From the NCBI RefSeq assembly GCF_003574735.1, contig NZ_QORW01000001.1, positions 124,001 through 188,000 on the forward strand: a stretch of 64,000 nt of DNA, read 5' to 3'. The notes beneath the pieces are model-generated. The model was given only the letters and a program-made list of their open reading frames with translations. It did no database searches and had not been told where the DNA came from. Positions 1-64,000 of the stretch are shown piece after piece (position 1 is the first letter of the stretch; every line of letters begins with the position of its first letter). The position numbers and the translations under genes were made by a program. This DNA is from Dongia deserti. Lineage in GTDB: Bacteria > Pseudomonadota > Alphaproteobacteria > Dongiales > Dongiaceae.

Positions 1-36
1 TGGCATCCAAGATGACGCCCTTCATCGGGGGCGTTC

Positions 37-2391
37 ATGCTTGGCAATCTCAGCCTAAAAACCAAGATCATTCTGTCCGTGTTCCTGGCTTCCGCCACGA
101 CGGCGTCGGTCGTGACCGCTTTGGTGCTGTGGTTCGCGGTCGAGGACGCACAGAAATCCGCCAAGGCGTTCGTGTTCGAGACGGCGGAACGCAATGCACA
201 GCAAATCACTATCCAGCTCGAGCGCGCCATGACGGAAGCGCGAGGGATCGGCAGCGCATTGGTGGGCCTCAAATCGGCCGGCAATTTCGACCGCAAGCAC
301 TACACGAGTCTGGTGAAAGGCGCCCTGGAAGCCGATGCAAGCCTGTTCGGCACGTGGACGGGTTGGGAACCGAAGGCGCTCGACGGCAATGACGATGCTT
401 TCGTCGGCAAGCCGGGGCATGACGACACCGGTCGCTTCATCCCCTATTGGTTCCGCCAGGATGGCAAGCCTGTGCTCGAGCCACTGAAGGACTATGCGGT
501 CGAGGGCAACGGCGACTACTACCAGATTCCGTTCAAGACCGGGCAACAGGCGGTGCTCGAGCCCTACTCCTACCGCGCCGGCGACCGCGACGTCCTGATG
601 ACATCGCTGGCCGTGCCGCTGTTTCACAAGGACAAGATCGTCGGTGTTGCGGGTGTCGACCTTGAGTTGACCGGGTTGCAGACGATCGTTGCCGGGATCA
701 AGCCGTTCGAGACCGGCTTCGGCACGCTGATCTCAAACGGCGGCACCTACGCCGCGCATCCGGATTCCGCCCTGTTGACGAAGGGATTGGCCGATGTCGG
801 CGATCTCGACGCGGTCAAGCGTGCGATTGCCGCCGGCAAAACCTATTCGACCATCGAATCATCGGCACGGGTGGGCGGCGAGGCGTTCAAGGTCTACGTG
901 CCGATCCACATCGGCAGCGCACCGACGCCGTGGGCGCTCGAAGTGGTCGCGCCCATGGACAAGGTGATGGCGCCGGTCAACGCCCTGATGTGGAATTGCG
1001 TGCTGGCTTCGCTCAGCGTACTCGCCGTCAGCGTGCTGGGCGCCTGGATGGTCGGCAGCTCCATCGGCAAGCCGATCCGGAGAGCAACGGAGACCCTGGC
1101 GAGACTCGCGCAGGGCGATACCGACATCGCTATTCCGAACACGGCGCGCAAGGACGAGATTGGCACCCTGCGCAAAGCCATGAGCGATCTGAAGCAGGCT
1201 GTCGCCAATGCCGCTAGGCTGGGCCAGATCGTCGAGGATCTGCCGCTGCCGGTCGCGGCGGTCGATCCGATGACAGGCTACAGAATCGGCTATGTCAACG
1301 CGGCCGCACGCGCGCTGCTGGACAAGCTCGCGCCCACCATCGGGTTCGGCGGCAACGATGCTGTCGGCAAGCGCAGTGCCGTTCTGTTCGGTGATACGGC
1401 GGAATTGAAGGCGGTGCTCGATGATTCCTCGCGACTGCCGGCTACTGGCCTCGCGCATGTGGGCGCCGAGGCGCTGCGAATCAGCCTGTCCCCCGTCAAG
1501 AACCGGTCCGGCGAAATCATCGATGCCGTGATGAGCCTGGACGTGGTGACGCAACAGGAACAGCTGGCCAGGGATTTCGAGGCCCAGGTGAAAGCCTTGG
1601 TGGAGACGGTCGCCAAGTCCTCCAGCGACGTGGAAAGCAGTGCGCAAACCATGGCGAGCACGGCCAGCGAAACGGAATCGCGAGCCAATGCGGCGGCGGA
1701 TGCCGCCGCCCATGCCAGCGGCAACGTCCAGGCGGTGGCGGCCGCCAGCGAAGAACTGTCCCTGTCCATCGCGGAGATCGGCAAGCAGATCGAGCAATCG
1801 GCCGTCATCGCGCAGCGTGCGGTCGAAGAGGCCAAATCGACCGACGCGACGGTCCAGGGCCTCGCCCAGGCCGCGGAGCGAATCGGCGACGTGGTGCGGC
1901 TGATCAACGAGATCGCCAGTCAAACCAACCTGCTGGCGCTCAATGCCACCATCGAAGCGGCCCGCGCCGGCGATGCCGGCAAGGGATTCGCGGTAGTCGC
2001 ATCGGAAGTGAAGAACTTGGCAACACAGACCGGCAAGGCGACGGAAGAGATCGCCGAGCAGATCGCCGGCATCCAGCAAACCACCGGCAGTGCGGTTTCG
2101 GCCATCCGATCGATCGGCGCCACGGTCGACGAGGTCAGCGCGATCGTCGCGGCGATTTCCGCGGCGGTGGTGCAGCAGAGCGCGGCAACGCAGGAGATCG
2201 CCCGCAATGTCCAGGCGGCCTCGGTCGGGACCGGGGACGTGTCGCAGAACATCGGCGCCGCTGCGCACTCCGCCTCGCAATCCGGCGACGTGGCCGACAG
2301 CCTGAAGGCGACGGCCCAAGCGTTGGGCGAGAAGATGGGCGATCTGCGCCGGCAGGTCGATCAGTTCATGACGCAGATCCGCGCGGCCTGA
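37..2391 (+). CDS. Methyl-accepting chemotaxis protein with Cache, HAMP, PAS-like and MCP signalling domains
   Basis: Transmembrane chemoreceptor, 784 aa, that would couple a periplasmic ligand signal to CheA/CheW. The first membrane helix is at about residues 9-33 and a large periplasmic Cache-type sensor at about 40-305. A second helix lies at about 316-340, followed by HAMP (about 341-395). A PAS-like segment at about 396-505 precedes the long cytoplasmic coiled coil. The hairpin-tip signature EIASQTNLLALNATIEAARA starts near residue 625. A GGGGGCG ribosome-binding site precedes the ATG at 37. The last 26 bp overlap the 3' end of the convergent glycosyltransferase. No che genes are in view, so it is an orphan receptor here. 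The ligand cannot be read from sequence; Cache sensors usually bind small organic acids or amino acids. Confidence 0.95.
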   Translation: MLGNLSLKTKIILSVFLASATTASVVTALVLWFAVEDAQKSAKAFVFETAERNAQQITIQLERAMTEARGIGSALVGLKSAGNFDRKHYTSLVKGALEADASLFGTWTGWEPKALDGNDDAFVGKPGHDDTGRFIPYWFRQDGKPVLEPLKDYAVEGNGDYYQIPFKTGQQAVLEPYSYRAGDRDVLMTSLAVPLFHKDKIVGVAGVDLELTGLQTIVAGIKPFETGFGTLISNGGTYAAHPDSALLTKGLADVGDLDAVKRAIAAGKTYSTIESSARVGGEAFKVYVPIHIGSAPTPWALEVVAPMDKVMAPVNALMWNCVLASLSVLAVSVLGAWMVGSSIGKPIRRATETLARLAQGDTDIAIPNTARKDEIGTLRKAMSDLKQAVANAARLGQIVEDLPLPVAAVDPMTGYRIGYVNAAARALLDKLAPTIGFGGNDAVGKRSAVLFGDTAELKAVLDDSSRLPATGLAHVGAEALRISLSPVKNRSGEIIDAVMSLDVVTQQEQLARDFEAQVKALVETVAKSSSDVESSAQTMASTASETESRANAAADAAAHASGNVQAVAAASEELSLSIAEIGKQIEQSAVIAQRAVEEAKSTDATVQGLAQAAERIGDVVRLINEIASQTNLLALNATIEAARAGDAGKGFAVVASEVKNLATQTGKATEEIAEQIAGIQQTTGSAVSAIRSIGATVDEVSAIVAAISAAVVQQSAATQEIARNVQAASVGTGDVSQNIGAAAHSASQSGDVADSLKATAQALGEKMGDLRRQVDQFMTQIRAA

Positions 2392-4027
2392 CGCGGATCA
2401 GGCCGATCTTCGCCAGGAAGGCGGCGTTGCGCAGCAGCAGCGCGCGATCCGCGTCGTTCAGGCCCGCACCGATGGCAGCCAGATCGGTCCCGCTCTGCTC
2501 CATCACCTTGCGCAGCACATGCTCGCACAGATCGAGCCGCAGGCGGTGCTTGGCGAAGCTGAACAGATGATGATCGACAATTGTGGTGAGATTGCCGGGG
2601 AAGTCGCCGCGCTCCAGCCGGTGTTGCAATGACAACGTCTCGCTCGGGTAATCGGCGAACAAGGTGAAGGGATCGGCGCGGGCGGGCCAGTGGATCGCGC
2701 CCAGTGCCGGCGCGAACTCCGTCGCCGCGGCACGGCGCGCTGCCAGCTCGGCCCAGAGTTCCTGATAGCGCGCGATCACATGGCGCCAATCGAACGTCCC
2801 TTGCGCTGTCTTGCGCGCCGCTGCTCCGAGCTTGGCGCATAGATCGGGATTGTTGATCAGCGTGACATACGCCTCTGCCGTCGCATCGATATCGACGGCA
2901 ATGAACTGGCTGGCATAACCGCAATAGCGGTCATAGGTGTCGATGCCGATCGCATGGGCATCGGCCAGGTCCACGCCCAGCCCTGGCGGCGGTGCCAGCG
3001 TCGGCACGCGGATGCCATGCTCGCCATGCTGCACGGTGTCGCGATAGCCATCCCAATCGGTCACCACGCTGGGCAGGCCCGCCGCCATCGCCTCGATCGG
3101 CGTCAGGCCGAAAGTCTCCTGGATATTGTCAGAGAGCGAGGTGAAGATGTCCGCTGCTTGCCAGATCGCGAAACGCACCTCGGGCTTGCGCGCATCCAGG
3201 AAATGTGCGGTGACGCTGGGGCAGAAGTCCCTGGCGCCGTCGCGGAAGGCAGTCTCGATGAAGTCATTGGCAAACCAGCCGGCCTGGACCAGGTGCAGGC
3301 GCTTGGCCGTGCGCTGGGCCGCGCGCTCCAGGGCCAGATACATGGGATAGGGATGCGCCTTGGCATGAAAGCTGAGGCGACCGACGAACAGGAAGACAAC
3401 GTCGTCGGGCCCGATGCCAAGCGCGTCCCGCTGCGTCGCGCGTATGGCGGGGTCCATTGCGAAGCGCGCGCAGTCGACGCCGAGGGGAATGATCGGCAAT
3501 TGAGGGCGGGGGACTCGCTGCGCCCCCAGGCGGCCCTTCAGATACGCCGCCTGCTCATCCATCAGGGCTTCGACCATGGTCCGGACGGTCTTCGCGGTGC
3601 AGATGAGCGCATCCCATTCCTGGACGGGTGCTACGGCAAACTCGGCGATCATATCCATCGCGCCTGAGGATGCCGTAGTATGGGTGATACCGGTCAGGCT
3701 ATAGGCGCGCTGGTCGCGCCCGCGCCGGCGCCAGGCATGATCATGCAGGCTGGGATCCGGGATATAGAGCGCGCCGGGCTTGGCCAGGCCGGTTGGGTTG
3801 GCCCAAGGAATCCACTCGACCGGCGTCGCGCCGACGCTGCGCGCCAGGCCGGCGAATTGTTCCGCCGCCTTGCGCTCCGAGGCATAGCAATAGAAGCGCT
3901 CGACCCCGGCGTGGCGCAGAAAGGCGTCCAGGAACCCCTCGCCCGCCGCCATCCGGCCCATGAGCTTCGGGCCGGTCGTGTCGTAGCCGGCAGGGACGTA
4001 ATGAATGGCGGCGTTGGCTGGCGGCAT
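2366..4027 (-). CDS. Glycosyltransferase, GT4 (GT-B fold) family
   Basis: Predicted retaining glycosyltransferase of 553 aa using a nucleotide-sugar donor. The C-terminal donor-binding half holds NIQETFGLTPIEAMAAGLPS near residues 300-325, the E-x7-E type signature of GT4 enzymes, preceded by the FLFVGRLSFHAKAHP strand-loop typical of the family. After the GT-B core there is a C-terminal tail of about 120 residues that I do not recognise. ATG at 4027 is preferred because GGGAG lies 5-6 nt upstream; a TTG at 4039 is the in-frame alternative. It stands alone, convergent with the chemoreceptor, so acceptor and pathway are unknown. Confidence 0.88.
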   Translation of the reverse strand: MPPANAAIHYVPAGYDTTGPKLMGRMAAGEGFLDAFLRHAGVERFYCYASERKAAEQFAGLARSVGATPVEWIPWANPTGLAKPGALYIPDPSLHDHAWRRRGRDQRAYSLTGITHTTASSGAMDMIAEFAVAPVQEWDALICTAKTVRTMVEALMDEQAAYLKGRLGAQRVPRPQLPIIPLGVDCARFAMDPAIRATQRDALGIGPDDVVFLFVGRLSFHAKAHPYPMYLALERAAQRTAKRLHLVQAGWFANDFIETAFRDGARDFCPSVTAHFLDARKPEVRFAIWQAADIFTSLSDNIQETFGLTPIEAMAAGLPSVVTDWDGYRDTVQHGEHGIRVPTLAPPPGLGVDLADAHAIGIDTYDRYCGYASQFIAVDIDATAEAYVTLINNPDLCAKLGAAARKTAQGTFDWRHVIARYQELWAELAARRAAATEFAPALGAIHWPARADPFTLFADYPSETLSLQHRLERGDFPGNLTTIVDHHLFSFAKHRLRLDLCEHVLRKVMEQSGTDLAAIGAGLNDADRALLLRNAAFLAKIGLIRVRPRGSAS

Positions 4028-4203
4028 CGGTACTCCCAAATCTGGGGCTGGAGACTAGCACACGCCCCGCAAAATGCGCGCCGTGCTCACGGTGCCTGCA
4101 GGTCACATTCGCCTCGAATTTTCCGATCATCCGCACGCTTAAGGGCTTCTTAGCATTCCCGCGGCAAACAATCCCCTGTTTGGGGAAACACCCGGTTCAC
4201 GTC

Positions 4204-4764
4204 ATGACAAGCCGACGCCCGCTCTTTTATCGCAAGGAAAAACCGCGCTCCATCTCGAAGACCGGCCTGCTGCTCTGCCTCCTGCTCGCAGGCGGCGTCA
4301 TGCTGGTGCCAGTCGGCGGCCATGTCGTACAGGCAGCCAAGGTGAAGCTGCGTGATTACGCCTTGCGCTCCGGTCTGATCGATTTCAGTGATTGCGTCGT
4401 GACTCCCGAACACGCGCTCGCCTGCAGCAGCAACGCTGCGGGTACCCCCTTGCCGGTCGCGCTGCGACAAATCGAAGACAGTCGCGCAGATGCCGCAGCA
4501 GCGAGGGAACAGCGCCTGAAAGCCGAGCGCAAGGTGCGCGAGCTCGTGATGGACGTGGAACGGTTGACCGCACAGCTGAGGCGCGCCGAGCTCGCCGCCG
4601 GCGCCGGCAGCCCTTTCTCATCGCTCAAAGGAGACGTCAGGCCGACGGGGTTCGCGGTCACCAATCCGAGCACCGGCAGCATGATGAACACCGTCACCGG
4701 GCCGCAACCCGAGGCGGCACAACAGGCTGATCCAGCCTTCTCGCCACCGGCAGAAGAAGATTAA
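4204..4764 (+). CDS. Hypothetical single-pass membrane protein with coiled coil
   Basis: Unrecognised protein of about 186 aa. A basic N-terminus (MTSRRPLFYRKEKPRSISK) precedes a hydrophobic helix at about residues 22-42, giving an N-in signal anchor. A charged, Ala/Arg/Glu-rich stretch at about 95-130 is probably a coiled coil, and the tail is Pro/Ala-rich. Two cysteines (DFSDCVV and ALACSSN) could form a periplasmic disulfide. ATG at 4204 is used; an in-frame TTG at 4180 is possible, and neither has a strong ribosome-binding site. It lies upstream of the DUF4129-MoxR operon, separated by about 180 bp. Function unknown. Confidence 0.65.
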   Translation: MTSRRPLFYRKEKPRSISKTGLLLCLLLAGGVMLVPVGGHVVQAAKVKLRDYALRSGLIDFSDCVVTPEHALACSSNAAGTPLPVALRQIEDSRADAAAAREQRLKAERKVRELVMDVERLTAQLRRAELAAGAGSPFSSLKGDVRPTGFAVTNPSTGSMMNTVTGPQPEAAQQADPAFSPPAEED

Positions 4765-4945
4765 GCGCGCCAGGTCTCGACGCGCACCGTCGGGCCAACC
4801 TATCAGCGTCGCCGTCGACTTGGCTCTGCGCGCGCCGCTTTGCAAGCGGCTCCTGCCGCCCTTGGCCGTGTTCCCGCACCGTGCTAGGGTTTGGTTCCTG
4901 CGGCGTCACGGCCCAGGGTCCAATGGGCTGGATATGTAGACGTCT

Positions 4946-5722
4946 GTGATTGGGGGCAGCAGGGCAAGATTGGTTGCAGCCGGGGGACCCGGCCTTTGTG
5001 TCATGGTCCTCACGACGATCCTGCATGCCTCACCGGCGGCGCTGGCCGATGAAGCGGACCTCCAGCAGATCCGAAGCCAGGCGGAACGAGCTCTCGAAGG
5101 CGGCGAAATTCAGCGAGATGCGCCCCTGGCGGAGCGTGTACGCCAGCAATCGGAGAGCATTGCCAAGGACCCGACATTGCAACACGAACCGCCTCAACCC
5201 GGTGATCCGCCGGACGAGGCTCGGTTCAGTATGCCGATTCCAGGCGACATCGTTCTCTATCTGCTGCTGACTGTCCTCGCTGTCGCGCTCTGCATCGTGC
5301 TCTACCACCTCTATCGCACGTATGCTTCGGGCCGGCGCCTTACCGCGCGGGACTTGAACCAGCCGCTTGAGCTCGGCAGCCGGCCGATCGCGCGCGCCGT
5401 GGACGAGCGGTTGCCGGACCTGGATGAGATCGAGCGGCTGGCCGTGGCCGGCGCTTATGCCGAAGCGGTCCACCTGATGCTGCTGCGCGCGCTCGAAGCG
5501 CTGCGCCGTCGGCTTGGCACGAGCTGGGCGAAGTCGATGACCAGCCGGGAGATCGCGCGCCGTTCCGAACTCCCGGCAACGGACCGCCAAGCGTTGAAGA
5601 TGCTGGTTGGCGCAGTCGAGATCAGCCGTTTCGGTGGCCGGAGCGCCAACGAACAGATCTATCGCGCCTGCCTCGATCAGTACCGCCTGATCGGAAGCGA
5701 GCGCGGGATGGCCCGGACATGA
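4946..5722 (+). CDS. DUF4129 domain-containing membrane protein
   Basis: First gene of a tight six-gene operon. The 258-aa protein has an N-terminal hydrophobic segment (about residues 10-32, ending ALA-D, compatible with a signal peptide), a polar linker, a transmembrane helix at about 97-120 (IVLYLLLTVLAVALCIVLYH) and a cytoplasmic C-terminal DUF4129 domain of about 100 residues, with the family pattern of a long helix followed by LTSREIARR and VEISRFGGR-like elements. DUF4129 proteins are typically encoded beside MoxR/DUF58 genes and sometimes fused to transglutaminases. The start is a GTG at 4946. The stop overlaps the next ATG by 4 nt, implying translational coupling. No biochemical function is established. 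Confidence 0.8.
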   Translation: MIGGSRARLVAAGGPGLCVMVLTTILHASPAALADEADLQQIRSQAERALEGGEIQRDAPLAERVRQQSESIAKDPTLQHEPPQPGDPPDEARFSMPIPGDIVLYLLLTVLAVALCIVLYHLYRTYASGRRLTARDLNQPLELGSRPIARAVDERLPDLDEIERLAVAGAYAEAVHLMLLRALEALRRRLGTSWAKSMTSREIARRSELPATDRQALKMLVGAVEISRFGGRSANEQIYRACLDQYRLIGSERGMART

Positions 5723-6967
5723 GCAGCCCAAGCGACGCGCGCGAAGGCCGGCCAGGCGAGCTCTTCTCGCCGCGCACGCTCATGCTGGTCATTGCGATCG
5801 GGATCGCCGCCTTTGCCGGCATGCTCTATCTACAGCTGTTCGCCGATCCGGACGATCCGGACTTCCAGGTCGGCGCCACCACCTATTCCAGCTCCGCGAT
5901 CGGCCACAAGGCACTCCTGGAAACGCTGCGCCGCATCGATGTGCCGGTTATCGTCAGCCGCTTTCGCTCCGGCGAAAAGGCCGGCAGCGGCAGCCTCCTC
6001 GTGCTGGCGGAGCCGGACGACAACGCGATCGCGAAGGCGCTCCTCGGCGGGTTCGGCAATGTCCCTCGGGGTCTGCTCGTCCTCCCGAAGTGGGAGGGGC
6101 GCCGGGATCTCTCGAAGCCCCGCTGGGTACGCAAGATGGATCCCGTTTCGATCGAGTCCGTCGAGCGCGTGCTCGACCACGCGCAGATTGATGCGCTGAT
6201 CAAGCGGATCCAGGGCACGTTCACAATCGAAATGCCGGAGTTCGGCGGCCGGATCGAGCTGACCGATCCACAGGTCCTCATCGATACACGCGGCCTGAGG
6301 CCGATCGTCTCCTTGAAGGGCGGCGTTCTGATCGGCGAAGTGCGGCTTGGGTCCGGCCGGCAATGGGTGCTGTCGGATCCGGATCTCATTTCCAATCACG
6401 GGATCGATGAAGCAGACAACGTCATTGTGGCTGTCTCCATGATCGAGAAGCTGCGGCCCAGCAGCGGCGTTGTGATCTTCGACGAGACCATCCACGGATT
6501 CGAGCAGCGGCCGAACTTGCTGAAGACCGCCTTCGAGTTGCCTTTCAGCATCGTCACCTTGTCCAGCGCGGTCGCGATCCTGCTGGCGATCTGGGGCGGC
6601 ATGATGCGCTTCGGCCGACCGGAACCAGGCCAGCGCGCGCTGCAGCCCGGCAAGGTCACGCTGATCCGCACGACGGCCGACCTGTTGCGGCACGCGAGCC
6701 GCAGGAGCGGCACCGTTGAGCTGGTGCTCACACGCTATCTGCGCGCTCAGATCGCCGACATGGTTGCGCGGCTGAACGGGCCGCGGGGCCTCAGCGAAAG
6801 CCGCCAGATCGCCTGGCTCGACGATCTCGCCAACGCGCGGCGGCTGCGATCGCAACTGCACCCGATCGCCGCCGCCATCGATTCCGCGACGCGCGCCGGT
6901 TCAACCGAGCCCGGACGGGCCATGCGCCTGGCCGCCGACTTGCACGCATGGAAGCAGGAGTTTTTGT

Positions 6968-7920
<953 letters not shown>

Positions 7921-7924
<4 letters not shown>

Positions 7925-9234
7925 TACAGCCCAGCCGCCGCGCAATCGTACTGGTCGCAGCCGCGGCCCCGCTGTCGCTGGCGATCGCGGCGCTGGATGC
8001 GGAGCTCTGGCCCGTCGGTCTCGGCTACCTGATGTTCGTGCTGGCCCTGATGGCGGTTGATGGCGCCCGGGCTCTGCCGCCCAGGCGCTTATCGGTCTCT
8101 GTGCGGCCCGTCGACAGCCTCTTCATCGGCGAGCCCGCCAGCCTCGACGTGGCCGTGGCGACCGATTGGCCGACCCCTCCGCAGGATGTGGAAGCGCGGG
8201 TCGATATCGCACCGGTCGTGGATGCGCCACCGCTCTCCCGCGCGGCGCTGTCGCCGGAGACTCCGGTCAGCTTTCAGATGCCGCTGCGCCCGTTGCGGCG
8301 CGGGCTGGCGGAGATCGAAGCCCTGTGGCTGCGCTGGCGCGGCAGCTATGGCTTGGTGGAACGGCGCTATCGCATGCCAATGGGGGTCAAGATCCGCATC
8401 CTCCCCTCCATCCGCGCCGCCCGCGGCGCCGCCCTGCACTTCACGGCGATCGATTCGATGCTGGGCGTCAAGGCGCAGCGGGAGCTTGGCACCGGTTCCG
8501 AATTCGACGCCTTGCGCGATTACATTCCCGGCCTGGACCGCCGCACCATCGACTGGAAGCACTCGGCGCGCCACTACCGGCTGGTGAGCAAGGAGTTCCG
8601 CACCGAGCGCAACCACCAGATCGTACTCGCGTTCGATACCGGCCATCTGATGCAGGAACCCCTGTCTGGAATCCCCAAGCTGGATCACGCCATCAACGCC
8701 GGGCTGCTGTTGTCCTATGTCTCGCTCAAGGCCGGTGATCGCGTCGGACTGATGGCGTTCGATGCGCAGGTCGATCGCTACCTGGAGCCGGTGGGCGGCG
8801 TGCAGACCTTTGCGCGCCTGCGCCGGCAGGTGGCGGAGATCGAATATTCCGCGGTCGAGACCAACTTCACCCTCGCGCTGACCGATCTGATGAGCCGTCT
8901 CAACCGCCGGTCGCTCATCGTCATCATGACCGAGTTCGTCGACACCGTGACGGCGGAGCTGATGGTGGAGAATGTGGCACGGTTGGCGCACCGGCACCTG
9001 GTGCTGTTCGTCACCTTGAAGGATCCGCAGATCGAGTCGATGATCGACCAGCACCCCCGTGCATTCCGCGACGTTGCGGAATCGGTTGCGGCCGAGGATA
9101 TGCGGCGTGACCGGCTGGTGGTTCTGGAACGGCTGCGGCGCCTGGGCGTGCAGTGCCTGGAAGCGCCGCACGAGCGCTTCGGGACCGACCTATTGAACCG
9201 CTATCTCGACATTAAGCGGCGGGAGCTGATTTGA
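7921..9234 (+). CDS. DUF58 domain-containing protein (vWA-like)
   Basis: Protein of 437 aa with two N-terminal membrane helices (about residues 8-47) and a beta-rich middle. The DUF58 hallmark follows ([20 protein letters not shown], about 195-215) and leads into a vWA-like fold with a metal-site-like LAFDTGHLM strand and a DRVGLMAFD segment. DUF58 proteins are the usual partners of MoxR ATPases and are thought to act as adaptors or substrate receptors. It is coupled to moxR by ATGA and lies 4 nt before the SpoIIM-like gene. Confidence 0.92.
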
Positions 9235-9238
9235 CGCG

Positions 9239-10258
9239 ATGAAGCGCACCATCCTCAAGAGCAGCCAGTTCCGCAAGGAACGCGAGGCGAGCTGGCGCGA
9301 ACTGGACTCGCTGGTGGGACGGATGGAGAAGAGATCCACCGCCGCGCTGGAGCCCTCGGAACTGATGCGCCTACCGACGCTGTATCGCGCGGCCTTGTCG
9401 TCCTTGAGCGTCGCGCGCGCCATCTCGCTCGATCGCAGCCTGCTCGCTTATCTCGAGAACCTGGCGAACCGCGCCTATTTCCAGATCTATGGCCCGCGCG
9501 CCGGCCTGGGCGAGGTGCTGGCAGGATTCTTCGCACGCTCCTGGCCGAATGCGGTTCGCGCGACCGGCCGCCCGGCCCTGCTCAGCATCGCCGTCACGAT
9601 CCTGAGCGCGCTGGCCGGATATTGGCTGACCATGGCGGACATGGAATGGTACTACACCCTGATGCCGGAGGATCTGGCAGCGGGACGTTCGCCGGCGTCT
9701 TCTACCGAATCGCTGCGCGCCGTACTCTATGACGGCGACGACGCCGACGGCGGGGCGCTCTCGGCCTTCTCGTCCTTTCTATTCGTGCACAATTCACGTA
9801 TCGCGCTCCTGTGTTTCGCGCTCGGGATCGCGCTCGGTGTCCCGACCCTGCTGCTGCTCGTGAGCAACGGTCTGATGCTCGGATCGTTCTTCGCGCTCTA
9901 TGCTAGCCGCGGGCTGGGTTTCGAGCTCGGCGGCTGGCTGATCATCCATGGCGGCACGGAGCTGCTGGCGGTCGCCTTGTGCGGCGGCGCCGGCCTTGCG
10001 CTGGCCGACGCCTTCCTGTTTCCGGGCCAGAAGACCCGGCTCCAGAGCCTGGCCGAGCGTGGTCGGCTGGCCGGCTTAGTCGCGCTGGGCGCCGTCTTCA
10101 TGCTGGCGATCGCCGGCATCCTGGAAGGAATCGGGCGCCAGGTGATCACCGATGATCTTATGCGCTACACGATCGGCATCGGTATGCTGGTCCTCTGGTC
10201 GTTCTATTTCCTGACTGGAGATCGCAGCTCACCGCAGGACGGATCGTCTCATGACTGA
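9239..10258 (+). CDS. Stage II sporulation protein M (SpoIIM)-like membrane protein
   Basis: Polytopic protein of 339 aa. About 115 residues of soluble N-terminus precede five or so hydrophobic segments and carry the SpoIIM-family patterns SSFLFVHNSRIALLCFALGI and HGGTELLAVALCGGAGLAL. In Bacillus, SpoIIM acts with SpoIID/SpoIIP in septal wall degradation. This organism type does not sporulate and no SpoIID/P is nearby, so the role is probably a general envelope one tied to the MoxR operon. It overlaps the RDD gene by 8 nt. Confidence 0.88.
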   Translation: MKRTILKSSQFRKEREASWRELDSLVGRMEKRSTAALEPSELMRLPTLYRAALSSLSVARAISLDRSLLAYLENLANRAYFQIYGPRAGLGEVLAGFFARSWPNAVRATGRPALLSIAVTILSALAGYWLTMADMEWYYTLMPEDLAAGRSPASSTESLRAVLYDGDDADGGALSAFSSFLFVHNSRIALLCFALGIALGVPTLLLLVSNGLMLGSFFALYASRGLGFELGGWLIIHGGTELLAVALCGGAGLALADAFLFPGQKTRLQSLAERGRLAGLVALGAVFMLAIAGILEGIGRQVITDDLMRYTIGIGMLVLWSFYFLTGDRSSPQDGSSHD

Positions 10259-11216
10259 TGCGCGGCTCTATGCGGCGACATCGCAGCTGACCAGAGGCCC
10301 GCTCGAGCGGGCCGAAAGCGGACGGCGCCAAGCCGCGATTCTCACGCCGGAGGGCGTGGAACTCAGGGTCGAGCTGGCGGAGCGTGGCGAGCGTGCTGGC
10401 GCCTTCCTGATCGACGCGCTTATCATCGTCGCGGCGGTGATCGCGCTGGTGTTCTTGACCTTGTATCTCATGACCGCGCTGGAGGGCTACGCGCTCGCCG
10501 CCGGGCTGGTGGTCTTCTTCTTCATCCGCACGTTCTACTTTGCATTCTTCGAGCTGTTGTGGCGGGGGCGGACGCCCGGCAAGCGCCTCATCGGCTTGCG
10601 CGTCATCGACCGCGCGGGCGGACCGCTGCGGCCCAGCTCCATCGTCGTGCGTAACCTCCTGCGCGAGATCGAGGTGTTCCTGCCGCTGTCGGTGATGATG
10701 ATGCCGGAGACGGTCGGCAATGCGGCCTGGATCCGCCTGTTCATGACGATCTGGATCGGCATCTTCGCGCTGATGCCGCTGTTCAACCGGCAGGGCCTGC
10801 GTGTGGGCGACATGGTGGCGGGAACGCTGGTGGTCGCCTCACCCAAGGCGGCGCTGCTGCCCGATCTCGTGGAGAAGGCAGTCTCTCCCGCCAGCATCCG
10901 CAGAATGCAACCGGCATCGGTCGACCAGCGGTTCACGTTCACACCACAGCAGCTGGAGCATTACGGCATCTATGAGCTGCAAACGCTGGAAGCCGTACTC
11001 CGGCGGGACGATGTGCATGCCAGCCAAACACGGCGCGAGATCGCCGAACGCATCCGCAAGAAGATCGGCTGGACCGAGGAGCAAGCCGGCTGGGACCTCC
11101 GCTATGACGGCCTGGTGACCGAGTTTCTGCAGGCCTTCTACGTCGCCCAGCGCGCGCACCTCGAGCACAAGATGCTCTTTGGCAAGCGCCGCAGGGACAA
11201 GCACGACAAGGTGTAG
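10251..11216 (+). CDS. RDD-family membrane protein
   Basis: Last gene of the operon, 321 aa. After a soluble start the RDD domain begins at about residue 45 ([20 protein letters not shown], containing the conserved Arg and Asp), with further helices at about 80-100, 145-160 and 165-180. The [13 protein letters not shown] motif is characteristic of RDD proteins. A hydrophilic tail of about 115 residues follows. Some RDD proteins have been linked to ion transport or osmotic stress, but this subtype, beside SpoIIM and DUF58, has no assigned activity. It converges on the three membrane paralogues with 9 bp between stops. Confidence 0.88.
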
Positions 11217-11225
11217 TTGATCCCC

Positions 11226-12032
11226 TCAGTCGAACACGTGCGCAACGTGCTCCGGATCTGGGCCGTCGCGTTCGATGCGGAGTAGCCGATAGACGACGGC
11301 AGGCATGATGGTGGCAGCGATCAGAAGAACGGTCGCCCAGGCCCACCAGACAATGTAGAACGTCCAACCCGGATGCTGGGTATCGTACGCGTTCGCCATC
11401 ACAACTACAGTGGTGCCGCCGAGATAAATCACCCAAAACATGACATTGAGCACCAGAATTCGCCAAATCTGCGGCACGATCTGGCGGACGCTGCGGACGG
11501 CGCTGCTCCAGATCGACCTTCCCTCCCCCAGAAGGATTGGAAAGTAGAGATACGTGACCGTGCTGACGGTCAAGACATTGACGGCAACTATGACGTAATC
11601 CGTGATCGTGATCGTGATTTCCCCGTCTTCGGCAACGGATGCAAAAAACGCGGCGACCGGCCAGTGGGCTAGTGTGTTTATGATCAAGCTTGCGCACACA
11701 GCCTTTGGAAGCGATATCCAGAGACCACGGGACAGGCCAGTGGTGTCGCGGGTGTGCCCGCCGCCCGTTCCGAGAACCGCCATCGTGATCGGGACGATCG
11801 CGAACGTGTAGACGGCAGCGGAAAACCACACGTCGGAAAGGAACGACCAAGGGGAATCGTAGGAGTTGCCGTCCTCTGTCAATTTGTCCTGGATGGTAGA
11901 GAACATCGAGGCAAACATAGCGATGAGCAGAAATCGCCAGCGACGTGCAACAAAGGCATGCCACGACAGGGCCAGCACCCGACCGATCGTGAACCGTTCG
12001 GTCCAATCTGATAGCGCAGGGCTCAGCGACAC
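11226..12032 (-). CDS. Polytopic membrane protein, copy 3 of a local paralogous family
   Basis: Unassigned membrane protein (about 268 aa, roughly six hydrophobic helices). It shares end motifs with the two genes upstream on this strand: N-terminal RFTIGR before the first helix, and a C-terminal [10 protein letters not shown] followed by a terminal VFD. GTG at 12032 is preferred because GAGG lies 8 nt upstream; TTG at 12050 would extend it by 6 residues and overlap the upstream stop. It is the most diverged of the three and ends 9 bp from the RDD gene stop. Function unknown. Confidence 0.75.
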
Positions 12033-12042
12033 GCGGCATGCC

Positions 12043-12840
12043 TCAATCAAACACCCTGGCGATGTCGTCGATGCCGATGCCTTCCTTTTCCACGCGCAGG
12101 AGACAATAGACCACCGCCGGCAGGATCGCGCCGACCACGGAATAGAGCGCGAGAAACGGTATCATGAGGACAAGCGCCAGGATCGGGGCGCTCGCCGCTG
12201 CCACGGCGATGCCGCCGAACAGCACGATTGACATGCCGATTATGGCAACGGCATAGACCAGGAGCAGTCCGAGAATGCTCCAGCGCCGGCCCTTGCTGAG
12301 GTTGGCAGCGCGGCCGAAGCCTGCGAGGAACCGCACGTCCTCGACCACCAGAACCGGCACGACAACGAACCAAGTGACGAAAATGAAGACGAGGAAAACG
12401 GCCGCTGCAATGCCCGCGATGACCCCGATGGATTCGTTCGCGATATAGACAAACACTACGGGCAGGATCGCTACGATCGCCATGACCCCGATCGCTAGTG
12501 CAGCACCCATGACGCGCCCGACCCGCCTGAAACCGCGCGACATCGTGGTGGACGTGTCGACGCGAGTGCCGCGTAAATCCTGGAAGGTGGCATAGGTCAC
12601 CGGGGCAGTGATGAGCCCGTAGCTGAGGATGTTCAGGAATCCGCTGCCGCTCCCCTCGCCGCCCGACGCATCTCCGCTCAGGATGTATTCGATCACGCTT
12701 TGGATGGCGGTCACGATGATGGCGATGATCATCATCGCGACGAAATTGCGCCCGAGCACGGCGAGCGTCATGGACAAGCTGCGTCCGATCGAGAACCGCG
12801 GGCCCTCTGGCGCGATCATCGCTGATGCCAGATCCGTCAT
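12043..12840 (-). CDS. Polytopic membrane protein, copy 2 of a local paralogous family
   Basis: Membrane protein of 265 aa with about six helices. It has the same plan as its neighbours: RFSIGR near residue 16, a central FQDLRGTRVDTSTTMSRGF segment between helices, and the C-terminal YCLLRVEKEG...IARVFD ending. The FQDLRG motif is shared with copy 1, which argues for gene duplication. The ATG at 12840 has GGGGGA upstream. It lies between copies 1 and 3 on one probable transcript. I do not recognise a characterised family. Confidence 0.78.
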   Translation of the reverse strand: MTDLASAMIAPEGPRFSIGRSLSMTLAVLGRNFVAMMIIAIIVTAIQSVIEYILSGDASGGEGSGSGFLNILSYGLITAPVTYATFQDLRGTRVDTSTTMSRGFRRVGRVMGAALAIGVMAIVAILPVVFVYIANESIGVIAGIAAAVFLVFIFVTWFVVVPVLVVEDVRFLAGFGRAANLSKGRRWSILGLLLVYAVAIIGMSIVLFGGIAVAAASAPILALVLMIPFLALYSVVGAILPAVVYCLLRVEKEGIGIDDIARVFD

Positions 12841-12919
12841 GAGTTCCCCCTGATGTCAGTGTCGGTCGAAGAGAGCAACGGCGCGCATTGCGCCGATCGC
12901 TCTCCCCCTCCGCTGCCGC

Positions 12920-13699
12920 TTAGTCGAAGATGCGGGCGATTTCGTTCACGTCGACGCCTTCTTTTTCCGCCCGCAGGTAATAGTAGCTCACCGCAACCAG
13001 AACGGCGCTGAAAGCGGTCACCAGGGATATGAAGACGTATTGAATGATGGTGTAAGCGGTGCCGCCACTGGCGACGATGCCGGAGACGGTTTCAACGATG
13101 AAGCCTACCGCCATGTAGATGATAAGGATGATGATCGCCAGGCTCAGTATGTGCCAGCGTCGGCCGCGCGTCAGTTCGCGGCTGCGGCCGAAGGCCTCGA
13201 TGATGCCCTTGCGATCCACCACGATGGCCGGGATGTAGACCCACCACATCAAGATCAGGATGATCCCCGGCACGATCAGCAGAGCCAACCCAATGCTGAC
13301 GCCCAGCGATAACAGGATGCTGCCGACGATCACTGGTATGACCGATGCCAGCCCGCGCGCGACGCAGTCGCCGATGCTGGCCTTCTGTCCCCGGAGATCC
13401 TGGAACGTGCCGTAGATGATCGCGGCCTGGGTCAGGCTGCTGACGATCATGGTGACCAATGCACCGACACCAATAGCCGTCCAGTTGGGCTGCAGCATTG
13501 TCGGATCGATCTGTGACGGCCCCGACAGAGTGGCGGCGAGCAGCGCAGGATCAAAATAGAACAGGCTGAACAGCAGATCGATCAGGCCGATCAGCAGCGC
13601 CAGAATGCCGAAGCTGACGATATTGCGCGCCAACACGCCGAAACTGTCCCCGATCACGCGCCCGATCGAGAACTGCACCGCACCCGGTTCCGCAGCCAT
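12920..13699 (-). CDS. Polytopic membrane protein, copy 1 of a local paralogous family
   Basis: Membrane protein of about 259 aa with six or so helices. Family hallmarks are QFSIGR near the start, FQDLRGQKASIGDCVARG in a loop, and the C-terminal YYLRAEKEG...IARIFD. ATG at 13699 is chosen because GGGGGA sits 5 nt upstream; an in-frame TTG at 13711 lacks this. It is the first gene of the three-gene minus-strand unit, with an 80-bp gap before copy 2. Function unknown. Confidence 0.78.
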   Translation of the reverse strand: MAAEPGAVQFSIGRVIGDSFGVLARNIVSFGILALLIGLIDLLFSLFYFDPALLAATLSGPSQIDPTMLQPNWTAIGVGALVTMIVSSLTQAAIIYGTFQDLRGQKASIGDCVARGLASVIPVIVGSILLSLGVSIGLALLIVPGIILILMWWVYIPAIVVDRKGIIEAFGRSRELTRGRRWHILSLAIIILIIYMAVGFIVETVSGIVASGGTAYTIIQYVFISLVTAFSAVLVAVSYYYLRAEKEGVDVNEIARIFD

Positions 13700-13972
13700 G
13701 TTTTCCCCCAATTGTCTCCGGGGCCTCTTTCCCCACCCCGGGTCGCGCGATGATGCCAGAGGACGCTAGGACAGACAACCCAGCTTTGGACCCCGGCGGG
13801 ACCGACTCACAGGTACTTCTTGCGATGGTTGCCTTGCTGTCACGGAATAGGCTTCAGCTGCCTTGCCAAACTGCCGATCCTTCATAGGCCATTCGGGTGA
13901 TTGGCGTGAGGCGAACGAACGACTAAATCAGCCTGGTAATACGTTCGCCTCAAGCTACGAGAGAGCTCGACA

Positions 13973-14107
13973 GTGGCAGGCACGACGTCAGATCGCCCCA
14001 CGATCCATCAGAACGCGATTAGTGCAACCCTGCTCCTGGTCGTTCCCGTCGGCATCCTGGCTCTGTGGCTTCAGGATCGGTGGGCCAAGTTCAAAGCGCG
14101 CTTCTGA
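13973..14107 (+). CDS. Possible 44-aa single-helix membrane peptide
   Basis: Short frame starting GTG at 13973 with GAGAG about 8 nt upstream. It is polar for 18 residues, then has one hydrophobic helix (ATLLLVVPVGILALWLQ) and a basic tail ending FKARF. The topology is that of a genuine small membrane protein. It lies in the 450-bp gap between the paralogue trio and gyrB, where I see nothing else coding. No family recognised. Confidence 0.35.
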   Translation: MAGTTSDRPTIHQNAISATLLLVVPVGILALWLQDRWAKFKARF

Positions 14108-14147
14108 CGCGCCACGACGTAGCTAACGGCACACCACACTTGCCGGA

Positions 14148-16604
<2,457 letters not shown>

Positions 16605-16640
16605 TCACTCAACGTCATCGGCTGCTTTCGAGCCGGATTT

Positions 16641-17840
16641 CTAAAGATTGTGGATGCGGCCATCCTCGACCGCGAAAAACTGGGCATGGCCGATCAGCGG
16701 ACGGAACAGATCGCGGTCCGTTCCGGTCAGCCAAGCCTGCAGGCCGAGCGCCAGGATCTCCGCGAACAGGGCCTCGCGCCGTTGGCCGTCCAGATGCGAG
16801 ACCGCCTCGTCCAGCAGCAGGATCGGCGCCTCGCCGCGGCGGCTCTTGGTGAGGCGCGCTTCCGCCAAGGCAATCGACAGCAGCAAGGCGCGTTGCTCCC
16901 CGGTCGAGCACTCCGCCGCCCGCAGCGGTGCGGTTCCAAGCGAACGTCCCAGATAAACAACATCCAGGTCGCTGCGATGCGTGCCCCATTCCGTGACGCC
17001 CGACGCCGCGTCGCTGGCCCGGGCCGCCTTCAGCTGCGCTCTCAGCTTCTCCTCTGCCGCCAGCGCCGGCCCTTCCGTCAACCAGGCTTCCACTGCACCG
17101 GTCGCCGCCAAGCTGGCGCGCGGGAACGGCCCATCGCCATCGGCGAGCGCCAGATTGAGCGCGTCGACCGCTTCGCACCGCGACGCCGCGATCGCGACGG
17201 CGCTGCCGGACATCTCCGCTTCCAGCGCGTCGAGCCAAGCATCCAGATCCGCCGGCGCCGCGCCAACCTCGCCGCGCAACAGGCGCGCGCGTTCGCGCAT
17301 CGCCGATTCATAGCCCGCAATGCGCGCGGCGTGGCTGGAATCGATGCCGGTCACCAGCCGGTCGAGATAGCGGCGCCGGGCAGAGGCGGCATCATCGAAC
17401 AATCCATCCATCGCCGGTACCAGCCATTGCACCGAGAGGATGTCGGCGAAATCGGCCTGCGAGCGCGCCGGCGCGCCATTGATCCGCGCGAGGCGCCGAT
17501 CGCGTCCGGTCTGCGTCTGCGCCAAGGGATCGCGGCCGGTCCCCAGTGCGAATTCGCCGCCCGCGGTCTGCACCTTCGCATGGACCGCCCAGGCCATGTT
17601 GGCTTGGTTGCCCGGGCCGCGGAAATCGATTTCCGACAGCTTCGCGCGATGGAGACCGCTACCCGGCCCGAGCAGCGAAATGGCTTCCAACAGATTGGTC
17701 TTGCCCGCACCATTGACGCCGACCAGCACCACCGGCTGCAGCCCCAACTCCAGCGCGAGATGGCGGTAGTTGCGAAACTGGGTCAACGCAAGATGCGTCA
17801 GCCCGATCACCGCCGCCGGCTGGGCGCCGGTCGCGGTCAT
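16641..17840 (-). CDS. recF: DNA replication and repair protein RecF
   Basis: SMC/Rad50-like ATPase that helps load RecA at gaps with RecO/RecR. Walker A GVNGAGKTNLLEA lies near residue 40, the signature area (STGEQRALLLSIALAEA) near 310, and Walker B/D-loop ILLLDEAVSHLDGQRRE near 340. ATG at 17840 (about 399 aa) gives the best N-terminus before the conserved LALTQFRNYRHLALEL; an ATG at 17879 would add 13 unconserved residues. It sits between dnaN and gyrB as in many bacteria. Confidence 0.97.
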   Translation of the reverse strand: MTATGAQPAAVIGLTHLALTQFRNYRHLALELGLQPVVLVGVNGAGKTNLLEAISLLGPGSGLHRAKLSEIDFRGPGNQANMAWAVHAKVQTAGGEFALGTGRDPLAQTQTGRDRRLARINGAPARSQADFADILSVQWLVPAMDGLFDDAASARRRYLDRLVTGIDSSHAARIAGYESAMRERARLLRGEVGAAPADLDAWLDALEAEMSGSAVAIAASRCEAVDALNLALADGDGPFPRASLAATGAVEAWLTEGPALAAEEKLRAQLKAARASDAASGVTEWGTHRSDLDVVYLGRSLGTAPLRAAECSTGEQRALLLSIALAEARLTKSRRGEAPILLLDEAVSHLDGQRREALFAEILALGLQAWLTGTDRDLFRPLIGHAQFFAVEDGRIHNL

Positions 17841-17883
17841 CGTATCCTGAGTCCTTGGTTCCTGCGCGTACCCTGCCAAGCCG

Positions 17884-19002
17884 TCACACTCGCATCGGCA
17901 TCAGCACGTAGAGCGCCATGGCGTCGGCCATATCGCGCACCAGGGTGGGCGCGACCGCATCGGCCAACACCATCTGCAGGCCATCGCCGTCGACCTCGTC
18001 GGCCACATCCAACAGATAGCGAGCGTTGAAGCCGATTTCGAGGGCCGCGCCCTCATATTTGACTTCCAGCTCTTCCATCGCCGTGCCGTTCTCGGGCGAG
18101 GTGGCCGAGATCACGACCGAGCCTGATTTGAGGCTGAGCTTCACGGCACGCGACTTCTCGCTGGAAATGGTGGAGACACGATCGACCGCGTCGCGGAACT
18201 CGCGCCGGTCGACTTCCAGGGTCTTGTCGTTGCCGGTCGGGATGACCCGCTGATAGTCCGGGAAGGAGCCGTCGATCAGCTTCGAGGTCAGCACGATATC
18301 GTTGAAGGCGAAGCGCACGCGGGTGTCGGACAGCGAGACCTCCACCGCGCCGTCGACTTCCTCGATCAGCTTGCGCACCTCGCCCACCATCTTGCGCGGG
18401 ATGATGACGCCGGGGATGTTTTCCGCCCCGTCCGGCAGCGGCATCTCGACCCGCGCCAGGCGGTGGCCGTCGGTCGCGACCGCGCGCAGCGCATGCTGCT
18501 TGCTGCCGGTGTGGGCGTGCAGGTAGATGCCGTTGAGGTAGTAGCGCGTCTCCTCGGTCGAGATCGCAAAGCGCGTATGGTCGATCAGGCTGCGCAGATC
18601 GACCGCCGCGATCGGAAAGCGATGCGGCAGCTCTCCGGCGGCCGTGGAGGGGAAATCCTCCTTGGGCAGGGTCTGCAGCGTGAAGCGCGACCGGCCGGCC
18701 CGGATCGCCACCTGACCGCCGTCGCCGGCCAGCTCCAGCTGGACCTGGGAGCCTTCGGGCAGCTTGCGCACGATGTCGTAGAGCATGTGAGCCGGGACCG
18801 TCGCCGCGCCCGGCGCGGCGATCTCCCCCGGTGCATGGTCGACAATCGCCAGGTCCATATCGGTGGCGGTCAAAGCCAGCCGTTCGCCTTTGGCTTCCAG
18901 CAGCACGTTGCTGAGGATCGGAATGGTGTTGCGCCGTTCCACCACGCTCTGCACGTGCCCCAGGGATTTCAGCAATGCCGTCCGTTCGATCGTCAGTTTC
19001 AT
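17884..19002 (-). CDS. dnaN: DNA polymerase III sliding clamp (beta subunit)
   Basis: Processivity clamp, 372 aa, the usual length for three clamp domains. The N-terminus MKLTIERTALLKSLGHVQSV, the NTIPILSNVLLEA segment and the C-terminus ADAMALYVLMPMRV (clamp hallmark YV-MPMR) are diagnostic. It lies between dnaA and recF, separated from dnaA by a 356-bp spacer and from recF by about 43 bp. Confidence 0.99.
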   Translation of the reverse strand: MKLTIERTALLKSLGHVQSVVERRNTIPILSNVLLEAKGERLALTATDMDLAIVDHAPGEIAAPGAATVPAHMLYDIVRKLPEGSQVQLELAGDGGQVAIRAGRSRFTLQTLPKEDFPSTAAGELPHRFPIAAVDLRSLIDHTRFAISTEETRYYLNGIYLHAHTGSKQHALRAVATDGHRLARVEMPLPDGAENIPGVIIPRKMVGEVRKLIEEVDGAVEVSLSDTRVRFAFNDIVLTSKLIDGSFPDYQRVIPTGNDKTLEVDRREFRDAVDRVSTISSEKSRAVKLSLKSGSVVISATSPENGTAMEELEVKYEGAALEIGFNARYLLDVADEVDGDGLQMVLADAVAPTLVRDMADAMALYVLMPMRV

Positions 19003-19358
19003 GGTCCTCGCAACCCCATCGCAAATCTCCGGCGACCGGCTCGCAGAGGCTGGAAATCAGGGCTCCAGCCGCTCCGATCGCTGCTTATTTTTTCCTTGCT
19101 GGAGTGCCCGGAGAAGCCCGGCAGATCGGCCCGAATCAAAGGCTCCATACAGCAAGCCAGGGATTATATCAGGTGAGGCGGGAAGCAACAGCCAAAAGCG
19201 CACCAAATACCCGCCCAGAAAGGCGAAACGGCCCTGCCGGACGGTCGTTTTTCAGGCCATTTCTGCGGTCTTCGCCTGGGGTCGGCGGCCGATCTTCAGG
19301 GTCGGCCTGCCGACCGCCTCGGCACCCCCTACGCACCCCCAAGAACGCGGGAAAAACC
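19003..19358. other. Spacer between dnaA and dnaN
   Basis: About 356 bp without a convincing gene on either strand. It must carry the dnaN promoter, or a dnaA read-through leader. An A/T-rich patch lies near 19084-19094 and a repeated GGTCGGC-type element near 19275-19315. I found no clear match to the TTATCCACA DnaA box by eye. Confidence 0.5.
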
Positions 19359-20765
19359 TCAGCCGTCCAACATGCGGCGCAGCAGATCGACATCCTCGGC
19401 GAAGCCGCTGTCGGCGGTGCAAAGCTCCTCGACCTTCTTGACGGCGTGCATGACCGTGGTGTGATCGCGCCCGCCGAACTTGCGGCCGATCTCCGGCAGC
19501 GAGCGCGTCGTCAGCTGCTTGGCCAGAAACATGGCGATCTGGCGTGGCCGTGCGACCTGGCGAGCGCGGCGTGGCGACTGCATGTCCGCCAGCTTGATGT
19601 TGAAATGCTCGGCCACCCGCTTCTGGATTTCTTCGATCGTCACCCGGCGGTCGTTCGCGCGCAGCAGGTCGCGCAACAGCTCCTGGGCGGATTCCAGCGT
19701 CACGGGATGGCCGACGAGCGTGGCGTGGGCGGTGATGCGGGTGAGTGCCCCTTCCAGCTCGCGCACGTTCGAGGAGATGCGGTGAGCCAGGAACTCCAGC
19801 ACCTTGTGCGGGATCGGCACGCCCGACTGCTCAGCGCGCGATTGCAGGATGCCGAGACGCAATTCGTATGTGGTTGGATGAATGTCGGCCACTAGGCCCC
19901 AGCCGAGGCGCGAGCGCATGCGCTCCTCCAGCCCCTCGAGGTCGGAGGGCGACTTGTCGGCGGAGAGCACGACCTGCCGGTTCTGGTCGGCGAGCGCGTT
20001 GAAGGTGTGGAAGAACTCTTCCTGGGTCGAATCCTTGCCGATGATGAACTGCACGTCATCCACCATCAAGATGTCGACGGAGCGGAACAGCTCCTTGAAC
20101 GACATGGTATTCTTGTTCCGGATGGCGCGGATGAACTGGTACATGAACTTTTCGGCCGAGAGATAGATGACCTTCTTCTCCGGCTTCTTGGTGCGGATGT
20201 GCCAGGCGATGGCGTTCATCAGGTGGGTCTTGCCGAGCCCGACGCCGCCATAGAGGAACAAGGGATTGAAGGGCACGCTGTCGGCTTCCGCCACGCGCAA
20301 GGCTGCCGCATGCGCCAGCTCATTGGACTTGCCGACCACGAAATTCTCGAACGTGAGGCGCGGATCCAAGGGCGCCGAGACACTTTCGACGCTGTCGTCA
20401 TCGCGCACGGGCGTCGCGGGGATGGGCGACGTGCTGACCGGCGTGTCTTCGTTCGCCGCCTCATCGAGATTGTCGAGGTCGAGATCAGGCACCGGGCGAT
20501 GAGCATCGACAATGACTTCGACCGATCGCACCTCCGGATTTTCCGAGCTCCAGAGCGCCTTCAGCCGGTCCGCGTAGTGCGTCGCCACCCAGTCGCGCAT
20601 GAAGCGCGACGGCACTGAGACGCGCAGATCGGGCCCCCGCTTGCCGGCAAGGTTGAGTGGCTTCAGCCATGACCGGAACGTCGCTTCGCCGAATTCGGCT
20701 CTCAGCCGGCCACGCACGCGCGCCCATTGCGCATTCAGCATGGAATCGCTGTTCAATTCCGTCAT
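19359..20765 (-). CDS. dnaA: Chromosomal replication initiator protein DnaA
   Basis: Replication initiator, about 468 aa. Domain I starts MLNAQWARVRGRLRAEFGEA. Domain III carries Walker A GGVGLGKTHLMNAI and Walker B ILMVDDVQFI. Domain IV ends with the DnaA-box recognition signature GRDHTTVMHAVKKVEEL. ATG at 20765 is chosen for a GGGGGG ribosome-binding site 6 nt upstream; upstream in-frame ATGs at 20801 and 20903 would run into the rhodanese gene and lack conservation. Confidence 0.98.
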   Translation of the reverse strand: MTELNSDSMLNAQWARVRGRLRAEFGEATFRSWLKPLNLAGKRGPDLRVSVPSRFMRDWVATHYADRLKALWSSENPEVRSVEVIVDAHRPVPDLDLDNLDEAANEDTPVSTSPIPATPVRDDDSVESVSAPLDPRLTFENFVVGKSNELAHAAALRVAEADSVPFNPLFLYGGVGLGKTHLMNAIAWHIRTKKPEKKVIYLSAEKFMYQFIRAIRNKNTMSFKELFRSVDILMVDDVQFIIGKDSTQEEFFHTFNALADQNRQVVLSADKSPSDLEGLEERMRSRLGWGLVADIHPTTYELRLGILQSRAEQSGVPIPHKVLEFLAHRISSNVRELEGALTRITAHATLVGHPVTLESAQELLRDLLRANDRRVTIEEIQKRVAEHFNIKLADMQSPRRARQVARPRQIAMFLAKQLTTRSLPEIGRKFGGRDHTTVMHAVKKVEELCTADSGFAEDVDLLRRMLDG

Positions 20766-20797
20766 TGATGCCCCCCGGTAATCCTGCGTACGCGCCT

Positions 20798-21217
20798 TCA
20801 TTGCTGCACCCACGGCAGATTGCTGGCCTTCCAGCCGTTGGTCGTGCCGCGATGGCCGTGGCCATCGACGTCCCCCTCGAAGCCGCCAGCGACATTGAAA
20901 CACTTGCCATAACCTGCCGCAGTCAGCGCCTGAGCCGCCGACCTGGAGCGAGCGCCGCTACGGCAGATGAAATAAAGCGGCGCGCTTGTGTCCCCGCCGG
21001 TCAATTGCTCGACCTTGGCGACGAACTCGGGATCGATCTGCATCTGCGGATAGACCTGCCAGCAGACGAAGCCTGTCTTCTTGCCCAGGCTGCGCAGGTC
21101 GGGGATGCCGACGAAGTTCCATTCCGGCTGCGTGCGCACATCGATCAGCACGGCCTTGGGGTCCTGGGAAAGCCCCTGCCATGCGTCCGTCGGCGATACG
21201 TCCCCTGCGTAGCTCAT
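20798..21217 (-). CDS. Rhodanese-domain protein
   Basis: Single rhodanese domain, 139 aa. It contains VLIDVRTQPEWNFVGIPDL (CH2A-like) and the active-site loop FICRSGARSRSAA, with the catalytic Cys in CRSGARSR, a six-residue loop as in sulfur-transfer rhodaneses. A role in sulfur transfer or detoxification is likely, but the acceptor is unknown. It lies 32 bp upstream of dnaA on the same strand, so dnaA could be partly co-transcribed with it. Confidence 0.9.
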   Translation of the reverse strand: MSYAGDVSPTDAWQGLSQDPKAVLIDVRTQPEWNFVGIPDLRSLGKKTGFVCWQVYPQMQIDPEFVAKVEQLTGGDTSAPLYFICRSGARSRSAAQALTAAGYGKCFNVAGGFEGDVDGHGHRGTTNGWKASNLPWVQQ

Positions 21218-21900
21218 GCTGTCACCGCTGCGCCCACTTTGTTCAAAATCACTGCAGACCCCGCATCGCAGCGGGATTCAACCATCGGGCGACCGCCGCT
21301 CAGTTCGCTCGAGCGGTCACCGTTTCGCCGGACCGACCCTCGGAATCAGGCCGATCCGGCGCCACTAGGGCGCAACTCTCGATTGAAATAGTCGTTACAC
21401 ATCGATGGGGTCGGCAGGGATCCGACCGATCTGTCTCGATTAGCCGACAGGTCTGTGGCGCGATCGCAACAGCGGACCCCTCCAGCCATGCTCGACAAGC
21501 CTTGGGGCATCCAATCGTCCACTGCCCCAGCAGTTGTCTGAGGAGTGGGCGTTAACATCTTGACCTGCAGCATATCTGCCTGATTTTTTTACGTTTTTGT
21601 CCCTAGCCCGACTGCCGCACGGAGGCGCGGCACCCCTGTTTTTGGCTGGGGATAACTCTAATACTTGGCTCTCCCGGCGCGCAACATGACCGAATCGAGA
21701 ACGCACAAACTGTCATGAATGGGGGCCCGACTGTGGCCGACTCGCAACAGAAATTGGTCACACAATATCGCAACGCAGGGTGGCGCAGGCACGCGACTTG
21801 GCCTGTAAATAGTGATCGCCGCGAAGCGGACTTCGCGGCGATGGTAACGATTGCTGTCGGTTAGCAGCCGAACCTGATGAGGTTCGCGAAGCTGTAACAA
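21218..21900. other. Gene-free region upstream of the dnaA block; candidate chromosomal origin
   Basis: 683 bp with no credible gene, between the rhodanese/dnaA block and rpsT. It holds a DnaA-box-like TGGGGATAA at 21647-21655 (one mismatch to the reverse complement of TTATCCACA), a T-rich patch at 21581-21600 (TGATTTTTTTACGTTTTTGT), and at least three GANTC sites (near 21274, 21341 and 21692), which CcrM-type methylases use in alphaproteobacteria. The rpsT terminator lies at its right end. Origin function is inferred from position; the box evidence is weak. Confidence 0.4.
21815..21842 (-). terminator. Hairpin terminator downstream of rpsT
   Basis: Perfect inverted repeat: arms ATCGCCGCGAAG and CTTCGCGGCGAT (12 bp) with a CGGA loop, about 60 bp past the rpsT stop. 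Read on the minus strand it is followed by a weakly T-rich stretch (CACTATTTAC), so it may be only partly Rho-independent. Confidence 0.65.
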
Positions 21901-22164
21901 TCAGCCGAGGGCCTTCAGGCGCTTGGTCAGGCGCGAGATCTTGCGGGCCACCGTGTTGCGGTGCACCACGCCCTTGGTGACGCCGCGTTGCATCGCCGGC
22001 TGAGCAGCCCGCAGAGCAGCCTCCGCCGCCGCCTTGTTGCCGGAAGCGAGGGCGGTCTCGACCTTCTTCACTTCGGTCTTGATCTGGCTGACGCGTGCGC
22101 GGTTCCGCAGCGTGCGCTTGGGCGTCTGGCGGATGCGCTTTTCAGCCGACTTATGATGAGCCAT
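21901..22164 (-). CDS. rpsT: 30S ribosomal protein S20
   Basis: Primary 16S rRNA-binding protein of the small subunit, 87 aa, highly basic and all helical. It begins [20 protein letters not shown] and contains the conserved [19 protein letters not shown] block near the C-terminus. It is monocistronic on the minus strand with its own hairpin terminator. rpsT beside the dnaA region is common in alphaproteobacteria. Confidence 0.98.
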
Positions 22165-22332
22165 GAGACATTTATCCGTATGGGTCGGTCAAACTCGGGC
22201 GCGGGTTATATAGGGGGTGCCCGGCGAGGTCAACCCAGCGGCCAGAAACGCCATTCGGACCTCGGCGACCGCCCTATGGACGAATGGGCCACGGCAGAGC
22301 ATATACCTGACGCAACCAAACTGAGGATGGAC

Positions 22333-23178
22333 ATGGCGGCGCTGCCGTTCCTGAAGATGCACGGGCTGGGGAATGATTTCGTGGTGATCGACCTGCGCGA
22401 TCGCCCGGTCTCGCTCACCCTGCCCCAGCGCCGCTGGATCGCCGACCGCAGGCGAGGCATCGGCTGCGACCAGCTCATCCTCCTGGAGCCGCCGCGGCAG
22501 CGGGTGGCGGACGTCTTCATGCGCATCCACAATCCCGATGGCGGCGAGGCTGGCGCCTGCGGCAATGCCACGCGCTGCGTCGCCGCCAAGGTAATGGCGG
22601 AGAAGGCAACCGGCCATGTCATCGTGGAGACCGTCTCCGGCCTGCTGGACGCCGATGTGGTGGAGAGCGGGCGCATCGCCGTCGACATGGGCCTGGTCAA
22701 GCTGGACTGGCGGGAGATCCCGGTGGCGGAGCCCTGCGACACGCTGCATCTTCCGCTCAGCCTCGGGCCGCTCGCCGACCCCGTCGGGGTGAATGTCGGA
22801 AACCCGCATGCTGTGTTCTTTGTAGCCGACGCGGAGAAGGTTGACCTTGCCAGCCTCGGCCCTGTGCTGGAGCGCCATCGCCTGTTTCCCGAGCGCGCCA
22901 ATATCGAACTGGCGCAGATCGTGGGCCCCGAGCGCATCCGCATGCGGGTATGGGAGCGTGGCGCGGGGATTACCCAAGCCTGCGGCAGCGGCGCATGCGC
23001 GACCTTGGTTGCGGCTGCGCGGCGCAAGCTCACCGGCCGCAGCGCGACCGTCGTGCTGGACGGCGGGGAGCTACTGATCGAGTGGCTGCCGGACAACCAC
23101 GTGCGCATGACCGGCGGCTGGACAGAGAGCTTCCGCGGCGAGATCGATTTTGCCGAACTGGAGCGCGCCGTTGCCTGA
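22333..23178 (+). CDS. dapF: Diaminopimelate epimerase
   Basis: Converts LL- to meso-diaminopimelate for lysine and peptidoglycan synthesis; PLP-independent, cytoplasmic, about 281 aa. The two catalytic cysteines are in ACGNATRC and ITQACGSGACAT. The N-terminal FLKMHGLGNDFVVIDLR block is diagnostic. ATG at 22333 is preferred because TGAGG lies 6 nt upstream; the ATG at 22327 abuts this site. Its stop overlaps the mtaB start, beginning a coupled dapF-mtaB-ftsY operon. Confidence 0.97.
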   Translation: MAALPFLKMHGLGNDFVVIDLRDRPVSLTLPQRRWIADRRRGIGCDQLILLEPPRQRVADVFMRIHNPDGGEAGACGNATRCVAAKVMAEKATGHVIVETVSGLLDADVVESGRIAVDMGLVKLDWREIPVAEPCDTLHLPLSLGPLADPVGVNVGNPHAVFFVADAEKVDLASLGPVLERHRLFPERANIELAQIVGPERIRMRVWERGAGITQACGSGACATLVAAARRKLTGRSATVVLDGGELLIEWLPDNHVRMTGGWTESFRGEIDFAELERAVA

Positions 23179-24442
23179 ATCCAATAGCACAGCAAAGCTC
23201 ATCACCTTCGGCTGCCGGCTGAACGCCTTCGAGACCGAGGTCATGCGCGGCCACGCCACCGCAGCCGGGCTGGGCGATGCGGTCATCGTCAACACCTGCG
23301 CCGTGACGGCGGAGGCGGAGCGTCAGGCGCGGCAAGCGATCCGCAAAGCGCGGCGCGAGAATCCCGGCGCGCGCATCATCGCGACCGGCTGCGCGGTGCA
23401 GATCGCGCCCGACCGTTATGCGGCGATGCCGGAGATCGACCACCTCATCGGCAATGAAGAGAAGCTGAAGGCAGAGAGCTTCTTCGCGCTCGCCGGCAGG
23501 GACGCCCCGCGGGTTGCGGTCGCCGACATCATGGGCGTCAAGGAAACGGCCGGGCATCTGATCTCTGGCTATGCCGAGCGGACGCGGGCCTTTGTCGAGG
23601 TCCAGCAGGGCTGCGACCATCGCTGCACCTTCTGCATCATTCCCTATGGGCGCGGCAACAACCGCTCGGTGCCGATGGGCGAGGTAGTCGCGCAGGTTCG
23701 CACGCTGGTCGAGAACGGCGTCAAGGAAGTGGTGCTGACCGGCGTCGACATCACCGGCTATGGCGGCGACCTGCCGGGGCAGCCGAGCCTGGGCCAATTG
23801 TGCCGGCGGCTGCTGGCCTTGGTGCCGGGTCTGCCGCGCTTGCGCTTGAGCTCCATCGATGTGGTCGAGGTGGACGCGGACCTCGAGCGTTTGATCGCCG
23901 AGGAGCCGCGGCTGATGCCGCATCTGCATCTGAGCCTGCAGGCGGGCGACGACATGATCCTGAAGCGTATGAAGCGGCGGCACCTGCGTGACGACGCGAT
24001 CCGCTTCTGCCGCGAAATACGCGCCCTGCGCCCGGACATCGTGTTCGGCGCGGACCTGATCGCCGGCTTCCCGACCGAGACCGAGGCGATGTTCGCCAAT
24101 TCCCTGGCGCTGGTCGAGGAATGCGGCCTCACTTTCCTGCATGTCTTCCCGTTCTCGGCACGGGTCGGGACGCCGGCCGCCCGCATGCCGCAATTGGCAG
24201 GGCCGGTGCGTAAGGAACGGGCGGCGCGGCTGCGGGCAGCGGGGCAGCAGGCGCTCGGCCGCTATCTCGCCAGCAGGATCGGGGCTGAGACGCGACTCCT
24301 TGTCGAGCGCAGCGAGGACGGCGAGGCGTTCGGCCACAATGACCATTTCGCGCCTGTCCGCCTCAAGGGGAGCGCACCGCAGGGGGCGATTGTTGATGCG
24401 CGGGTGACCGCCGCCACGGAAGAACTTCTGATCGCCGCATGA
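23171..24442 (+). CDS. mtaB: tRNA (N6-threonylcarbamoyladenosine(37)-C2) methylthiotransferase MtaB
   Basis: Radical SAM methylthiotransferase that converts t6A37 to ms2t6A37 in ANN-decoding tRNAs. The N-terminal UPF0004 domain starts ITFGCRLNAFETEVM, with further cluster cysteines in NTCAVT and ATGCAV. The radical SAM site is QQGCDHRCTFCIIPYGRG (CxxxCxxC). A TRAM-like tail follows. A TTG at 23171 with GGAG 7 nt upstream is taken as the start, overlapping the dapF stop. Another TTG at 23150 is possible. It overlaps ftsY by ATGA. Confidence 0.95.
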   Translation: MPESNSTAKLITFGCRLNAFETEVMRGHATAAGLGDAVIVNTCAVTAEAERQARQAIRKARRENPGARIIATGCAVQIAPDRYAAMPEIDHLIGNEEKLKAESFFALAGRDAPRVAVADIMGVKETAGHLISGYAERTRAFVEVQQGCDHRCTFCIIPYGRGNNRSVPMGEVVAQVRTLVENGVKEVVLTGVDITGYGGDLPGQPSLGQLCRRLLALVPGLPRLRLSSIDVVEVDADLERLIAEEPRLMPHLHLSLQAGDDMILKRMKRRHLRDDAIRFCREIRALRPDIVFGADLIAGFPTETEAMFANSLALVEECGLTFLHVFPFSARVGTPAARMPQLAGPVRKERAARLRAAGQQALGRYLASRIGAETRLLVERSEDGEAFGHNDHFAPVRLKGSAPQGAIVDARVTAATEELLIAA

Positions 24443-25377
24443 CTCTCGAAACCTCGGAAACCGAAAAGCGCGGATGGTTCCAGCGCCTGAAGGCGGGCCT
24501 TACGCGCACCTCCACCAAGATCACCGGCAGCATCACCGGCATCTTCACCAAGAAGAAGCTGGATCGCGCGCTGCTGGAGGAACTGGAGGAGGCGCTGATC
24601 GCTGCCGACATGGGCCCTGCGACCGCCGCGCGCCTGACCGAGGCGCTCGCCAAGGATCGCTTCGACAAGGAGATCACCGAGCAGGAGGTGCGCGAGGTCT
24701 TCGCCACGGAGATCGCCAACATCCTGAAGCCGGTAGCCCAGCCGCTAGTCTTGAGCGACCGCGAGCCCCACGTCGTGTTGGTGATCGGCGTCAACGGCTC
24801 GGGCAAGACCACGACCATCGGCAAGCTGGCGCAGAACTATAAGCGCGCCGGCAAGAATGTGATGCTCGCGGCCGGCGACACCTTCCGCGCGGCGGCGGTC
24901 GAACAGCTCAAGATCTGGGGCGAGCGCGCGGGCGTGAAAGTCGTAGCCCGCGAGGCCGGCGCCGATGCCGCCGGCCTGGCCTATGACGCCCTGGCCGCCG
25001 CTAAGGCGGAGGGCGCTGACCTGCTGCTGATCGATACCGCCGGGCGGCTGCAGAACAAGACCGACCTGATGGCAGAGCTGCAGAAGATCATCCGCGTGAT
25101 CCGCAAGCTCGATCCCGAAGCGCCGCACAGCACGCTGCTGGTTCTGGACGCGACCACCGGCCAGAACGCCCACTCCCAGGTGGAGATCTTCAAGGCCATG
25201 TGCGACGTCACCGGCCTCGTCATCACCAAGCTCGACGGCTCCGCCAAAGGCGGCGTGCTGGTGGCCCTCGCCGAGAAATTCAAGCTGCCGGTCCACGCCG
25301 TCGGCGTCGGTGAGACGGCCGACGACCTGCGCCCGTTCGACGCCGAGGTGTTCGCGAAGGATCTGATGGACGTGTGA
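24439..25377 (+). CDS. ftsY: Signal recognition particle receptor FtsY
   Basis: SRP-docking GTPase that targets ribosome-nascent-chain complexes to the membrane, 312 aa. The G1 loop is [15 protein letters not shown], with [20 protein letters not shown] and [10 protein letters not shown] following in order. The N-terminus is short and lacks the long acidic A domain of the E. coli protein, as is usual in alphaproteobacteria. It is coupled to mtaB by a 4-nt overlap and converges on the next gene, with stops 2 bp apart. Confidence 0.98.
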
Positions 25378-25379
25378 GC

Positions 25380-26144
25380 CTATTGGTCGCCGGATGCCGG
25401 TTGTAACCAATATGATAGGATACGCGCGCGCATAAGCTCGTAGACGTACATTGCCAAGCTGGTGTTGCCGCCCTGAATCAGGGCTCGCATATGATGATCG
25501 CCCAGCCGAGACAGCACGCTGCACGCACGCAATTTGCCACGGGAGTCACCGAACCCCACGGCCGAACAGACCAGAAGATAGTCGAGCGATCCCTCGCTGG
25601 TCCGGACCCGGAACTCGTAATCCAGCCGAGGCCCATTGTTCTCGGGAATTACGAAAGCGGCCGAGAACAAATCACCCCGCACACGCGTGAACGTCAGAGA
25701 GCGCATATCTTCCCCGGTGCGATAATATTCTGCCTGGAAGCTGTCCCCACCCTGAAGCGACGCGAGCGCAGTGGCGATCTCCCGATTTGCCCTGGCCTGA
25801 CGCCAGTCGTCACGGGCTCTCCAATGCTTGCGAGGATATATATACATCAAGACAGAAACGGCGTTATCCGGCCAATCGCCGTCCTTGTCGAGCGACCGGT
25901 CGAATTCCTCCCTCGAAACAGGCACTGAACCAAGCCAATATTGGCCAACAGTAAATCCAAAGGACAGATCGGCCTTGAACTCCATCGCGTGCGAATCTGC
26001 TGGCCAGCAGAATACGAGGTCGGCCAAGCCGACACGCTGCGTGCCCACCGGGCAATCATCAATCGAGTCGGTCGGCTTAGCCAAGGCCGAGGCCCCGACC
26101 AGACATAACAGGAGCACGCACACAGCTAGTCGCGAGCCCTTCAT
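25380..26144 (-). CDS. Hypothetical secreted protein
   Basis: Unrecognised protein of about 254 aa with a clear signal peptide (MKGSRLAVCVLLLCLVGASA, cleavage probably after ALA). The mature part has two cysteine-containing N-terminal elements (DDCPVG, VFCWPAD), a central tyrosine-rich segment and a C-terminal helix. ATG at 26144 fits the signal peptide; a start at 26210 would put 22 odd residues before it. A 7-bp inverted repeat at 25381-25412 overlaps its last codons and could end transcripts from both convergent genes. Confidence 0.7.
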   Translation of the reverse strand: MKGSRLAVCVLLLCLVGASALAKPTDSIDDCPVGTQRVGLADLVFCWPADSHAMEFKADLSFGFTVGQYWLGSVPVSREEFDRSLDKDGDWPDNAVSVLMYIYPRKHWRARDDWRQARANREIATALASLQGGDSFQAEYYRTGEDMRSLTFTRVRGDLFSAAFVIPENNGPRLDYEFRVRTSEGSLDYLLVCSAVGFGDSRGKLRACSVLSRLGDHHMRALIQGGNTSLAMYVYELMRARILSYWLQPASGDQ

Positions 26145-26234
26145 ATGACTACGATACTCCCCAAGGGGCGGCGTCGACCGTAGGTAGACTAGTGGCGACC
26201 AGACTACCATTCAAGCTTGAGGGGCGGCTAACCT

Positions 26235-27107
26235 ATGAAGGGTGAAAAGAACGCCGGCGTCAAACGCTCACGCCAAACAAGCGCTGGCCTTGGAAGGCCA
26301 GGCGGGAGCCGCGAAACCTATTCGGACTTCCTGCAGCTGGACATCCTGCTCAATCTGCAGGCGACGTTGCATGATCCGCCGCAGCGCGACGAATTGCTGT
26401 TCATCGTGATCCATCAGGTGAGCGAATTGTGGCTGAAGCTGATGCATCATGAGCTCAGCGAGGCGCGGCGCGAGATCGCGCAGGACGAGCTGCCGCAGGC
26501 GCTGAAGCATTTCGCGCGGGTGAAGGCGATCCAGGAGCAGTTGATCGCCGCCTGGAAAGTGCTGAACACCATGACGCCGGCCGACTATCTGGAGTTCCGC
26601 CACGTGCTCGGCACATCCTCCGGATTCCAGAGCTGGGGCTATCGGCTGGTCGAATACATCCTCGGCAACAAGGATGCGTCCTACATCGACGTTCATCGGC
26701 GCGACCCCAAGATCGTTGCACGCCTGGAAGCGGTCCTGGCTGAACCGTCGCTCTACGACGAGGTCCTGCGGCTGCTGGCGCGGCGCGGCTTCAAGCTGCC
26801 GGCGACGGTCGTCAAGCGCGATTGGCGCAAGCCATTCGCCGGGCACAAGGCTGCGGTCGAGGCCTGGCTTACCATCTATCGCCATCCGCGCGATCATTGG
26901 GAGCTCTACGACCTCGCCGAGAAGCTGATGGACATGGAGATGCTGTTCCAGCGCTGGCGCTTCGATCACGTAAGCGCCGTGGAGCGTGTCATCGGCCATC
27001 AGCCCGGGACAGGCGGCTCCAGCGGCGTTGCGTTCCTCAAGAAAGCGCTCGACCTGCGGTTCTTCCATGACCTCTATGAGGTGCGGAATCGCCTGATTTA
27101 TGGATAG
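26235..27107 (+). CDS. kynA: Tryptophan 2,3-dioxygenase
   Basis: Haem enzyme opening the indole ring of L-tryptophan to N-formylkynurenine, first step of the kynurenine pathway, 290 aa. Diagnostic blocks are YSDFLQLDILLNLQ, RDELLFIVIHQVSELWLKLM and the C-terminal RFDHVSAVERVIGHQPGTGG with GSSGVAFL, containing the proximal His region. No kynureninase or formamidase gene is adjacent. The PLP dehydratase follows 9 bp downstream, so the two are probably co-transcribed. Confidence 0.96.
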   Translation: MKGEKNAGVKRSRQTSAGLGRPGGSRETYSDFLQLDILLNLQATLHDPPQRDELLFIVIHQVSELWLKLMHHELSEARREIAQDELPQALKHFARVKAIQEQLIAAWKVLNTMTPADYLEFRHVLGTSSGFQSWGYRLVEYILGNKDASYIDVHRRDPKIVARLEAVLAEPSLYDEVLRLLARRGFKLPATVVKRDWRKPFAGHKAAVEAWLTIYRHPRDHWELYDLAEKLMDMEMLFQRWRFDHVSAVERVIGHQPGTGGSSGVAFLKKALDLRFFHDLYEVRNRLIYG

Positions 27108-27116
27108 GACGCAGCC

Positions 27117-28112
27117 ATGAACAAAAACTGGCCCACGCTTTCCGACATCCGCGCGACGCAGGCGTTGCTGGCGCCGCATGTGGTGCGCACGCCGACGGTG
27201 CCGTGGGTGTCACCAACACTGGAGCGGCTGCTTGGCAATGATGCCAAGCTGTTCCTGAAGCTCGAGCTGTTCCAGGTGACCGGCACGTTCAAGGCGCGCG
27301 GGGCGTTGACTTGGGCGTTGTCGCTGACGCCCGAGCAGAAAGGGCGCGGCATCACGGCGGTCAGCGCCGGCAATCACGCGATCGCCGCCGCCTTCGCGGC
27401 CAAGGCGGTGGGCGCGCCCGCCAAGATCATCGTGCTGAAAAGCGCCAACCCTCTGCGCCTCGCCATGGCACGAGACCTGGGTGCGGACATCGTGATCGCG
27501 GAGAACGGGCCTGAAGGCTTTGCGATTGCCGACCGGCTGGTGAAGGAAGAGGGCTTGACCTTCATCCATCCGTTCGACGGACCCAATGTCGCACGGGGCA
27601 CCGGCACCTTGGGTGCGGAGATCGCGGACGACGTGCCGGACCTGGATGCCGTGGTGGTCGCGGTCGGCGGCGGAGGTCTCGCATCCGGCATGGCGCGGGC
27701 GATCAAGCTGCTGCAGCCCACCTGCAAGGTCTATGGCGTCGAGCCGGTCGGCGCGCCCAAAATGCGCCGTTCGTTCGATGAGGGCGCGCCAGTGAAGCTG
27801 GACCGCATCGACACGATCGCGGATTCGCTCGCGCCACCGATGTCGCTGCCCTACGGCTTCGAACTGGCGCGCGCGCACATGGACGACATCGTGCTGGTCG
27901 ACGACGATGCCATGTGCGCCGCGCTGGCTCTGCTGCAGACAGAGGCCAAGCTGGCAGTCGAGCCGGCTGCGGCGGCTGCGACCGCGGCCGCCATGGGACC
28001 ACTGCGCGAGCGCCTTGCCGGCAAGCGCGTCTGCCTCGTCATCTGCGGCGCCAACATCGATGCGGAGACCTATGGCGCTCTGCTGGCGCGCGGCCGGCGA
28101 AACCTGGCCTGA
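27117..28112 (+). CDS. PLP-dependent threonine/serine dehydratase-like protein
   Basis: Fold-type II PLP enzyme, 331 aa. The Schiff-base lysine is in FQVTGTFKARGA, the cofactor asparagine loop in SAGNHAIAAAFAA, and the glycine-rich phosphate loop in VAVGGGGLASGMA. Length matches single-domain catabolic threonine/serine dehydratases without an ACT domain; hydroxyaspartate dehydratase or serine racemase are alternatives. It follows kynA closely. Part of its 3' half (27811 to about 27930) recurs as a frameshifted fragment at 33320, beyond the carbohydrate operon. Confidence 0.88.
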   Translation: MNKNWPTLSDIRATQALLAPHVVRTPTVPWVSPTLERLLGNDAKLFLKLELFQVTGTFKARGALTWALSLTPEQKGRGITAVSAGNHAIAAAFAAKAVGAPAKIIVLKSANPLRLAMARDLGADIVIAENGPEGFAIADRLVKEEGLTFIHPFDGPNVARGTGTLGAEIADDVPDLDAVVVAVGGGGLASGMARAIKLLQPTCKVYGVEPVGAPKMRRSFDEGAPVKLDRIDTIADSLAPPMSLPYGFELARAHMDDIVLVDDDAMCAALALLQTEAKLAVEPAAAAATAAAMGPLRERLAGKRVCLVICGANIDAETYGALLARGRRNLA

Positions 28113-28188
28113 TCACCGCCTCGCTCCTCCTGCACAAGTGTGACCGTTAGAGGGTCGCCGGCTCCGTCAGAAGACCCCGGCCCCGCAA

Positions 28189-28265
28189 AATAGTCCTGTT
28201 GCAAAATGTTGACTATTGAGCGATTTTGCCAATATTCGACCGTCAGGATTGCGAATTATTGCAAT
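28189..28265. promoter_or_regulatory. Candidate promoter/operator region of the carbohydrate operon
   Basis: AT-rich patch in GC-rich surroundings just before the first operon gene. It holds a perfect 7-bp dyad (AATAGTC at 28189-28195, GACTATT at 28211-28217), a near-dyad TTGCAAAAT/ATTTTGCCAA (28199-28232) and an ATTGC/GCAAT dyad (28248-28265). The DeoR-family protein encoded in the operon is the obvious candidate ligand; that is inference. Confidence 0.45.
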
Positions 28266-28303
28266 TTGCGTGAGCTCGAATCGGTCGTGATGGCGGAGGC
28301 GCA

Positions 28304-28996
28304 GTGGATTTCATTTTCATGCTCACGCGGCAGGACCGGACCATCGCCGACTGCCTGGCCGTGCTCGACCTCATCCTGCCGTTGAAGCTGCGGCACATCG
28401 GCTTCAAGGATGTCGGTGTCGACAAGCAGACGCTGAGCATGCTGGCGGAGCGCATCCGCAAGTCAGGCGCCATCTCTTACATGGAGGTTGTCAGCACCAG
28501 TCCGGAAGATGCGCTCAATTCCGCGCGTGTCGCCGTCGAGCTCGGCGTCGATCGGCTGTTGGGCGGCACCGACGTCGTGCGGACTCAGGAGATCCTGGGC
28601 GACAGCGGCATCTCCTATTTCCCGTTCTGCGGCTTCCCGAGCGGCCATCCGACCAGGCTCGGCGGGCGGCCGGACCAGATCGAGGCACATTGCCGCCGGT
28701 TCATCGCGCAGGGTTGTGCCGGGACCGACCTGCTGGCCTATCGCGCGACCTCGGCCGATCCGATCGAACTCGTCAAGGCGGCGCGCCGCGGTCTTGGAAA
28801 GAAATACTTGATCGTGGCTGGCAGCGTGTCCACGGCTGATCAGATCGCCGCGTTGCACCAGGCCGGGGCTGATGCCTTCACCATCGGATCGGCCGTGTTC
28901 GACGGCTCCTACGCCGAGAGTATGGGATCCATTGTGTCCCAGGTCGCCGCCATAGAGGCTGATTGTGCGGCCGCATCGAGAGCCGATGCTGGATGA
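28304..28996 (+). CDS. Beta/alpha-barrel protein, aldolase-like, function unassigned
   Basis: First gene of the operon, 230 aa. The sequence reads as a TIM barrel: regular strand/helix alternation, strand ends such as IGFKDVGV, LLGGTDVV and AGTDLLA, and a C-terminal phosphate-binding pair (IVAGSVSTADQI and AFTIGSAVF) typical of enzymes that bind phosphorylated substrates. A sugar-phosphate aldolase or epimerase role is plausible but no specific family signature is certain. GTG start at 28304 with GGAGG 4 nt upstream. The stop overlaps the deoR-like gene (ATGA). Confidence 0.7.
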   Translation: MDFIFMLTRQDRTIADCLAVLDLILPLKLRHIGFKDVGVDKQTLSMLAERIRKSGAISYMEVVSTSPEDALNSARVAVELGVDRLLGGTDVVRTQEILGDSGISYFPFCGFPSGHPTRLGGRPDQIEAHCRRFIAQGCAGTDLLAYRATSADPIELVKAARRGLGKKYLIVAGSVSTADQIAALHQAGADAFTIGSAVFDGSYAESMGSIVSQVAAIEADCAAASRADAG

Positions 28997-29796
28997 AGCC
29001 GATCGCCGAATTGAGGGACTCACGCGTGCTCGCCGAAGAACGACAGCGACTTATCCTCTCGATGGTGAATGATCGAGGCTCGATCTCCATCACGGAGATC
29101 CAGCGCAAGCTGAACGTCTCGCGCGAGACTATCCGCCGCGACCTGGTCGCCATGGCTGACAGCCAGCTTCTGCGCAAGACTCACGGTGGCGCACTTTCGC
29201 TGGAGCAGCGCGAGCCAGAGATGGCGGTACGCCAAGTCACCAATATCGAGGCCAAGCGCGCCATCGGCCGCTTGGCCGCCGGCCTGGTGCCCGACGGCGC
29301 ATCGGTGATCCTGGCCAGCGGAACCACCACCCAAGCGGTCGCTGAGGCCTTGATGGCACGGCGCGAGTTGACGGTCTTCACCAATAGCGTCTTCATCTGC
29401 GGGAAGTTGATGGGACGCAACGGCAACCGCGTCTACATGCTGGGCGGCGAGATCCAGCCAAGCAATGGCGCCACCCTGGGTCGCGATGCCACCGAGATGC
29501 TGGCACACTATTTCGCGGATTTCGGCTTCATCGGAGCGGGCGCGATCTCGCCGGCCGGCTGGCTGATGGACTACACGCGTGAAGAGGGTGAGTTGCATAG
29601 CCGCATACTGATGACCGCCCGCACCGCCGCTGTCGTCGCCGATCACGGAAAGTTCGGGCGCTTCGCCCCGATCCGCGTCGGCAATTTCGAGAGGGCAACA
29701 CACCTGATCACGGATGTGACGCCGGAGCCCGAAATCACCAATGCACTGGCCCATCTGCCGCTCGAGGTCCTGGTTGCGGACAAGGACACCGCCTGA
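28993..29796 (+). CDS. DeoR/GlpR-family transcriptional regulator
   Basis: Sugar-phosphate-responsive repressor, 267 aa. The N-terminal winged helix contains ISITEIQRKLNVSRETIRRDL, the DeoR recognition helix, followed by KTHGGAL. The C-terminal DeoRC sensor domain has DGASVILASGTTT and the VVADHGKFGRF motif of the phosphosugar-binding fold. ATG at 28993 overlaps the preceding stop. Encoded inside the operon, it is the likely autorepressor acting at dyads near 28189-28265. Confidence 0.92.
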   Translation: MKPIAELRDSRVLAEERQRLILSMVNDRGSISITEIQRKLNVSRETIRRDLVAMADSQLLRKTHGGALSLEQREPEMAVRQVTNIEAKRAIGRLAAGLVPDGASVILASGTTTQAVAEALMARRELTVFTNSVFICGKLMGRNGNRVYMLGGEIQPSNGATLGRDATEMLAHYFADFGFIGAGAISPAGWLMDYTREEGELHSRILMTARTAAVVADHGKFGRFAPIRVGNFERATHLITDVTPEPEITNALAHLPLEVLVADKDTA

Positions 29797-29818
29797 TCGG
29801 CAAGAACGGAGTCTGATC

Positions 29819-30478
29819 GTGAAATACGAAACGGAGCGGCGCGACATCGTCAAGGCATGCTTGTACATGAATCGCCGGGGCATCAATCAAGGGACGTCCG
29901 GCAATATCAGCGTACGCGTGAACGAAGGATTCCTGCTCACGCCCTCCGGCATGGCTTATGACGAGATGAAGGCGAGCGACATCGTGCTGATGCGGCCCGA
30001 CGGCAGTCATGTCGGCAAGCGCAAGCCGTCCAGTGAATGGCGGTTTCATCACGCACTGATGACGAGCCGTGCGGAAATCAGCGCGGTGGTGCACACCCAT
30101 TCCATGTTCGCGACGACCCTCTCCTGCCTCGGCCTCGAGAGCCCGGCCATGCATTACATGATCGCGGCCGCCGGTGGGGGAAACATCCGGTGCGCGCCTT
30201 ATGCCACCTACGGGACCCAAGAGACCGCCGACAACGCGGTGAAAGCGCTTCAGGACCGCAATGCCTGCCTGCTCGCCAATCACGGCATGATCGTCGTTGG
30301 ACGCAATCTCAAGAAGGCGATGTGGCTGGCGGTCGAGGTGGAGACCTTGGCCGCGCAATACTGGCGTGCGCTGCAGGTCGGCAAACCCAACATCCTGCCG
30401 AAAGCGGAGGTTCGTCGCGTCATGGACAAGTTCAAGACCTACGGTCAGGTCGGAGAACCGGTGGCCGCATGCTGCTAG
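29819..30478 (+). CDS. Class II aldolase/adducin-family protein (L-fuculose-phosphate-aldolase-like)
   Basis: Zinc-dependent aldolase fold, 219 aa. It has NQGTSGNISVRV (phosphate loop), TPSGMAYDEM, SSEWRFHHALM (catalytic Glu), the zinc pair in VVHTHSMFAT and the third zinc His in LLANHGMIVVG. It probably cleaves a ketose 1-phosphate to DHAP and an aldehyde, or the reverse. GTG at 29819 has GGAG 7 nt upstream. It lies 22 bp after deoR and is followed by an FGGY kinase, the usual kinase-then-aldolase logic of deoxysugar or tetritol catabolism. Confidence 0.9.
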   Translation: MKYETERRDIVKACLYMNRRGINQGTSGNISVRVNEGFLLTPSGMAYDEMKASDIVLMRPDGSHVGKRKPSSEWRFHHALMTSRAEISAVVHTHSMFATTLSCLGLESPAMHYMIAAAGGGNIRCAPYATYGTQETADNAVKALQDRNACLLANHGMIVVGRNLKKAMWLAVEVETLAAQYWRALQVGKPNILPKAEVRRVMDKFKTYGQVGEPVAACC

Positions 30479-30513
30479 CATACGTCGCCTCTGTCAGCGA
30501 AGGCTGAGCCGGC

Positions 30514-31980
30514 ATGCTCGTCGGCGCCGACATCGGCACGCAGAGCCTCAAGGTTGTGATCCTTGACCCGGCGCTGCGGATCGTCGGTCAGTCGGCGAAG
30601 TGCTATCGGCCGAGCTACCCGAAACCCGGATGGGTCGAACAGGCGCCCACCTTGTGGACGGACGCGTTGGGGCCGGCCATCTCCGAAGCGCTCAGCTCCG
30701 CAGAGGTCGCACCGACCGAGATAAAGGCCATGGGATTTTGCGGCCAGCTGGACGGCTGCATCGCGGTCGATGCCAGCGGCGCGCCCTTGTCGCCATGCCT
30801 GATCTGGATGGACCGGCGCGCGACCGCCGAAATTGAAGATATCCCGGCCGCTCTGGTGCGCGACGAATGCGGATTGGTGCTGGATCCCGGCCATCTCGCG
30901 GCGAAAGCGCGCTGGCTGGCACGGCACCTGGGCCGCGAGGCGGCGATCGCGCGATTTCACCAGCCGGTTTCCTACGTGGTCGAGCAGCTGACCGGAATCG
31001 CGGTCATCGGTCACGCGCTGGCATCGACCAGCATGCTCTATTGCCTCGATCGTCGCGGCTATGCGCAGGCCTTGCTCGACAGGTTCGAGTTGTCCGAAAC
31101 GCAGTTGCCACCGATCGCCGAAGCGGAAACGTGCGCCGGCCGCATCAACCAGCGCGGCGCAGCGCTGACCGGTCTGCCTGCGGGCTTGCCGGTGGCGGTC
31201 GGAACCGGCGATGACTTCGGGACACCGCTCGGCGCCGGTTTCAATGCACCCGGCCGGGTCGCCGTGGTTCTCGGCACCGGCGAGGTTGTCGGCGGCCTGC
31301 ACCCGGTGGCCTTGCGCGACGAGAGCGGATTGCTGGAAACGCATGCCTATCCCGGCGGCGCCTTCTTCATCGAGAATCCGGGTTGGTTCTCCGGTGGCGC
31401 CGTTGCCTGGATCAGCCAGCTCTTGAATGTTCCGGATCTCACCGCCCTCAACGCCCTCGCAGCCCAGGCGCCCGCTGGCGCTGCCGGCCTCAGCTTCATA
31501 CCGGCCCTGACCGGCGCGATGGCGCCCGAGTGGCAGCCCAGCGCACGGGGTTGCTTCTACGGCATGACTCCGGCCCATGGCCGCGAGCACATGATCCGCG
31601 CGGTGCTGGAAGGATGCGCGTTCGCCATGCGCGACGTCGTCGATCGCCTTGAGCAGATGGGCGTTGCGACGCGCTCCCTGCTGCTGATCGGCGGTGGTGC
31701 GCATAGCCGCCTCTGGTCACAGATGCGCGCGGATATCGTGCAGCGCCCTGCTGAACTGCCGCAACGCGTCGACAGCGCTCCGGTCGGCGCCGCCCTCCTG
31801 GCCGCAGTCGCGGGAGGCGTCGCGCGCGATCTGAACGAGGCCGTCGGCGCGCTCTCGGATGAGCACACCGAGATCGACCCAAGTCCGCGGGAAGCGTCCG
31901 CGTATGACGAGGCATACGACAAGTATCGCCAGCTGTTCCGCTCACTCAGGCCGCTCTTCGTGCAGCAGCAAAGCGACTAA
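30514..31980 (+). CDS. FGGY-family carbohydrate kinase
   Basis: ATP-dependent sugar or polyol kinase, 488 aa, with both actin-like domains: N-terminal LVGADIGTQSLKVVILDP, the substrate-side WMDRRATAE, and C-terminal VAVVLGTGEVVGG and LLLIGGGAHSRLWSQM. Overall pattern is nearest to xylulokinase-like members. In context it should phosphorylate the sugar later cleaved by the class II aldolase. It starts 35 bp after that gene. Confidence 0.92.
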   Translation: MLVGADIGTQSLKVVILDPALRIVGQSAKCYRPSYPKPGWVEQAPTLWTDALGPAISEALSSAEVAPTEIKAMGFCGQLDGCIAVDASGAPLSPCLIWMDRRATAEIEDIPAALVRDECGLVLDPGHLAAKARWLARHLGREAAIARFHQPVSYVVEQLTGIAVIGHALASTSMLYCLDRRGYAQALLDRFELSETQLPPIAEAETCAGRINQRGAALTGLPAGLPVAVGTGDDFGTPLGAGFNAPGRVAVVLGTGEVVGGLHPVALRDESGLLETHAYPGGAFFIENPGWFSGGAVAWISQLLNVPDLTALNALAAQAPAGAAGLSFIPALTGAMAPEWQPSARGCFYGMTPAHGREHMIRAVLEGCAFAMRDVVDRLEQMGVATRSLLLIGGGAHSRLWSQMRADIVQRPAELPQRVDSAPVGAALLAAVAGGVARDLNEAVGALSDEHTEIDPSPREASAYDEAYDKYRQLFRSLRPLFVQQQSD

Positions 31981-32002
31981 ACAAAAACAAGGACATTCTG
32001 GG

Positions 32003-33307
32003 ATGCCTCCAGACATCATTGATCGGCTGATCGCCGGGACCTATCCGGACCCGGATGGCGGGCCCCCGCTCCGCGTGCAGACCCGGGCGGTGACCCTTGG
32101 CCGATCTTTGGCCGGCGCCGAGGCAGAGCTCATCCGGCCATTGGCGCTCGGTCGGCGCTTGGCCGTGGTCAGCGATCCGACGACGCATGCCGTCCTTGGC
32201 GCGCGCGTCGAGAGCGCCCTGAAGAGCCTCGGCAAGGTAGAGAGCGTCGTGCTGCCAAACCGTCCGCATGCGGACACCGAGACCGTCGCGCGGATCTGCG
32301 CCGCGACGCGATCCGCGGATGCGCTGATCGCCGTCGGCTCCGGAACGATCAATGACCTGTGCAAGTATGCCAGCGCGTGCGATCGCAAACCCTATGCGGT
32401 GTTCGCCACTGCGCCGTCTATGAATGGCTATACTTCGCTGAATGCTGCCATAACGGTCGACGGATTGAAAAAGTCATTGCCTGCGCAGGCGCCGGTCGGC
32501 GCGTTCTTTGACCTTTCGATCCTCGCCGCGGCACCGGTCCGGATGATCCGCTCGGGCCTCGGCGACAGTCTCTGCCGCTCCACCGCTCAGACCGATTGGC
32601 TGCTCGCGCACCTGTTGTTCGACCAGCCCTATCGCACCATGCCGTTCGCCCTGCTCGCCGATGACGAGCCGGAGCTGTTCGCGTCCGCCGGGGCGCCGAT
32701 GAAAGGCGATCTCGAGGCGATGGAGAAGCTGGTGCGCACGCTGCTCCTGTCCGGTTTTGGAACGGCGATCTGCGGCACGTCGCTGCCCGCGAGCCAAGGC
32801 GAACATCTCATCAGCCATTACGGCGACATGCTGCAAGAGCCCGGCCGTCCCTTCTCGCTTCATGGCGAGCAGATTGGCGTCACCACCCTGACCATGGCCC
32901 GCCTGCAGGGCCGGATGCTGGATGGCCCGCCGCCAGTCGTCTCGGCCGACCACAGCTCCGAAGAGGACTTCATCGGCCTGTTTGGGGCGACGCTTGGGCG
33001 TTCCTGCTGGAAAGAATTCAGACTGAAACGCCTCACTGCGGAGATCGCCGAAGCCGTCAACCAGCGGATTGCCTCCCAATGGGAAGAGATACGCAACACG
33101 CTGGCTGCTAGTTTCGTGCGCGCCGAGGTGCTCGAAAGAGTGTTGAGAGAGGCGATTGCACCCCGTGCACCGGAAGATCTCGGCTGGTCGCGCGCTTCAT
33201 ACAGCGAGGCGGTGCGCCATGCGCGAAAGATCCGCAATCGCTACACGTTCCTGGATTTCGCGGCTGATGCGGGAATCCTGGAGAGCGCCATTCCCGAGAT
33301 CGCGTAG
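32003..33307 (+). CDS. sn-glycerol-1-phosphate-dehydrogenase-like (EgsA/AraM-type) oxidoreductase
   Basis: Iron-containing-alcohol-dehydrogenase fold, 434 aa. NAD-binding elements include LIAVGSGTINDLCKYAS and FATAPSMNGYTS. Metal-ligand regions are GLGDSLCRSTAQTDW, SQGEHLISHYGDM and LHGEQIGVTT, the Asp/His/His layout of glycerol-1-phosphate and dehydroquinate-synthase-like enzymes. In a bacterium the likely role is polyol- or sugar-phosphate oxidation rather than archaeal lipid synthesis. ATG at 32003 with AGGA about 9 nt upstream. Last intact gene of the operon. Confidence 0.88.
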   Translation: MPPDIIDRLIAGTYPDPDGGPPLRVQTRAVTLGRSLAGAEAELIRPLALGRRLAVVSDPTTHAVLGARVESALKSLGKVESVVLPNRPHADTETVARICAATRSADALIAVGSGTINDLCKYASACDRKPYAVFATAPSMNGYTSLNAAITVDGLKKSLPAQAPVGAFFDLSILAAAPVRMIRSGLGDSLCRSTAQTDWLLAHLLFDQPYRTMPFALLADDEPELFASAGAPMKGDLEAMEKLVRTLLLSGFGTAICGTSLPASQGEHLISHYGDMLQEPGRPFSLHGEQIGVTTLTMARLQGRMLDGPPPVVSADHSSEEDFIGLFGATLGRSCWKEFRLKRLTAEIAEAVNQRIASQWEEIRNTLAASFVRAEVLERVLREAIAPRAPEDLGWSRASYSEAVRHARKIRNRYTFLDFAADAGILESAIPEIA

Positions 33308-33319
33308 CCGAATAGGCGC

Positions 33320-33440
33320 ACACGATCGCGGATTCGCGCGCCACCGATGTCACTGCCCTGGAGCTCCGCATCGCGCGGGCATATGGACATCGTGCTGGTC
33401 GATGCGATCTGCAGCGCCAGCATTGCGACCAGCTCTGGAC
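33320..33440 (+). pseudogene. Degraded partial copy of the PLP dehydratase gene
   Basis: Beginning at 33320 the sequence matches 27811 onward of the dehydratase gene: an identical 17-nt start (ACACGATCGCGGATTCG), then CGCGCCACCGATGTC and ATCGTGCTGGTCGA in the same order and spacing. A 2-nt deletion after ATTCG and a 3-nt gap before ATCGTG break the frame. Similarity fades by about 33440. It lies directly after the carbohydrate operon, so the dehydratase 3' half and the operon are bracketed by a direct repeat about 5.5 kb apart. Confidence 0.75.
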
Positions 33441-33444
33441 GCCT

Positions 33445-33493
33445 ACCCCTCATAGCCCGCTACGGCGGGATGATGGCCCGCTCACGAGGGGGT
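33445..33493 (+). terminator. Possible terminator/structured element after the carbohydrate operon
   Basis: Nested dyads: outer ACCCCTC (33445-33451) against GAGGGGGT (33486-33493), inner CCCGC-TACG-GCGGG (33456-33469). No U-tract follows. It could end transcription of the operon with Rho help. Confidence 0.3.
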
Positions 33494-33572
33494 TGATGCG
33501 CCCCGCCACGGAACCTCGAAGCTGCTCCACTTGTTCGGAGTAATTGAGGTCTCTCTTGGGTTGAATTGTGCC

Positions 33573-34757
33573 ATGGCCACCAGGCGTCGTCCTTTGATAA
33601 ACCTGCTCGGGTTCGAGATCCGCTTCGATCTAACCTGGCTCATCCTCGTTGCCCTCATCGTCTGGACGCTGGGAGCGGGCTATTTCCCAGTGGTCCTGGC
33701 CGACCTCTCGACGGGCACTTACATCTGGATGGCAATGTTCGGTGCGTTCGGTTTGTTCGCATCCATCATCCTGCACGAGTTGTCCCATTCGGTAGTCGGG
33801 CGGCGGCTCGGCATGCGGATCAAAGGCATTCGCCTGTTCGTGTTCGGCGGCGCAGCCGAGATGACCGAGGAGCCGCCAACGCCACGCATCGAAGCACTCA
33901 TGGTGATCGCAGGGCCGGCGATGAGCGTTGCACTTGCCATCCTCTGCTTTGCTGCAGCCACGCTGCTCGCGGGCTTCAACACGCCACAGCCGGTGGCGAT
34001 CGTGCTCGGCTACCTGGCGATGGCAAACGCGATCCTCGCGGCGTTCAACATGGTTCCTGCCTATCCGCTGGATGGCGGACGCTTGCTGCGCGCGGCCTTG
34101 TGGGCGTGGCGCGGAGACCTGATATGGGCCACGCGGGTGGCATCGCTGATAGGCGGCGCCTTCGGGCTTGTGCTGATCGTGCTGGGTATTGTGAGCGCGC
34201 TCTACGGCAACCTGATTGGAGGCATGTGGTGGTTCCTGATCGGTCTGTTCGTGCGGGCAGCGGCCAGTTCCTCCTACCGTCAGGTGCTTGCGCAGAGGAT
34301 ATTGGCCGATGTTTCGGTGCGGCGGCTCATGCGCCCGGATCCCGTCCGCGTAACGCCCGACATCTCGGTCCAGCAGCTGACGGAGGACATTCTGCTCGCG
34401 CACTCGCTGAAGGAGGTACCGGTCGTGCGAGGCGACGACCTCACCGGCGTGGTCGGTGTGGCGGATGTCAAGGCCATGGCTGCATCCGAGCGCTCCAACC
34501 GTCTTGTCGGCGACATTATGCGGCCGGCTGGCGATCGCACGATCGCGATCGATGCGCGCGCGGACGAAGCGCTCGCACAGATGCAGCGGACGACGGGCGG
34601 GCGATTGTTCGTGGTCACGGATGGCCGGCTGGTCGGCGTGCTTTCGTTGCGCGACCTGTTGCAGCACCTCAGCATCCGGTCGGACCTGCAGAGCGACATG
34701 AAAGACGTCCCTTCCCGCCATTCCTTCCGTGGTCCTGCGGACGCGAGTGCCGCATAG
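33573..34757 (+). CDS. Site-2 protease family (M50) membrane metalloprotease with CBS domains
   Basis: Intramembrane zinc protease, about 394 aa. The zinc motif is ILHELSHSVVG (HExxH) in an early membrane helix; the third ligand Asp is in YPLDGGRLLRA. About six hydrophobic segments are followed from roughly residue 245 by two CBS domains (MRPDPVRVTPDISVQQL and IMRPAGDRTIAIDARADEAL). This is the SpoIVFB-like M50B architecture, with CBS domains probably sensing adenine nucleotides. ATG at 33573 is chosen; a TTG at 33531 would add 14 residues. No obvious substrate gene adjoins. Confidence 0.92.
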   Translation: MATRRRPLINLLGFEIRFDLTWLILVALIVWTLGAGYFPVVLADLSTGTYIWMAMFGAFGLFASIILHELSHSVVGRRLGMRIKGIRLFVFGGAAEMTEEPPTPRIEALMVIAGPAMSVALAILCFAAATLLAGFNTPQPVAIVLGYLAMANAILAAFNMVPAYPLDGGRLLRAALWAWRGDLIWATRVASLIGGAFGLVLIVLGIVSALYGNLIGGMWWFLIGLFVRAAASSSYRQVLAQRILADVSVRRLMRPDPVRVTPDISVQQLTEDILLAHSLKEVPVVRGDDLTGVVGVADVKAMAASERSNRLVGDIMRPAGDRTIAIDARADEALAQMQRTTGGRLFVVTDGRLVGVLSLRDLLQHLSIRSDLQSDMKDVPSRHSFRGPADASAA

Positions 34758-34836
34758 TTGCGATGTTCCTCCAGGGACGGCACTGGGGCGCCTTCCCCCA
34801 TAGGACAGCGGCAGGTCTGAGGCTGCTGGCGGCTGG

Positions 34837-35286
34837 CTAAGCTGCTGGGTGAGGCGGTTCGACCGCCCACGGATCGGGTCCTGGATCGCCGCCGGCCGCA
34901 GCAATCTTCAGACGATCGAGGAAGTGCGGCCAGCCGATCGCGTGCCTCGCTGCTTCCGCCGGCGATAGTCCCGAATGCTCCAGCTCGAGCATCGTGCCGC
35001 CCTCGACCGGCTTGAAATGGACGGCCAGCCGCGTCGCGCCCGGAGGCATCACTTCGTTTCCAGCCTGACCCCAGGAAATCTCGACATAGCTGGGACGATC
35101 CACGGCCAGGAACTCGCCACGGATGAGTACGCCATTGATGTCGACGGAGAACACACCGCCGCGCACCGCCTCCAGGCGCGCATAGTCGCCCATCCAGCGC
35201 ACCAGGAGCTCCGGCTTAACGAAATGGTCGAAGACCGCTTCGGGCTCGGCTTCGATGTAGAGCGAGGTGCGAAACGTCTCCGTCAT
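34837..35286 (-). CDS. SRPBCC (AHSA1-like) domain protein
   Basis: START/Bet v1-like fold, 149 aa, with the AHSA1-type pattern of an N-terminal EAVFDHFVKPELLVRWMG helix pair and LELEHSGLSPAEAARHAIGW near the C-terminus. Its ATG overlaps the stop of the ArsR-family gene by 4 nt. ArsR plus AHSA1-domain pairs are very common; the SRPBCC protein is thought to bind a small hydrophobic ligand, but the ligand is unknown. Confidence 0.88.
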   Translation of the reverse strand: MTETFRTSLYIEAEPEAVFDHFVKPELLVRWMGDYARLEAVRGGVFSVDINGVLIRGEFLAVDRPSYVEISWGQAGNEVMPPGATRLAVHFKPVEGGTMLELEHSGLSPAEAARHAIGWPHFLDRLKIAAAGGDPGPDPWAVEPPHPAA

Positions 35287-35585
35287 TTCCGCTCCACGCT
35301 GCGCTTCAGTTTCTGAAGGTGATCGCTCCAGAAGCCGGCCACGAATTCCTCGATCGGCCGAAATCCGTCCGGCCGGACGGCGTAGATGTGCCGGGTCCCC
35401 TCGCGACGCGCCTCAACCAGCCCGGCATCCTCCAGCACTTTCAGGTGCTGGCTGACCGCCTGCTGGCTCACGTCGACCTGGTCCGCCAGTTCGCCGACCG
35501 AAAGCGCACCCCGGTCCCGGAGCAGGGCCAGGAGCTCACGCCGGCGCGGCTCGACGATGGCCTTCAATGCAGCTTGAGGATTCAT
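35283..35585 (-). CDS. ArsR-family winged-helix regulator
   Basis: Regulator of 100 aa. The winged helix is PRRRELLALLRDRGALSVGELADQ with recognition helix VSQQAVSQHLKVLEDAGLV. It has no metal-binding cysteines, so it is not a classical metal sensor. ATG at 35585 (MNPQAALKAI). It is divergent from the GST gene and co-operonic with the SRPBCC gene. Two strong dyads lie in the divergent promoter region. Confidence 0.92.
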   Translation of the reverse strand: MNPQAALKAIVEPRRRELLALLRDRGALSVGELADQVDVSQQAVSQHLKVLEDAGLVEARREGTRHIYAVRPDGFRPIEEFVAGFWSDHLQKLKRSVERK

Positions 35586-35596
35586 GCCTCGCTTCC

Positions 35597-35656
35597 ACAA
35601 GTGGTCACTTGTAAATGGCCGAAACCTATGCTACTTCACAAGCATTCACTTGTGAA
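35597..35656. promoter_or_regulatory. Twin operator for the ArsR-type regulator
   Basis: Two inverted repeats sharing the half-site ACTTGT lie between the divergent arsR-like and GST genes. The first has arms ACAAGTG/CACTTGT with a 2-nt centre (35597-35612); the second has arms TTCACAAG/CTTGTGAA with a 6-nt centre (35635-35656). The spacing and shared half-sites fit an autoregulated operator that also controls the GST. Confidence 0.65.
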
Positions 35657-35702
35657 TAGACATGAAGCGGCGCTCGCCCGGGTCCGTCGACGGAGGGGAA
35701 AG

Positions 35703-36311
35703 ATGAAGCTCTACATGCATCCGTTTTCTCAGCATTGCCGTCGCGTGCTGATGCTCTGCCGGGAACTCGGCCTGAAGATCGATCGCATTGTCGTCGCCCT
35801 GGATCGGGGCGAGCACAAGACGGAAGACTTTCTCCGGTTGAGCAGAACAGGCCTCATCCCGGTCTTGGCGGATGGCGATCTCAGGCTCGCCGAGTCGCAC
35901 GCGATCATGAGGTATTTGTCGGCGGTGTCGGGCGATCGCGCATTCTATCCTGCCGATGTGAAGGCACGCGCAGTTGTCGACATGTGGCTCGACTGGAACC
36001 ACACGCGGCTGAACCCACCCATTCAGACGATCGCGATCCAGCAGATCGTCATGAAAGACAAGGCCGACCAGTCCATCATCGCGAGCGCCCACACTCAGGC
36101 TCAAGACGCGCTCGCGATCCTCGATCGCGCTCTGAACTCAAGAGACAGCATCGGAGGTGCAGTAACGCTCGCCGACCTTTCGATCGCCAGCACGCTCGCG
36201 CTCTATGAGCTGGTTGGCGGCAGTCCATCGCATCACTCAGCAGTTTCCGCCTGGTTCGAGGGACTCAAACGCCGGCCGAGCTTTCATGAGACCGCGCCCA
36301 GGATGGCATGA
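35703..36311 (+). CDS. Glutathione S-transferase family protein
   Basis: Cytosolic GST, 202 aa. The thioredoxin-like N-terminus begins MKLYMHPFSQHCRRVLMLCRE and has the conserved cis-Pro loop TGLIPVLADG and the Glu-Ser glutathione site LAESHAIMRYL; a helical C-terminal domain follows. ATG at 35703 has GGAGGGG upstream. Divergent from the ArsR/SRPBCC pair, and probably repressed by that ArsR protein. Substrate unknown. Confidence 0.92.
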   Translation: MKLYMHPFSQHCRRVLMLCRELGLKIDRIVVALDRGEHKTEDFLRLSRTGLIPVLADGDLRLAESHAIMRYLSAVSGDRAFYPADVKARAVVDMWLDWNHTRLNPPIQTIAIQQIVMKDKADQSIIASAHTQAQDALAILDRALNSRDSIGGAVTLADLSIASTLALYELVGGSPSHHSAVSAWFEGLKRRPSFHETAPRMA

Positions 36312-36325
36312 TGCGGCCCGGCGCT

Positions 36326-36979
36326 TTATCCGCGCCGATCTGTGTCCAAGGGCGGCACTGAGGCGCCTTTCCCATGAGGTCGCGGCAGGCTTGAGCCGTC
36401 CGGCGATTGCTCACCTTCTTCGCGGCCGACGCGGTGGGCGAGCCATCGTATGCTACGGGCGAGTGTGAAACCGTAGGCGGCCGCACCCATATTGGCGCCG
36501 ACCAGGAACACGATCGCGTCTACCGCGGTGATGGAGGCGGTGAACAGGGCTGCACCCGCCGCGCCGAGATAATACGGCGCTTCCTTCGCCAACTCGGTCG
36601 CCATGAATCCGACATGCGCGGCGATGCGGCGCCAGCGCGCGTTCCACGTCCAACGCGCCACGAGATCGTGCGCGATCTTGGAGAGGATGTTGGCGCTCGC
36701 GCCCGTGCGCCGCAGCAACTCCCAGTTCGCGAGCATCATTGCCCACAGGCCGGCACCCCATACCAGATAGGTGGCGAGCAACAGCGCGAGCGCCTCCCAA
36801 TGGCTGATGCTGCCGAGCAGTCCCGATGCCACAACCAGGAGGCCGGCGCCGGTCGCCACGATTTCCAGCGCATAGGCGGTGACGATCGACGCTGCAATGG
36901 TGGCGAGCCAAGTGCGCCCGCGGCCAAATCGGGAAACGCCCTGCAGGCCAGACAGTGCATTCTTCCCGCTCATGAACAT
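36326..36979 (-). CDS. Hypothetical polytopic membrane protein
   Basis: Protein of about 217 aa with three to four hydrophobic stretches: about residues 20-60, 68-85 and 135-175. A charged, Pro/Gly-rich tail follows. ATG at 36979 (or 36973) is used; longer N-terminal extensions read as GC-rich non-coding residues and would cross the operator region. It is divergent from the TetR-family gene with shared repeat operators, so it is a likely regulatory target of that protein. No family recognised. Confidence 0.65.
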   Translation of the reverse strand: MFMSGKNALSGLQGVSRFGRGRTWLATIAASIVTAYALEIVATGAGLLVVASGLLGSISHWEALALLLATYLVWGAGLWAMMLANWELLRRTGASANILSKIAHDLVARWTWNARWRRIAAHVGFMATELAKEAPYYLGAAGAALFTASITAVDAIVFLVGANMGAAAYGFTLARSIRWLAHRVGREEGEQSPDGSSLPRPHGKGASVPPLDTDRRG

Positions 36980-36988
36980 CTCTATATG

Positions 36989-37066
36989 ATACGTACGTAC
37001 GGTATGTACGCAACGTAATCCTGCCCTTGCCGGAGTCAAGCAAATTACGTACATACGGTACGCACT
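36989..37066. promoter_or_regulatory. Divergent promoter region with repeated TACGTAC-type operators
   Basis: Two related copies: TACGTACGTACGGTATGTAC at about 36990-37009 and TTACGTACATACGGTACGCA at about 37045-37064. Each is partly palindromic. The region is conspicuously rich in GTAC/ACGTA compared with its surroundings. Placement between a TetR-family gene and a membrane-protein gene suggests TetR binding sites. Confidence 0.6.
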
Positions 37067-37152
37067 GAACTGAGGAGGGTCACATTCCGACCAAACAGAA
37101 GCGGGAGCGCTCGACGCTTCCCAAGGACGAGGCTCGCAAGCGGTATGCCCGG

Positions 37153-37821
37153 ATGGGCAGCCTCGTCGCCCTCGAGCAAATCCAAAAGGACTCGCAGCTC
37201 CTGGGCGAAGGGGCGCTCGCGGTCGGGCCATTTGCGCGGCTAGATGCCGAGACCGTTGCGGCCCATGACGGCAAGACGCGCGGGGCCATCACCAATCTGT
37301 TCGGCAGCCAAGCCGCCTTCCAGGCCGCGGCGATGGCGCTGGCGCTCGATGCGCACGAATGGGTGGAGCGGATTGAGCTACCCGCGCCGCAGGATTTCAG
37401 CGACGCGGAAGACTGGGTCGATGCTCTTCTGACAGGAGAGTCGGCGCGCGGACCGGCCCATGGCGCAAAGCCGGCTGCCGAGCACGGGCTGGTGTGGGCC
37501 TTGTGGCTGAGCGCCGTGCCGTACGGCATCTGGAGCGAGGAGATCGCCAAGCCCAGTGTGGCGGAGTATGTCCAGACGGTACACAAGCTGGAGCAGGCGA
37601 TCCTGGGCGCACTCGATCATTTCGAACTCACAGTGCAGCCCGGCGCGTCAATCAACGATCTCGCCTGCGCCATCGTCAGCTTGACCGAGGGTGCGTGGCT
37701 CAATCAGTGCCTGAGCAGGCGCCATCCCTGCGACAAGGCGCAGCCGATCGCCACCATTCTGCGCCGCGGCGGCCGCATGCTGTGGCGCGGCGCGGTGATG
37801 CCGCGCAAACCTGCTAAATGA
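37153..37821 (+). CDS. TetR-family-like transcriptional regulator
   Basis: Protein of 222 aa from the first ATG. The N-terminal helix-turn-helix reads LDAETVAAHDGKTRGAITNLFGSQAAF, equivalent to the TetR recognition helix with its aromatic/phenylalanine end. The ligand domain is helical. There is no ribosome-binding site before ATG 37153. In-frame coding continues upstream to an ATT at 37084 that has AGGAGGG 4 nt before it, so the true start may be 37084 (23 extra residues, PTKQKRERSTLPKDEARKR). The final 8 bp overlap the convergent nudK gene. Confidence 0.75.
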   Translation: MGSLVALEQIQKDSQLLGEGALAVGPFARLDAETVAAHDGKTRGAITNLFGSQAAFQAAAMALALDAHEWVERIELPAPQDFSDAEDWVDALLTGESARGPAHGAKPAAEHGLVWALWLSAVPYGIWSEEIAKPSVAEYVQTVHKLEQAILGALDHFELTVQPGASINDLACAIVSLTEGAWLNQCLSRRHPCDKAQPIATILRRGGRMLWRGAVMPRKPAK

Positions 37822-38434
37822 TCTCTTTCAGCCTGGCGTGATAGATGAGGATGATGGTCTTGGCATCGATGATCTCGCCGCGGTCGATCATCGCCAGCGC
37901 GTCCTGCAGGGTCACTTCGACGACTTCGATGTCCTCGCCCTCACCGAGATGGCCGCCGCCTGCGCCGACCCGGTCGGCCGGCGTGTATTCGGCGGTGAAG
38001 AAATGCAGCTGCTCGGTGACCGCGCCGGGGCTCATATAGCAGGATAGCACTTCCTTCACGTCCTTGATGCGATAGCCGGTCTCCTCCTCCGCTTCGCGGC
38101 GGACGGCGGTCGTGGGATCATCGTCATCCAGCAGCCCGGCGGGCAGCTCAAGCAGCATGCCGTCCGGATGGCCGCTCACGAAGGCCGGCAGGCGGAATTG
38201 CCGCGTGAGCAGGATGGTGCCGCGCTCCTTGTCGTGGAGCAGGATGACCGCGCCATTGCCCCGGTCATAAGCTTCGCGCGCCTGCCGCTGTTCCGTTCCG
38301 TCACGGCGGCGGTACATATAGGTGTATTTGCGCAGCACGTACCAATTGTCGCTGAGCACATCGACATGCTCGATCCGCACGCGGTCGGAGCCGGGCAGGT
38401 TTTCCATCACGCTTTGAACTTTCTTCTTAGGCAT
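37814..38434 (-). CDS. nudK: NUDIX hydrolase, NudK-like (GDP-mannose/ADP-ribose pyrophosphatase family)
   Basis: Nucleoside-diphosphate-sugar pyrophosphatase, 206 aa. The Nudix box is AGLLDDDDPTTAVRREAEEE followed by TGY, with the REAEEE metal site. Upstream RQFRLPAF and LELPAG and the loop MSPGAVTEQLHFF are typical of the GDP-mannose/ADP-sugar subgroup. It overlaps the upstream methyltransferase gene by 8 nt, so it is the last gene of a minus-strand operon. Substrate preference is not proven by sequence. Confidence 0.85.
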   Translation of the reverse strand: MPKKKVQSVMENLPGSDRVRIEHVDVLSDNWYVLRKYTYMYRRRDGTEQRQAREAYDRGNGAVILLHDKERGTILLTRQFRLPAFVSGHPDGMLLELPAGLLDDDDPTTAVRREAEEETGYRIKDVKEVLSCYMSPGAVTEQLHFFTAEYTPADRVGAGGGHLGEGEDIEVVEVTLQDALAMIDRGEIIDAKTIILIYHARLKEII

Positions 38435-39128
38435 CAGGCAAATCGCTCAACCGCCATAGTGCCAAGCTCTTGTCCGCATACGCGCCATCGGCTTCGGTGC
38501 AGCGCTCATTGATGATCTCGACTGGCGCGGGCCAGTTCAGCGGCGCGATCGCGAAATTGAGGGGCCGCCAGTCGGCGTCTTCGATATCCTCGTTGCGCTC
38601 CAGCTGCGGGAAGGTTGTCGTCAGCAGCCAAACGGCACTGGACGCCTTCAGGTTCCTCAACGCGCGCTGAAGCGTCGCAAATGAAAAATGTACCAGGCAA
38701 TCGCGGCTCAAGATGAGATCGCAGCGCGGCAAGGGCTCGCACGTCATATCCGCCAACAAGAAGCTGCGCCGCGCATCGCCCTGATGGCGCCGCTGCAGGG
38801 TTTCGATGATCGAGGGCACGATATCCACGCCGACATAGCGCTCGAGATCGAGATCGAGGCTGGCCATCCAGCGATGATCGCCACACGGCGCATCGAGTAT
38901 GGAACGCACGCCAAGCTCTTTCAACAGACCCGGCAGCCGCTCGCGAATCGCCGCCGTTGCTTCCAGTTCCGACCCCACGCCCGAGACGCTGTTATCCGCG
39001 CCCCACAGATTGGCTTCATGAATGCGCTCGAACCGCTGCGCGAGGTCGAGCCCCTCGAACTCCGCTCGCCGCGCAGCAAAGCGCTGCTGAGCGATGGCGG
39101 GAGGACGATGGTTTGGAGTTTGCGCCAT
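38427..39128 (-). CDS. Class I SAM-dependent methyltransferase
   Basis: Rossmann-type methyltransferase, 233 aa. Motif I reads ILDAPCGDHRWMA, with an acidic strand-2 end YVGVDIV, a motif II-like LLADMTCEPLPRCDLIL, and an unusual CLVHFSF post-II segment. ATG at 39128 is chosen; the longer upstream frame is low-complexity Arg/Ser-rich sequence. Acceptor unknown. It lies between the unknown 216-aa gene (8-nt gap) and nudK (8-nt overlap). Confidence 0.82.
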   Translation of the reverse strand: MAQTPNHRPPAIAQQRFAARRAEFEGLDLAQRFERIHEANLWGADNSVSGVGSELEATAAIRERLPGLLKELGVRSILDAPCGDHRWMASLDLDLERYVGVDIVPSIIETLQRRHQGDARRSFLLADMTCEPLPRCDLILSRDCLVHFSFATLQRALRNLKASSAVWLLTTTFPQLERNEDIEDADWRPLNFAIAPLNWPAPVEIINERCTEADGAYADKSLALWRLSDLPDA

Positions 39129-39136
39129 GACTCCAA

Positions 39137-39787
39137 TTAGAACCAAGCGCGGATGGGATGCCCGCGCTCGCCCCAGAAGACGAACCAGCGTCCTGCCGCT
39201 CGCACGATATCGAGCTGGTCTGCAATTGGGATCGGATCTGGTTCCTTGGACGGCCACAGGCGCGACAGAAGCGATTGTCGCCGCCCGGACCTGGGGGCTC
39301 GACCGGCTTCTGCCGCGTCGGCTGCCGCGAGCAGCGCTCTCCCATAAGCGACCGCTTGCTCGGGAAGCTTGTGAGCCCACGCCTCGTCAATCAGGTCCTT
39401 GCCCAGCACGTTCTGGCAAGTTTCCAGAAATGAGCCACGAAAGCTCGTCTCGTCGGCGCCGTCGTACATCCCTCCATGCGAGTATTCGGGGACGCCATCG
39501 CAGTCCACGAGACGCACGACATAGTAGCCTTCGAACTCGTTGAGCACAGCGGCCATTTCCTCGGGTGTCTTCGCATCTCGTGCCTTGAGAATCCATTGAT
39601 TTGCAGCACTATCGTGTCCCACCCGTGGTGCGCCGATCCGCTCATAGCCCGGGATGCTAACTTCCCGGAACTGCGCGACTTCCGCTTCCGACAACTCCTC
39701 ATCGGCAAAGGAGCGCTCCAGCAGCTCACGCCATTCGCGCTCGTGTCCGGGCTTGGCACAGCCCTCTACGATGAGATCGAGACCCAT
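39137..39787 (-). CDS. Hypothetical cytoplasmic protein
   Basis: Soluble protein of 216 aa, no signal peptide or membrane helix. Recognisable only as acidic and helical, with YYVVRLVDCDGVPEYSHGGMYDG in the middle and an Arg/Ser-rich linker at about 165-185. It lies 15 bp after the polA stop and 8 bp before the methyltransferase, so it may be read from the polA transcript. Function unknown. Confidence 0.72.
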   Translation of the reverse strand: MGLDLIVEGCAKPGHEREWRELLERSFADEELSEAEVAQFREVSIPGYERIGAPRVGHDSAANQWILKARDAKTPEEMAAVLNEFEGYYVVRLVDCDGVPEYSHGGMYDGADETSFRGSFLETCQNVLGKDLIDEAWAHKLPEQAVAYGRALLAAADAAEAGRAPRSGRRQSLLSRLWPSKEPDPIPIADQLDIVRAAGRWFVFWGERGHPIRAWF

Positions 39788-39802
39788 TCAAACGCCTCGC
39801 AT

Positions 39803-42643
39803 CTAATGCGCCTCCGCCCAGTTCTGGCCGGCGCCGGCGTCGCAGGTGAGGGGCACGGCGAGCTTGCGGGCGGGCTCGTGGGCCTTTTCCATGATCGCGC
39901 GGGCGATTGCCGACGTCTCCTCGACCTCCGCCTCGGGCACCTCGAACACGAGTTCGTCGTGTACCTGGAGCAGCATCCTCGCGTTGAGGCCGCGCTCCTT
40001 CAGTGCGGGCGGGATGCGGATCATGGCGCGCTTGATGATGTCGGCGGCGGTGCCTTGCAGCGGCGCGTTGATGGCGGCGCGCTCCATGTAGCTGCGGCGC
40101 GCCGGGTTCTTGTCGTTGATGCCGGGTACGTGGCAGCGTCGGCCGAACAAGGTTTCGACGTAGCCGTGGTCGCGCGCGAACTTCTTGCAGCGCTCCATGT
40201 ATTCGCGGATGCCGGGATAGCGCGCGAAATACGCGCCGATGTAGTCGCGCGCCTCCGCCTGCGGGATGCCGAGCTGCTGCGCCAATCCGAAAGCGCTGAT
40301 GCCGTAGATGATGCCGAAATTGATCGCCTTGGCGCGTCGGCGCACCATCGGGTCCATGCCTTCGATGGGCACGCCGAACACCTGGCTCGCGGTGATAGCA
40401 TGGATGTCCTTGCCGTCACGGAAAGCATCGCGCAGCGCGGGAATGTCCGCCATGTCGGCCGCGAGCCGCATCTCGATCTGCGAATAATCGACCGAGAGCA
40501 GCTTGTGCCCCTTCTCCGCCACGAAGGCGTGACGGATCTTGCGTCCTTCTTCGGTGCGCACCGGGATGTTCTGCAGATTGGGATCGCTGGAGGAGAGCCG
40601 GCCCGTCGGCGTCAGCGCCAACGCATACGATGTGTGAACGCGCCCCGTCGTCGGGTCGATCTCGTTCTGCAGCGTGTCGGTATAGGTGCTTTTGAGCTTG
40701 GTGAGCTGGCGCCAATCCAGGATCTTCTGGGGCAGCGGATGGCCGGATACGACCGTCAGCTCCTCCAGCACGTCGGCGCCGGTGGCGTAGGCCCCCGTCT
40801 TGCCCTTCTTGCCGCCGGGCAATTTCAGCTTATCGAACAGGACTTCGCCCAGCTGCTTGGGCGAGCCCGGATTGAAGTCGAACCCCGCGATGTCCTGGAT
40901 TTCGCGCTCGATCTCGACAATGCGGCCGGCAAAATCCTTCGACAGGGCCTGCAGCGCCTTGGTGTCGACCTTGATGCCGGCGCATTCCATCGCGGCGACC
41001 ACCGGTATCAAGGGCCGGTCGATGGCCTCGTAGACGGTCAGAACATGCTCAGGAACCAGGCGCGGCTTCAGCATCTGATGCAGGCGGAGCGTCACGTCCG
41101 CGTCCTCGGCCGCATAGTTCAGCGCCTTGTCGAGCGTCACCTTGTCGAAGGTCACCGCGGACTTCCCGGTGCCGCACACATCGCCATAGGCGATCGGCTT
41201 GTGGCTGAGGTGCATCTCGGACAATTCGTCCATGCCGTGCCCATGCGCGCCGCCTTCGAGCGCGTAGGAGACCAGCATCGTGTCGTCGATCGGCGCGACC
41301 TCGATGCCGTATTTGCTCATGACGCAGAGGTCGAACTTGATATTGTGCCCGATCTTCATCACCGACGGGTCCTCGAGCAGAGGCCCCAGGATGGCCAGCG
41401 CCTCGGTGAGCGAAATCTGCTTTGGGCGCTCGGTAGCGCCACCCAGAAGATCGCCGCTTGCCCCGCCATGGCCGACGGGCGCATAGCAGGCCTTGCCCGG
41501 CGCCAGTGCCAAGGAGAAGCCGCACAGCTCACCCGCAACCACGTGCAGCGACGTGGTCTCGACGTCGAACGCGACATAGCCCTGTTCGCGTGCTTCGCGC
41601 ACCCAGCGCTCGAGCGTCGCCTTGTCCTGCACCAGCTCGTATTTGTCGAAGCTGATGGGCGCGGCGGCCGACGGTGCGGGCAGCGCGGGCACGGGCGCCG
41701 CAGCCAATGAGGTACCGGCGATGGCGGGAGCGGCCGGGGGTGCAGTGTCGACCTTCGGACCCGTGCCGTTCCCCTCGCCGCCGTGGCGCGCCATGATGCG
41801 CGTCGCCAGCGCGCGGAACTCGTTCACCTTCACGAACTCGAGCAAGCGCGGAACCTCGAGCTTGCGCCGTTCAAGTCCCTCCAGCGGCGTGTCCAGCTTC
41901 ACATCGCAGCTCAAGGTGACCAGCTGCTTGGAGATGCGCGCGAGCTCGGCATTCGCGATCAGGTTCTCGCGGCGCTTGGGCTGCTTGATTTCGTTCGCGC
42001 GCTCGAGCAGCGCTTCCAAACTGCCATAGGCGTTGATGAGCTCGGCCGCGGTCTTCACGCCGATGCCAGGCACGCCCGGCACATTGTCGGTGGAATCGCC
42101 GGCCAGCGCCTGGATGTCGATTACCTTGTCCGGCGTGACGCCGAACTTCTCCTGCACCTCGGGATAGGAGATCGGCTTGTTCTTGATCGGGTCCCACATG
42201 CGGACCTTGTCGTTCACAAGCTGCATCAAATCCTTGTCGGAGGAGACGATGGTGACGTCGGCGCCGGCTTCCTTTGCCCGGCAGGCATAGGTCGCGATGA
42301 TATCGTCGGCCTCGTAGCCCTCCATCTCGATGCAGGCGACGTTGCAGGCGCGCGTCGCCTCCCGCACCATCCCGAATTGCGGGATGAGCTCCGGCGGCGC
42401 CTCCGGCCGGTTGGCCTTGTAGTTCGCGTAGATCTCGTTGCGGAAGCTGCTGCGGCCCGCATCGAAGATGACGCCGATGTGGTCGGCATCAGTCTCATCC
42501 AATAGCTTCAGCAGCATGTTGGTGAAGCCGAGGACGGCGTTGACGTGCGTGCCGTCCGATCGGGTCAAAGGCGGCAGCGCGTGAAAGGCCCGGAAAATGT
42601 AGCCCGAGCCGTCGACCAGATAGACATGTTTGGTTTTGGACAT
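39803..42643 (-). CDS. polA: DNA polymerase I
   Basis: Repair and Okazaki-fragment-processing polymerase, 946 aa, full length. The 5' nuclease domain (residues 1 to about 300) has VYLVDGSGYIFRAFHALP, GYEADDIIATYA and SDKDLMQLV. The 3'-5' exonuclease domain keeps its catalytic DxE (YVAFDVETTSL), so proofreading is probably active. The polymerase domain has LSVDYSQIEMRLAADMA, RRRAKAINFGIIYGIS and the C-terminal LLQVHDELVFEVPE. It may head an operon with the three genes downstream. Confidence 0.99.
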   Translation of the reverse strand: MSKTKHVYLVDGSGYIFRAFHALPPLTRSDGTHVNAVLGFTNMLLKLLDETDADHIGVIFDAGRSSFRNEIYANYKANRPEAPPELIPQFGMVREATRACNVACIEMEGYEADDIIATYACRAKEAGADVTIVSSDKDLMQLVNDKVRMWDPIKNKPISYPEVQEKFGVTPDKVIDIQALAGDSTDNVPGVPGIGVKTAAELINAYGSLEALLERANEIKQPKRRENLIANAELARISKQLVTLSCDVKLDTPLEGLERRKLEVPRLLEFVKVNEFRALATRIMARHGGEGNGTGPKVDTAPPAAPAIAGTSLAAAPVPALPAPSAAAPISFDKYELVQDKATLERWVREAREQGYVAFDVETTSLHVVAGELCGFSLALAPGKACYAPVGHGGASGDLLGGATERPKQISLTEALAILGPLLEDPSVMKIGHNIKFDLCVMSKYGIEVAPIDDTMLVSYALEGGAHGHGMDELSEMHLSHKPIAYGDVCGTGKSAVTFDKVTLDKALNYAAEDADVTLRLHQMLKPRLVPEHVLTVYEAIDRPLIPVVAAMECAGIKVDTKALQALSKDFAGRIVEIEREIQDIAGFDFNPGSPKQLGEVLFDKLKLPGGKKGKTGAYATGADVLEELTVVSGHPLPQKILDWRQLTKLKSTYTDTLQNEIDPTTGRVHTSYALALTPTGRLSSSDPNLQNIPVRTEEGRKIRHAFVAEKGHKLLSVDYSQIEMRLAADMADIPALRDAFRDGKDIHAITASQVFGVPIEGMDPMVRRRAKAINFGIIYGISAFGLAQQLGIPQAEARDYIGAYFARYPGIREYMERCKKFARDHGYVETLFGRRCHVPGINDKNPARRSYMERAAINAPLQGTAADIIKRAMIRIPPALKERGLNARMLLQVHDELVFEVPEAEVEETSAIARAIMEKAHEPARKLAVPLTCDAGAGQNWAEAH

Positions 42644-42728
42644 CAGCCGCCCTTTACTACGCCGCTCGATACGCCCGCCAGATTAGGCGAATGGACGGCC
42701 TTTCCCGTCAGGATCAATGGGTGATCCC

Positions 42729-42914
42729 CTAGTGAGCGGCTGCCGTGCCCGCACCTTCCTTAAGCACATATCTGCGGCTGCAATAGGGGCACTCGATCTC
42801 CCCATCCTTGCCGAGGGTAAGGTAGACACGCGGATGGCCCAGCGGCCCGCCGCCGCCGTCGCAAGCGACCGTGGTGGTTTCGACGGCAATGATCTCGAAC
42901 GGTTCCATTTTCAT
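42729..42914 (-). CDS. Zinc-finger (zf-CHCC) domain protein
   Basis: Small protein of about 61 aa related to the NDUFS6-type CHCC zinc finger. Ligand candidates are Cys in VACDGG, His in LGHPRVYL and the pair in IECPYCSRRYVL. Bacterial members are common in alphaproteobacteria as free-standing proteins. ATG at 42914 (or 42908) gives the conserved core; upstream reading frame is not conserved-looking. It lies 86 bp upstream of polA on the same strand. Confidence 0.82.
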   Translation of the reverse strand: MKMEPFEIIAVETTTVACDGGGGPLGHPRVYLTLGKDGEIECPYCSRRYVLKEGAGTAAAH

Positions 42915-42992
42915 CCAACTCGCGGGATTTTCGCAGGAATAAGGGCCCGCCTGGCGCCCAGATGGGCCCGGCGTTGACCCCATTTCGGCCGG

Positions 42993-44012
42993 ATGATACC
43001 CATGCGCCCATCGGTGAATCAACCGCCGCGCACCACAGCTCAAATCGTGCCCCACAGCTCTCCCCTGCCCGATTCCGCCGTTTCCATCCGCGGCCTGACC
43101 AAGGTCTATGCGCCGTCCAATGGAACGGCGCCGCCCAAGCGCGCCTTGGACCGCGTGGATCTCGAGATTCCACGCGGCAGCCTGTTCGCCCTGCTGGGGC
43201 CGAACGGGGCGGGCAAGTCTACCCTGATCAACATCCTGGCCCAGCTGGTCATCAAGACCTCAGGCGAGGTGAAGATTTGGGATATCGACCTCGACCGCGA
43301 CCCGCGGCATGCGGCGGCCGCCATCGGCATCGTGCCGCAGGAGCTGAACATCGATCCGTTCTTCACGCCGGCCCAGCTTCTGGACATCCAGGCCGGCATG
43401 TATGGCGTGCCGAAGGCAGAACGGCGGACGGCGGAACTGCTGAACGCGCTCGCTTTGTCGGACAAGGCGGATTCCTATGCCCGCACGCTGTCGGGCGGCA
43501 TGCGACGGCGCCTGATGGTGGCGAAGGCGATGGTGCACAATCCGCCCGTCCTGGTGCTGGATGAACCGACTGCCGGCGTCGACGTGGAACTGCGCCAGCA
43601 GCTGTGGGGCTATGTGCGCCAGCTCAACCGCCAGGGCGTCACGGTCCTTCTCACCACGCACTACCTGGAAGAAGCCGAGGAGCTGTGCGATCGCATCGCC
43701 ATCATCAATCACGGCAAGGTGATCGCCTGCGAGAGCAAGGAGGATCTGCTGGCGCGCGTGGACAGCAAGGAGCTGGTGCTGACCCTGGCGCGCGACATAG
43801 CCACCATTCCGGAGAGCCTGCAGCGCTGGCACGTCGAAGGCGGCGCCGCGCGTCAACTGAAGCTGCGCTATCGCCCCTCGGAGACGAAGGTCTCGGATAT
43901 CCTGGACCAGGTGCGCGCCAGCCACCTGGAGGTCGTCGACCTCACCACAGTCGAGACCGACCTCGAAGACATCTTCTTGCAGTTGACACGGCGGAGCCCC
44001 TCGAGTGAGTGA
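42993..44012 (+). CDS. ABC transporter ATP-binding protein (ABC-2 exporter type)
   Basis: ATPase of 339 aa. Walker A is GPNGAGKST, the Q-loop IGIVPQELNI, the signature LSGGMRRRLMVAKAM, Walker B VLVLDEPTAGVD and the H-loop TTHYLEEAEELC. The tail of about 80 residues after the core matches drug/polysaccharide ABC-2 exporters. No permease gene is adjacent: an alpha/beta hydrolase lipoprotein follows 24 bp later, so the membrane partner is elsewhere. An ATG at 43002 is an alternative start. Confidence 0.93.
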   Translation: MIPMRPSVNQPPRTTAQIVPHSSPLPDSAVSIRGLTKVYAPSNGTAPPKRALDRVDLEIPRGSLFALLGPNGAGKSTLINILAQLVIKTSGEVKIWDIDLDRDPRHAAAAIGIVPQELNIDPFFTPAQLLDIQAGMYGVPKAERRTAELLNALALSDKADSYARTLSGGMRRRLMVAKAMVHNPPVLVLDEPTAGVDVELRQQLWGYVRQLNRQGVTVLLTTHYLEEAEELCDRIAIINHGKVIACESKEDLLARVDSKELVLTLARDIATIPESLQRWHVEGGAARQLKLRYRPSETKVSDILDQVRASHLEVVDLTTVETDLEDIFLQLTRRSPSSE

Positions 44013-44036
44013 TGGGCGGCGAATGATCGAGCGAGC

Positions 44037-45044
44037 ATGCTAGGCCGTTTGGCGACGATCCTCCTTGTGCCGTTGCTGCTGGCCGCCTGTGCGCCGCGGC
44101 TGCAGGAGATCGGGCCGCCGGTGGACCAGCCGCGGATCGTCGAGAATGATGGGCATGAAGCCGCGCTCCATATGCCGGACGATGTCGACCTGCCGCTCCG
44201 CGTCTGGTACCCGTGGGACCGGCCGGCGGAAGCGGTGATCCTGGCGCTGCACGGCTTCAATGACTACTCGCGCGGCTTCGCGGCGCCGGGCAAAGGCATG
44301 GCGCGCCGCGGCTTCATCTTCTACGCCTATGACCAGCGCGGCTTCGGCCGGGCACCGCAGCGCGGCATCTGGGCCGGCGAGCAACAGATGATGGACGATC
44401 TCCGCGTTGCCGCGCGCCTTATCAAGGCCAGGCACCCCGATCTGCCGCTGTTCCTTCTGGGCGAAAGCATGGGCGGGGCCGTCATCATGAATGCTGCGGT
44501 GAGCGACGATCCACCGATCGCGGATGGCCTGATCCTGGCAGCGCCCGCGATCTGGGGCTGGCAGACCCTCTCGCCGCTCGCGCGCACGGTGACCGAGACG
44601 GCAGCGCACATCATTCCCTGGGTGACGGTGGTGCCGACCGGCTTTCACGGCTTGGCCTCGAACAACCGTGCCGCGCTGCGCGAACTGGCGCGCGATCCTC
44701 TCGTCATCAAGGAGACCAGGATCGACACAGCGCTTGGCCTCGTCAATCTCATGACCGACGCGTTCAACGCCGCCTCGAAGCTCGACACGCCGCGTTGGCT
44801 GGTTCTGTTCGGCAAGCACGAGGCGATCCTTGATCGCGGCGCGGTCAATGAGGCGCTGCCCCACTTCCGCGAACTGCCGCCCGAGCAAGGACGCGTCGCG
44901 ATCTATCCGCAGGGGTATCACCTGCTGCTGCGGGACTTCAATCAATACGCCGTCTATGACGACATGGCGGCGTGGATCCGCGATCCCGCGGCGCCGCTGC
45001 CAAGCGGCGCCGATGAGAGTGGCGCGGCCAAGTCGATCAACTAG
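44037..45044 (+). CDS. Alpha/beta hydrolase lipoprotein (monoacylglycerol-lipase-like)
   Basis: Serine hydrolase of 335 aa with a lipoprotein signal: MLGRLATILLVPLLLAACAP, lipobox LAAC with Cys about residue 18. The catalytic nucleophile is in LLGESMGGAVIM (GxSxG); the oxyanion block is ALHGFNDYSRGF, and the late His is in YPQGYHLLLRD. The pattern resembles hydrolase_4/monoglyceride lipases, membrane-anchored. It lies directly after the ABC ATPase, perhaps on one transcript, and converges on the DUF3572 gene. Confidence 0.88.
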   Translation: MLGRLATILLVPLLLAACAPRLQEIGPPVDQPRIVENDGHEAALHMPDDVDLPLRVWYPWDRPAEAVILALHGFNDYSRGFAAPGKGMARRGFIFYAYDQRGFGRAPQRGIWAGEQQMMDDLRVAARLIKARHPDLPLFLLGESMGGAVIMNAAVSDDPPIADGLILAAPAIWGWQTLSPLARTVTETAAHIIPWVTVVPTGFHGLASNNRAALRELARDPLVIKETRIDTALGLVNLMTDAFNAASKLDTPRWLVLFGKHEAILDRGAVNEALPHFRELPPEQGRVAIYPQGYHLLLRDFNQYAVYDDMAAWIRDPAAPLPSGADESGAAKSIN

Positions 45045-45050
45045 GGACGT

Positions 45051-45335
45051 TCAGTGGAGCGAAGGCGCACCAGGCAGGCGATGGCGCGACTGCGCGACGA
45101 TTTCCGGCGCGACGCCAAGCTCCTCGGAAAAGCTGTTCAGCAACGGCTCCCAGGCTAGGAGATAATCGAGCACTGCGCCGAGCGATTCCGGCTGCGTCGC
45201 GGTCGCCCGCAGGCCGCGCGGCGTTAGTCCGGTCAGGTTCAAGAACCGCACCAGGCGTTCTTCATCGCTCGCCAACCACGCCAGCGCCTGCAGCGCGAGC
45301 GTGTGCGGATCCGGCAGGGTCTGCTTAGCCGTCAT
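45051..45335 (-). CDS. DUF3572 domain-containing protein
   Basis: Small helical protein, 94 aa, which fills the whole DUF3572 domain: LALQALAWLASDEERLVRFLNLTG then LRATATQPESLGAVLDYLL. DUF3572 is essentially an alphaproteobacterial family of unknown function, which supports the taxonomic placement. Monocistronic, with its stop 6 bp from that of the hydrolase. Confidence 0.88.
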   Translation of the reverse strand: MTAKQTLPDPHTLALQALAWLASDEERLVRFLNLTGLTPRGLRATATQPESLGAVLDYLLAWEPLLNSFSEELGVAPEIVAQSRHRLPGAPSLH

Positions 45336-45490
45336 AGGGTTATGCTACGCCTCATCTATCGTTAATGCACGCTGGCATTTGGTGCATATCCATAGGGTCA
45401 CATACTTGCCGCTCGGGGCCATTAGTCTTAATATTTGTGCGGTCTGCGGGATCGGGGCCCGCTTTCGCGACAGGGCGAAAGGAGGCGTGC

Positions 45491-45922
45491 ATGAGCATCG
45501 CAAGCATCATTCACGGCAAACCCCACAGGCTCATCTCCGTTGCGCCTGATGACACGATTCAACAAGCGGCGGAGGTTCTGACGCGCGAGCGGATCGGCGC
45601 CTTGCTGGTGCTGAAGCCGAACGGCGACATTGCCGGCATCATGTCCGAGCGCGATATCGTGCGGGCGGTCGGGCTCAAAGGCGCGGAAATGATGGCCCGG
45701 CCGGTGGCGGAGCTGATGACCAAGGACGTCACGTGCTGTGCACCGGAAGATACTGTGGACCAGGTTATGGCAATCATGACGGAACGGCGGTTCCGCCATT
45801 TGCCAGTCCGGCAAGGCGGCAAGATCGTTGCCATGATCTCGATCGGCGACGTCGTCAAGCAGAAGGTCGAGGAAGCCGAGGCGGAAAGCCAGTCGCTGCG
45901 CGAATACATCGCACGAGGCTGA
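45491..45922 (+). CDS. Tandem CBS-domain protein
   Basis: Stand-alone CBS pair, 143 aa. CBS1 reads RLISVAPDDTIQQAAEVL to IMSERDIVRAV; CBS2 reads VTCCAPEDTVDQVMAIMTE to MISIGDVVKQK. Such proteins usually bind adenine nucleotides or NADH-type ligands and modulate partners. ATG at 45491 has GGAGG 5 nt upstream. Standing alone, its partner is unknown. Confidence 0.92.
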   Translation: MSIASIIHGKPHRLISVAPDDTIQQAAEVLTRERIGALLVLKPNGDIAGIMSERDIVRAVGLKGAEMMARPVAELMTKDVTCCAPEDTVDQVMAIMTERRFRHLPVRQGGKIVAMISIGDVVKQKVEEAEAESQSLREYIARG

Positions 45923-46082
45923 GTGCACAGCCAGGAATTGCGATGCAGGCCGGATGCGGGCCGCATCCGGCTTGTCTTTGTCCACAGTCATAGGTTAGCT
46001 AGGCTGGCTTGTTGCCGGGGGCCAAGTGCAAGGGACCGCCCTTCAGGAAACAAAGTTGAGCATGAGGAACAGCGCCGTATAG

Positions 46083-47216
<1,134 letters not shown>

Positions 47217-47239
47217 GCTCTCATCGCAAGCACCAATTG

Positions 47240-47265
47240 GAAAGGGCCCCGGGTGGGGCCCTTTC
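47240..47265. terminator. Bidirectional hairpin terminator
   Basis: Perfect 11-bp inverted repeat (GAAAGGGCCCC / GGGGCCCTTTC) with a GGGT loop, between the stops of the convergent TRAP receptor and permease genes. On the plus strand it is followed by TATTT; on the minus strand it is followed by CAATTGG. It can serve both genes. Confidence 0.8.
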
Positions 47266-47276
47266 TATTTCCGCTC

Positions 47277-48956
47277 TCAGTTTGGATTGATCTCCGGCGG
47301 CTGGCCGAAATCCAGCGGAGGCAGTTCCGGCTGGCCCTCCCCTTCTCCACCGATCGGCGGCAGCTCGATCTCGATGGTCGAGGGGTCGATGGCAGGCCCT
47401 GCCTCGGGGATCGACAGCCGCGGGAACAGAAGAACAATCGCGATCATAATTGCCTGGATGACGATGAACGCGATCGCGCCGCGATAGATCTGGGTGGTGG
47501 CGACGCCGGCGATCGTGCGCTTGCTGATCTTGTCGAACCAGGGCCCGCTCGGCGCGACCGAGCGCATGTAGAACAAGGCGAAGCCGAAGGGCGGCGTCAG
47601 GAAGCTGGTCTGCATGTTGACCGCCAGGATGACGCCGAACCAGACCAGGTCGATGCCGAACTTGTCGGCGACCGGCGCCAGCAACGGAATGACGATGAAC
47701 GCGATCTCGAAGAAATCGATGAAGCAGCCGAGCACGAAGACCAGGATGTTGACCGCGATCAGGAAGCCCCACTCACCGCCAGGTAGCGCAACGAACAGCT
47801 CCTCCACCCAGACATGGCCGTTGATGCCATAGAAAGTGAGCGAGAAGATCCGCGCGCCGATCAGGATGAACATGACGAAGCAGGCGAGCCGCGTGGTTGC
47901 CTCCAGTGCATCACTCATGATCCTGAAATCGAGCCGGCGCTTGGCGAAAGCCATGATCAGGGCGCCGGTCGCGCCCATCGCACCGCCTTCTGTCGGCGTC
48001 GCGATACCGAGGAAAATCGTGCCCAGCACCAGGAAGATGAGCGCCAACGGCGGAATGAGGACGATGATCACCTGCTGCGCCAGGCGTGAGAGCACGCCAG
48101 TGCCCAGCGTCTTGTCCAGCACCGCGGCGACATAGATAGCGGCGACTGCGATCGTGGCGGCCCAGATCGCGGCGTCATTCTCAAACCTGTCCTGCAGGAG
48201 ATAGTTCGCAGCAAAGGCAATGGCGGCGGCAACCGCCAGCGCGACGACCAGCGACAGGACCCCGCCGCCCAAAGTGCGCGCCTCCATCGGCAAGGCCGGT
48301 AGAGCAGATGGGCGCACGATGCTCATGACAAAGACATACAGACAATAGAGGCCAGTCAGGATGAGCCCGGGAACGAGCGCGCCAGCATACATGTCGCCGA
48401 CCGAGCGTCCGATCTGATCGGCCAAGACGATCAACACCAGCGACGGCGGAATAATCTGCGCCAGCGTGCCGGATGCGGCGATGACGCCGGTTGCCAACGA
48501 CCGGTCATAACCATAGCGCAGCATGATGGGCAGGGAGATGAGGCCCATGGCGATCACGGAGGCGGCGACGACGCCGGTGGTCGCGGCCAGCAGCGCGCCG
48601 ACCAGGACCGCCGCATAGGCGAGACCGCCACGAATCGGTCCGAACAACTGGCCGATCGTATCCAGCAGGTCCTCCGCCATGCCTGATTTCTCGAGGATGA
48701 TTCCCATGAAGGTGAAGAAGGGGATCGCCAGCAGCGTGTCGTTGCGCATGACGTCGAGCACGCGCCCGGGCAGCGTCTGCAGCAGCGGCCAGGAGAGGCG
48801 AATCTCGTTCGAATAGGGCGACAGCTCGACCGCGACCCAGAAGAACAGCAGGCCGTTGGCGGCAAGGGAGAAGGCGACCGGATACCCGAGCAGCAGAAAC
48901 ACGACCAACGAGGCGAACATGATCGGCGCCAGGTTCTGGGCGATGAACTCGATCAT
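47277..48956 (-). CDS. TRAP transporter large permease subunit (DctM-like)
   Basis: Sodium-coupled transport channel of 559 aa, longer than the usual ~430-aa DctM, as seen in the TakM-type subgroup. Multiple membrane helices are visible throughout. Family blocks are PFFTFMGIILEKSGMAEDLL, GALLAATTGVVAASVIAMGL, SGTLAQIIPPSLVLIVLAD and EIAFIVIPLLAPV. The C-terminus is Pro/Glu-rich. Its ATG overlaps the dctQ-like stop by 4 nt. Confidence 0.95.
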   Translation of the reverse strand: MIEFIAQNLAPIMFASLVVFLLLGYPVAFSLAANGLLFFWVAVELSPYSNEIRLSWPLLQTLPGRVLDVMRNDTLLAIPFFTFMGIILEKSGMAEDLLDTIGQLFGPIRGGLAYAAVLVGALLAATTGVVAASVIAMGLISLPIMLRYGYDRSLATGVIAASGTLAQIIPPSLVLIVLADQIGRSVGDMYAGALVPGLILTGLYCLYVFVMSIVRPSALPALPMEARTLGGGVLSLVVALAVAAAIAFAANYLLQDRFENDAAIWAATIAVAAIYVAAVLDKTLGTGVLSRLAQQVIIVLIPPLALIFLVLGTIFLGIATPTEGGAMGATGALIMAFAKRRLDFRIMSDALEATTRLACFVMFILIGARIFSLTFYGINGHVWVEELFVALPGGEWGFLIAVNILVFVLGCFIDFFEIAFIVIPLLAPVADKFGIDLVWFGVILAVNMQTSFLTPPFGFALFYMRSVAPSGPWFDKISKRTIAGVATTQIYRGAIAFIVIQAIMIAIVLLFPRLSIPEAGPAIDPSTIEIELPPIGGEGEGQPELPPLDFGQPPEINPN

Positions 48957-49531
48957 TCGGGCTGTCTCCCCTTGACGCCGAGTTCCTCAGGCGTCAGGCC
49001 GTGGATCGCTTCCGGCTCCGCCTCCTGCAAGGCACCAGTCAGAAACCCGATGCGCTTGATGATCTCGGAAATCGCCTGGAGCAGCAGCAGCACGAATCCG
49101 AGCAACACGAACAGCTTGGACGGCCAGATGATGAGGCCGCCGGCATTCGTGGAGATTTCGCCGCTGCGGTAGGAGTCGATCACGAACGGCACGCTGAGCC
49201 AGATCATGACCAGCACCAGCGGCAGCAGCATCAGGATGTGGCAGAAGAGGTCGATCCATTGCCGTCCGCGCTCGGTCAGGCGATTCGACAGGACGTCGAT
49301 CCGCACATGGCCGTTGCGCTGCAGTACATAGGCGGCGGCGAGCATGAAGACGGCGCCGAACAGGTACCATTGCAACTCCAGCCAGGCGTTGGAGCTGATG
49401 TCGAACAGCTTACGTACGATGGCGTTGACGGCGCTGACCAGGACGGCCGCGAGGATAAGCCAACGAATGTGATGGCCGATGAAGCCCGTCACCGCGTCGA
49501 TGGCGCGGCTGACGGCCAGCAGTGATTGCAC
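48953..49531 (-). CDS. TRAP transporter small permease subunit (DctQ-like)
   Basis: Four-helix membrane subunit, 192 aa, that scaffolds the large permease. Typical blocks are RWLILAAVLVSAVNAIVRK, LELQWYLFGAVFMLAAAYVL and GHVRIDVLSNRLTERGRQWI. It is first in the permease transcript; the partner receptor gene lies on the other strand, 3' to 3'. Confidence 0.95.
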   Translation of the reverse strand: MQSLLAVSRAIDAVTGFIGHHIRWLILAAVLVSAVNAIVRKLFDISSNAWLELQWYLFGAVFMLAAAYVLQRNGHVRIDVLSNRLTERGRQWIDLFCHILMLLPLVLVMIWLSVPFVIDSYRSGEISTNAGGLIIWPSKLFVLLGFVLLLLQAISEIIKRIGFLTGALQEAEPEAIHGLTPEELGVKGRQPE

Positions 49532-49775
49532 GAACTGATCCTCCCTGCGAGGAACCCGTTTTCCGGGTTTAGTTAGGTGCGCAGACTACGTGCAAACCTT
49601 CATGCAAAACAAGGGCTTATGCCGGTACGTCGCGGGACTTTGGTCTGGGACCGTCGCGCTTGCGCAATATCGACTGATGCCTGCCAACCGCTTGATAATC
49701 CTGGAAATTCGATACCATGGGAGGCTTGATGCCGGCGAGATGGTCGAGTATGGTGCGCCTCCGACCGTTCGCCAA

Positions 49776-49852
49776 GCACCCGTAGCTCAGCTGGATAGAG
49801 CGTTGCCCTCCGAAGGCAAAGGTCGTGAGTTCGAATCTCGCCGGGTGCGCCA
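49776..49852 (+). tRNA. tRNA-Arg (anticodon CCG)
   Basis: 77-nt cloverleaf with encoded CCA. Acceptor GCACCCG pairs with CGGGTGC; D-arm GCTC/GAGC; anticodon stem TTGCC/GGCAA with loop CTCCGAA, giving CCG at positions 34-36; T-loop TTCGAAT. It reads CGG arginine codons. It marks the change from core genes on the left to sparse accessory genes on the right. Confidence 0.97.
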
Positions 49853-49983
49853 TTCTCGCCTAGACGGAAAAGCTTCACTTCAAGCAATTGCCTTCCCCGG
49901 GGAAGCACGCAATTTTACTTAGATTTTGAATCGCTTAACGCGCTAGGTCGAGTATGGTGAGCTGTGGGAAACGCGCGCCCGAT

Positions 49984-50379
49984 TCACTCCGTCGTCTGAC
50001 CGTCGAAATGCTCGTGTGAAGCATCCGCTTGCATTTTGGTGTGGTGGACGGTCCCATGCTTGTGCTCAGGCGTGGCATAAATCGTGTAGACCTTGAGCGG
50101 TTTGGTGCCGGTATTGGTGATGTTATGGCGAGCTCCTGCGGGGACGACCACCGCGTCGTCATCCTTGATCTTATGAACGACGCCGTCGATTAGAAACTCG
50201 CCCTCGCCGCTCTCAACCCTGAAGAACTGATCTCTGTCCTCGTGCACTTCCTCGCCGATATCTTGATCAATGCCAATCGACATCAAGACCAACTGAAGAT
50301 GATGGCCGGTATACAAAACCCGCCGGAAGTCGGTGTTGTTGATTGTCAATTCTTCAATGTCACCCACGAAGCCTTTCAT
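49984..50379 (-). CDS. Cupin-domain protein
   Basis: Single cupin barrel, 131 aa. Metal motif 1 is GEEVHEDRDQFFRVESGEGE (His, Glu-type ligands) and motif 2 is VVVPAGARHNITNTG (His). The tail is His-rich (PEHKHGTVHHTKM). Many small cupins of this form are sugar-isomerase-like or of unknown role. Monocistronic, 132 bp past the tRNA gene. Confidence 0.88.
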   Translation of the reverse strand: MKGFVGDIEELTINNTDFRRVLYTGHHLQLVLMSIGIDQDIGEEVHEDRDQFFRVESGEGEFLIDGVVHKIKDDDAVVVPAGARHNITNTGTKPLKVYTIYATPEHKHGTVHHTKMQADASHEHFDGQTTE

Positions 50380-50542
50380 GAGATAGCGCCTCCTTCACCA
50401 CCGCAGAATGGCTGCGGGATGAACAACAAAGTCGGTTCGGCGGGCGTTCCTCACCCGCCAGTCGCGCGCAGGCTCGAGAGCAACTCGAGCCTGCAATCCA
50501 CCTCCGGCGCGCGCTGCGGTAGGCGCGGGAAGACGTGCGCGC

Positions 50543-50992
50543 TCAATGGAGTTCGCCGCGCCACGCTCCGGTCTCGCTACCACGCGACTCGATAAAAGCC
50601 TTGAAACGCTCCAGGTCTCCTTTAGCTCGGTTGCCAACCAGCCCAAGCGAGGAGCCGACGTTCTCGACCATACCTTCAGGCTCGTATTCCATCTGGAGAG
50701 TGACGCGGCACTTGTTCGACTCCAAAGGCTCGAAGATTGCTCGGCCGGCATTGAACGGCGGAGTGGTCGAGCGCCACGCGATTACCTTATCTGGAACCTG
50801 TTCGGTAATCTCGGAATCGAACTCTCGGGTATGACCAGCGATTTCGACTCTCCAGTGCGTGTGCTTGTCGTCGATCTGCGTGATCTGCTCTACGCCCTCC
50901 ATGAACTTCGGAAACTCTTCGAATTGAGTGAACTGATTGTACGCTGTGGACACGGGCACATCGACTTCAATGTGCTTTTCAATCCGCTCCAT
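50543..50992 (-). CDS. SRPBCC-family (polyketide-cyclase/CoQ10-binding-like) protein
   Basis: Soluble START-like fold, 149 aa. It begins MERIEKHIEVDVPVSTAYNQ with FTQFEEFPKFMEGVEQI, the hallmark of the cyclase/dehydrase COG5637 group often linked to stress or membrane-lipid genes. Ligand and role are unknown. ATG at 50992. Confidence 0.85.
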   Translation of the reverse strand: MERIEKHIEVDVPVSTAYNQFTQFEEFPKFMEGVEQITQIDDKHTHWRVEIAGHTREFDSEITEQVPDKVIAWRSTTPPFNAGRAIFEPLESNKCRVTLQMEYEPEGMVENVGSSLGLVGNRAKGDLERFKAFIESRGSETGAWRGELH

Positions 50993-51270
50993 ATGTCGCC
51001 TCCAGGGTGAAGTAATTGTCGCGTGCTGGTGTGAACAGCGGTGACCGGAGATTGCTCCAACACGGCAGTAGCCTGGACCCTAGCACCTCAACGGCTTCGC
51101 CCGTCGGCGCAAGTCGGAGCTTCAGGTCCGAGGGCAGAAGCGGCGGTACCGATTCACTTCAGGGAGGTCCGGCAGGAAGCGACGGCCGGTGGCGGCTGCG
51201 GTGGCTGACCCGGTTGCGACGGCTGAGATAGCTTGCCGCACCCGAGCTTATCGGAGGCCCTAGAAACGCA

Positions 51271-52311
51271 TTAGGCCAGCTCTTTTTCGATTTCAGCCGC
51301 TGGAATTTCCAATGTTTCCGCAGTAGCGCCCTCGTCGGGCGCGACGCCGAACTGCGGCGCGAGGTCTGGTGCGTAGCGGAGGAGGTCGCCGCGCAAGCGC
51401 AGTAATGCCAGATCCTTTGCCTTCGCTTCCAGCATGGCATCGAACGGTAGCCCTTCGGCAACCCTCATGAATGTCGCGAATTCAAACGGATTGCAGAAAT
51501 CCGCATGTCCGGTGAATACCGGTGGAAGCAGGACCGACTTCATCGTGCCAGATTTATCCTTGCGCTTCACCTCACGCATTTCGGTGCGCGGCGAGGAGAA
51601 ATGAATCTTCGGCACGACGCCGTTGGGCCAAGTCGCCACGAATGAAGCGAGCGTTGGGCGCAGTTCTAGCCGCTCGGGATTGAGGCACCAGAAGTGCTGA
51701 TAGTCGAACACCAGCCTCACGCCAGTGTATCGGTGAATCCAGAGGACATCGGCGGCGCTGAAGCGCAGATCGTCGTTCTCCAGGACCAGGCGGCGCCGCA
51801 CTGGCTCGGGCAAATCGCGCCAGGTCTTGACCCAGCGCGCGCGGCTCGTCGCCGCATCTCCGTAGGTTCCTCCCACATGGATTACGAGCACGGCCTCCGG
51901 ACCAAGTTCCATTCGGTCCAGCATTTCTGCCTGTGAGACGAGGTCGGCAATGCTCTTCTTGACCAGCTCCGCGTCGGGGCTGTTGAGGATGATGTATTGC
52001 GACGGATGAAACGAGAGCCGGATGTCCAGTTGTTTCGCCTTGTCGCCGACCGCCCGCAGCTCGCGTGCGCTTTCTGCGACCATCCTGTGAAACTGTGGCA
52101 TGTCCGGGTGCGTGGCATAGGGCGCTAGGTCCGACGACAGCCGGTACATCGTGATACGACTGCGCCCGAGATAGCTAAGGATCTGATCAATGTACTCGAG
52201 CGAGACTTTGAGGTGCGGGTTGTTCGCCCAGCGCCGCGAGTCGTTACTCTTCATTCCGGGCACGCCCAGCACCTTCACGGCAAACCCAAGCCGGCGAATT
52301 TTTGGGTTCAT
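51271..52311 (-). CDS. uvsE: UV DNA damage endonuclease UvsE
   Basis: TIM-barrel endonuclease of 346 aa that nicks 5' of cyclobutane dimers, 6-4 photoproducts and other lesions. UVDE blocks include RRLGFAVKVLG at the N-terminus, LSFHPSQYIILNSPD, VLVIHVGGTYGD, RLVLENDDLRFSAADVLWI and RLVFDYQHFWCLN, which provide His/Glu/Asp metal ligands of the barrel. ATG at 52311 overlaps the DHH-protein stop (ATGA). The enzyme class is patchily distributed in bacteria, consistent with accessory DNA. Confidence 0.93.
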   Translation of the reverse strand: MNPKIRRLGFAVKVLGVPGMKSNDSRRWANNPHLKVSLEYIDQILSYLGRSRITMYRLSSDLAPYATHPDMPQFHRMVAESARELRAVGDKAKQLDIRLSFHPSQYIILNSPDAELVKKSIADLVSQAEMLDRMELGPEAVLVIHVGGTYGDAATSRARWVKTWRDLPEPVRRRLVLENDDLRFSAADVLWIHRYTGVRLVFDYQHFWCLNPERLELRPTLASFVATWPNGVVPKIHFSSPRTEMREVKRKDKSGTMKSVLLPPVFTGHADFCNPFEFATFMRVAEGLPFDAMLEAKAKDLALLRLRGDLLRYAPDLAPQFGVAPDEGATAETLEIPAAEIEKELA

Positions 52312-53360
52312 GCCGAATCCCCGGCCGAAATGCTTGCAGCCTCGCCAAGCCCGAGGGAGCGCGCAAAGGCGTTCCACGCTGCCGGTCGCAACGCGCCACC
52401 CGTCGCGCGCCGATGCCCGCTCCCGTAGGCTTCGTCAGCGCCGGGAGGCGCGTGATCGCGCAGGAAGGCGATGAGATCCTCATCGCGGTCGGTCCGCGCG
52501 GCGAAATGGATCCAGCCCGGCCGGTAGCCGGTGTTTGCCGCAATCACGATCCGATCCTTCAGTCGCGCCCGCCAGGACTGCGCCACGAGCGGATGGATCT
52601 GGCATGGCGAGTGAAGCAGGACGAGAGCCACGGGCCCAGCAATCTTCGGAGGCAGACGTTTCGCGGCTTCGAGCGCTCGTTTGACTTCATCTCGCGCGGC
52701 CTCGAGCACAGCGGTTTCCGGATTCTGGCGCGAGAGTGCCTTTTGCGGCGAGTCGGCCTTCAGCAACAGCGCGAGCGCAGGACCTGCGTCGCCCGTCGCG
52801 CTGCGCCGCGCGGCATTGATCAGAGCCGCCGCCTTGCGCAGCGGGGTGACGCCATACCGCCGCCGAGCCTCCCCCATCTCCGGGAAAGCGGCGCTCTCGG
52901 CCATGTCGCCGACGATGCCAAGAGCCGCCAGCCAGAGCAGGTCGTCTGCCGGCCCGAGGCTCGCCGTGCAGCGGTAGGCGAGAAGGCTGGAGGTGGGGAT
53001 GGGATCTTCGTGGAAGCCCGATATGACAATCGCCTCGTCGGGAACGCCGGCCGGCACGTGGTGATCGATGAGAATGGTCGGGCAGTCGGCGCGAATGGAC
53101 CCCGCGCGCACGCCGAGGTCGGTGGCGATGATACCGCCAATCGCGCTCGCCGCGACTTCCCCGCGGAACTCGGCGGACCAGGGATTCTCGCCTCTGCCGA
53201 GGATGCGCAGCCTCACGCGGCGCCCGACCCGCGGGAGCGCACGCGCGAGGATCGCCGCGGCCGACAAGCCATCGGCATCGTTGTGGGAGACGAGCAGGAT
53301 GTCATCGCGCAGAAGCGTCAGGTGATCCCGGAACTCCGCCGCTCGGGCCACACGTAGCAT
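52308..53360 (-). CDS. DHH-family phosphoesterase
   Basis: Phosphoesterase of about 350 aa with the DHH-superfamily motifs in order: VSHNDADGLSAAAI (motif I, DAD), ATDLGV (II) and TILIDHHVPAG (III, DHH). A DHHA1-like C-terminal part contains GYRPGWIHFAARTDRD and GADEAYGSGHRRATGGAL, the GSGHRRATGG block. It resembles single-strand exonuclease RecJ relatives or nanoRNase-type enzymes. ATG at 53360 with TGAGG 6 nt upstream. Translationally coupled to uvsE, suggesting a joint role in DNA or nucleotide damage clearance. Confidence 0.85.
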   Translation of the reverse strand: MLRVARAAEFRDHLTLLRDDILLVSHNDADGLSAAAILARALPRVGRRVRLRILGRGENPWSAEFRGEVAASAIGGIIATDLGVRAGSIRADCPTILIDHHVPAGVPDEAIVISGFHEDPIPTSSLLAYRCTASLGPADDLLWLAALGIVGDMAESAAFPEMGEARRRYGVTPLRKAAALINAARRSATGDAGPALALLLKADSPQKALSRQNPETAVLEAARDEVKRALEAAKRLPPKIAGPVALVLLHSPCQIHPLVAQSWRARLKDRIVIAANTGYRPGWIHFAARTDRDEDLIAFLRDHAPPGADEAYGSGHRRATGGALRPAAWNAFARSLGLGEAASISAGDSA

Positions 53361-53765
53361 CCTAGCCTCAGCCACCGGCGAGCCCCAACGTGCGATGGGG
53401 TGTAAAACGGCACGAAGATCGTGTGAATATCGCCGCGAGCGCAACCGCAGCATCATGATTTTGGCTCGGGCACGTCGCGCAACCCCCGCAACGGGCTCGC
53501 CCCTGAGGCCGCCGGCAGCCCTCAAGTTCCCGCCGCGTGGTCAGCGCGAGATTGCGCCGGCCCTGCCTGATTCGGCCCCGTCGCGGGCGACTTTCGCCCG
53601 CGGTTACCCGCCTCCTGTAGGGCAGCTGCGGCATCGCTCCTCACGTGGCAGCAAGCAAAGCTCGTGCGGTGCTTGGCAGGTGAACCGCCAAGCGAGGCCT
53701 CCGGTTCCGGTACCGGAGCCGAGCGCGGCAGCCTTCTCGGTCCGGCGATTGCCGACCGGTGATTC

Positions 53766-54103
53766 TTGTGGCCGAATCTCGCCTATTTATCCCCGGCACC
53801 GCTGCTCGTTGCGGCGACAAGCTGCGACATCCACCGGCCATTCGGCAGGGAAAAACGTGGCACGTGCTCCCATTTCTCCTCGCAATGGTGCTTTCCTGCT
53901 CGGCTTTCTCGGCTTGGCCATCAGCCTTTGGCCAAATATCGTCCCGCGGAGCGTCAACTTTCACGAAGCCCCAGCTCCTCAGTCGAACCAGGTGTTCCTG
54001 CTGTTGGGTATGCTCATTCTTCTCCCGGTGTTCGCTCGGCTATGTGGCCTACGCGTACTGGGTGCTTCGTGGTCGGGCGGGAGAGGGTATGGGTACAAGT
54101 GAC
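53766..54103 (+). pseudogene. Relic of cydB (cytochrome bd oxidase subunit II), C-terminal part
   Basis: Three frames together spell the CydB C-terminus in order: WPNLAYLSPAPLLVAA (from about 53769), then in another frame GFLGLAISLWPNIVPRSVNF and SNQVFLLLGMLILLPV (about 53898-54028), then in a third frame LGYVAYAYWVLRGR (about 54032-54074). At least two frameshifts separate the pieces and there is no upstream two-thirds of the gene. The rest of the 1-kb gap from 53361 to 54414 shows no intact gene. Confidence 0.8.
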
Positions 54104-54414
54104 ACTGTTCGAGGTGTTCCGACGGGATGGCAGCGTGTTGTTCGCCGCCAACGAGCTGATTTGGTTCGGAGGTTGGGGCCCAACGAGCCGCCCTGATGCT
54201 GGGCTGTTTAGCGGGCGGCTGGCGGCGCTTGACTCGCTGCCTCTTTGACACGAGCGCGTCGCACCGCCCGACCAGCGGCTATCATCTCGGCCCACTGTAA
54301 GCTGGGTGCGCTCCCAAATGCACACGCAGCCCGCGTGAAAGGGAACTACTACTGGCCATCGCAAGTTCGCGTTGGTTCGCCGTGACACGTTCCGGCCTTG
54401 CATGGAGACTTGCG

Positions 54415-54642
54415 ATGAAAGCGGTAAATCTGATCACACTTGTTCTCATCATCATTGGCGGTATCAACTGGGGGCTCGTCGGCGCCTTCCAGTTCGATCT
54501 CGTCGCGGCGATCTTCGGCGGGCAAAATGCTGCGCTCGCCCGCGTCGTCTATGTTCTGGTCGGCCTCTCGGCCTTGTGGCAGCTGATCCCGTTTTCCCGT
54601 GCGATCAGTGTAGGCGAGGTCCAGGCCGAGCGGCACGGCTGA
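54415..54642 (+). CDS. DUF378 domain-containing membrane protein
   Basis: Two-helix membrane protein, 75 aa, matching DUF378: MKAVNLITLVLIIIGGINWG at the start, FDLVAAIFGG and a second helix RVVYVLVGLSALWQLIPF. The INWGLVG motif is characteristic. ATG at 54415 has GGAGA about 6 nt upstream. Function of the family is unknown. Lies among relic DNA. Confidence 0.88.
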   Translation: MKAVNLITLVLIIIGGINWGLVGAFQFDLVAAIFGGQNAALARVVYVLVGLSALWQLIPFSRAISVGEVQAERHG

Positions 54643-54990
54643 CAAAGCGCGCTTTCAAAAGGAGACAAGTCGGCACACAATCGCAGAGCAAGCAGCGCGC
54701 ACGGGCGCGTCTGCTCGCAGTTCTTCCGCCGCGGCTGCTACTCCAGGAGCAGACGCGTCGGGTCTCATTGCGCGCCATCAGGACCTAGAAGGCCCCGGAC
54801 TGTGTGGGCCCCGGTTGGCACGATTTTGGTGCAGCAGCGAGCTCGTGAGTTGGCCTATCGCGCGGTTCAAATACGCCGAGGTCAAGCATGAGCTTGCTCG
54901 CCGACGCACACACCTGGAGCGACGCCACAGAGCGAGTGGCGTCTGCGACGTCTTCATGGAACGAAGAAGCCGAAGCGCCGTTCTTCACGC
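54643..54990. other. Gap without a recognisable gene
   Basis: About 350 bp between the DUF378 and SemiSWEET genes. Both strands hold only short frames of skewed composition. I see no RNA gene, repeat or pseudogene similarity. Confidence 0.5.
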
Positions 54991-55272
54991 ATGGACGTAC
55001 TCACGAACCTGCTGGGGGGCCTCGCGGCATTTCTGACGACCATCGCCAACGTTCCACAAGTGATCAAATGCTTCCGCACCGGTAGGTCCGGCGACCTCTC
55101 GAAGAAGATGCTCATCGCATTAAGCCTTGGATTTGCGCTTTGGCTTACGTACGGGCTGCTGCGCGATGATCTGATCATCGCTGCCGCGAATGCGATCAGC
55201 CTCGGCCTAGTCGCAATCCTGCTCGGCTTCAAATGGCGTGAGCGCAACGAGCTCGCCGAACCCGATCCCTGA
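54991..55272 (+). CDS. SemiSWEET-type sugar transporter
   Basis: Three-helix PQ-loop protein, 93 aa, the bacterial half-size homologue of SWEET carriers, which works as a dimer. The PQ motif is in TTIANVPQVIKCFRTGRSGD; further segments are LSLGFALWLTYGLLRDD and IIAAANAISLGLVAILLGFK. It probably moves small sugars by facilitated diffusion. Standalone; the sugar is unknown. Confidence 0.92.
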   Translation: MDVLTNLLGGLAAFLTTIANVPQVIKCFRTGRSGDLSKKMLIALSLGFALWLTYGLLRDDLIIAAANAISLGLVAILLGFKWRERNELAEPDP

Positions 55273-55343
55273 AAACATCCTCGTCTCCGCGCTTGCAAGT
55301 TCCCCGGGCTGGCGTTAGAACATATCATGAACAGGAGTGCTGA

Positions 55344-56573
55344 ATGCCCCTGAACACATTGCAGAAACTAGAGATTTTGGCTGACGCAGCGAAATACGAT
55401 GCGTCCTGCGTCTCCTCCGGTGGAGACAAGAGAAATGCCGGGTCGGGCCTCGGCTCGGTCACCGGGCAGGGCATCTGCCACGCCTTCACGCCGGATGGCC
55501 GATGCGTTTCGCTGCTGAAAATCTTGCTGACGAATTTTTGCATCTATGACTGCGCCTACTGTGTCAGCCGCCGATCGAGCGATGTGCCTCGGGCACGCTT
55601 CTCCGTGGAAGAGGTGGTGAAGCTCACCCTCGATCTCTACCGACGCAATTGCATCGAGGGGCTGTTCCTGTCGTCGGGGATTGCACGTTCAGCCGACCAG
55701 ACGATGGAGGAACTCATCCGCGTCGCGAAGACCCTGCGAGAGGAGCATCAGTTCCGAGGTTACATCCACCTGAAGACGATTCCCGGCGCTTCTCCCGAGT
55801 TGATCGCCGAGGCTGGCCGCTATGCCGATCGCCTGTCGATGAATGTCGAGATGCCCAGCGACGCTGCGCTCGCTGCCCTTGCGCCGGAGAAATCGGCGGT
55901 TGAAATCAAGCGCGGTCTGGCGCGCACCCGCAGCCACATCGATGCCGCGGCAGAGCCCTCGCGTGGATCGGCGCGTCCGCCACGCTACGCTCCGGCGGGA
56001 CAAAGTACGCAGATGGTGATCGGTGCGGATCCATCCACTGATCTCGATATCCTGCGTGCCAGCTCCAATTTCTACGCCTCCTACGCGCTCAAGCGTGTCT
56101 ACTACTCCGCCTTCAGTCCCACGGGCCACGCGTCACCGCAATTGCCCAACCACGCTACACCGCTGGTGCGCGAGCATCGCCTGTACCAGGCCGACTGGCT
56201 GCTGCGGTTCTACGGATTTTCGCTCCCGGAGGTCGAGAGCACATTGGCGAACGGCATGCTGGACGCCGCAGTGGATCCGAAGCTGGCCTGGGCGCTGGCG
56301 CATCGAGACGCGTTCCCAGTGGACGTCAACCGAGCGAGCCGCGAGAGCTTGCTGCGCGTGCCTGGTCTCGGGACGCGGTCGGTCGACCGTATTGTTGCCG
56401 CGCGCCGCCACTGCAGGCTGCGGCTGAAAGACGTGGCGCGCCTTACATCCTCTCTGGCACGCGTGCGGCCGTTCATCGTGACGCCCGACTGGCGGCCAAA
56501 AAGCCTGTTAGAGGATGCGACTCTGCGACACCGTCTCGCACCAGCACCGCAACAACTTGCATTGGCACTATGA
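55344..56573 (+). CDS. Putative DNA modification/repair radical SAM protein (UDG-linked family)
   Basis: Radical SAM enzyme, 409 aa. The cluster motif is NFCIYDCAYCVSRRSSD (CxxxCxxC). The C-terminus has a helix-hairpin-helix, LLRVPGLGTRSVDRIVAARR, a DNA-binding element. The sequence layout (KLEILADAAKYDASCVSSGG at the start) is that of the conserved radical SAM family found next to UDG-superfamily proteins. Its stop overlaps the udgX ATG by 4 nt. Substrate and reaction are not established for the family. Confidence 0.9.
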   Translation: MPLNTLQKLEILADAAKYDASCVSSGGDKRNAGSGLGSVTGQGICHAFTPDGRCVSLLKILLTNFCIYDCAYCVSRRSSDVPRARFSVEEVVKLTLDLYRRNCIEGLFLSSGIARSADQTMEELIRVAKTLREEHQFRGYIHLKTIPGASPELIAEAGRYADRLSMNVEMPSDAALAALAPEKSAVEIKRGLARTRSHIDAAAEPSRGSARPPRYAPAGQSTQMVIGADPSTDLDILRASSNFYASYALKRVYYSAFSPTGHASPQLPNHATPLVREHRLYQADWLLRFYGFSLPEVESTLANGMLDAAVDPKLAWALAHRDAFPVDVNRASRESLLRVPGLGTRSVDRIVAARRHCRLRLKDVARLTSSLARVRPFIVTPDWRPKSLLEDATLRHRLAPAPQQLALAL

Positions 56574-58003
56574 TGGCACTTCGTTCCGTCACAGTGCCGC
56601 CGGATGGCGGCGACGATACTTTCCGGAGGATCGCGCGGTCCTGCCTTGCGCAGGGGCTGCATCCCGACGAGGTGGTCTTCGACGCGGACGGCACTGGTTC
56701 GCTCTTCGAGCCAGCGGAGCCACGCGATGCGCCTACGATCCTCATGCCGCGGCGCTTCGTCGAGCTTGTCTCGGACGTGGTCTGCCACAGCGCCGAGGAT
56801 CGGTTTGCACTGCTCTATCGGCTGTTGTGGCGTGTTCAAGCGGGCGAGCGCAATGTGCTCGAGCAAGCAGCGGATCCCGATGTGCAGCGCGCGCAGCAAT
56901 ACGCCAAGGCGGTGGCGCGCGATGTCTACCGCATGCACGCCTTCACGCGCTTCAGGGAGCGAATGATCGAGGGCAGGCCCATGTTCGTGGCCTGGTTCGA
57001 GCCGCAGCACAACGTGTTGCGGAAGGCAGCGCCATTTTTTGCCGATCGCTTCACCAACATGGACTGGATCATCGCGACGCCTTGCGGCACCGCTGCGTGG
57101 CAAGACAAGTCTCTGCACTTCGGGCCACCTGTCGCACGGCCTCCGAAGCAGGACGATGCCGTTCTCGATGAGGTGTGGAGCACCTATTACCGCATCACCT
57201 TCAATCCCGCACGCCTGCGCGTGAACGCGATGCTGGCCCAGATGCCCAAGCGCCACTGGCCGACCATGCCGGAGACCACATCGATGCCCCAGCTTGTGAG
57301 GACGGCGCGCACTCGGGTGAAAGAGATGGAGCAACGCGCGCCTGACCGGCCGCCTCGGTTTGCGGACGTGCTGTCGGAGCGGCAGCTCGGCGCAGCGGGC
57401 GAGGCGCCGCCCCCATGGGAGGCGCTGAAGGAAGCGGCGCACGCCTGCAGGCAATGTCCGCTCCACGCTGCGGCGACGCAGATGGTTTTCGGCGAAGGGC
57501 CGTTAAGCGCCAGCATGGTCTTCGTTGGAGAGCAGCCGGGCGACCAGGAGGACTTGCAGGGACGGCCCTTCGTCGGGCCGGCTGGGCAGGTCTTTGATCG
57601 TGCCCTCGCCCAGGCCGGTATCGACCGAGGCGCTGTCTACGTGACGAACGCCGTGAAGCACTTCAAATTTGAACCGCGTGGAAAGCGCCGCATCCATCAG
57701 AAACCGGGCACGATCGAGGTGACGGCCTGCCGCCACTGGCTTCGGGGTGAATTGGACCTGATCAGGCCGAAGCTCGTTGTCAGTCTGGGCGCAACCGCGG
57801 CTCTCAGCTTGGCTGGCCGTCCCGTGCCGGTGACCAAGGAGCGAGGGTCAATTCAATCTTGGAGCGGCAGGGCGGTCCTGGTCACCGTCCACCCGTCATA
57901 TCTTTTGCGCCTGCCAGACCCCGATGTTGCCGCGGCGGAGTACGATCGGTTCGTGGCCGACCTCCGGCGGGCGAAACTCTGGTGCGAACGCGCAGAGCAA
58001 TAA
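56570..58003 (+). CDS. UdgX-type uracil-DNA glycosylase (uracil-DNA crosslinking) with N-terminal DUF4130 domain
   Basis: Two-domain protein, 477 aa. The N-terminal half resembles the DUF4130 domain. The C-terminal UDG domain has motif A VFVGEQPGDQEDLQGRPFVG, an iron-sulfur Cys pattern beginning ACRQCPL, and motif HPSYLLRLP. The loop KRRIHQ at residues 372-377 is the UdgX signature KRRIH, whose His forms a covalent bond with the abasic sugar after uracil removal in the mycobacterial enzyme. It is translationally coupled to the radical SAM gene. Confidence 0.92.
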   Translation: MMALRSVTVPPDGGDDTFRRIARSCLAQGLHPDEVVFDADGTGSLFEPAEPRDAPTILMPRRFVELVSDVVCHSAEDRFALLYRLLWRVQAGERNVLEQAADPDVQRAQQYAKAVARDVYRMHAFTRFRERMIEGRPMFVAWFEPQHNVLRKAAPFFADRFTNMDWIIATPCGTAAWQDKSLHFGPPVARPPKQDDAVLDEVWSTYYRITFNPARLRVNAMLAQMPKRHWPTMPETTSMPQLVRTARTRVKEMEQRAPDRPPRFADVLSERQLGAAGEAPPPWEALKEAAHACRQCPLHAAATQMVFGEGPLSASMVFVGEQPGDQEDLQGRPFVGPAGQVFDRALAQAGIDRGAVYVTNAVKHFKFEPRGKRRIHQKPGTIEVTACRHWLRGELDLIRPKLVVSLGATAALSLAGRPVPVTKERGSIQSWSGRAVLVTVHPSYLLRLPDPDVAAAEYDRFVADLRRAKLWCERAEQ

Positions 58004-58066
58004 AGCCCTTAAATCTCGGCGTTTCAGTGAACTCGTCCTATGGCAAATGGATGGAAGGCTCTTCTG

Positions 58067-58290
58067 TCATTCCGGGAGTCCCGCTTTGCGCAGGCCGCCC
58101 GAGAAGACGGCGAGGTCTTCCGGCCGGCGGATCGGGACCAATCCGTCAGGCTGGAGACGCGGAGGGCCGGATCGAGCTGGCGCAGGCACTGCATCGCTCG
58201 TTGCGCCTCGTCAGTCCGTCCGGCGAGCGCGTGATTGGCCGCGATGATGGCTACCAATATCAGAAAGCTGGGGAGGTCCCGGAACGACTT
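58067..58290 (-). pseudogene. Relic of an adenylate/guanylate cyclase-type TPR protein C-terminus
   Basis: On the minus strand one frame reads VAIIAANHALAGRTDEAQRA then CLRQLDPALRVSSL, the TPR tail common in class III cyclases with TPR repeats. A shift near 58140-58150 continues into VPIRRPEDLAVFSGGLRKAG with LPE and a stop at 58067-58069, the usual end of such proteins. An in-frame stop near 58293 cuts it off upstream. The rest of 58004-58786 holds only this relic and the repeat at 58347. Confidence 0.65.
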
Positions 58291-58346
58291 CTCATGGAGT
58301 CGTCATGGCGCTGGACCGGGGCCGGATCGCGCGACTCTCCTGGCAG

Positions 58347-58393
58347 TTAACGCATTGATTTTCCAGTGCCCACCTTCATCCAGCCCGGTGCGC
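58347..58393. repeat. Diverged dispersed repeat, copy A
   Basis: About 47 bp sharing roughly three-quarters of its bases with 62949-62994, including TTCCAGTGCCCA and CATCCAG in the same order. Both copies lie in decayed gaps flanking the ATP-grasp cluster. In one minus-strand frame both spell a GHW-x-IN-x-L peptide, so they may be remnants of a shared coding family. Confidence 0.4.
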
Positions 58394-58786
58394 CAGGATT
58401 GTCCTTTGTGCTCAAGATCGCTGCGCCATCGGTAGCCCGCCGGCTGAGGAAGCACTGCTCGGCACGAAGCTCGCCGGGGTGGACCATGAAATGGCAGTCA
58501 TGGGCCAACCTTCGGTGGTGATTCGCGGATTGAGCCACTTGTCCCCGGACCGTATATTCGACGGCGATTCCTCGTTGGCTTCTGAGAGCGCTGCGGGCGC
58601 TCTCATTCGTGGAAACGCCGTATCAGGTAGAAGCCGAGAAGGGTGAGGGCTGTAGGGGCGATCTTGTGTTGACTATTTCTCGCAGGTTGGAACCGTTGAT
58701 GAGTCCCAGGAACGGATGCGACGCGGAGCCCGGTTCGATCGCGAGGATCACCGGAGGGATGTAAGCCGGATCGAGATGACAAGATC

Positions 58787-59740
58787 ATGCTCCATGTCGC
58801 AATCGTCGTCCATCGTCATGACCGGTTTGATCGGCTCGACTACTGGCTCCGGGCGATCTCTGAGTGCTGGCTCGAAAGCGGCATTCGTGTCAGCGTGGTT
58901 AAAAAGCCCAAGGCCCGTGTAGATGCCGACCTTGCAATCCTGCATGTCGATCTCACCGTCATACCCCAGGAATACCTCGCTTGCGTCCGACGCTTTGTCG
59001 TGACCGTCAATGGGGAGGTTTCCGATATCTCCAAACGTGCGATCAGCACGAACTTGCTTGACCGCGGGGATCGCTACGAAGGCCCGGTGATCGTCAAGAC
59101 CAATCGGAATTGCGCTGGCTACCCGGAAGAGCGTATTGCCAGGAATGGCTGGAAGTCGCGCAAGCGCAGACACATCGTCAGAAGCGCCCTCGATCACTTC
59201 AAGGAAGGATACATTCGTGCCCGACGACGGCGGCGATATGGCTCCGACAGCGCATTCCTCGATTACACTGTCTTCGATTCAATGACCGAGGTCCCGGACG
59301 CTGTTTGGAGCGACAACGACCTGGTTGTCGAGCGCTTCCTGCCAGAGAGGATCAACGGCCGCTATTGCATCCGCACGTGGCTATTCTTCGGCGACCAGGA
59401 TCGACATGCGATCTTCTTCTCTCACGACCCGGTCATAAAATCGCACAACATTGTCGACTTTGAGCGGCTCTCCGAAGTGCCCGAAGAGTTGCGGCAGATC
59501 CGTCGGAATCTGAAGTTCGACTTCGGAAAGTTCGATTACACGATGGTGGATGGCCGGCCCGTGCTGTTCGACGCCAACCGCACGCCGACGATCGGGGATT
59601 TTCCGAAGGAACGGTATCTTCCCCTTGCCAAGTCTCTTGCCACGGGCATCGGCGCCTTCGTGCGAGACCCACTCGAGCTCAAGCCGCAACCGCCAGCACC
59701 GCCGGAGCCGGCAGGAAACGACAGAATGGAGGAAGCGTGA
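58787..59740 (+). CDS. ATP-grasp-like protein, probable carboxylate-amine ligase
   Basis: Protein of 317 aa, first of a three-gene coupled unit. The C-terminal half has the ATP-grasp layout: VIVKTNRNCAGYPEE (ATP-loop lysine), DLVVERFLPERINGRYCIR (hinge and Glu), FDYTMVDGRPVLFDANRTPT with the DxN-type metal ligands followed by a PTIGD end. The N-terminal RVDADLAILHVDLTVIPQEY is a pre-ATP-grasp-like Rossmann segment. It should form an amide or thioester bond using ATP; the substrate is unknown. ATG at 58787; GTGA overlap with the next gene. Confidence 0.7.
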   Translation: MLHVAIVVHRHDRFDRLDYWLRAISECWLESGIRVSVVKKPKARVDADLAILHVDLTVIPQEYLACVRRFVVTVNGEVSDISKRAISTNLLDRGDRYEGPVIVKTNRNCAGYPEERIARNGWKSRKRRHIVRSALDHFKEGYIRARRRRRYGSDSAFLDYTVFDSMTEVPDAVWSDNDLVVERFLPERINGRYCIRTWLFFGDQDRHAIFFSHDPVIKSHNIVDFERLSEVPEELRQIRRNLKFDFGKFDYTMVDGRPVLFDANRTPTIGDFPKERYLPLAKSLATGIGAFVRDPLELKPQPPAPPEPAGNDRMEEA

Positions 59741-60438
59741 AACACGGTATGTCCCCGGACTGGATCGCCCATCTCTTTGAACATCCTGATCTGCTCCGCA
59801 TGGCACATCACCAACGGGCGGAGGACCAGAATCTTGGCCTGGGGTGGCTCTACTACGCCCTCGGCCGCATTGTCCGCCCGCGCTTGGCGGTGGTCATCGG
59901 TTCATGGCGCGGCTTCGTGCCGCTGGTGATTGCCAAAGCACTGCAGGACAATCTGGAGTCCGGCGAAGTGATCTTCATCGACCCTTCCCTGGCGGACGAC
60001 TTCTGGAAGGATGCAGTCCGGGTGAAGGAATACTTCCTTGGCTTCGGTGTCGCGAACATACGGCACTTCCCGATGACCACCCAGGAGTTCGTCACGACCA
60101 GCGATTACCGTGTCCTCCCTAAGCTCGGCCTCATCTTCATTGACGGTTTGCATACCGAGGAACAGGCGCGCTTCGACTATGAGGCGTTCTCCGGTTTGCT
60201 CGAGCCCCGCGGCTTGATCATGCTGCACGACAGCATGATCGTGCGCCCCGACAAGGTCTATGGCGCCGACAAAGCGTACGGGATGAGCGTCAAATACTTC
60301 GTCGACCGCCTGAAGCAGGATCCGATGCTCCAGCTTCTCGACCTGCCGTACGGCCGCACCGGCCTGACCCTACTCAGGAAGCTCGATGAAGACGCGACGA
60401 GGGACCCTTACGACTGGCTCGACAACGGGCCGCTATGA
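59737..60438 (+). CDS. Class I methyltransferase-like protein (Methyltransferase_24 type)
   Basis: Rossmann-fold protein, 233 aa. The core has LAVVIGSWRGFVPLVIAKAL (motif I-like), VIFIDPSLADDFW, LGLIFIDGLHTEEQARFDYE and GLIMLHDSM, the IDG.H/..HD pattern of the Methyltransferase_24 family that often modifies sugars or hydroxy acids. GTG at 59737 overlaps the ATP-grasp stop; its own stop overlaps the glycosyltransferase ATG. The acceptor is unknown. Confidence 0.8.
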   Translation: MKHGMSPDWIAHLFEHPDLLRMAHHQRAEDQNLGLGWLYYALGRIVRPRLAVVIGSWRGFVPLVIAKALQDNLESGEVIFIDPSLADDFWKDAVRVKEYFLGFGVANIRHFPMTTQEFVTTSDYRVLPKLGLIFIDGLHTEEQARFDYEAFSGLLEPRGLIMLHDSMIVRPDKVYGADKAYGMSVKYFVDRLKQDPMLQLLDLPYGRTGLTLLRKLDEDATRDPYDWLDNGPL

Positions 60439-61691
60439 AACCGGACATGGCGGGAACCGTTGTCGCGATCTTTTGCATGCCGGAGCATGGCCACTTCATG
60501 CTGCTCCGTGCGCTCATCTCCGGTTTCGTGCAAGCGGGATGCAACGTTCATGTCTTCACCCATCGTCGCTATGGCCCAGATGTCGAGCGCATGGGGGCAA
60601 GACTGGTCGATCTCTTCACGGAGCATCCGATCGAGCACGCGGACAGCGAATCGGTCCCGGTGCCGTGCCGCTACGTCAGCTTTGCCGCCTACTATGCGGA
60701 GGAGGTGCTGGAGAAGCTGAGGAGCATCCGGCCGGCGCTCGTGGTCTGTGAGACGTTCGCCGTGATCGGCCGATTGGCCGCCCAGCGGCTCGGCGTTCCC
60801 TTCATCAACGTATTGCCTGGCCACAACATCCATCCGCAGCGTTTCCTGCCTGCCCTGCATGTTGATCCGCGCGTAGCGATCTCGCAACGCTGTCACCGCG
60901 CGGTCGCCATCCTGCGCGAACGCTACGGAATGCATGATGCCTCGCCCTTCTCCTATATCGCCGGCCACAGCCCCCATCTGAATGTGTGCTGCCAGCCGCC
61001 CGAGTTCCTGACGGAAGAGGAACGCAACAGCTTCGAGCCGGTGGCATTCTATGGCTGTATTCCATCGCCGGATCAGAGTGAGCGGCCGAATGATGCTGCC
61101 CACACCTATTTCGCCGGTGGGCCGGACCGGTTCAGGATCTATGCGTGCTTCGGAACCGTCGCCCTCCGGTACTATGCCGACGTGGCAACGCGTGTCTTCG
61201 AGATGCTCTCGAACTGCCTTGCCGATATGCCTAAGGCCAGCGCCTTGATCAGCCTTGGCGGCGCGGCGGTCGAGGACGGGCTTATCCGCCGGCTACGCCG
61301 GCCGAACGTGGAGGTCGTTGAATACACCGATCAGCGGGCGGTGCTGGGAGAGGCGGACGTGTTTCTCACCCATCACGGGCTTAATTCGACTCACGAGGCC
61401 ATCTTCCAACGTGTGCCCATGCTCTCCTATCCCATCTTCACGGACCAGCCCGCGCTCGCAGAACGATGCCGCCAGTTCGGGATCGCGGTTCCGCTTGCGA
61501 GTTCCGTGCGCGGGCCGGTCGTCGCGGACGATGTGCGGGCAGGCCTGGAGACTTTGGCCAAGGAACGGGAATCCATCATGGCGAGGCTGGAGCAAACAAG
61601 ATCGTGGGAGCTGGACGTGATGGCGCAGCGCCCTGCAGTCCTCACGCGGATGCTCGAGCTGGCTCGGGCTAATTCGGCAGACACTCGATGA
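60435..61691 (+). CDS. GT1-family glycosyltransferase (MGT/UGT-like)
   Basis: Predicted GT-B glycosyltransferase, 418 aa, of the macrolide/UGT type. It starts with CMPEHGHFMLLRALISGF (acceptor-side His in HGHF) and has the donor-side signature VFLTHHGLNSTHEAIFQRVP with PIFTDQPALAERCRQFGI, the MGT consensus THGG...P...DQ with substitutions. Overlaps the methyltransferase by 4 nt and the convergent O-methyltransferase by 23 bp. Likely decorates the product of the cluster. Confidence 0.88.
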   Translation: MKPDMAGTVVAIFCMPEHGHFMLLRALISGFVQAGCNVHVFTHRRYGPDVERMGARLVDLFTEHPIEHADSESVPVPCRYVSFAAYYAEEVLEKLRSIRPALVVCETFAVIGRLAAQRLGVPFINVLPGHNIHPQRFLPALHVDPRVAISQRCHRAVAILRERYGMHDASPFSYIAGHSPHLNVCCQPPEFLTEEERNSFEPVAFYGCIPSPDQSERPNDAAHTYFAGGPDRFRIYACFGTVALRYYADVATRVFEMLSNCLADMPKASALISLGGAAVEDGLIRRLRRPNVEVVEYTDQRAVLGEADVFLTHHGLNSTHEAIFQRVPMLSYPIFTDQPALAERCRQFGIAVPLASSVRGPVVADDVRAGLETLAKERESIMARLEQTRSWELDVMAQRPAVLTRMLELARANSADTR

Positions 61692-62718
61692 TGCTGTACA
61701 CCGGACCGGCAGGAATGATCCTCGAGACCTGCAGACCCGCATCCTTCAGCAGACCCGAGAATTCGCCCTCCGTGCGCTCCTGCGCGCCGAGGGCCACCAG
61801 CATGGTCAAGTCATGCTGTGACAGGGTCGATTGAAGGGAGATAGCTGCGCTTCGCTCCGACAGAACTGGCTCGATGACCAGGAGTCGCGCGCCCTCCGCC
61901 ATCGCCCGCCTGCAGTTCACCAGGATTCGGGCACTTCGTTCGTCATCCCAGTCGTGGATTACGCTCTTCAGGATATAGGCATCCGCTTCCGCCGGAACCG
62001 ATTCAAAGAAATCGCCAGGGACGAACGCGCATCGCCCGTCGAGATCAGGATGGTTCTTCTTGAAGTTCCCGGCCGCTCCCTCGACCGCAATCGCGAGGTC
62101 GAACAGAATGCCCGACGCTTCGGGATTTGCCCGCAGGACATAGGCGAGCATCTCTCCATGGCCGCCGCCGACATCTACAACCCGCTTCAGCCCCGAAAAA
62201 TCGTAGGCTTGCATCACGAACTGCGCCGTTAAGCGGGTCAATTCGATCGTGACCCGGTAGAATATGGCGGCGGCTTCCGGATTGTTCTGGAGGTGCTCGA
62301 AACCATCCGTTCCGAACAGGTGCTTCCGGGCGCTCTTACCGGTCCTGACGCTGTATAAGAGGTTGCCCCAGACCGGCCAGAGATGGTGTCCCCACCACAG
62401 CGTCCAGGCTCGCAGCGAGTGCGGGGAGTCGTCCCGCAGCAGCGCTCCGAGAGGCGTCAGTTCGAAACTGCCGTCAGCGCGCTCGGCACAAATGTCGAGC
62501 GCGCTCAGAGCTCTCAGAAGGCGATGCAGGGAATGCGGATGGGCTTTCACGGATAGGGCCAGATCGGCGCTCGTCCGGGGCCCCGCTGCCAGAAGGTCCG
62601 CGAGCCGCAACTCCGCGGCCACATGAAGCGCCTGGGTCTTCCAGCTGCCCGTGAGAATTGATTGAAACCGTTCAACCAATTCCGGGGCATTGAGACTTTG
62701 AGGAGTTTCCGAACTCAT
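61669..62718 (-). CDS. O-methyltransferase (acetylserotonin-O-methyltransferase-like)
   Basis: SAM-dependent O-methyltransferase, 349 aa. An N-terminal winged-helix dimerisation domain (HVAAELRLADLLAAGPRTS) precedes the SAM domain with VVDVGGGHGEMLAYVL, FVPGDFFESVPAEADAYIL and the catalytic-type LKSVIHDWDDERSARIL block (His of HDWDD). This is the plant-type/CrtF/tetracenomycin OMT fold that methylates phenolic or enolic hydroxyls. It is convergent with the GT but probably part of the same pathway. Confidence 0.92.
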   Translation of the reverse strand: MSSETPQSLNAPELVERFQSILTGSWKTQALHVAAELRLADLLAAGPRTSADLALSVKAHPHSLHRLLRALSALDICAERADGSFELTPLGALLRDDSPHSLRAWTLWWGHHLWPVWGNLLYSVRTGKSARKHLFGTDGFEHLQNNPEAAAIFYRVTIELTRLTAQFVMQAYDFSGLKRVVDVGGGHGEMLAYVLRANPEASGILFDLAIAVEGAAGNFKKNHPDLDGRCAFVPGDFFESVPAEADAYILKSVIHDWDDERSARILVNCRRAMAEGARLLVIEPVLSERSAAISLQSTLSQHDLTMLVALGAQERTEGEFSGLLKDAGLQVSRIIPAGPVYSIIECLPN

Positions 62719-62948
62719 GGGGGATCACGACACCAACTGCATTCCAGCCGACAGATATCGCAACGAACTGCGTTGCGGGGCGGACCACCAGCTCGGCGTT
62801 CGGCCCTCATCCCATCGAGCGAGGGCATTCAGCAGAGGCAGGTCAGTCAGCCAAATGATATCGGCCGTCCGGCCTCCAGGCGACAGTTATCCCGTCCGGG
62901 CAAAGACAAGCTTGCTTCTCACGGGCCCGGTCCCGTTGGAAGCCTCCG

Positions 62949-62994
62949 CTAAGGTGTTGATGTTCCAGTGCCCATTTCCATCCAGGCGATGCGC
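62949..62994. repeat. Diverged dispersed repeat, copy B
   Basis: Partner of 58347-58393, direct orientation, about 4.6 kb apart, with one 1-nt gap. It lies in the 350-bp gap between the O-methyltransferase and the small 82-aa gene; nothing else is recognised in that gap. Confidence 0.4.
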
Positions 62995-63074
62995 CCTCAT
63001 GGTATGGACGGCGACTCCTGCCGTCCCGTGCCTTCGGCAGGGACTTGCGCGGTCGCCGCCAGCGCTCGCGTGGC

Positions 63075-63323
63075 TCAGCTCTGCGACTCTTCCCTTGAGT
63101 CCTTCTGCAGAAGGCAAGTTGCCTCGAAGTCATAGTAGTGGTCGACATCATCAATGACAGGAGGGCAGACCTCATAGATGCGGACTTGGTACGCCAGCTT
63201 GGCGCTGTCGCCAAGTTCGCGAAGGAACCGCTTGGGGTCGTTCGTGTGCGTGTATCCCAAGACCCTGGAGTCGCCATCGAGGGCGACAAGTTTCGACGTG
63301 GTTTGACGCTCAGCAGTAACCAT
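63075..63323 (-). CDS. Hypothetical small soluble protein
   Basis: Protein of 82 aa with balanced composition: TSKLVALDGDSRVLGYTHTN, then YQVRIYEVCPPVIDDVDHYY and an acidic C-terminus ending REESQS. Two Cys and an Asp/Tyr-rich patch. ATG at 63323 with GGAG about 13 nt upstream, a poor spacing. No family recognised. Confidence 0.5.
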   Translation of the reverse strand: MVTAERQTTSKLVALDGDSRVLGYTHTNDPKRFLRELGDSAKLAYQVRIYEVCPPVIDDVDHYYDFEATCLLQKDSREESQS

Positions 63324-63403
63324 AGTCCGCTATCTCCAGCGGCCGACGGCAATGCGCGCGGCATGGCCGCTCGGCAATCAGACGCGACGGCGTTGACGAC
63401 GCA

Positions 63404-63763
63404 TCAACCCTGCCCGGCTTTCGACAGCGCGCCTGCGCAGGCGGCTGCCAAGTCCCGGTCCGGTTGCTCGGCTGCCGGCATCGTCGCCCATCCAGTCTTC
63501 ATCACGAAATCGCGCTGTTCATAGCTCGTCTTTATCGCGGCGAATTGCGCAAGCTTGGCTGTCGAGTCCGGGTCCAGCTTCGATTGACTGAGGCAGATTG
63601 GAATCAGTGCATCGATAACCGCAGCGGTGGACTTCTGGTCGGCCATGCGCTCAGCCGAGTTGCCCGTGTACCAGCCGCCCTGCGAGAAACCGAAGACCAT
63701 GGTGGCGACTGCACCTACGATCGCACCAAGGATCGCGGGCTTCGTCCATGTCGGAACGTTCAT
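63404..63763 (-). CDS. Hypothetical membrane-anchored protein
   Basis: Protein of about 119 aa. Basic N-terminus MNVPTWTKPA precedes a single hydrophobic helix (ILGAIVGAVATMVFGFSQGG) acting as signal anchor; the rest is a soluble helical domain with two Cys (IPICLSQ and AAACAGAL). ATG at 63763 is preferred over a start at 63799. Function unknown; proteins with this plan are common in Bradyrhizobium-like genomes. Confidence 0.65.
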   Translation of the reverse strand: MNVPTWTKPAILGAIVGAVATMVFGFSQGGWYTGNSAERMADQKSTAAVIDALIPICLSQSKLDPDSTAKLAQFAAIKTSYEQRDFVMKTGWATMPAAEQPDRDLAAACAGALSKAGQG

Positions 63764-63898
63764 TGAGAGAGTCCTTGCTCCGGAACGGTAGCATATCACC
63801 GTTCCTCCAAGCCATGATCATGCGCTCATGCTCTCTACAATGATACGGAAATCGCGGAACGTGGACGGTGGCCTTGTCAGGTGCTTGGTTCCGTGGCG

Positions 63899-63988
63899 TC
63901 AGACGGCGCTGCGGAACAGATAAACAAGCGTCACCACGATCAGGATCATGAGCGGCACGCCAACGGGAGGAGTAAACCAGGACTTCAT
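63899..63988 (-). CDS. 29-aa single-helix membrane peptide
   Basis: Frame with ATG at 63988, GAGGA 8 nt upstream, and stop at 63899. It starts MKSWFTPPVGVP and continues as one strongly hydrophobic helix ending VYLFRSAV. The composition is that of a real small membrane protein. No histidine, so it is not a light-harvesting polypeptide. Too short for homology judgment. Confidence 0.45.
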   Translation of the reverse strand: MKSWFTPPVGVPLMILIVVTLVYLFRSAV

Positions 63989-64000
63989 CCGGTCATCCTC

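Follow-up and report, generated by a model that had tools for sequence, protein, structure and literature searches.

Dongia deserti carries five intact reading frames, all on the + strand, at positions 28304-33307 of the window (the whole 64,000-nucleotide stretch of DNA that was analyzed). Our preferred reading, which we hold tentatively, is that they form a catabolic operon for some ketose or sugar alcohol, with a route that converges on DHAP and a barrel protein that would act on a triose phosphate. The gene families agree with those named in the preliminary description of this DNA: the DeoR, aldolase, FGGY and G1P dehydrogenase (G1PDH) domains score over their cut-offs, and the barrel protein has a weak match. 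The features are as follows.

28199..28232, + strand: imperfect palindrome read by eye, TTGCAAAAT-N15-ATTTTGCCAA, candidate DeoR operator in the barrel promoter
28209..28236, + strand: weak sigma-70-like promoter match overlapping the palindrome (9/12 positions agree with the consensus; chance alone predicts 0.9 such matches in the region)
28304..28996, + strand: orphan TIM barrel, candidate phosphate-binding protein, 230 aa (GTG start, GGAGG upstream)
29026..29796, + strand: DeoR-family repressor, 256 aa counted from the GTG start (PF00455 146 bits, PF08220 56 bits)
29819..30478, + strand: FucA-type zinc class II aldolase, 219 aa (210 bits to an E. coli FucA structure)
30514..31980, + strand: FGGY sugar/polyol kinase of the GQLDG subgroup, 488 aa (308 bits to the xylulokinase (XylB) model TIGR01312, below its cut-off of 380)
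32003..33307, + strand: G1P dehydrogenase (AraM/EgsA) homologue, 434 aa (PF13685 119 bits; 136 bits to 9h4x)

Gene starts were refined against relatives (DeoR, GTG at 29026; aldolase, GTG at 29819; G1PDH homologue, ATG at 32003); the listed G1PDH frame from 31859 would overlap the kinase gene by about 120 nt. The resulting intergenic gaps are 29, 22, 35 and 22 nt, a spacing that suggests a single transcript. A simple terminator scan gave two terminator-like sites, both within the G1PDH gene and one of them on the + strand, with 3.0 expected by chance. In the relative G009, the barrel gene is in a separate unit, so members of the genus do not all keep the five genes together as one unit. The DeoR protein is 86% identical to the one that adjoins the aldolase, FGGY and G1PDH genes of G009, where the palindrome upstream of the barrel gene is kept with one mismatch. 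This palindrome is a candidate operator that DeoR may bind. Its strict pattern occurs at one place in the D. deserti genome, the barrel promoter, and because the palindrome was read off that site, its perfect match there and small chance figure are no test. A backwards control pattern also has one match in G009, and an inverted-repeat search at the barrel promoter returns another repeat (28184-28195 / 28211-28222) without the candidate operator.

How might such an operon work? First, DeoR would repress the barrel promoter, with a pathway intermediate relieving the repression. Second, the FGGY kinase would phosphorylate the substrate at C1, as expected from its family. Third, the G1PDH homologue would, by analogy with its family, either oxidize a polyol-1-phosphate at C2 or interconvert DHAP and sn-glycerol-1-phosphate (G1P) in either direction. 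Fourth, the FucA-type aldolase, whose residues are conserved, would cleave a ketose-1-phosphate to DHAP and an aldehyde. The barrel protein would then take DHAP or a derived triose phosphate, as its gene neighborhoods suggest. The combination of kinase and class II aldolase with DHAP as a product had already been proposed and is supported here, with the motif residues retained.

The aldolase (PF00596, 195 bits) has E73, H92, H94 and H155 aligned with E. coli FucA; by the numbering of FucA, we take these to be the catalytic Glu and the three zinc-binding His residues. It scores below the NCBIfam FucA cut-offs (TIGR01086, 229 vs 400; PRK08087, 244.5 vs 264). The two FGGY domains of the kinase score 143 and 117 bits. 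Its GQLDG motif replaces the GQMHG of 2itm, such that the xylulokinase His, presumably the substrate-contacting residue, is absent. GQLDG is present in 25/25 FGGY proteins scanned, namely the window's kinase and 24 from named barrel loci chosen at ≥380 bits to it. A plasmid search with this kinase at E 1e-60 returned nothing. The G1PDH homologue has an Fe-ADH_2 domain (PF13685, 118.8 bits vs a cut-off of 28), and its GLGD, GEHLISH and LHGEQ motifs align with 9h4x, 3ce9, 4rgq, 4rfl and 5fb3. D188, H268 and H287, presumably the metal ligands, fall in motifs common to solved G1PDHs. The protein is below the NCBIfam equivalog PRK00843 (167.7 bits vs 413).

The barrel protein is the novel part of the operon and appears to stand outside named families, consistent with its earlier description as an odd extra enzyme. 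A Pfam and NCBIfam search gave no family above its cut-off; its weak match is to IMPDH, at 19.9 bits vs 25.6. The AF2 model (pLDDT 97, pTM 0.93) has the ribulose-phosphate-binding barrel fold (RPE, OMPDC, KDPGal, ThiE), matching RPE 5umf (Z 18.8, rmsd 2.5 over 192) and OMPDC 4n2y (Z 19.3, rmsd 3.0 over 197). We rejected assigning a function from the fold, for which Foldseek and VIA-align give ties among many phosphate barrels and pyruvate kinases. The polar pocket residues T8, D11, K35, D36, E61, H115, D142 and R147 are invariant in a 64-row alignment, and these conserved charged residues point to sugar-phosphate chemistry. Specific activities were also considered. KDPG-type class I aldolases have their Lys on the sixth strand; such an activity was rejected because the invariant Lys of the barrel is on the second strand. 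Prenyl transfer with G1P, as in PcrB/GGGPS, was rejected because the match to TIGR01768 (GGGP/heptaprenylglyceryl phosphate synthase, PcrB) is below the cut-off (18.7 bits vs 113) and limited to the C-terminal phosphate-binding part (residues 146-201).

Could the barrel protein be related to triosephosphate isomerase? PF00121 (TpiA) gave no match to the barrel at E 0.001, or to the 64 alignment members at E 0.01, which speaks against TpiA homology at the sensitivity of the search, not against the activity. Replacement of triosephosphate isomerase, judged by gene absence, found no support: TpiA (PF00121) is missing in 2/31 good barrel-carrying genomes vs 11/315 good genomes in the class sample (the sets overlap), and the D. 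deserti genome itself encodes TpiA. A search for TpiA in all reading frames of the barrel loci, L045-L124 included, found no match, a weak result because tpiA is usually single-copy.

The barrel family occurs in at least 31/385 sampled genomes of the class and at least 12/398 of the phylum, counts that are lower bounds because at most seven candidates per genome were scored. It is also found in Actinomycetota and, from metagenome-assembled genomes, in Myxococcota and Lentisphaerota. A Staphylococcus warneri homologue is 28% identical (L129), and a truncated homologue is found on a Streptomyces plasmid (L131); the surroundings of these two were uninformative.

Five enzyme types were treated as DHAP makers (G1PDH, GlpD, FucA-type, PdxA, DhaK). 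In 47/80 named loci, one or more of them is found no farther than 5 kb from the barrel gene, and any of them lies farther away in 1/80 (685 kb near, 534 kb far), a contrast that is partly by construction since the five types were picked after the neighborhoods had been viewed. The partners within 5 kb are G1PDH in 33 loci, PdxA in 10, GlpD in 8, FucA-type in 4 and DhaK in 1. A G1PDH homologue is found in the outer parts of none of the 80 loci, and the barrel–G1PDH association exceeds chance; the loci are related, so these counts are not independent. In the other 33 loci, this 5-kb range contains no member of the five types. Eleven of these loci form a single clade in which an SDR gene follows the barrel gene, and some have a kinase alone. 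Many contigs are short, with 6 kb on both sides of the barrel in 43/80 loci.

Partner sets substitute for each other across barrel loci. For example, DUF1537 and PdxA lie beside the barrel in 10/80 loci, and none has both G1PDH and DUF1537. The PdxA contexts occur at separate places on the barrel tree, with two changes between G1PDH and PdxA labels, and actinomycete barrels with PdxA are 54-59% identical to that of the window. In seven plasmid barrel regions viewed, PdxA is present in five, with DUF1537 alongside in four. The textbook product of PdxA is an amino analogue of DHAP; DHAP is assumed for the PdxA loci because PdxA adjoins a DUF1537 kinase. Against that assumption, the one PdxA/DUF1537 pair tested, from Streptomyces, passes the pdxA cut-off (391 vs 290) and is below those for D-threonate 4-phosphate dehydrogenase (349.5 vs 583) and D-threonate kinase (174 vs 450). 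Deposited annotation gives several barrel homologues names like that of the adjacent PdxA. Together, the 47 loci with presumed DHAP makers near the barrel, the swapping of partners and the kept motifs support a DHAP-converging route.

A rather unlikely alternative is a linear polyol route, in which the FGGY kinase makes a polyol-1-phosphate, the G1PDH homologue oxidizes C2 to give a ketulose-1-phosphate, and the barrel is the isomerase or epimerase of that product (at C4 or C5), with the FucA-type aldolase an accessory in few loci. A core of barrel, G1PDH and FGGY often occurs without the aldolase (21/80 named loci have both G1PDH and FGGY; aldolase in 3), the regiochemistry of the G1PDH family suits a 1-phosphate, and RPE and other phosphate barrels are among the fold neighbors of the barrel. 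However, one metabolite would not explain the DUF1537/PdxA, GlpD and DhaK contexts unless it is DHAP, since decarboxylating a longer acid in the manner of PdxA would probably put the phosphate on the opposite end, and some loci have the barrel and G1PDH without an adjacent kinase (e.g., L066 and L049).

How does the operon compare with known systems? In Rhizobiales, the erythritol locus eryABCD resembles it in combining an FGGY kinase, a dehydrogenase, a barrel-type isomerase and a regulator. EryB resembles GlpD, and EryC comes from another barrel family; the window's operon instead includes a FucA-type aldolase and a homologue of G1PDH. Acid-sugar catabolism of the D-threonate type, with DUF1537 kinase and PdxA-type dehydrogenase, is reportedly the subject of a PNAS 2016 paper. 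The barrel is common to both systems, but the D-threonate type has an acid-sugar kinase, a decarboxylating dehydrogenase and a LysR regulator where the window has FGGY, aldolase and G1PDH. In B. subtilis, AraB is an FGGY kinase, AraD is a class II aldolase-fold enzyme that acts as an epimerase, and AraNPQ is an ABC sugar importer. In contrast to this epimerase, the window's aldolase keeps the FucA residues. The L-arabinose locus araABDLMNPQ-abfA has, like the window, an FGGY kinase, a class II aldolase-fold enzyme and a G1PDH. It shares the HAD phosphatase (AraL) and ABC importer with relatives of the window's operon but not with that operon itself, where neither AraA nor an ABC importer is among the five genes, the arabinan genes are missing, and a barrel and a DeoR repressor are extra. 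There is a precedent for a sugar operon that includes a G1PDH: araM lies in this B. subtilis operon according to the available parts of PMC5059525 and PMC3207120. The former calls the role of the AraM product unknown. Plasmids offer a further case: five rhizobial and one Acidiphilium plasmid (L152-L157) have an operon of FGGY, sugar-binding regulator, G1PDH, HAD-IIB, GlpD, ABC, SDR and aldolase. FGGY, regulator and G1PDH homologue (42-46% identical to that of the window) are adjacent in 6/6 regions viewed, aldolase is present in 6/6, and importer genes are present in 6/6 (just the binding protein in one). Barrel matches came from 23 plasmid records, none of which is one of these six accessions. 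The regulator of the six is annotated as a sugar-binding transcriptional regulator in place of DeoR, and their annotation names no substrate. Hence, of the earlier claim that the genes fit no textbook route, the part that concerns the extra barrel holds, while the misfit of G1PDH was overstated, given araM and these plasmid operons. An already characterized operon with the same five genes had been named as what would overturn the preliminary description; a search of titles and abstracts, with most subscription papers outside its reach, found none that deals with the barrel or with these five genes as a set.

The ara precedent also suggests side-product handling, in which kinase and aldolase carry out the catabolism, G1PDH (in relatives with a HAD phosphatase) drains excess DHAP to G1P or glycerol, and the barrel is part of the drain. 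AraL, from the araM-holding operon, has been proposed to clear accidental phosphorylated metabolites, although araL deletion left growth on arabinose unchanged (PMC3207120, available part). HAD genes are found no farther than 5 kb from the barrel in 21/80 loci, and G1PDH-HAD pairs occur in 5/6 of the L152-L157 plasmid regions. We consider this reading quite improbable: the window's operon has no HAD gene, the barrel is also found without G1PDH, and we know of no use here for G1P as an end product.

The operon encodes no transporter, as had been noted. An internal substrate or a remote transporter, the earlier explanation, was not supported. A PotD-type ABC importer adjoins the gene set in G009 and G005 and the barrel in G010. 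The D. deserti genome, which is 100% complete, lacks an orthologue of this importer's binding protein (best 32% identity); loss of the importer in this lineage is therefore likelier than an internally made substrate. G011, G001 and G016 likewise lack the binding protein (best 27-31%), so the loss reading rests on G009, G010 and G005. A genome-wide search for a remote co-regulated importer with the strict palindrome found none; a looser operator would escape this test. G009 has another importer, adjacent to the barrel; this one is uninformative on loss because it looks special to that genome: the best match in D. deserti is 27%, and among five other genomes two have no match and three have matches at 26-27%, with no orthologue in any. 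The substrate would enter otherwise after loss of the ancestral importer, or the operon may be on its way out. Taken further, the five genes would be a decaying remnant without present function. The genome-wide absence of the binding protein and the lack of a barrel in G011, of the same genus, fit such decay, but five intact frames, kept motif residues and a promoter palindrome conserved with G009 make it highly doubtful. Importer type may also vary with the kinase. A strong FGGY kinase accompanies MalFG/Ugp-like importers in 11/13 loci, Pot-like in 3/7, Afu/Fe-like in 1/5, a fourth type in 1/2 and Dpp-like in 0/1, in a small, related sample in which L046 is scored as a miss with its kinase cut by the contig end and L120 as MalFG/Ugp despite also holding Afu/Fe-like genes. 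AfuABC transports sugar phosphates (PMC4546632, available part), so versions that lack the kinase may take up a substrate that is already phosphorylated.

What are the wider implications? First, the barrel could be an unrecognized, DHAP-converting enzyme family of central carbon entry, such as a new DHAP aldolase or a triose-phosphate isomerase with no sequence relationship to TpiA. Many bacteria would then place it under the control of the particular pathway that oversupplies them with DHAP, be it from polyols, glycerol, acid sugars or dihydroxyacetone. This broader proposal is unlikely. Second, in the G1PDH group, the barrel may complete a mirror-image glycerol route, with the kinase making G1P, G1PDH making DHAP, and the barrel leading onwards. 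Third, assigning the barrel would help with several unassigned catabolic operons together. Finally, the operon bears on why bacteria retain archaeal-type G1PDH genes in sugar operons.

The operon at 28304-33307 is real, and reading frames and profile matches bear out the five genes and the family names that the preliminary description gave them (listed with corrected starts).

28304-28996, + strand, barrel (phosphate-binding TIM barrel protein, 230 aa)
29026-29796, + strand, DeoR regulator
29819-30478, + strand, FucA-type aldolase
30514-31980, + strand, FGGY kinase
32003-33307, + strand, G1PDH homologue

After start correction the gaps are 29, 22, 35 and 22 nt (5' to 3'), and the five genes are probably transcribed as one unit. 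At 0.646, the operon's G+C content is close to that of the window (0.636). In a profile scan the flanking genes are of the PLP-dependent dehydratase type (upstream) and M50/CBS protease-like (downstream), neither of them obviously part of the operon's pathway. Just 5' of the operon, at 26235-28112, a tryptophan 2,3-dioxygenase-like gene (recognized by eye) is followed by the PLP-dependent serine/threonine dehydratase-type gene.

What do the better-known members of the operon encode? The aldolase aligns over its full length with E. coli FucA and keeps Glu73, His92, His94 and His155 with the same numbering. It does not reach the NCBIfam L-fuculose-1-phosphate aldolase cut-offs, and therefore no substrate is assignable from them. 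For the kinase, the nearest family is xylulokinase (308 bits against a cut-off of 380), and its motif reads GQLDG where that of E. coli XylB reads GQMHG. GQLDG occurs in 25/25 kinases scanned, namely the window's own and 24 from named barrel loci that were chosen at ≥380 bits to it, a choice that in itself ensures their closeness. Aligned with solved G1PDHs, the G1PDH homologue retains their Asp/His/His motifs; its nearest solved structure by sequence is 9h4x.

G1PDH in a sugar operon is a recurrent, unexplained theme and no novelty of this operon, because the B. subtilis ara operon, six plasmid regions and a second locus in the D. deserti genome all pair G1PDH with sugar genes. B. subtilis AraM is reported to have G1PDH activity, its gene lying within the ara operon (PMC5059525). 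AraL, from the same operon (araABDLMNPQ-abfA), is described as a HAD phosphatase and proposed to remove accidental phosphorylated metabolites; growth on arabinose is reported as unchanged upon araL deletion (PMC3207120). On five rhizobial plasmids and one from Acidiphilium, FGGY, sugar-binding regulator and G1PDH homologue genes are adjacent in 6/6 regions viewed, together with aldolase and importer genes, HAD-IIB (in 5) and annotated glpD (in 4). The second D. deserti G1PDH homologue (locus L141, G000:C2:178000-193000) adjoins an FGGY kinase, an LsrR/DeoR-type regulator and ABC importer genes, and this is a separate polyol-type locus. A GolD/DthD-like SDR and a psicose-3-epimerase-like gene lie nearby, both below the cut-offs of those models.

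The barrel belongs to an enzyme family without assigned function. No Pfam or NCBIfam family matched it at or above cut-off, and the weaker matches fall mainly in its C-terminal half, the one that binds phosphate. Matches among the 64 alignment members are weak and mixed: GGGPS-type 35, His_biosynth 28 (best E 6e-7), TrpA 27, NanE 15, IMPDH 15 and PcrB 5. The AlphaFold2 model (pLDDT 97.0, pTM 0.93) has OMPDC, RPE, KDPGal, ThiE and pyruvate-kinase barrels as fold neighbours, with tied Z. T8, D11, K35, D36, E61, H115, D142 and R147 are invariant in 64/64 rows. A role as triosephosphate isomerase replacement, which predicts that carriers lack TpiA more often, gained no support: TpiA is present in the D. 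deserti genome, and is missing from 2/31 good carriers versus 11/315 of a class sample, no claimable difference.

The barrel has recurrent partners. Within 6 kb, the best 80 of 108 confirmed relatives (43 of these 80 loci having 6 kb on both sides) show strong G1PDH 33 times, ABC importer parts 31, DeoR 26, strong FGGY 24, HAD 18, and DUF1537 and PdxA 10 each; G1PDH and DUF1537 occur together in 0/80. A second search, at E 1e-12 and within 5 kb, found at least one of G1PDH, FucA-type aldolase, GlpD, PdxA and DhaK near 47/80 barrels and in the outer parts of 1/80 of the same loci (685 kb near, 534 kb far); since these five types were picked after the neighbourhoods had been viewed, the contrast shows local association, not DHAP as the link. 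A single clade, made up of Acidocella and its relatives, accounts for 11 of the 33 loci with no such partner; in these an SDR follows the barrel. At locus L119 the barrel is followed by a DhaK-like gene, which scores 338 bits (cut-off 406), and then a DhaL-like gene (by eye). A minimal form, barrel adjoining G1PDH homologue with no window-type kinase recognized beside the pair, is seen at L066 and L136.

Barrels also occur in 23 plasmid records. In the seven plasmid regions viewed, DUF1537 and PdxA precede the barrel in 4, PdxA alone in 1 and neither in 2. On plasmid L125 a cupin-domain protein contains the barrel, and on L127 a cupin gene adjoins the barrel. The barrels of L125-L128 and L130 are distant (~41-46% identity) and lie behind LysR-DUF1537-PdxA or LysR-PdxA. 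Several plasmid barrels are labelled "4-hydroxythreonine-4-phosphate dehydrogenase," apparently after the adjoining PdxA. PdxA contexts fall in separate places on the barrel tree, with labels changing twice between G1PDH and PdxA and 5 times between PdxA and all others (well-supported branches require at least 2 of these 5), in a quick tree with 30/88 inner branches open and long branches for L129 and L119.

DHAP may be the meeting point of these contexts. In standard biochemistry, G1PDH, GlpD, FucA-type aldolases and DhaK all make or use it. PdxA yields DHAP only in the acid-sugar branch, the biosynthetic product being an amino analogue. Where PdxA adjoins a DUF1537 kinase, the acid-sugar branch is suggested, but the Streptomyces pair scores above the pdxA cut-off and below the D-threonate cut-offs. 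Hence, the proposal has a real gap.

The window's operon has no importer, unlike some relatives. In G009, a genome of the same genus, the DeoR-aldolase-FGGY-G1PDH block shares 79% DNA identity with the window over 3.5 kb, as do the barrel and ~150 nt upstream at 76%; the two are separated by ~5 kb that holds a PotABCD-like importer and another DeoR-like gene. Another, divergent importer adjoins the G009 barrel; it is absent from the other six genomes searched and therefore uninformative on loss. The DeoR-like gene beside that barrel (L132:7738-8475) shows no clear N-terminal helix-turn-helix by eye, possibly through truncation or frameshift. G005, of the same family, has the order DeoR-aldolase-FGGY-G1PDH-barrel, with the importer divergent from DeoR. 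The binding protein of the PotABCD-like importer is found in G009, G005 (84%) and G010 (89%), where it is cut by a contig end and adjoins barrel, HAD and DeoR. It is absent from G011, G001 and G016 and also from D. deserti, where its best match is 32% identical and lies elsewhere. The importer may have been gained in the relatives; the simpler explanation is that the window's lineage lost it.

A palindrome in the barrel promoter is a candidate operator, conserved in G009 with 1 mismatch and found at a single place in the D. deserti genome at ≤3 mismatches; the backwards control pattern gave one match in G009. The preliminary description had considered a remote transporter. The palindrome search indicated no co-regulated remote importer; a looser operator would escape it.

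No description of the operon turned up among the titles and abstracts searched. Its novelty rests in one unassigned enzyme family within an otherwise known kind of operon.
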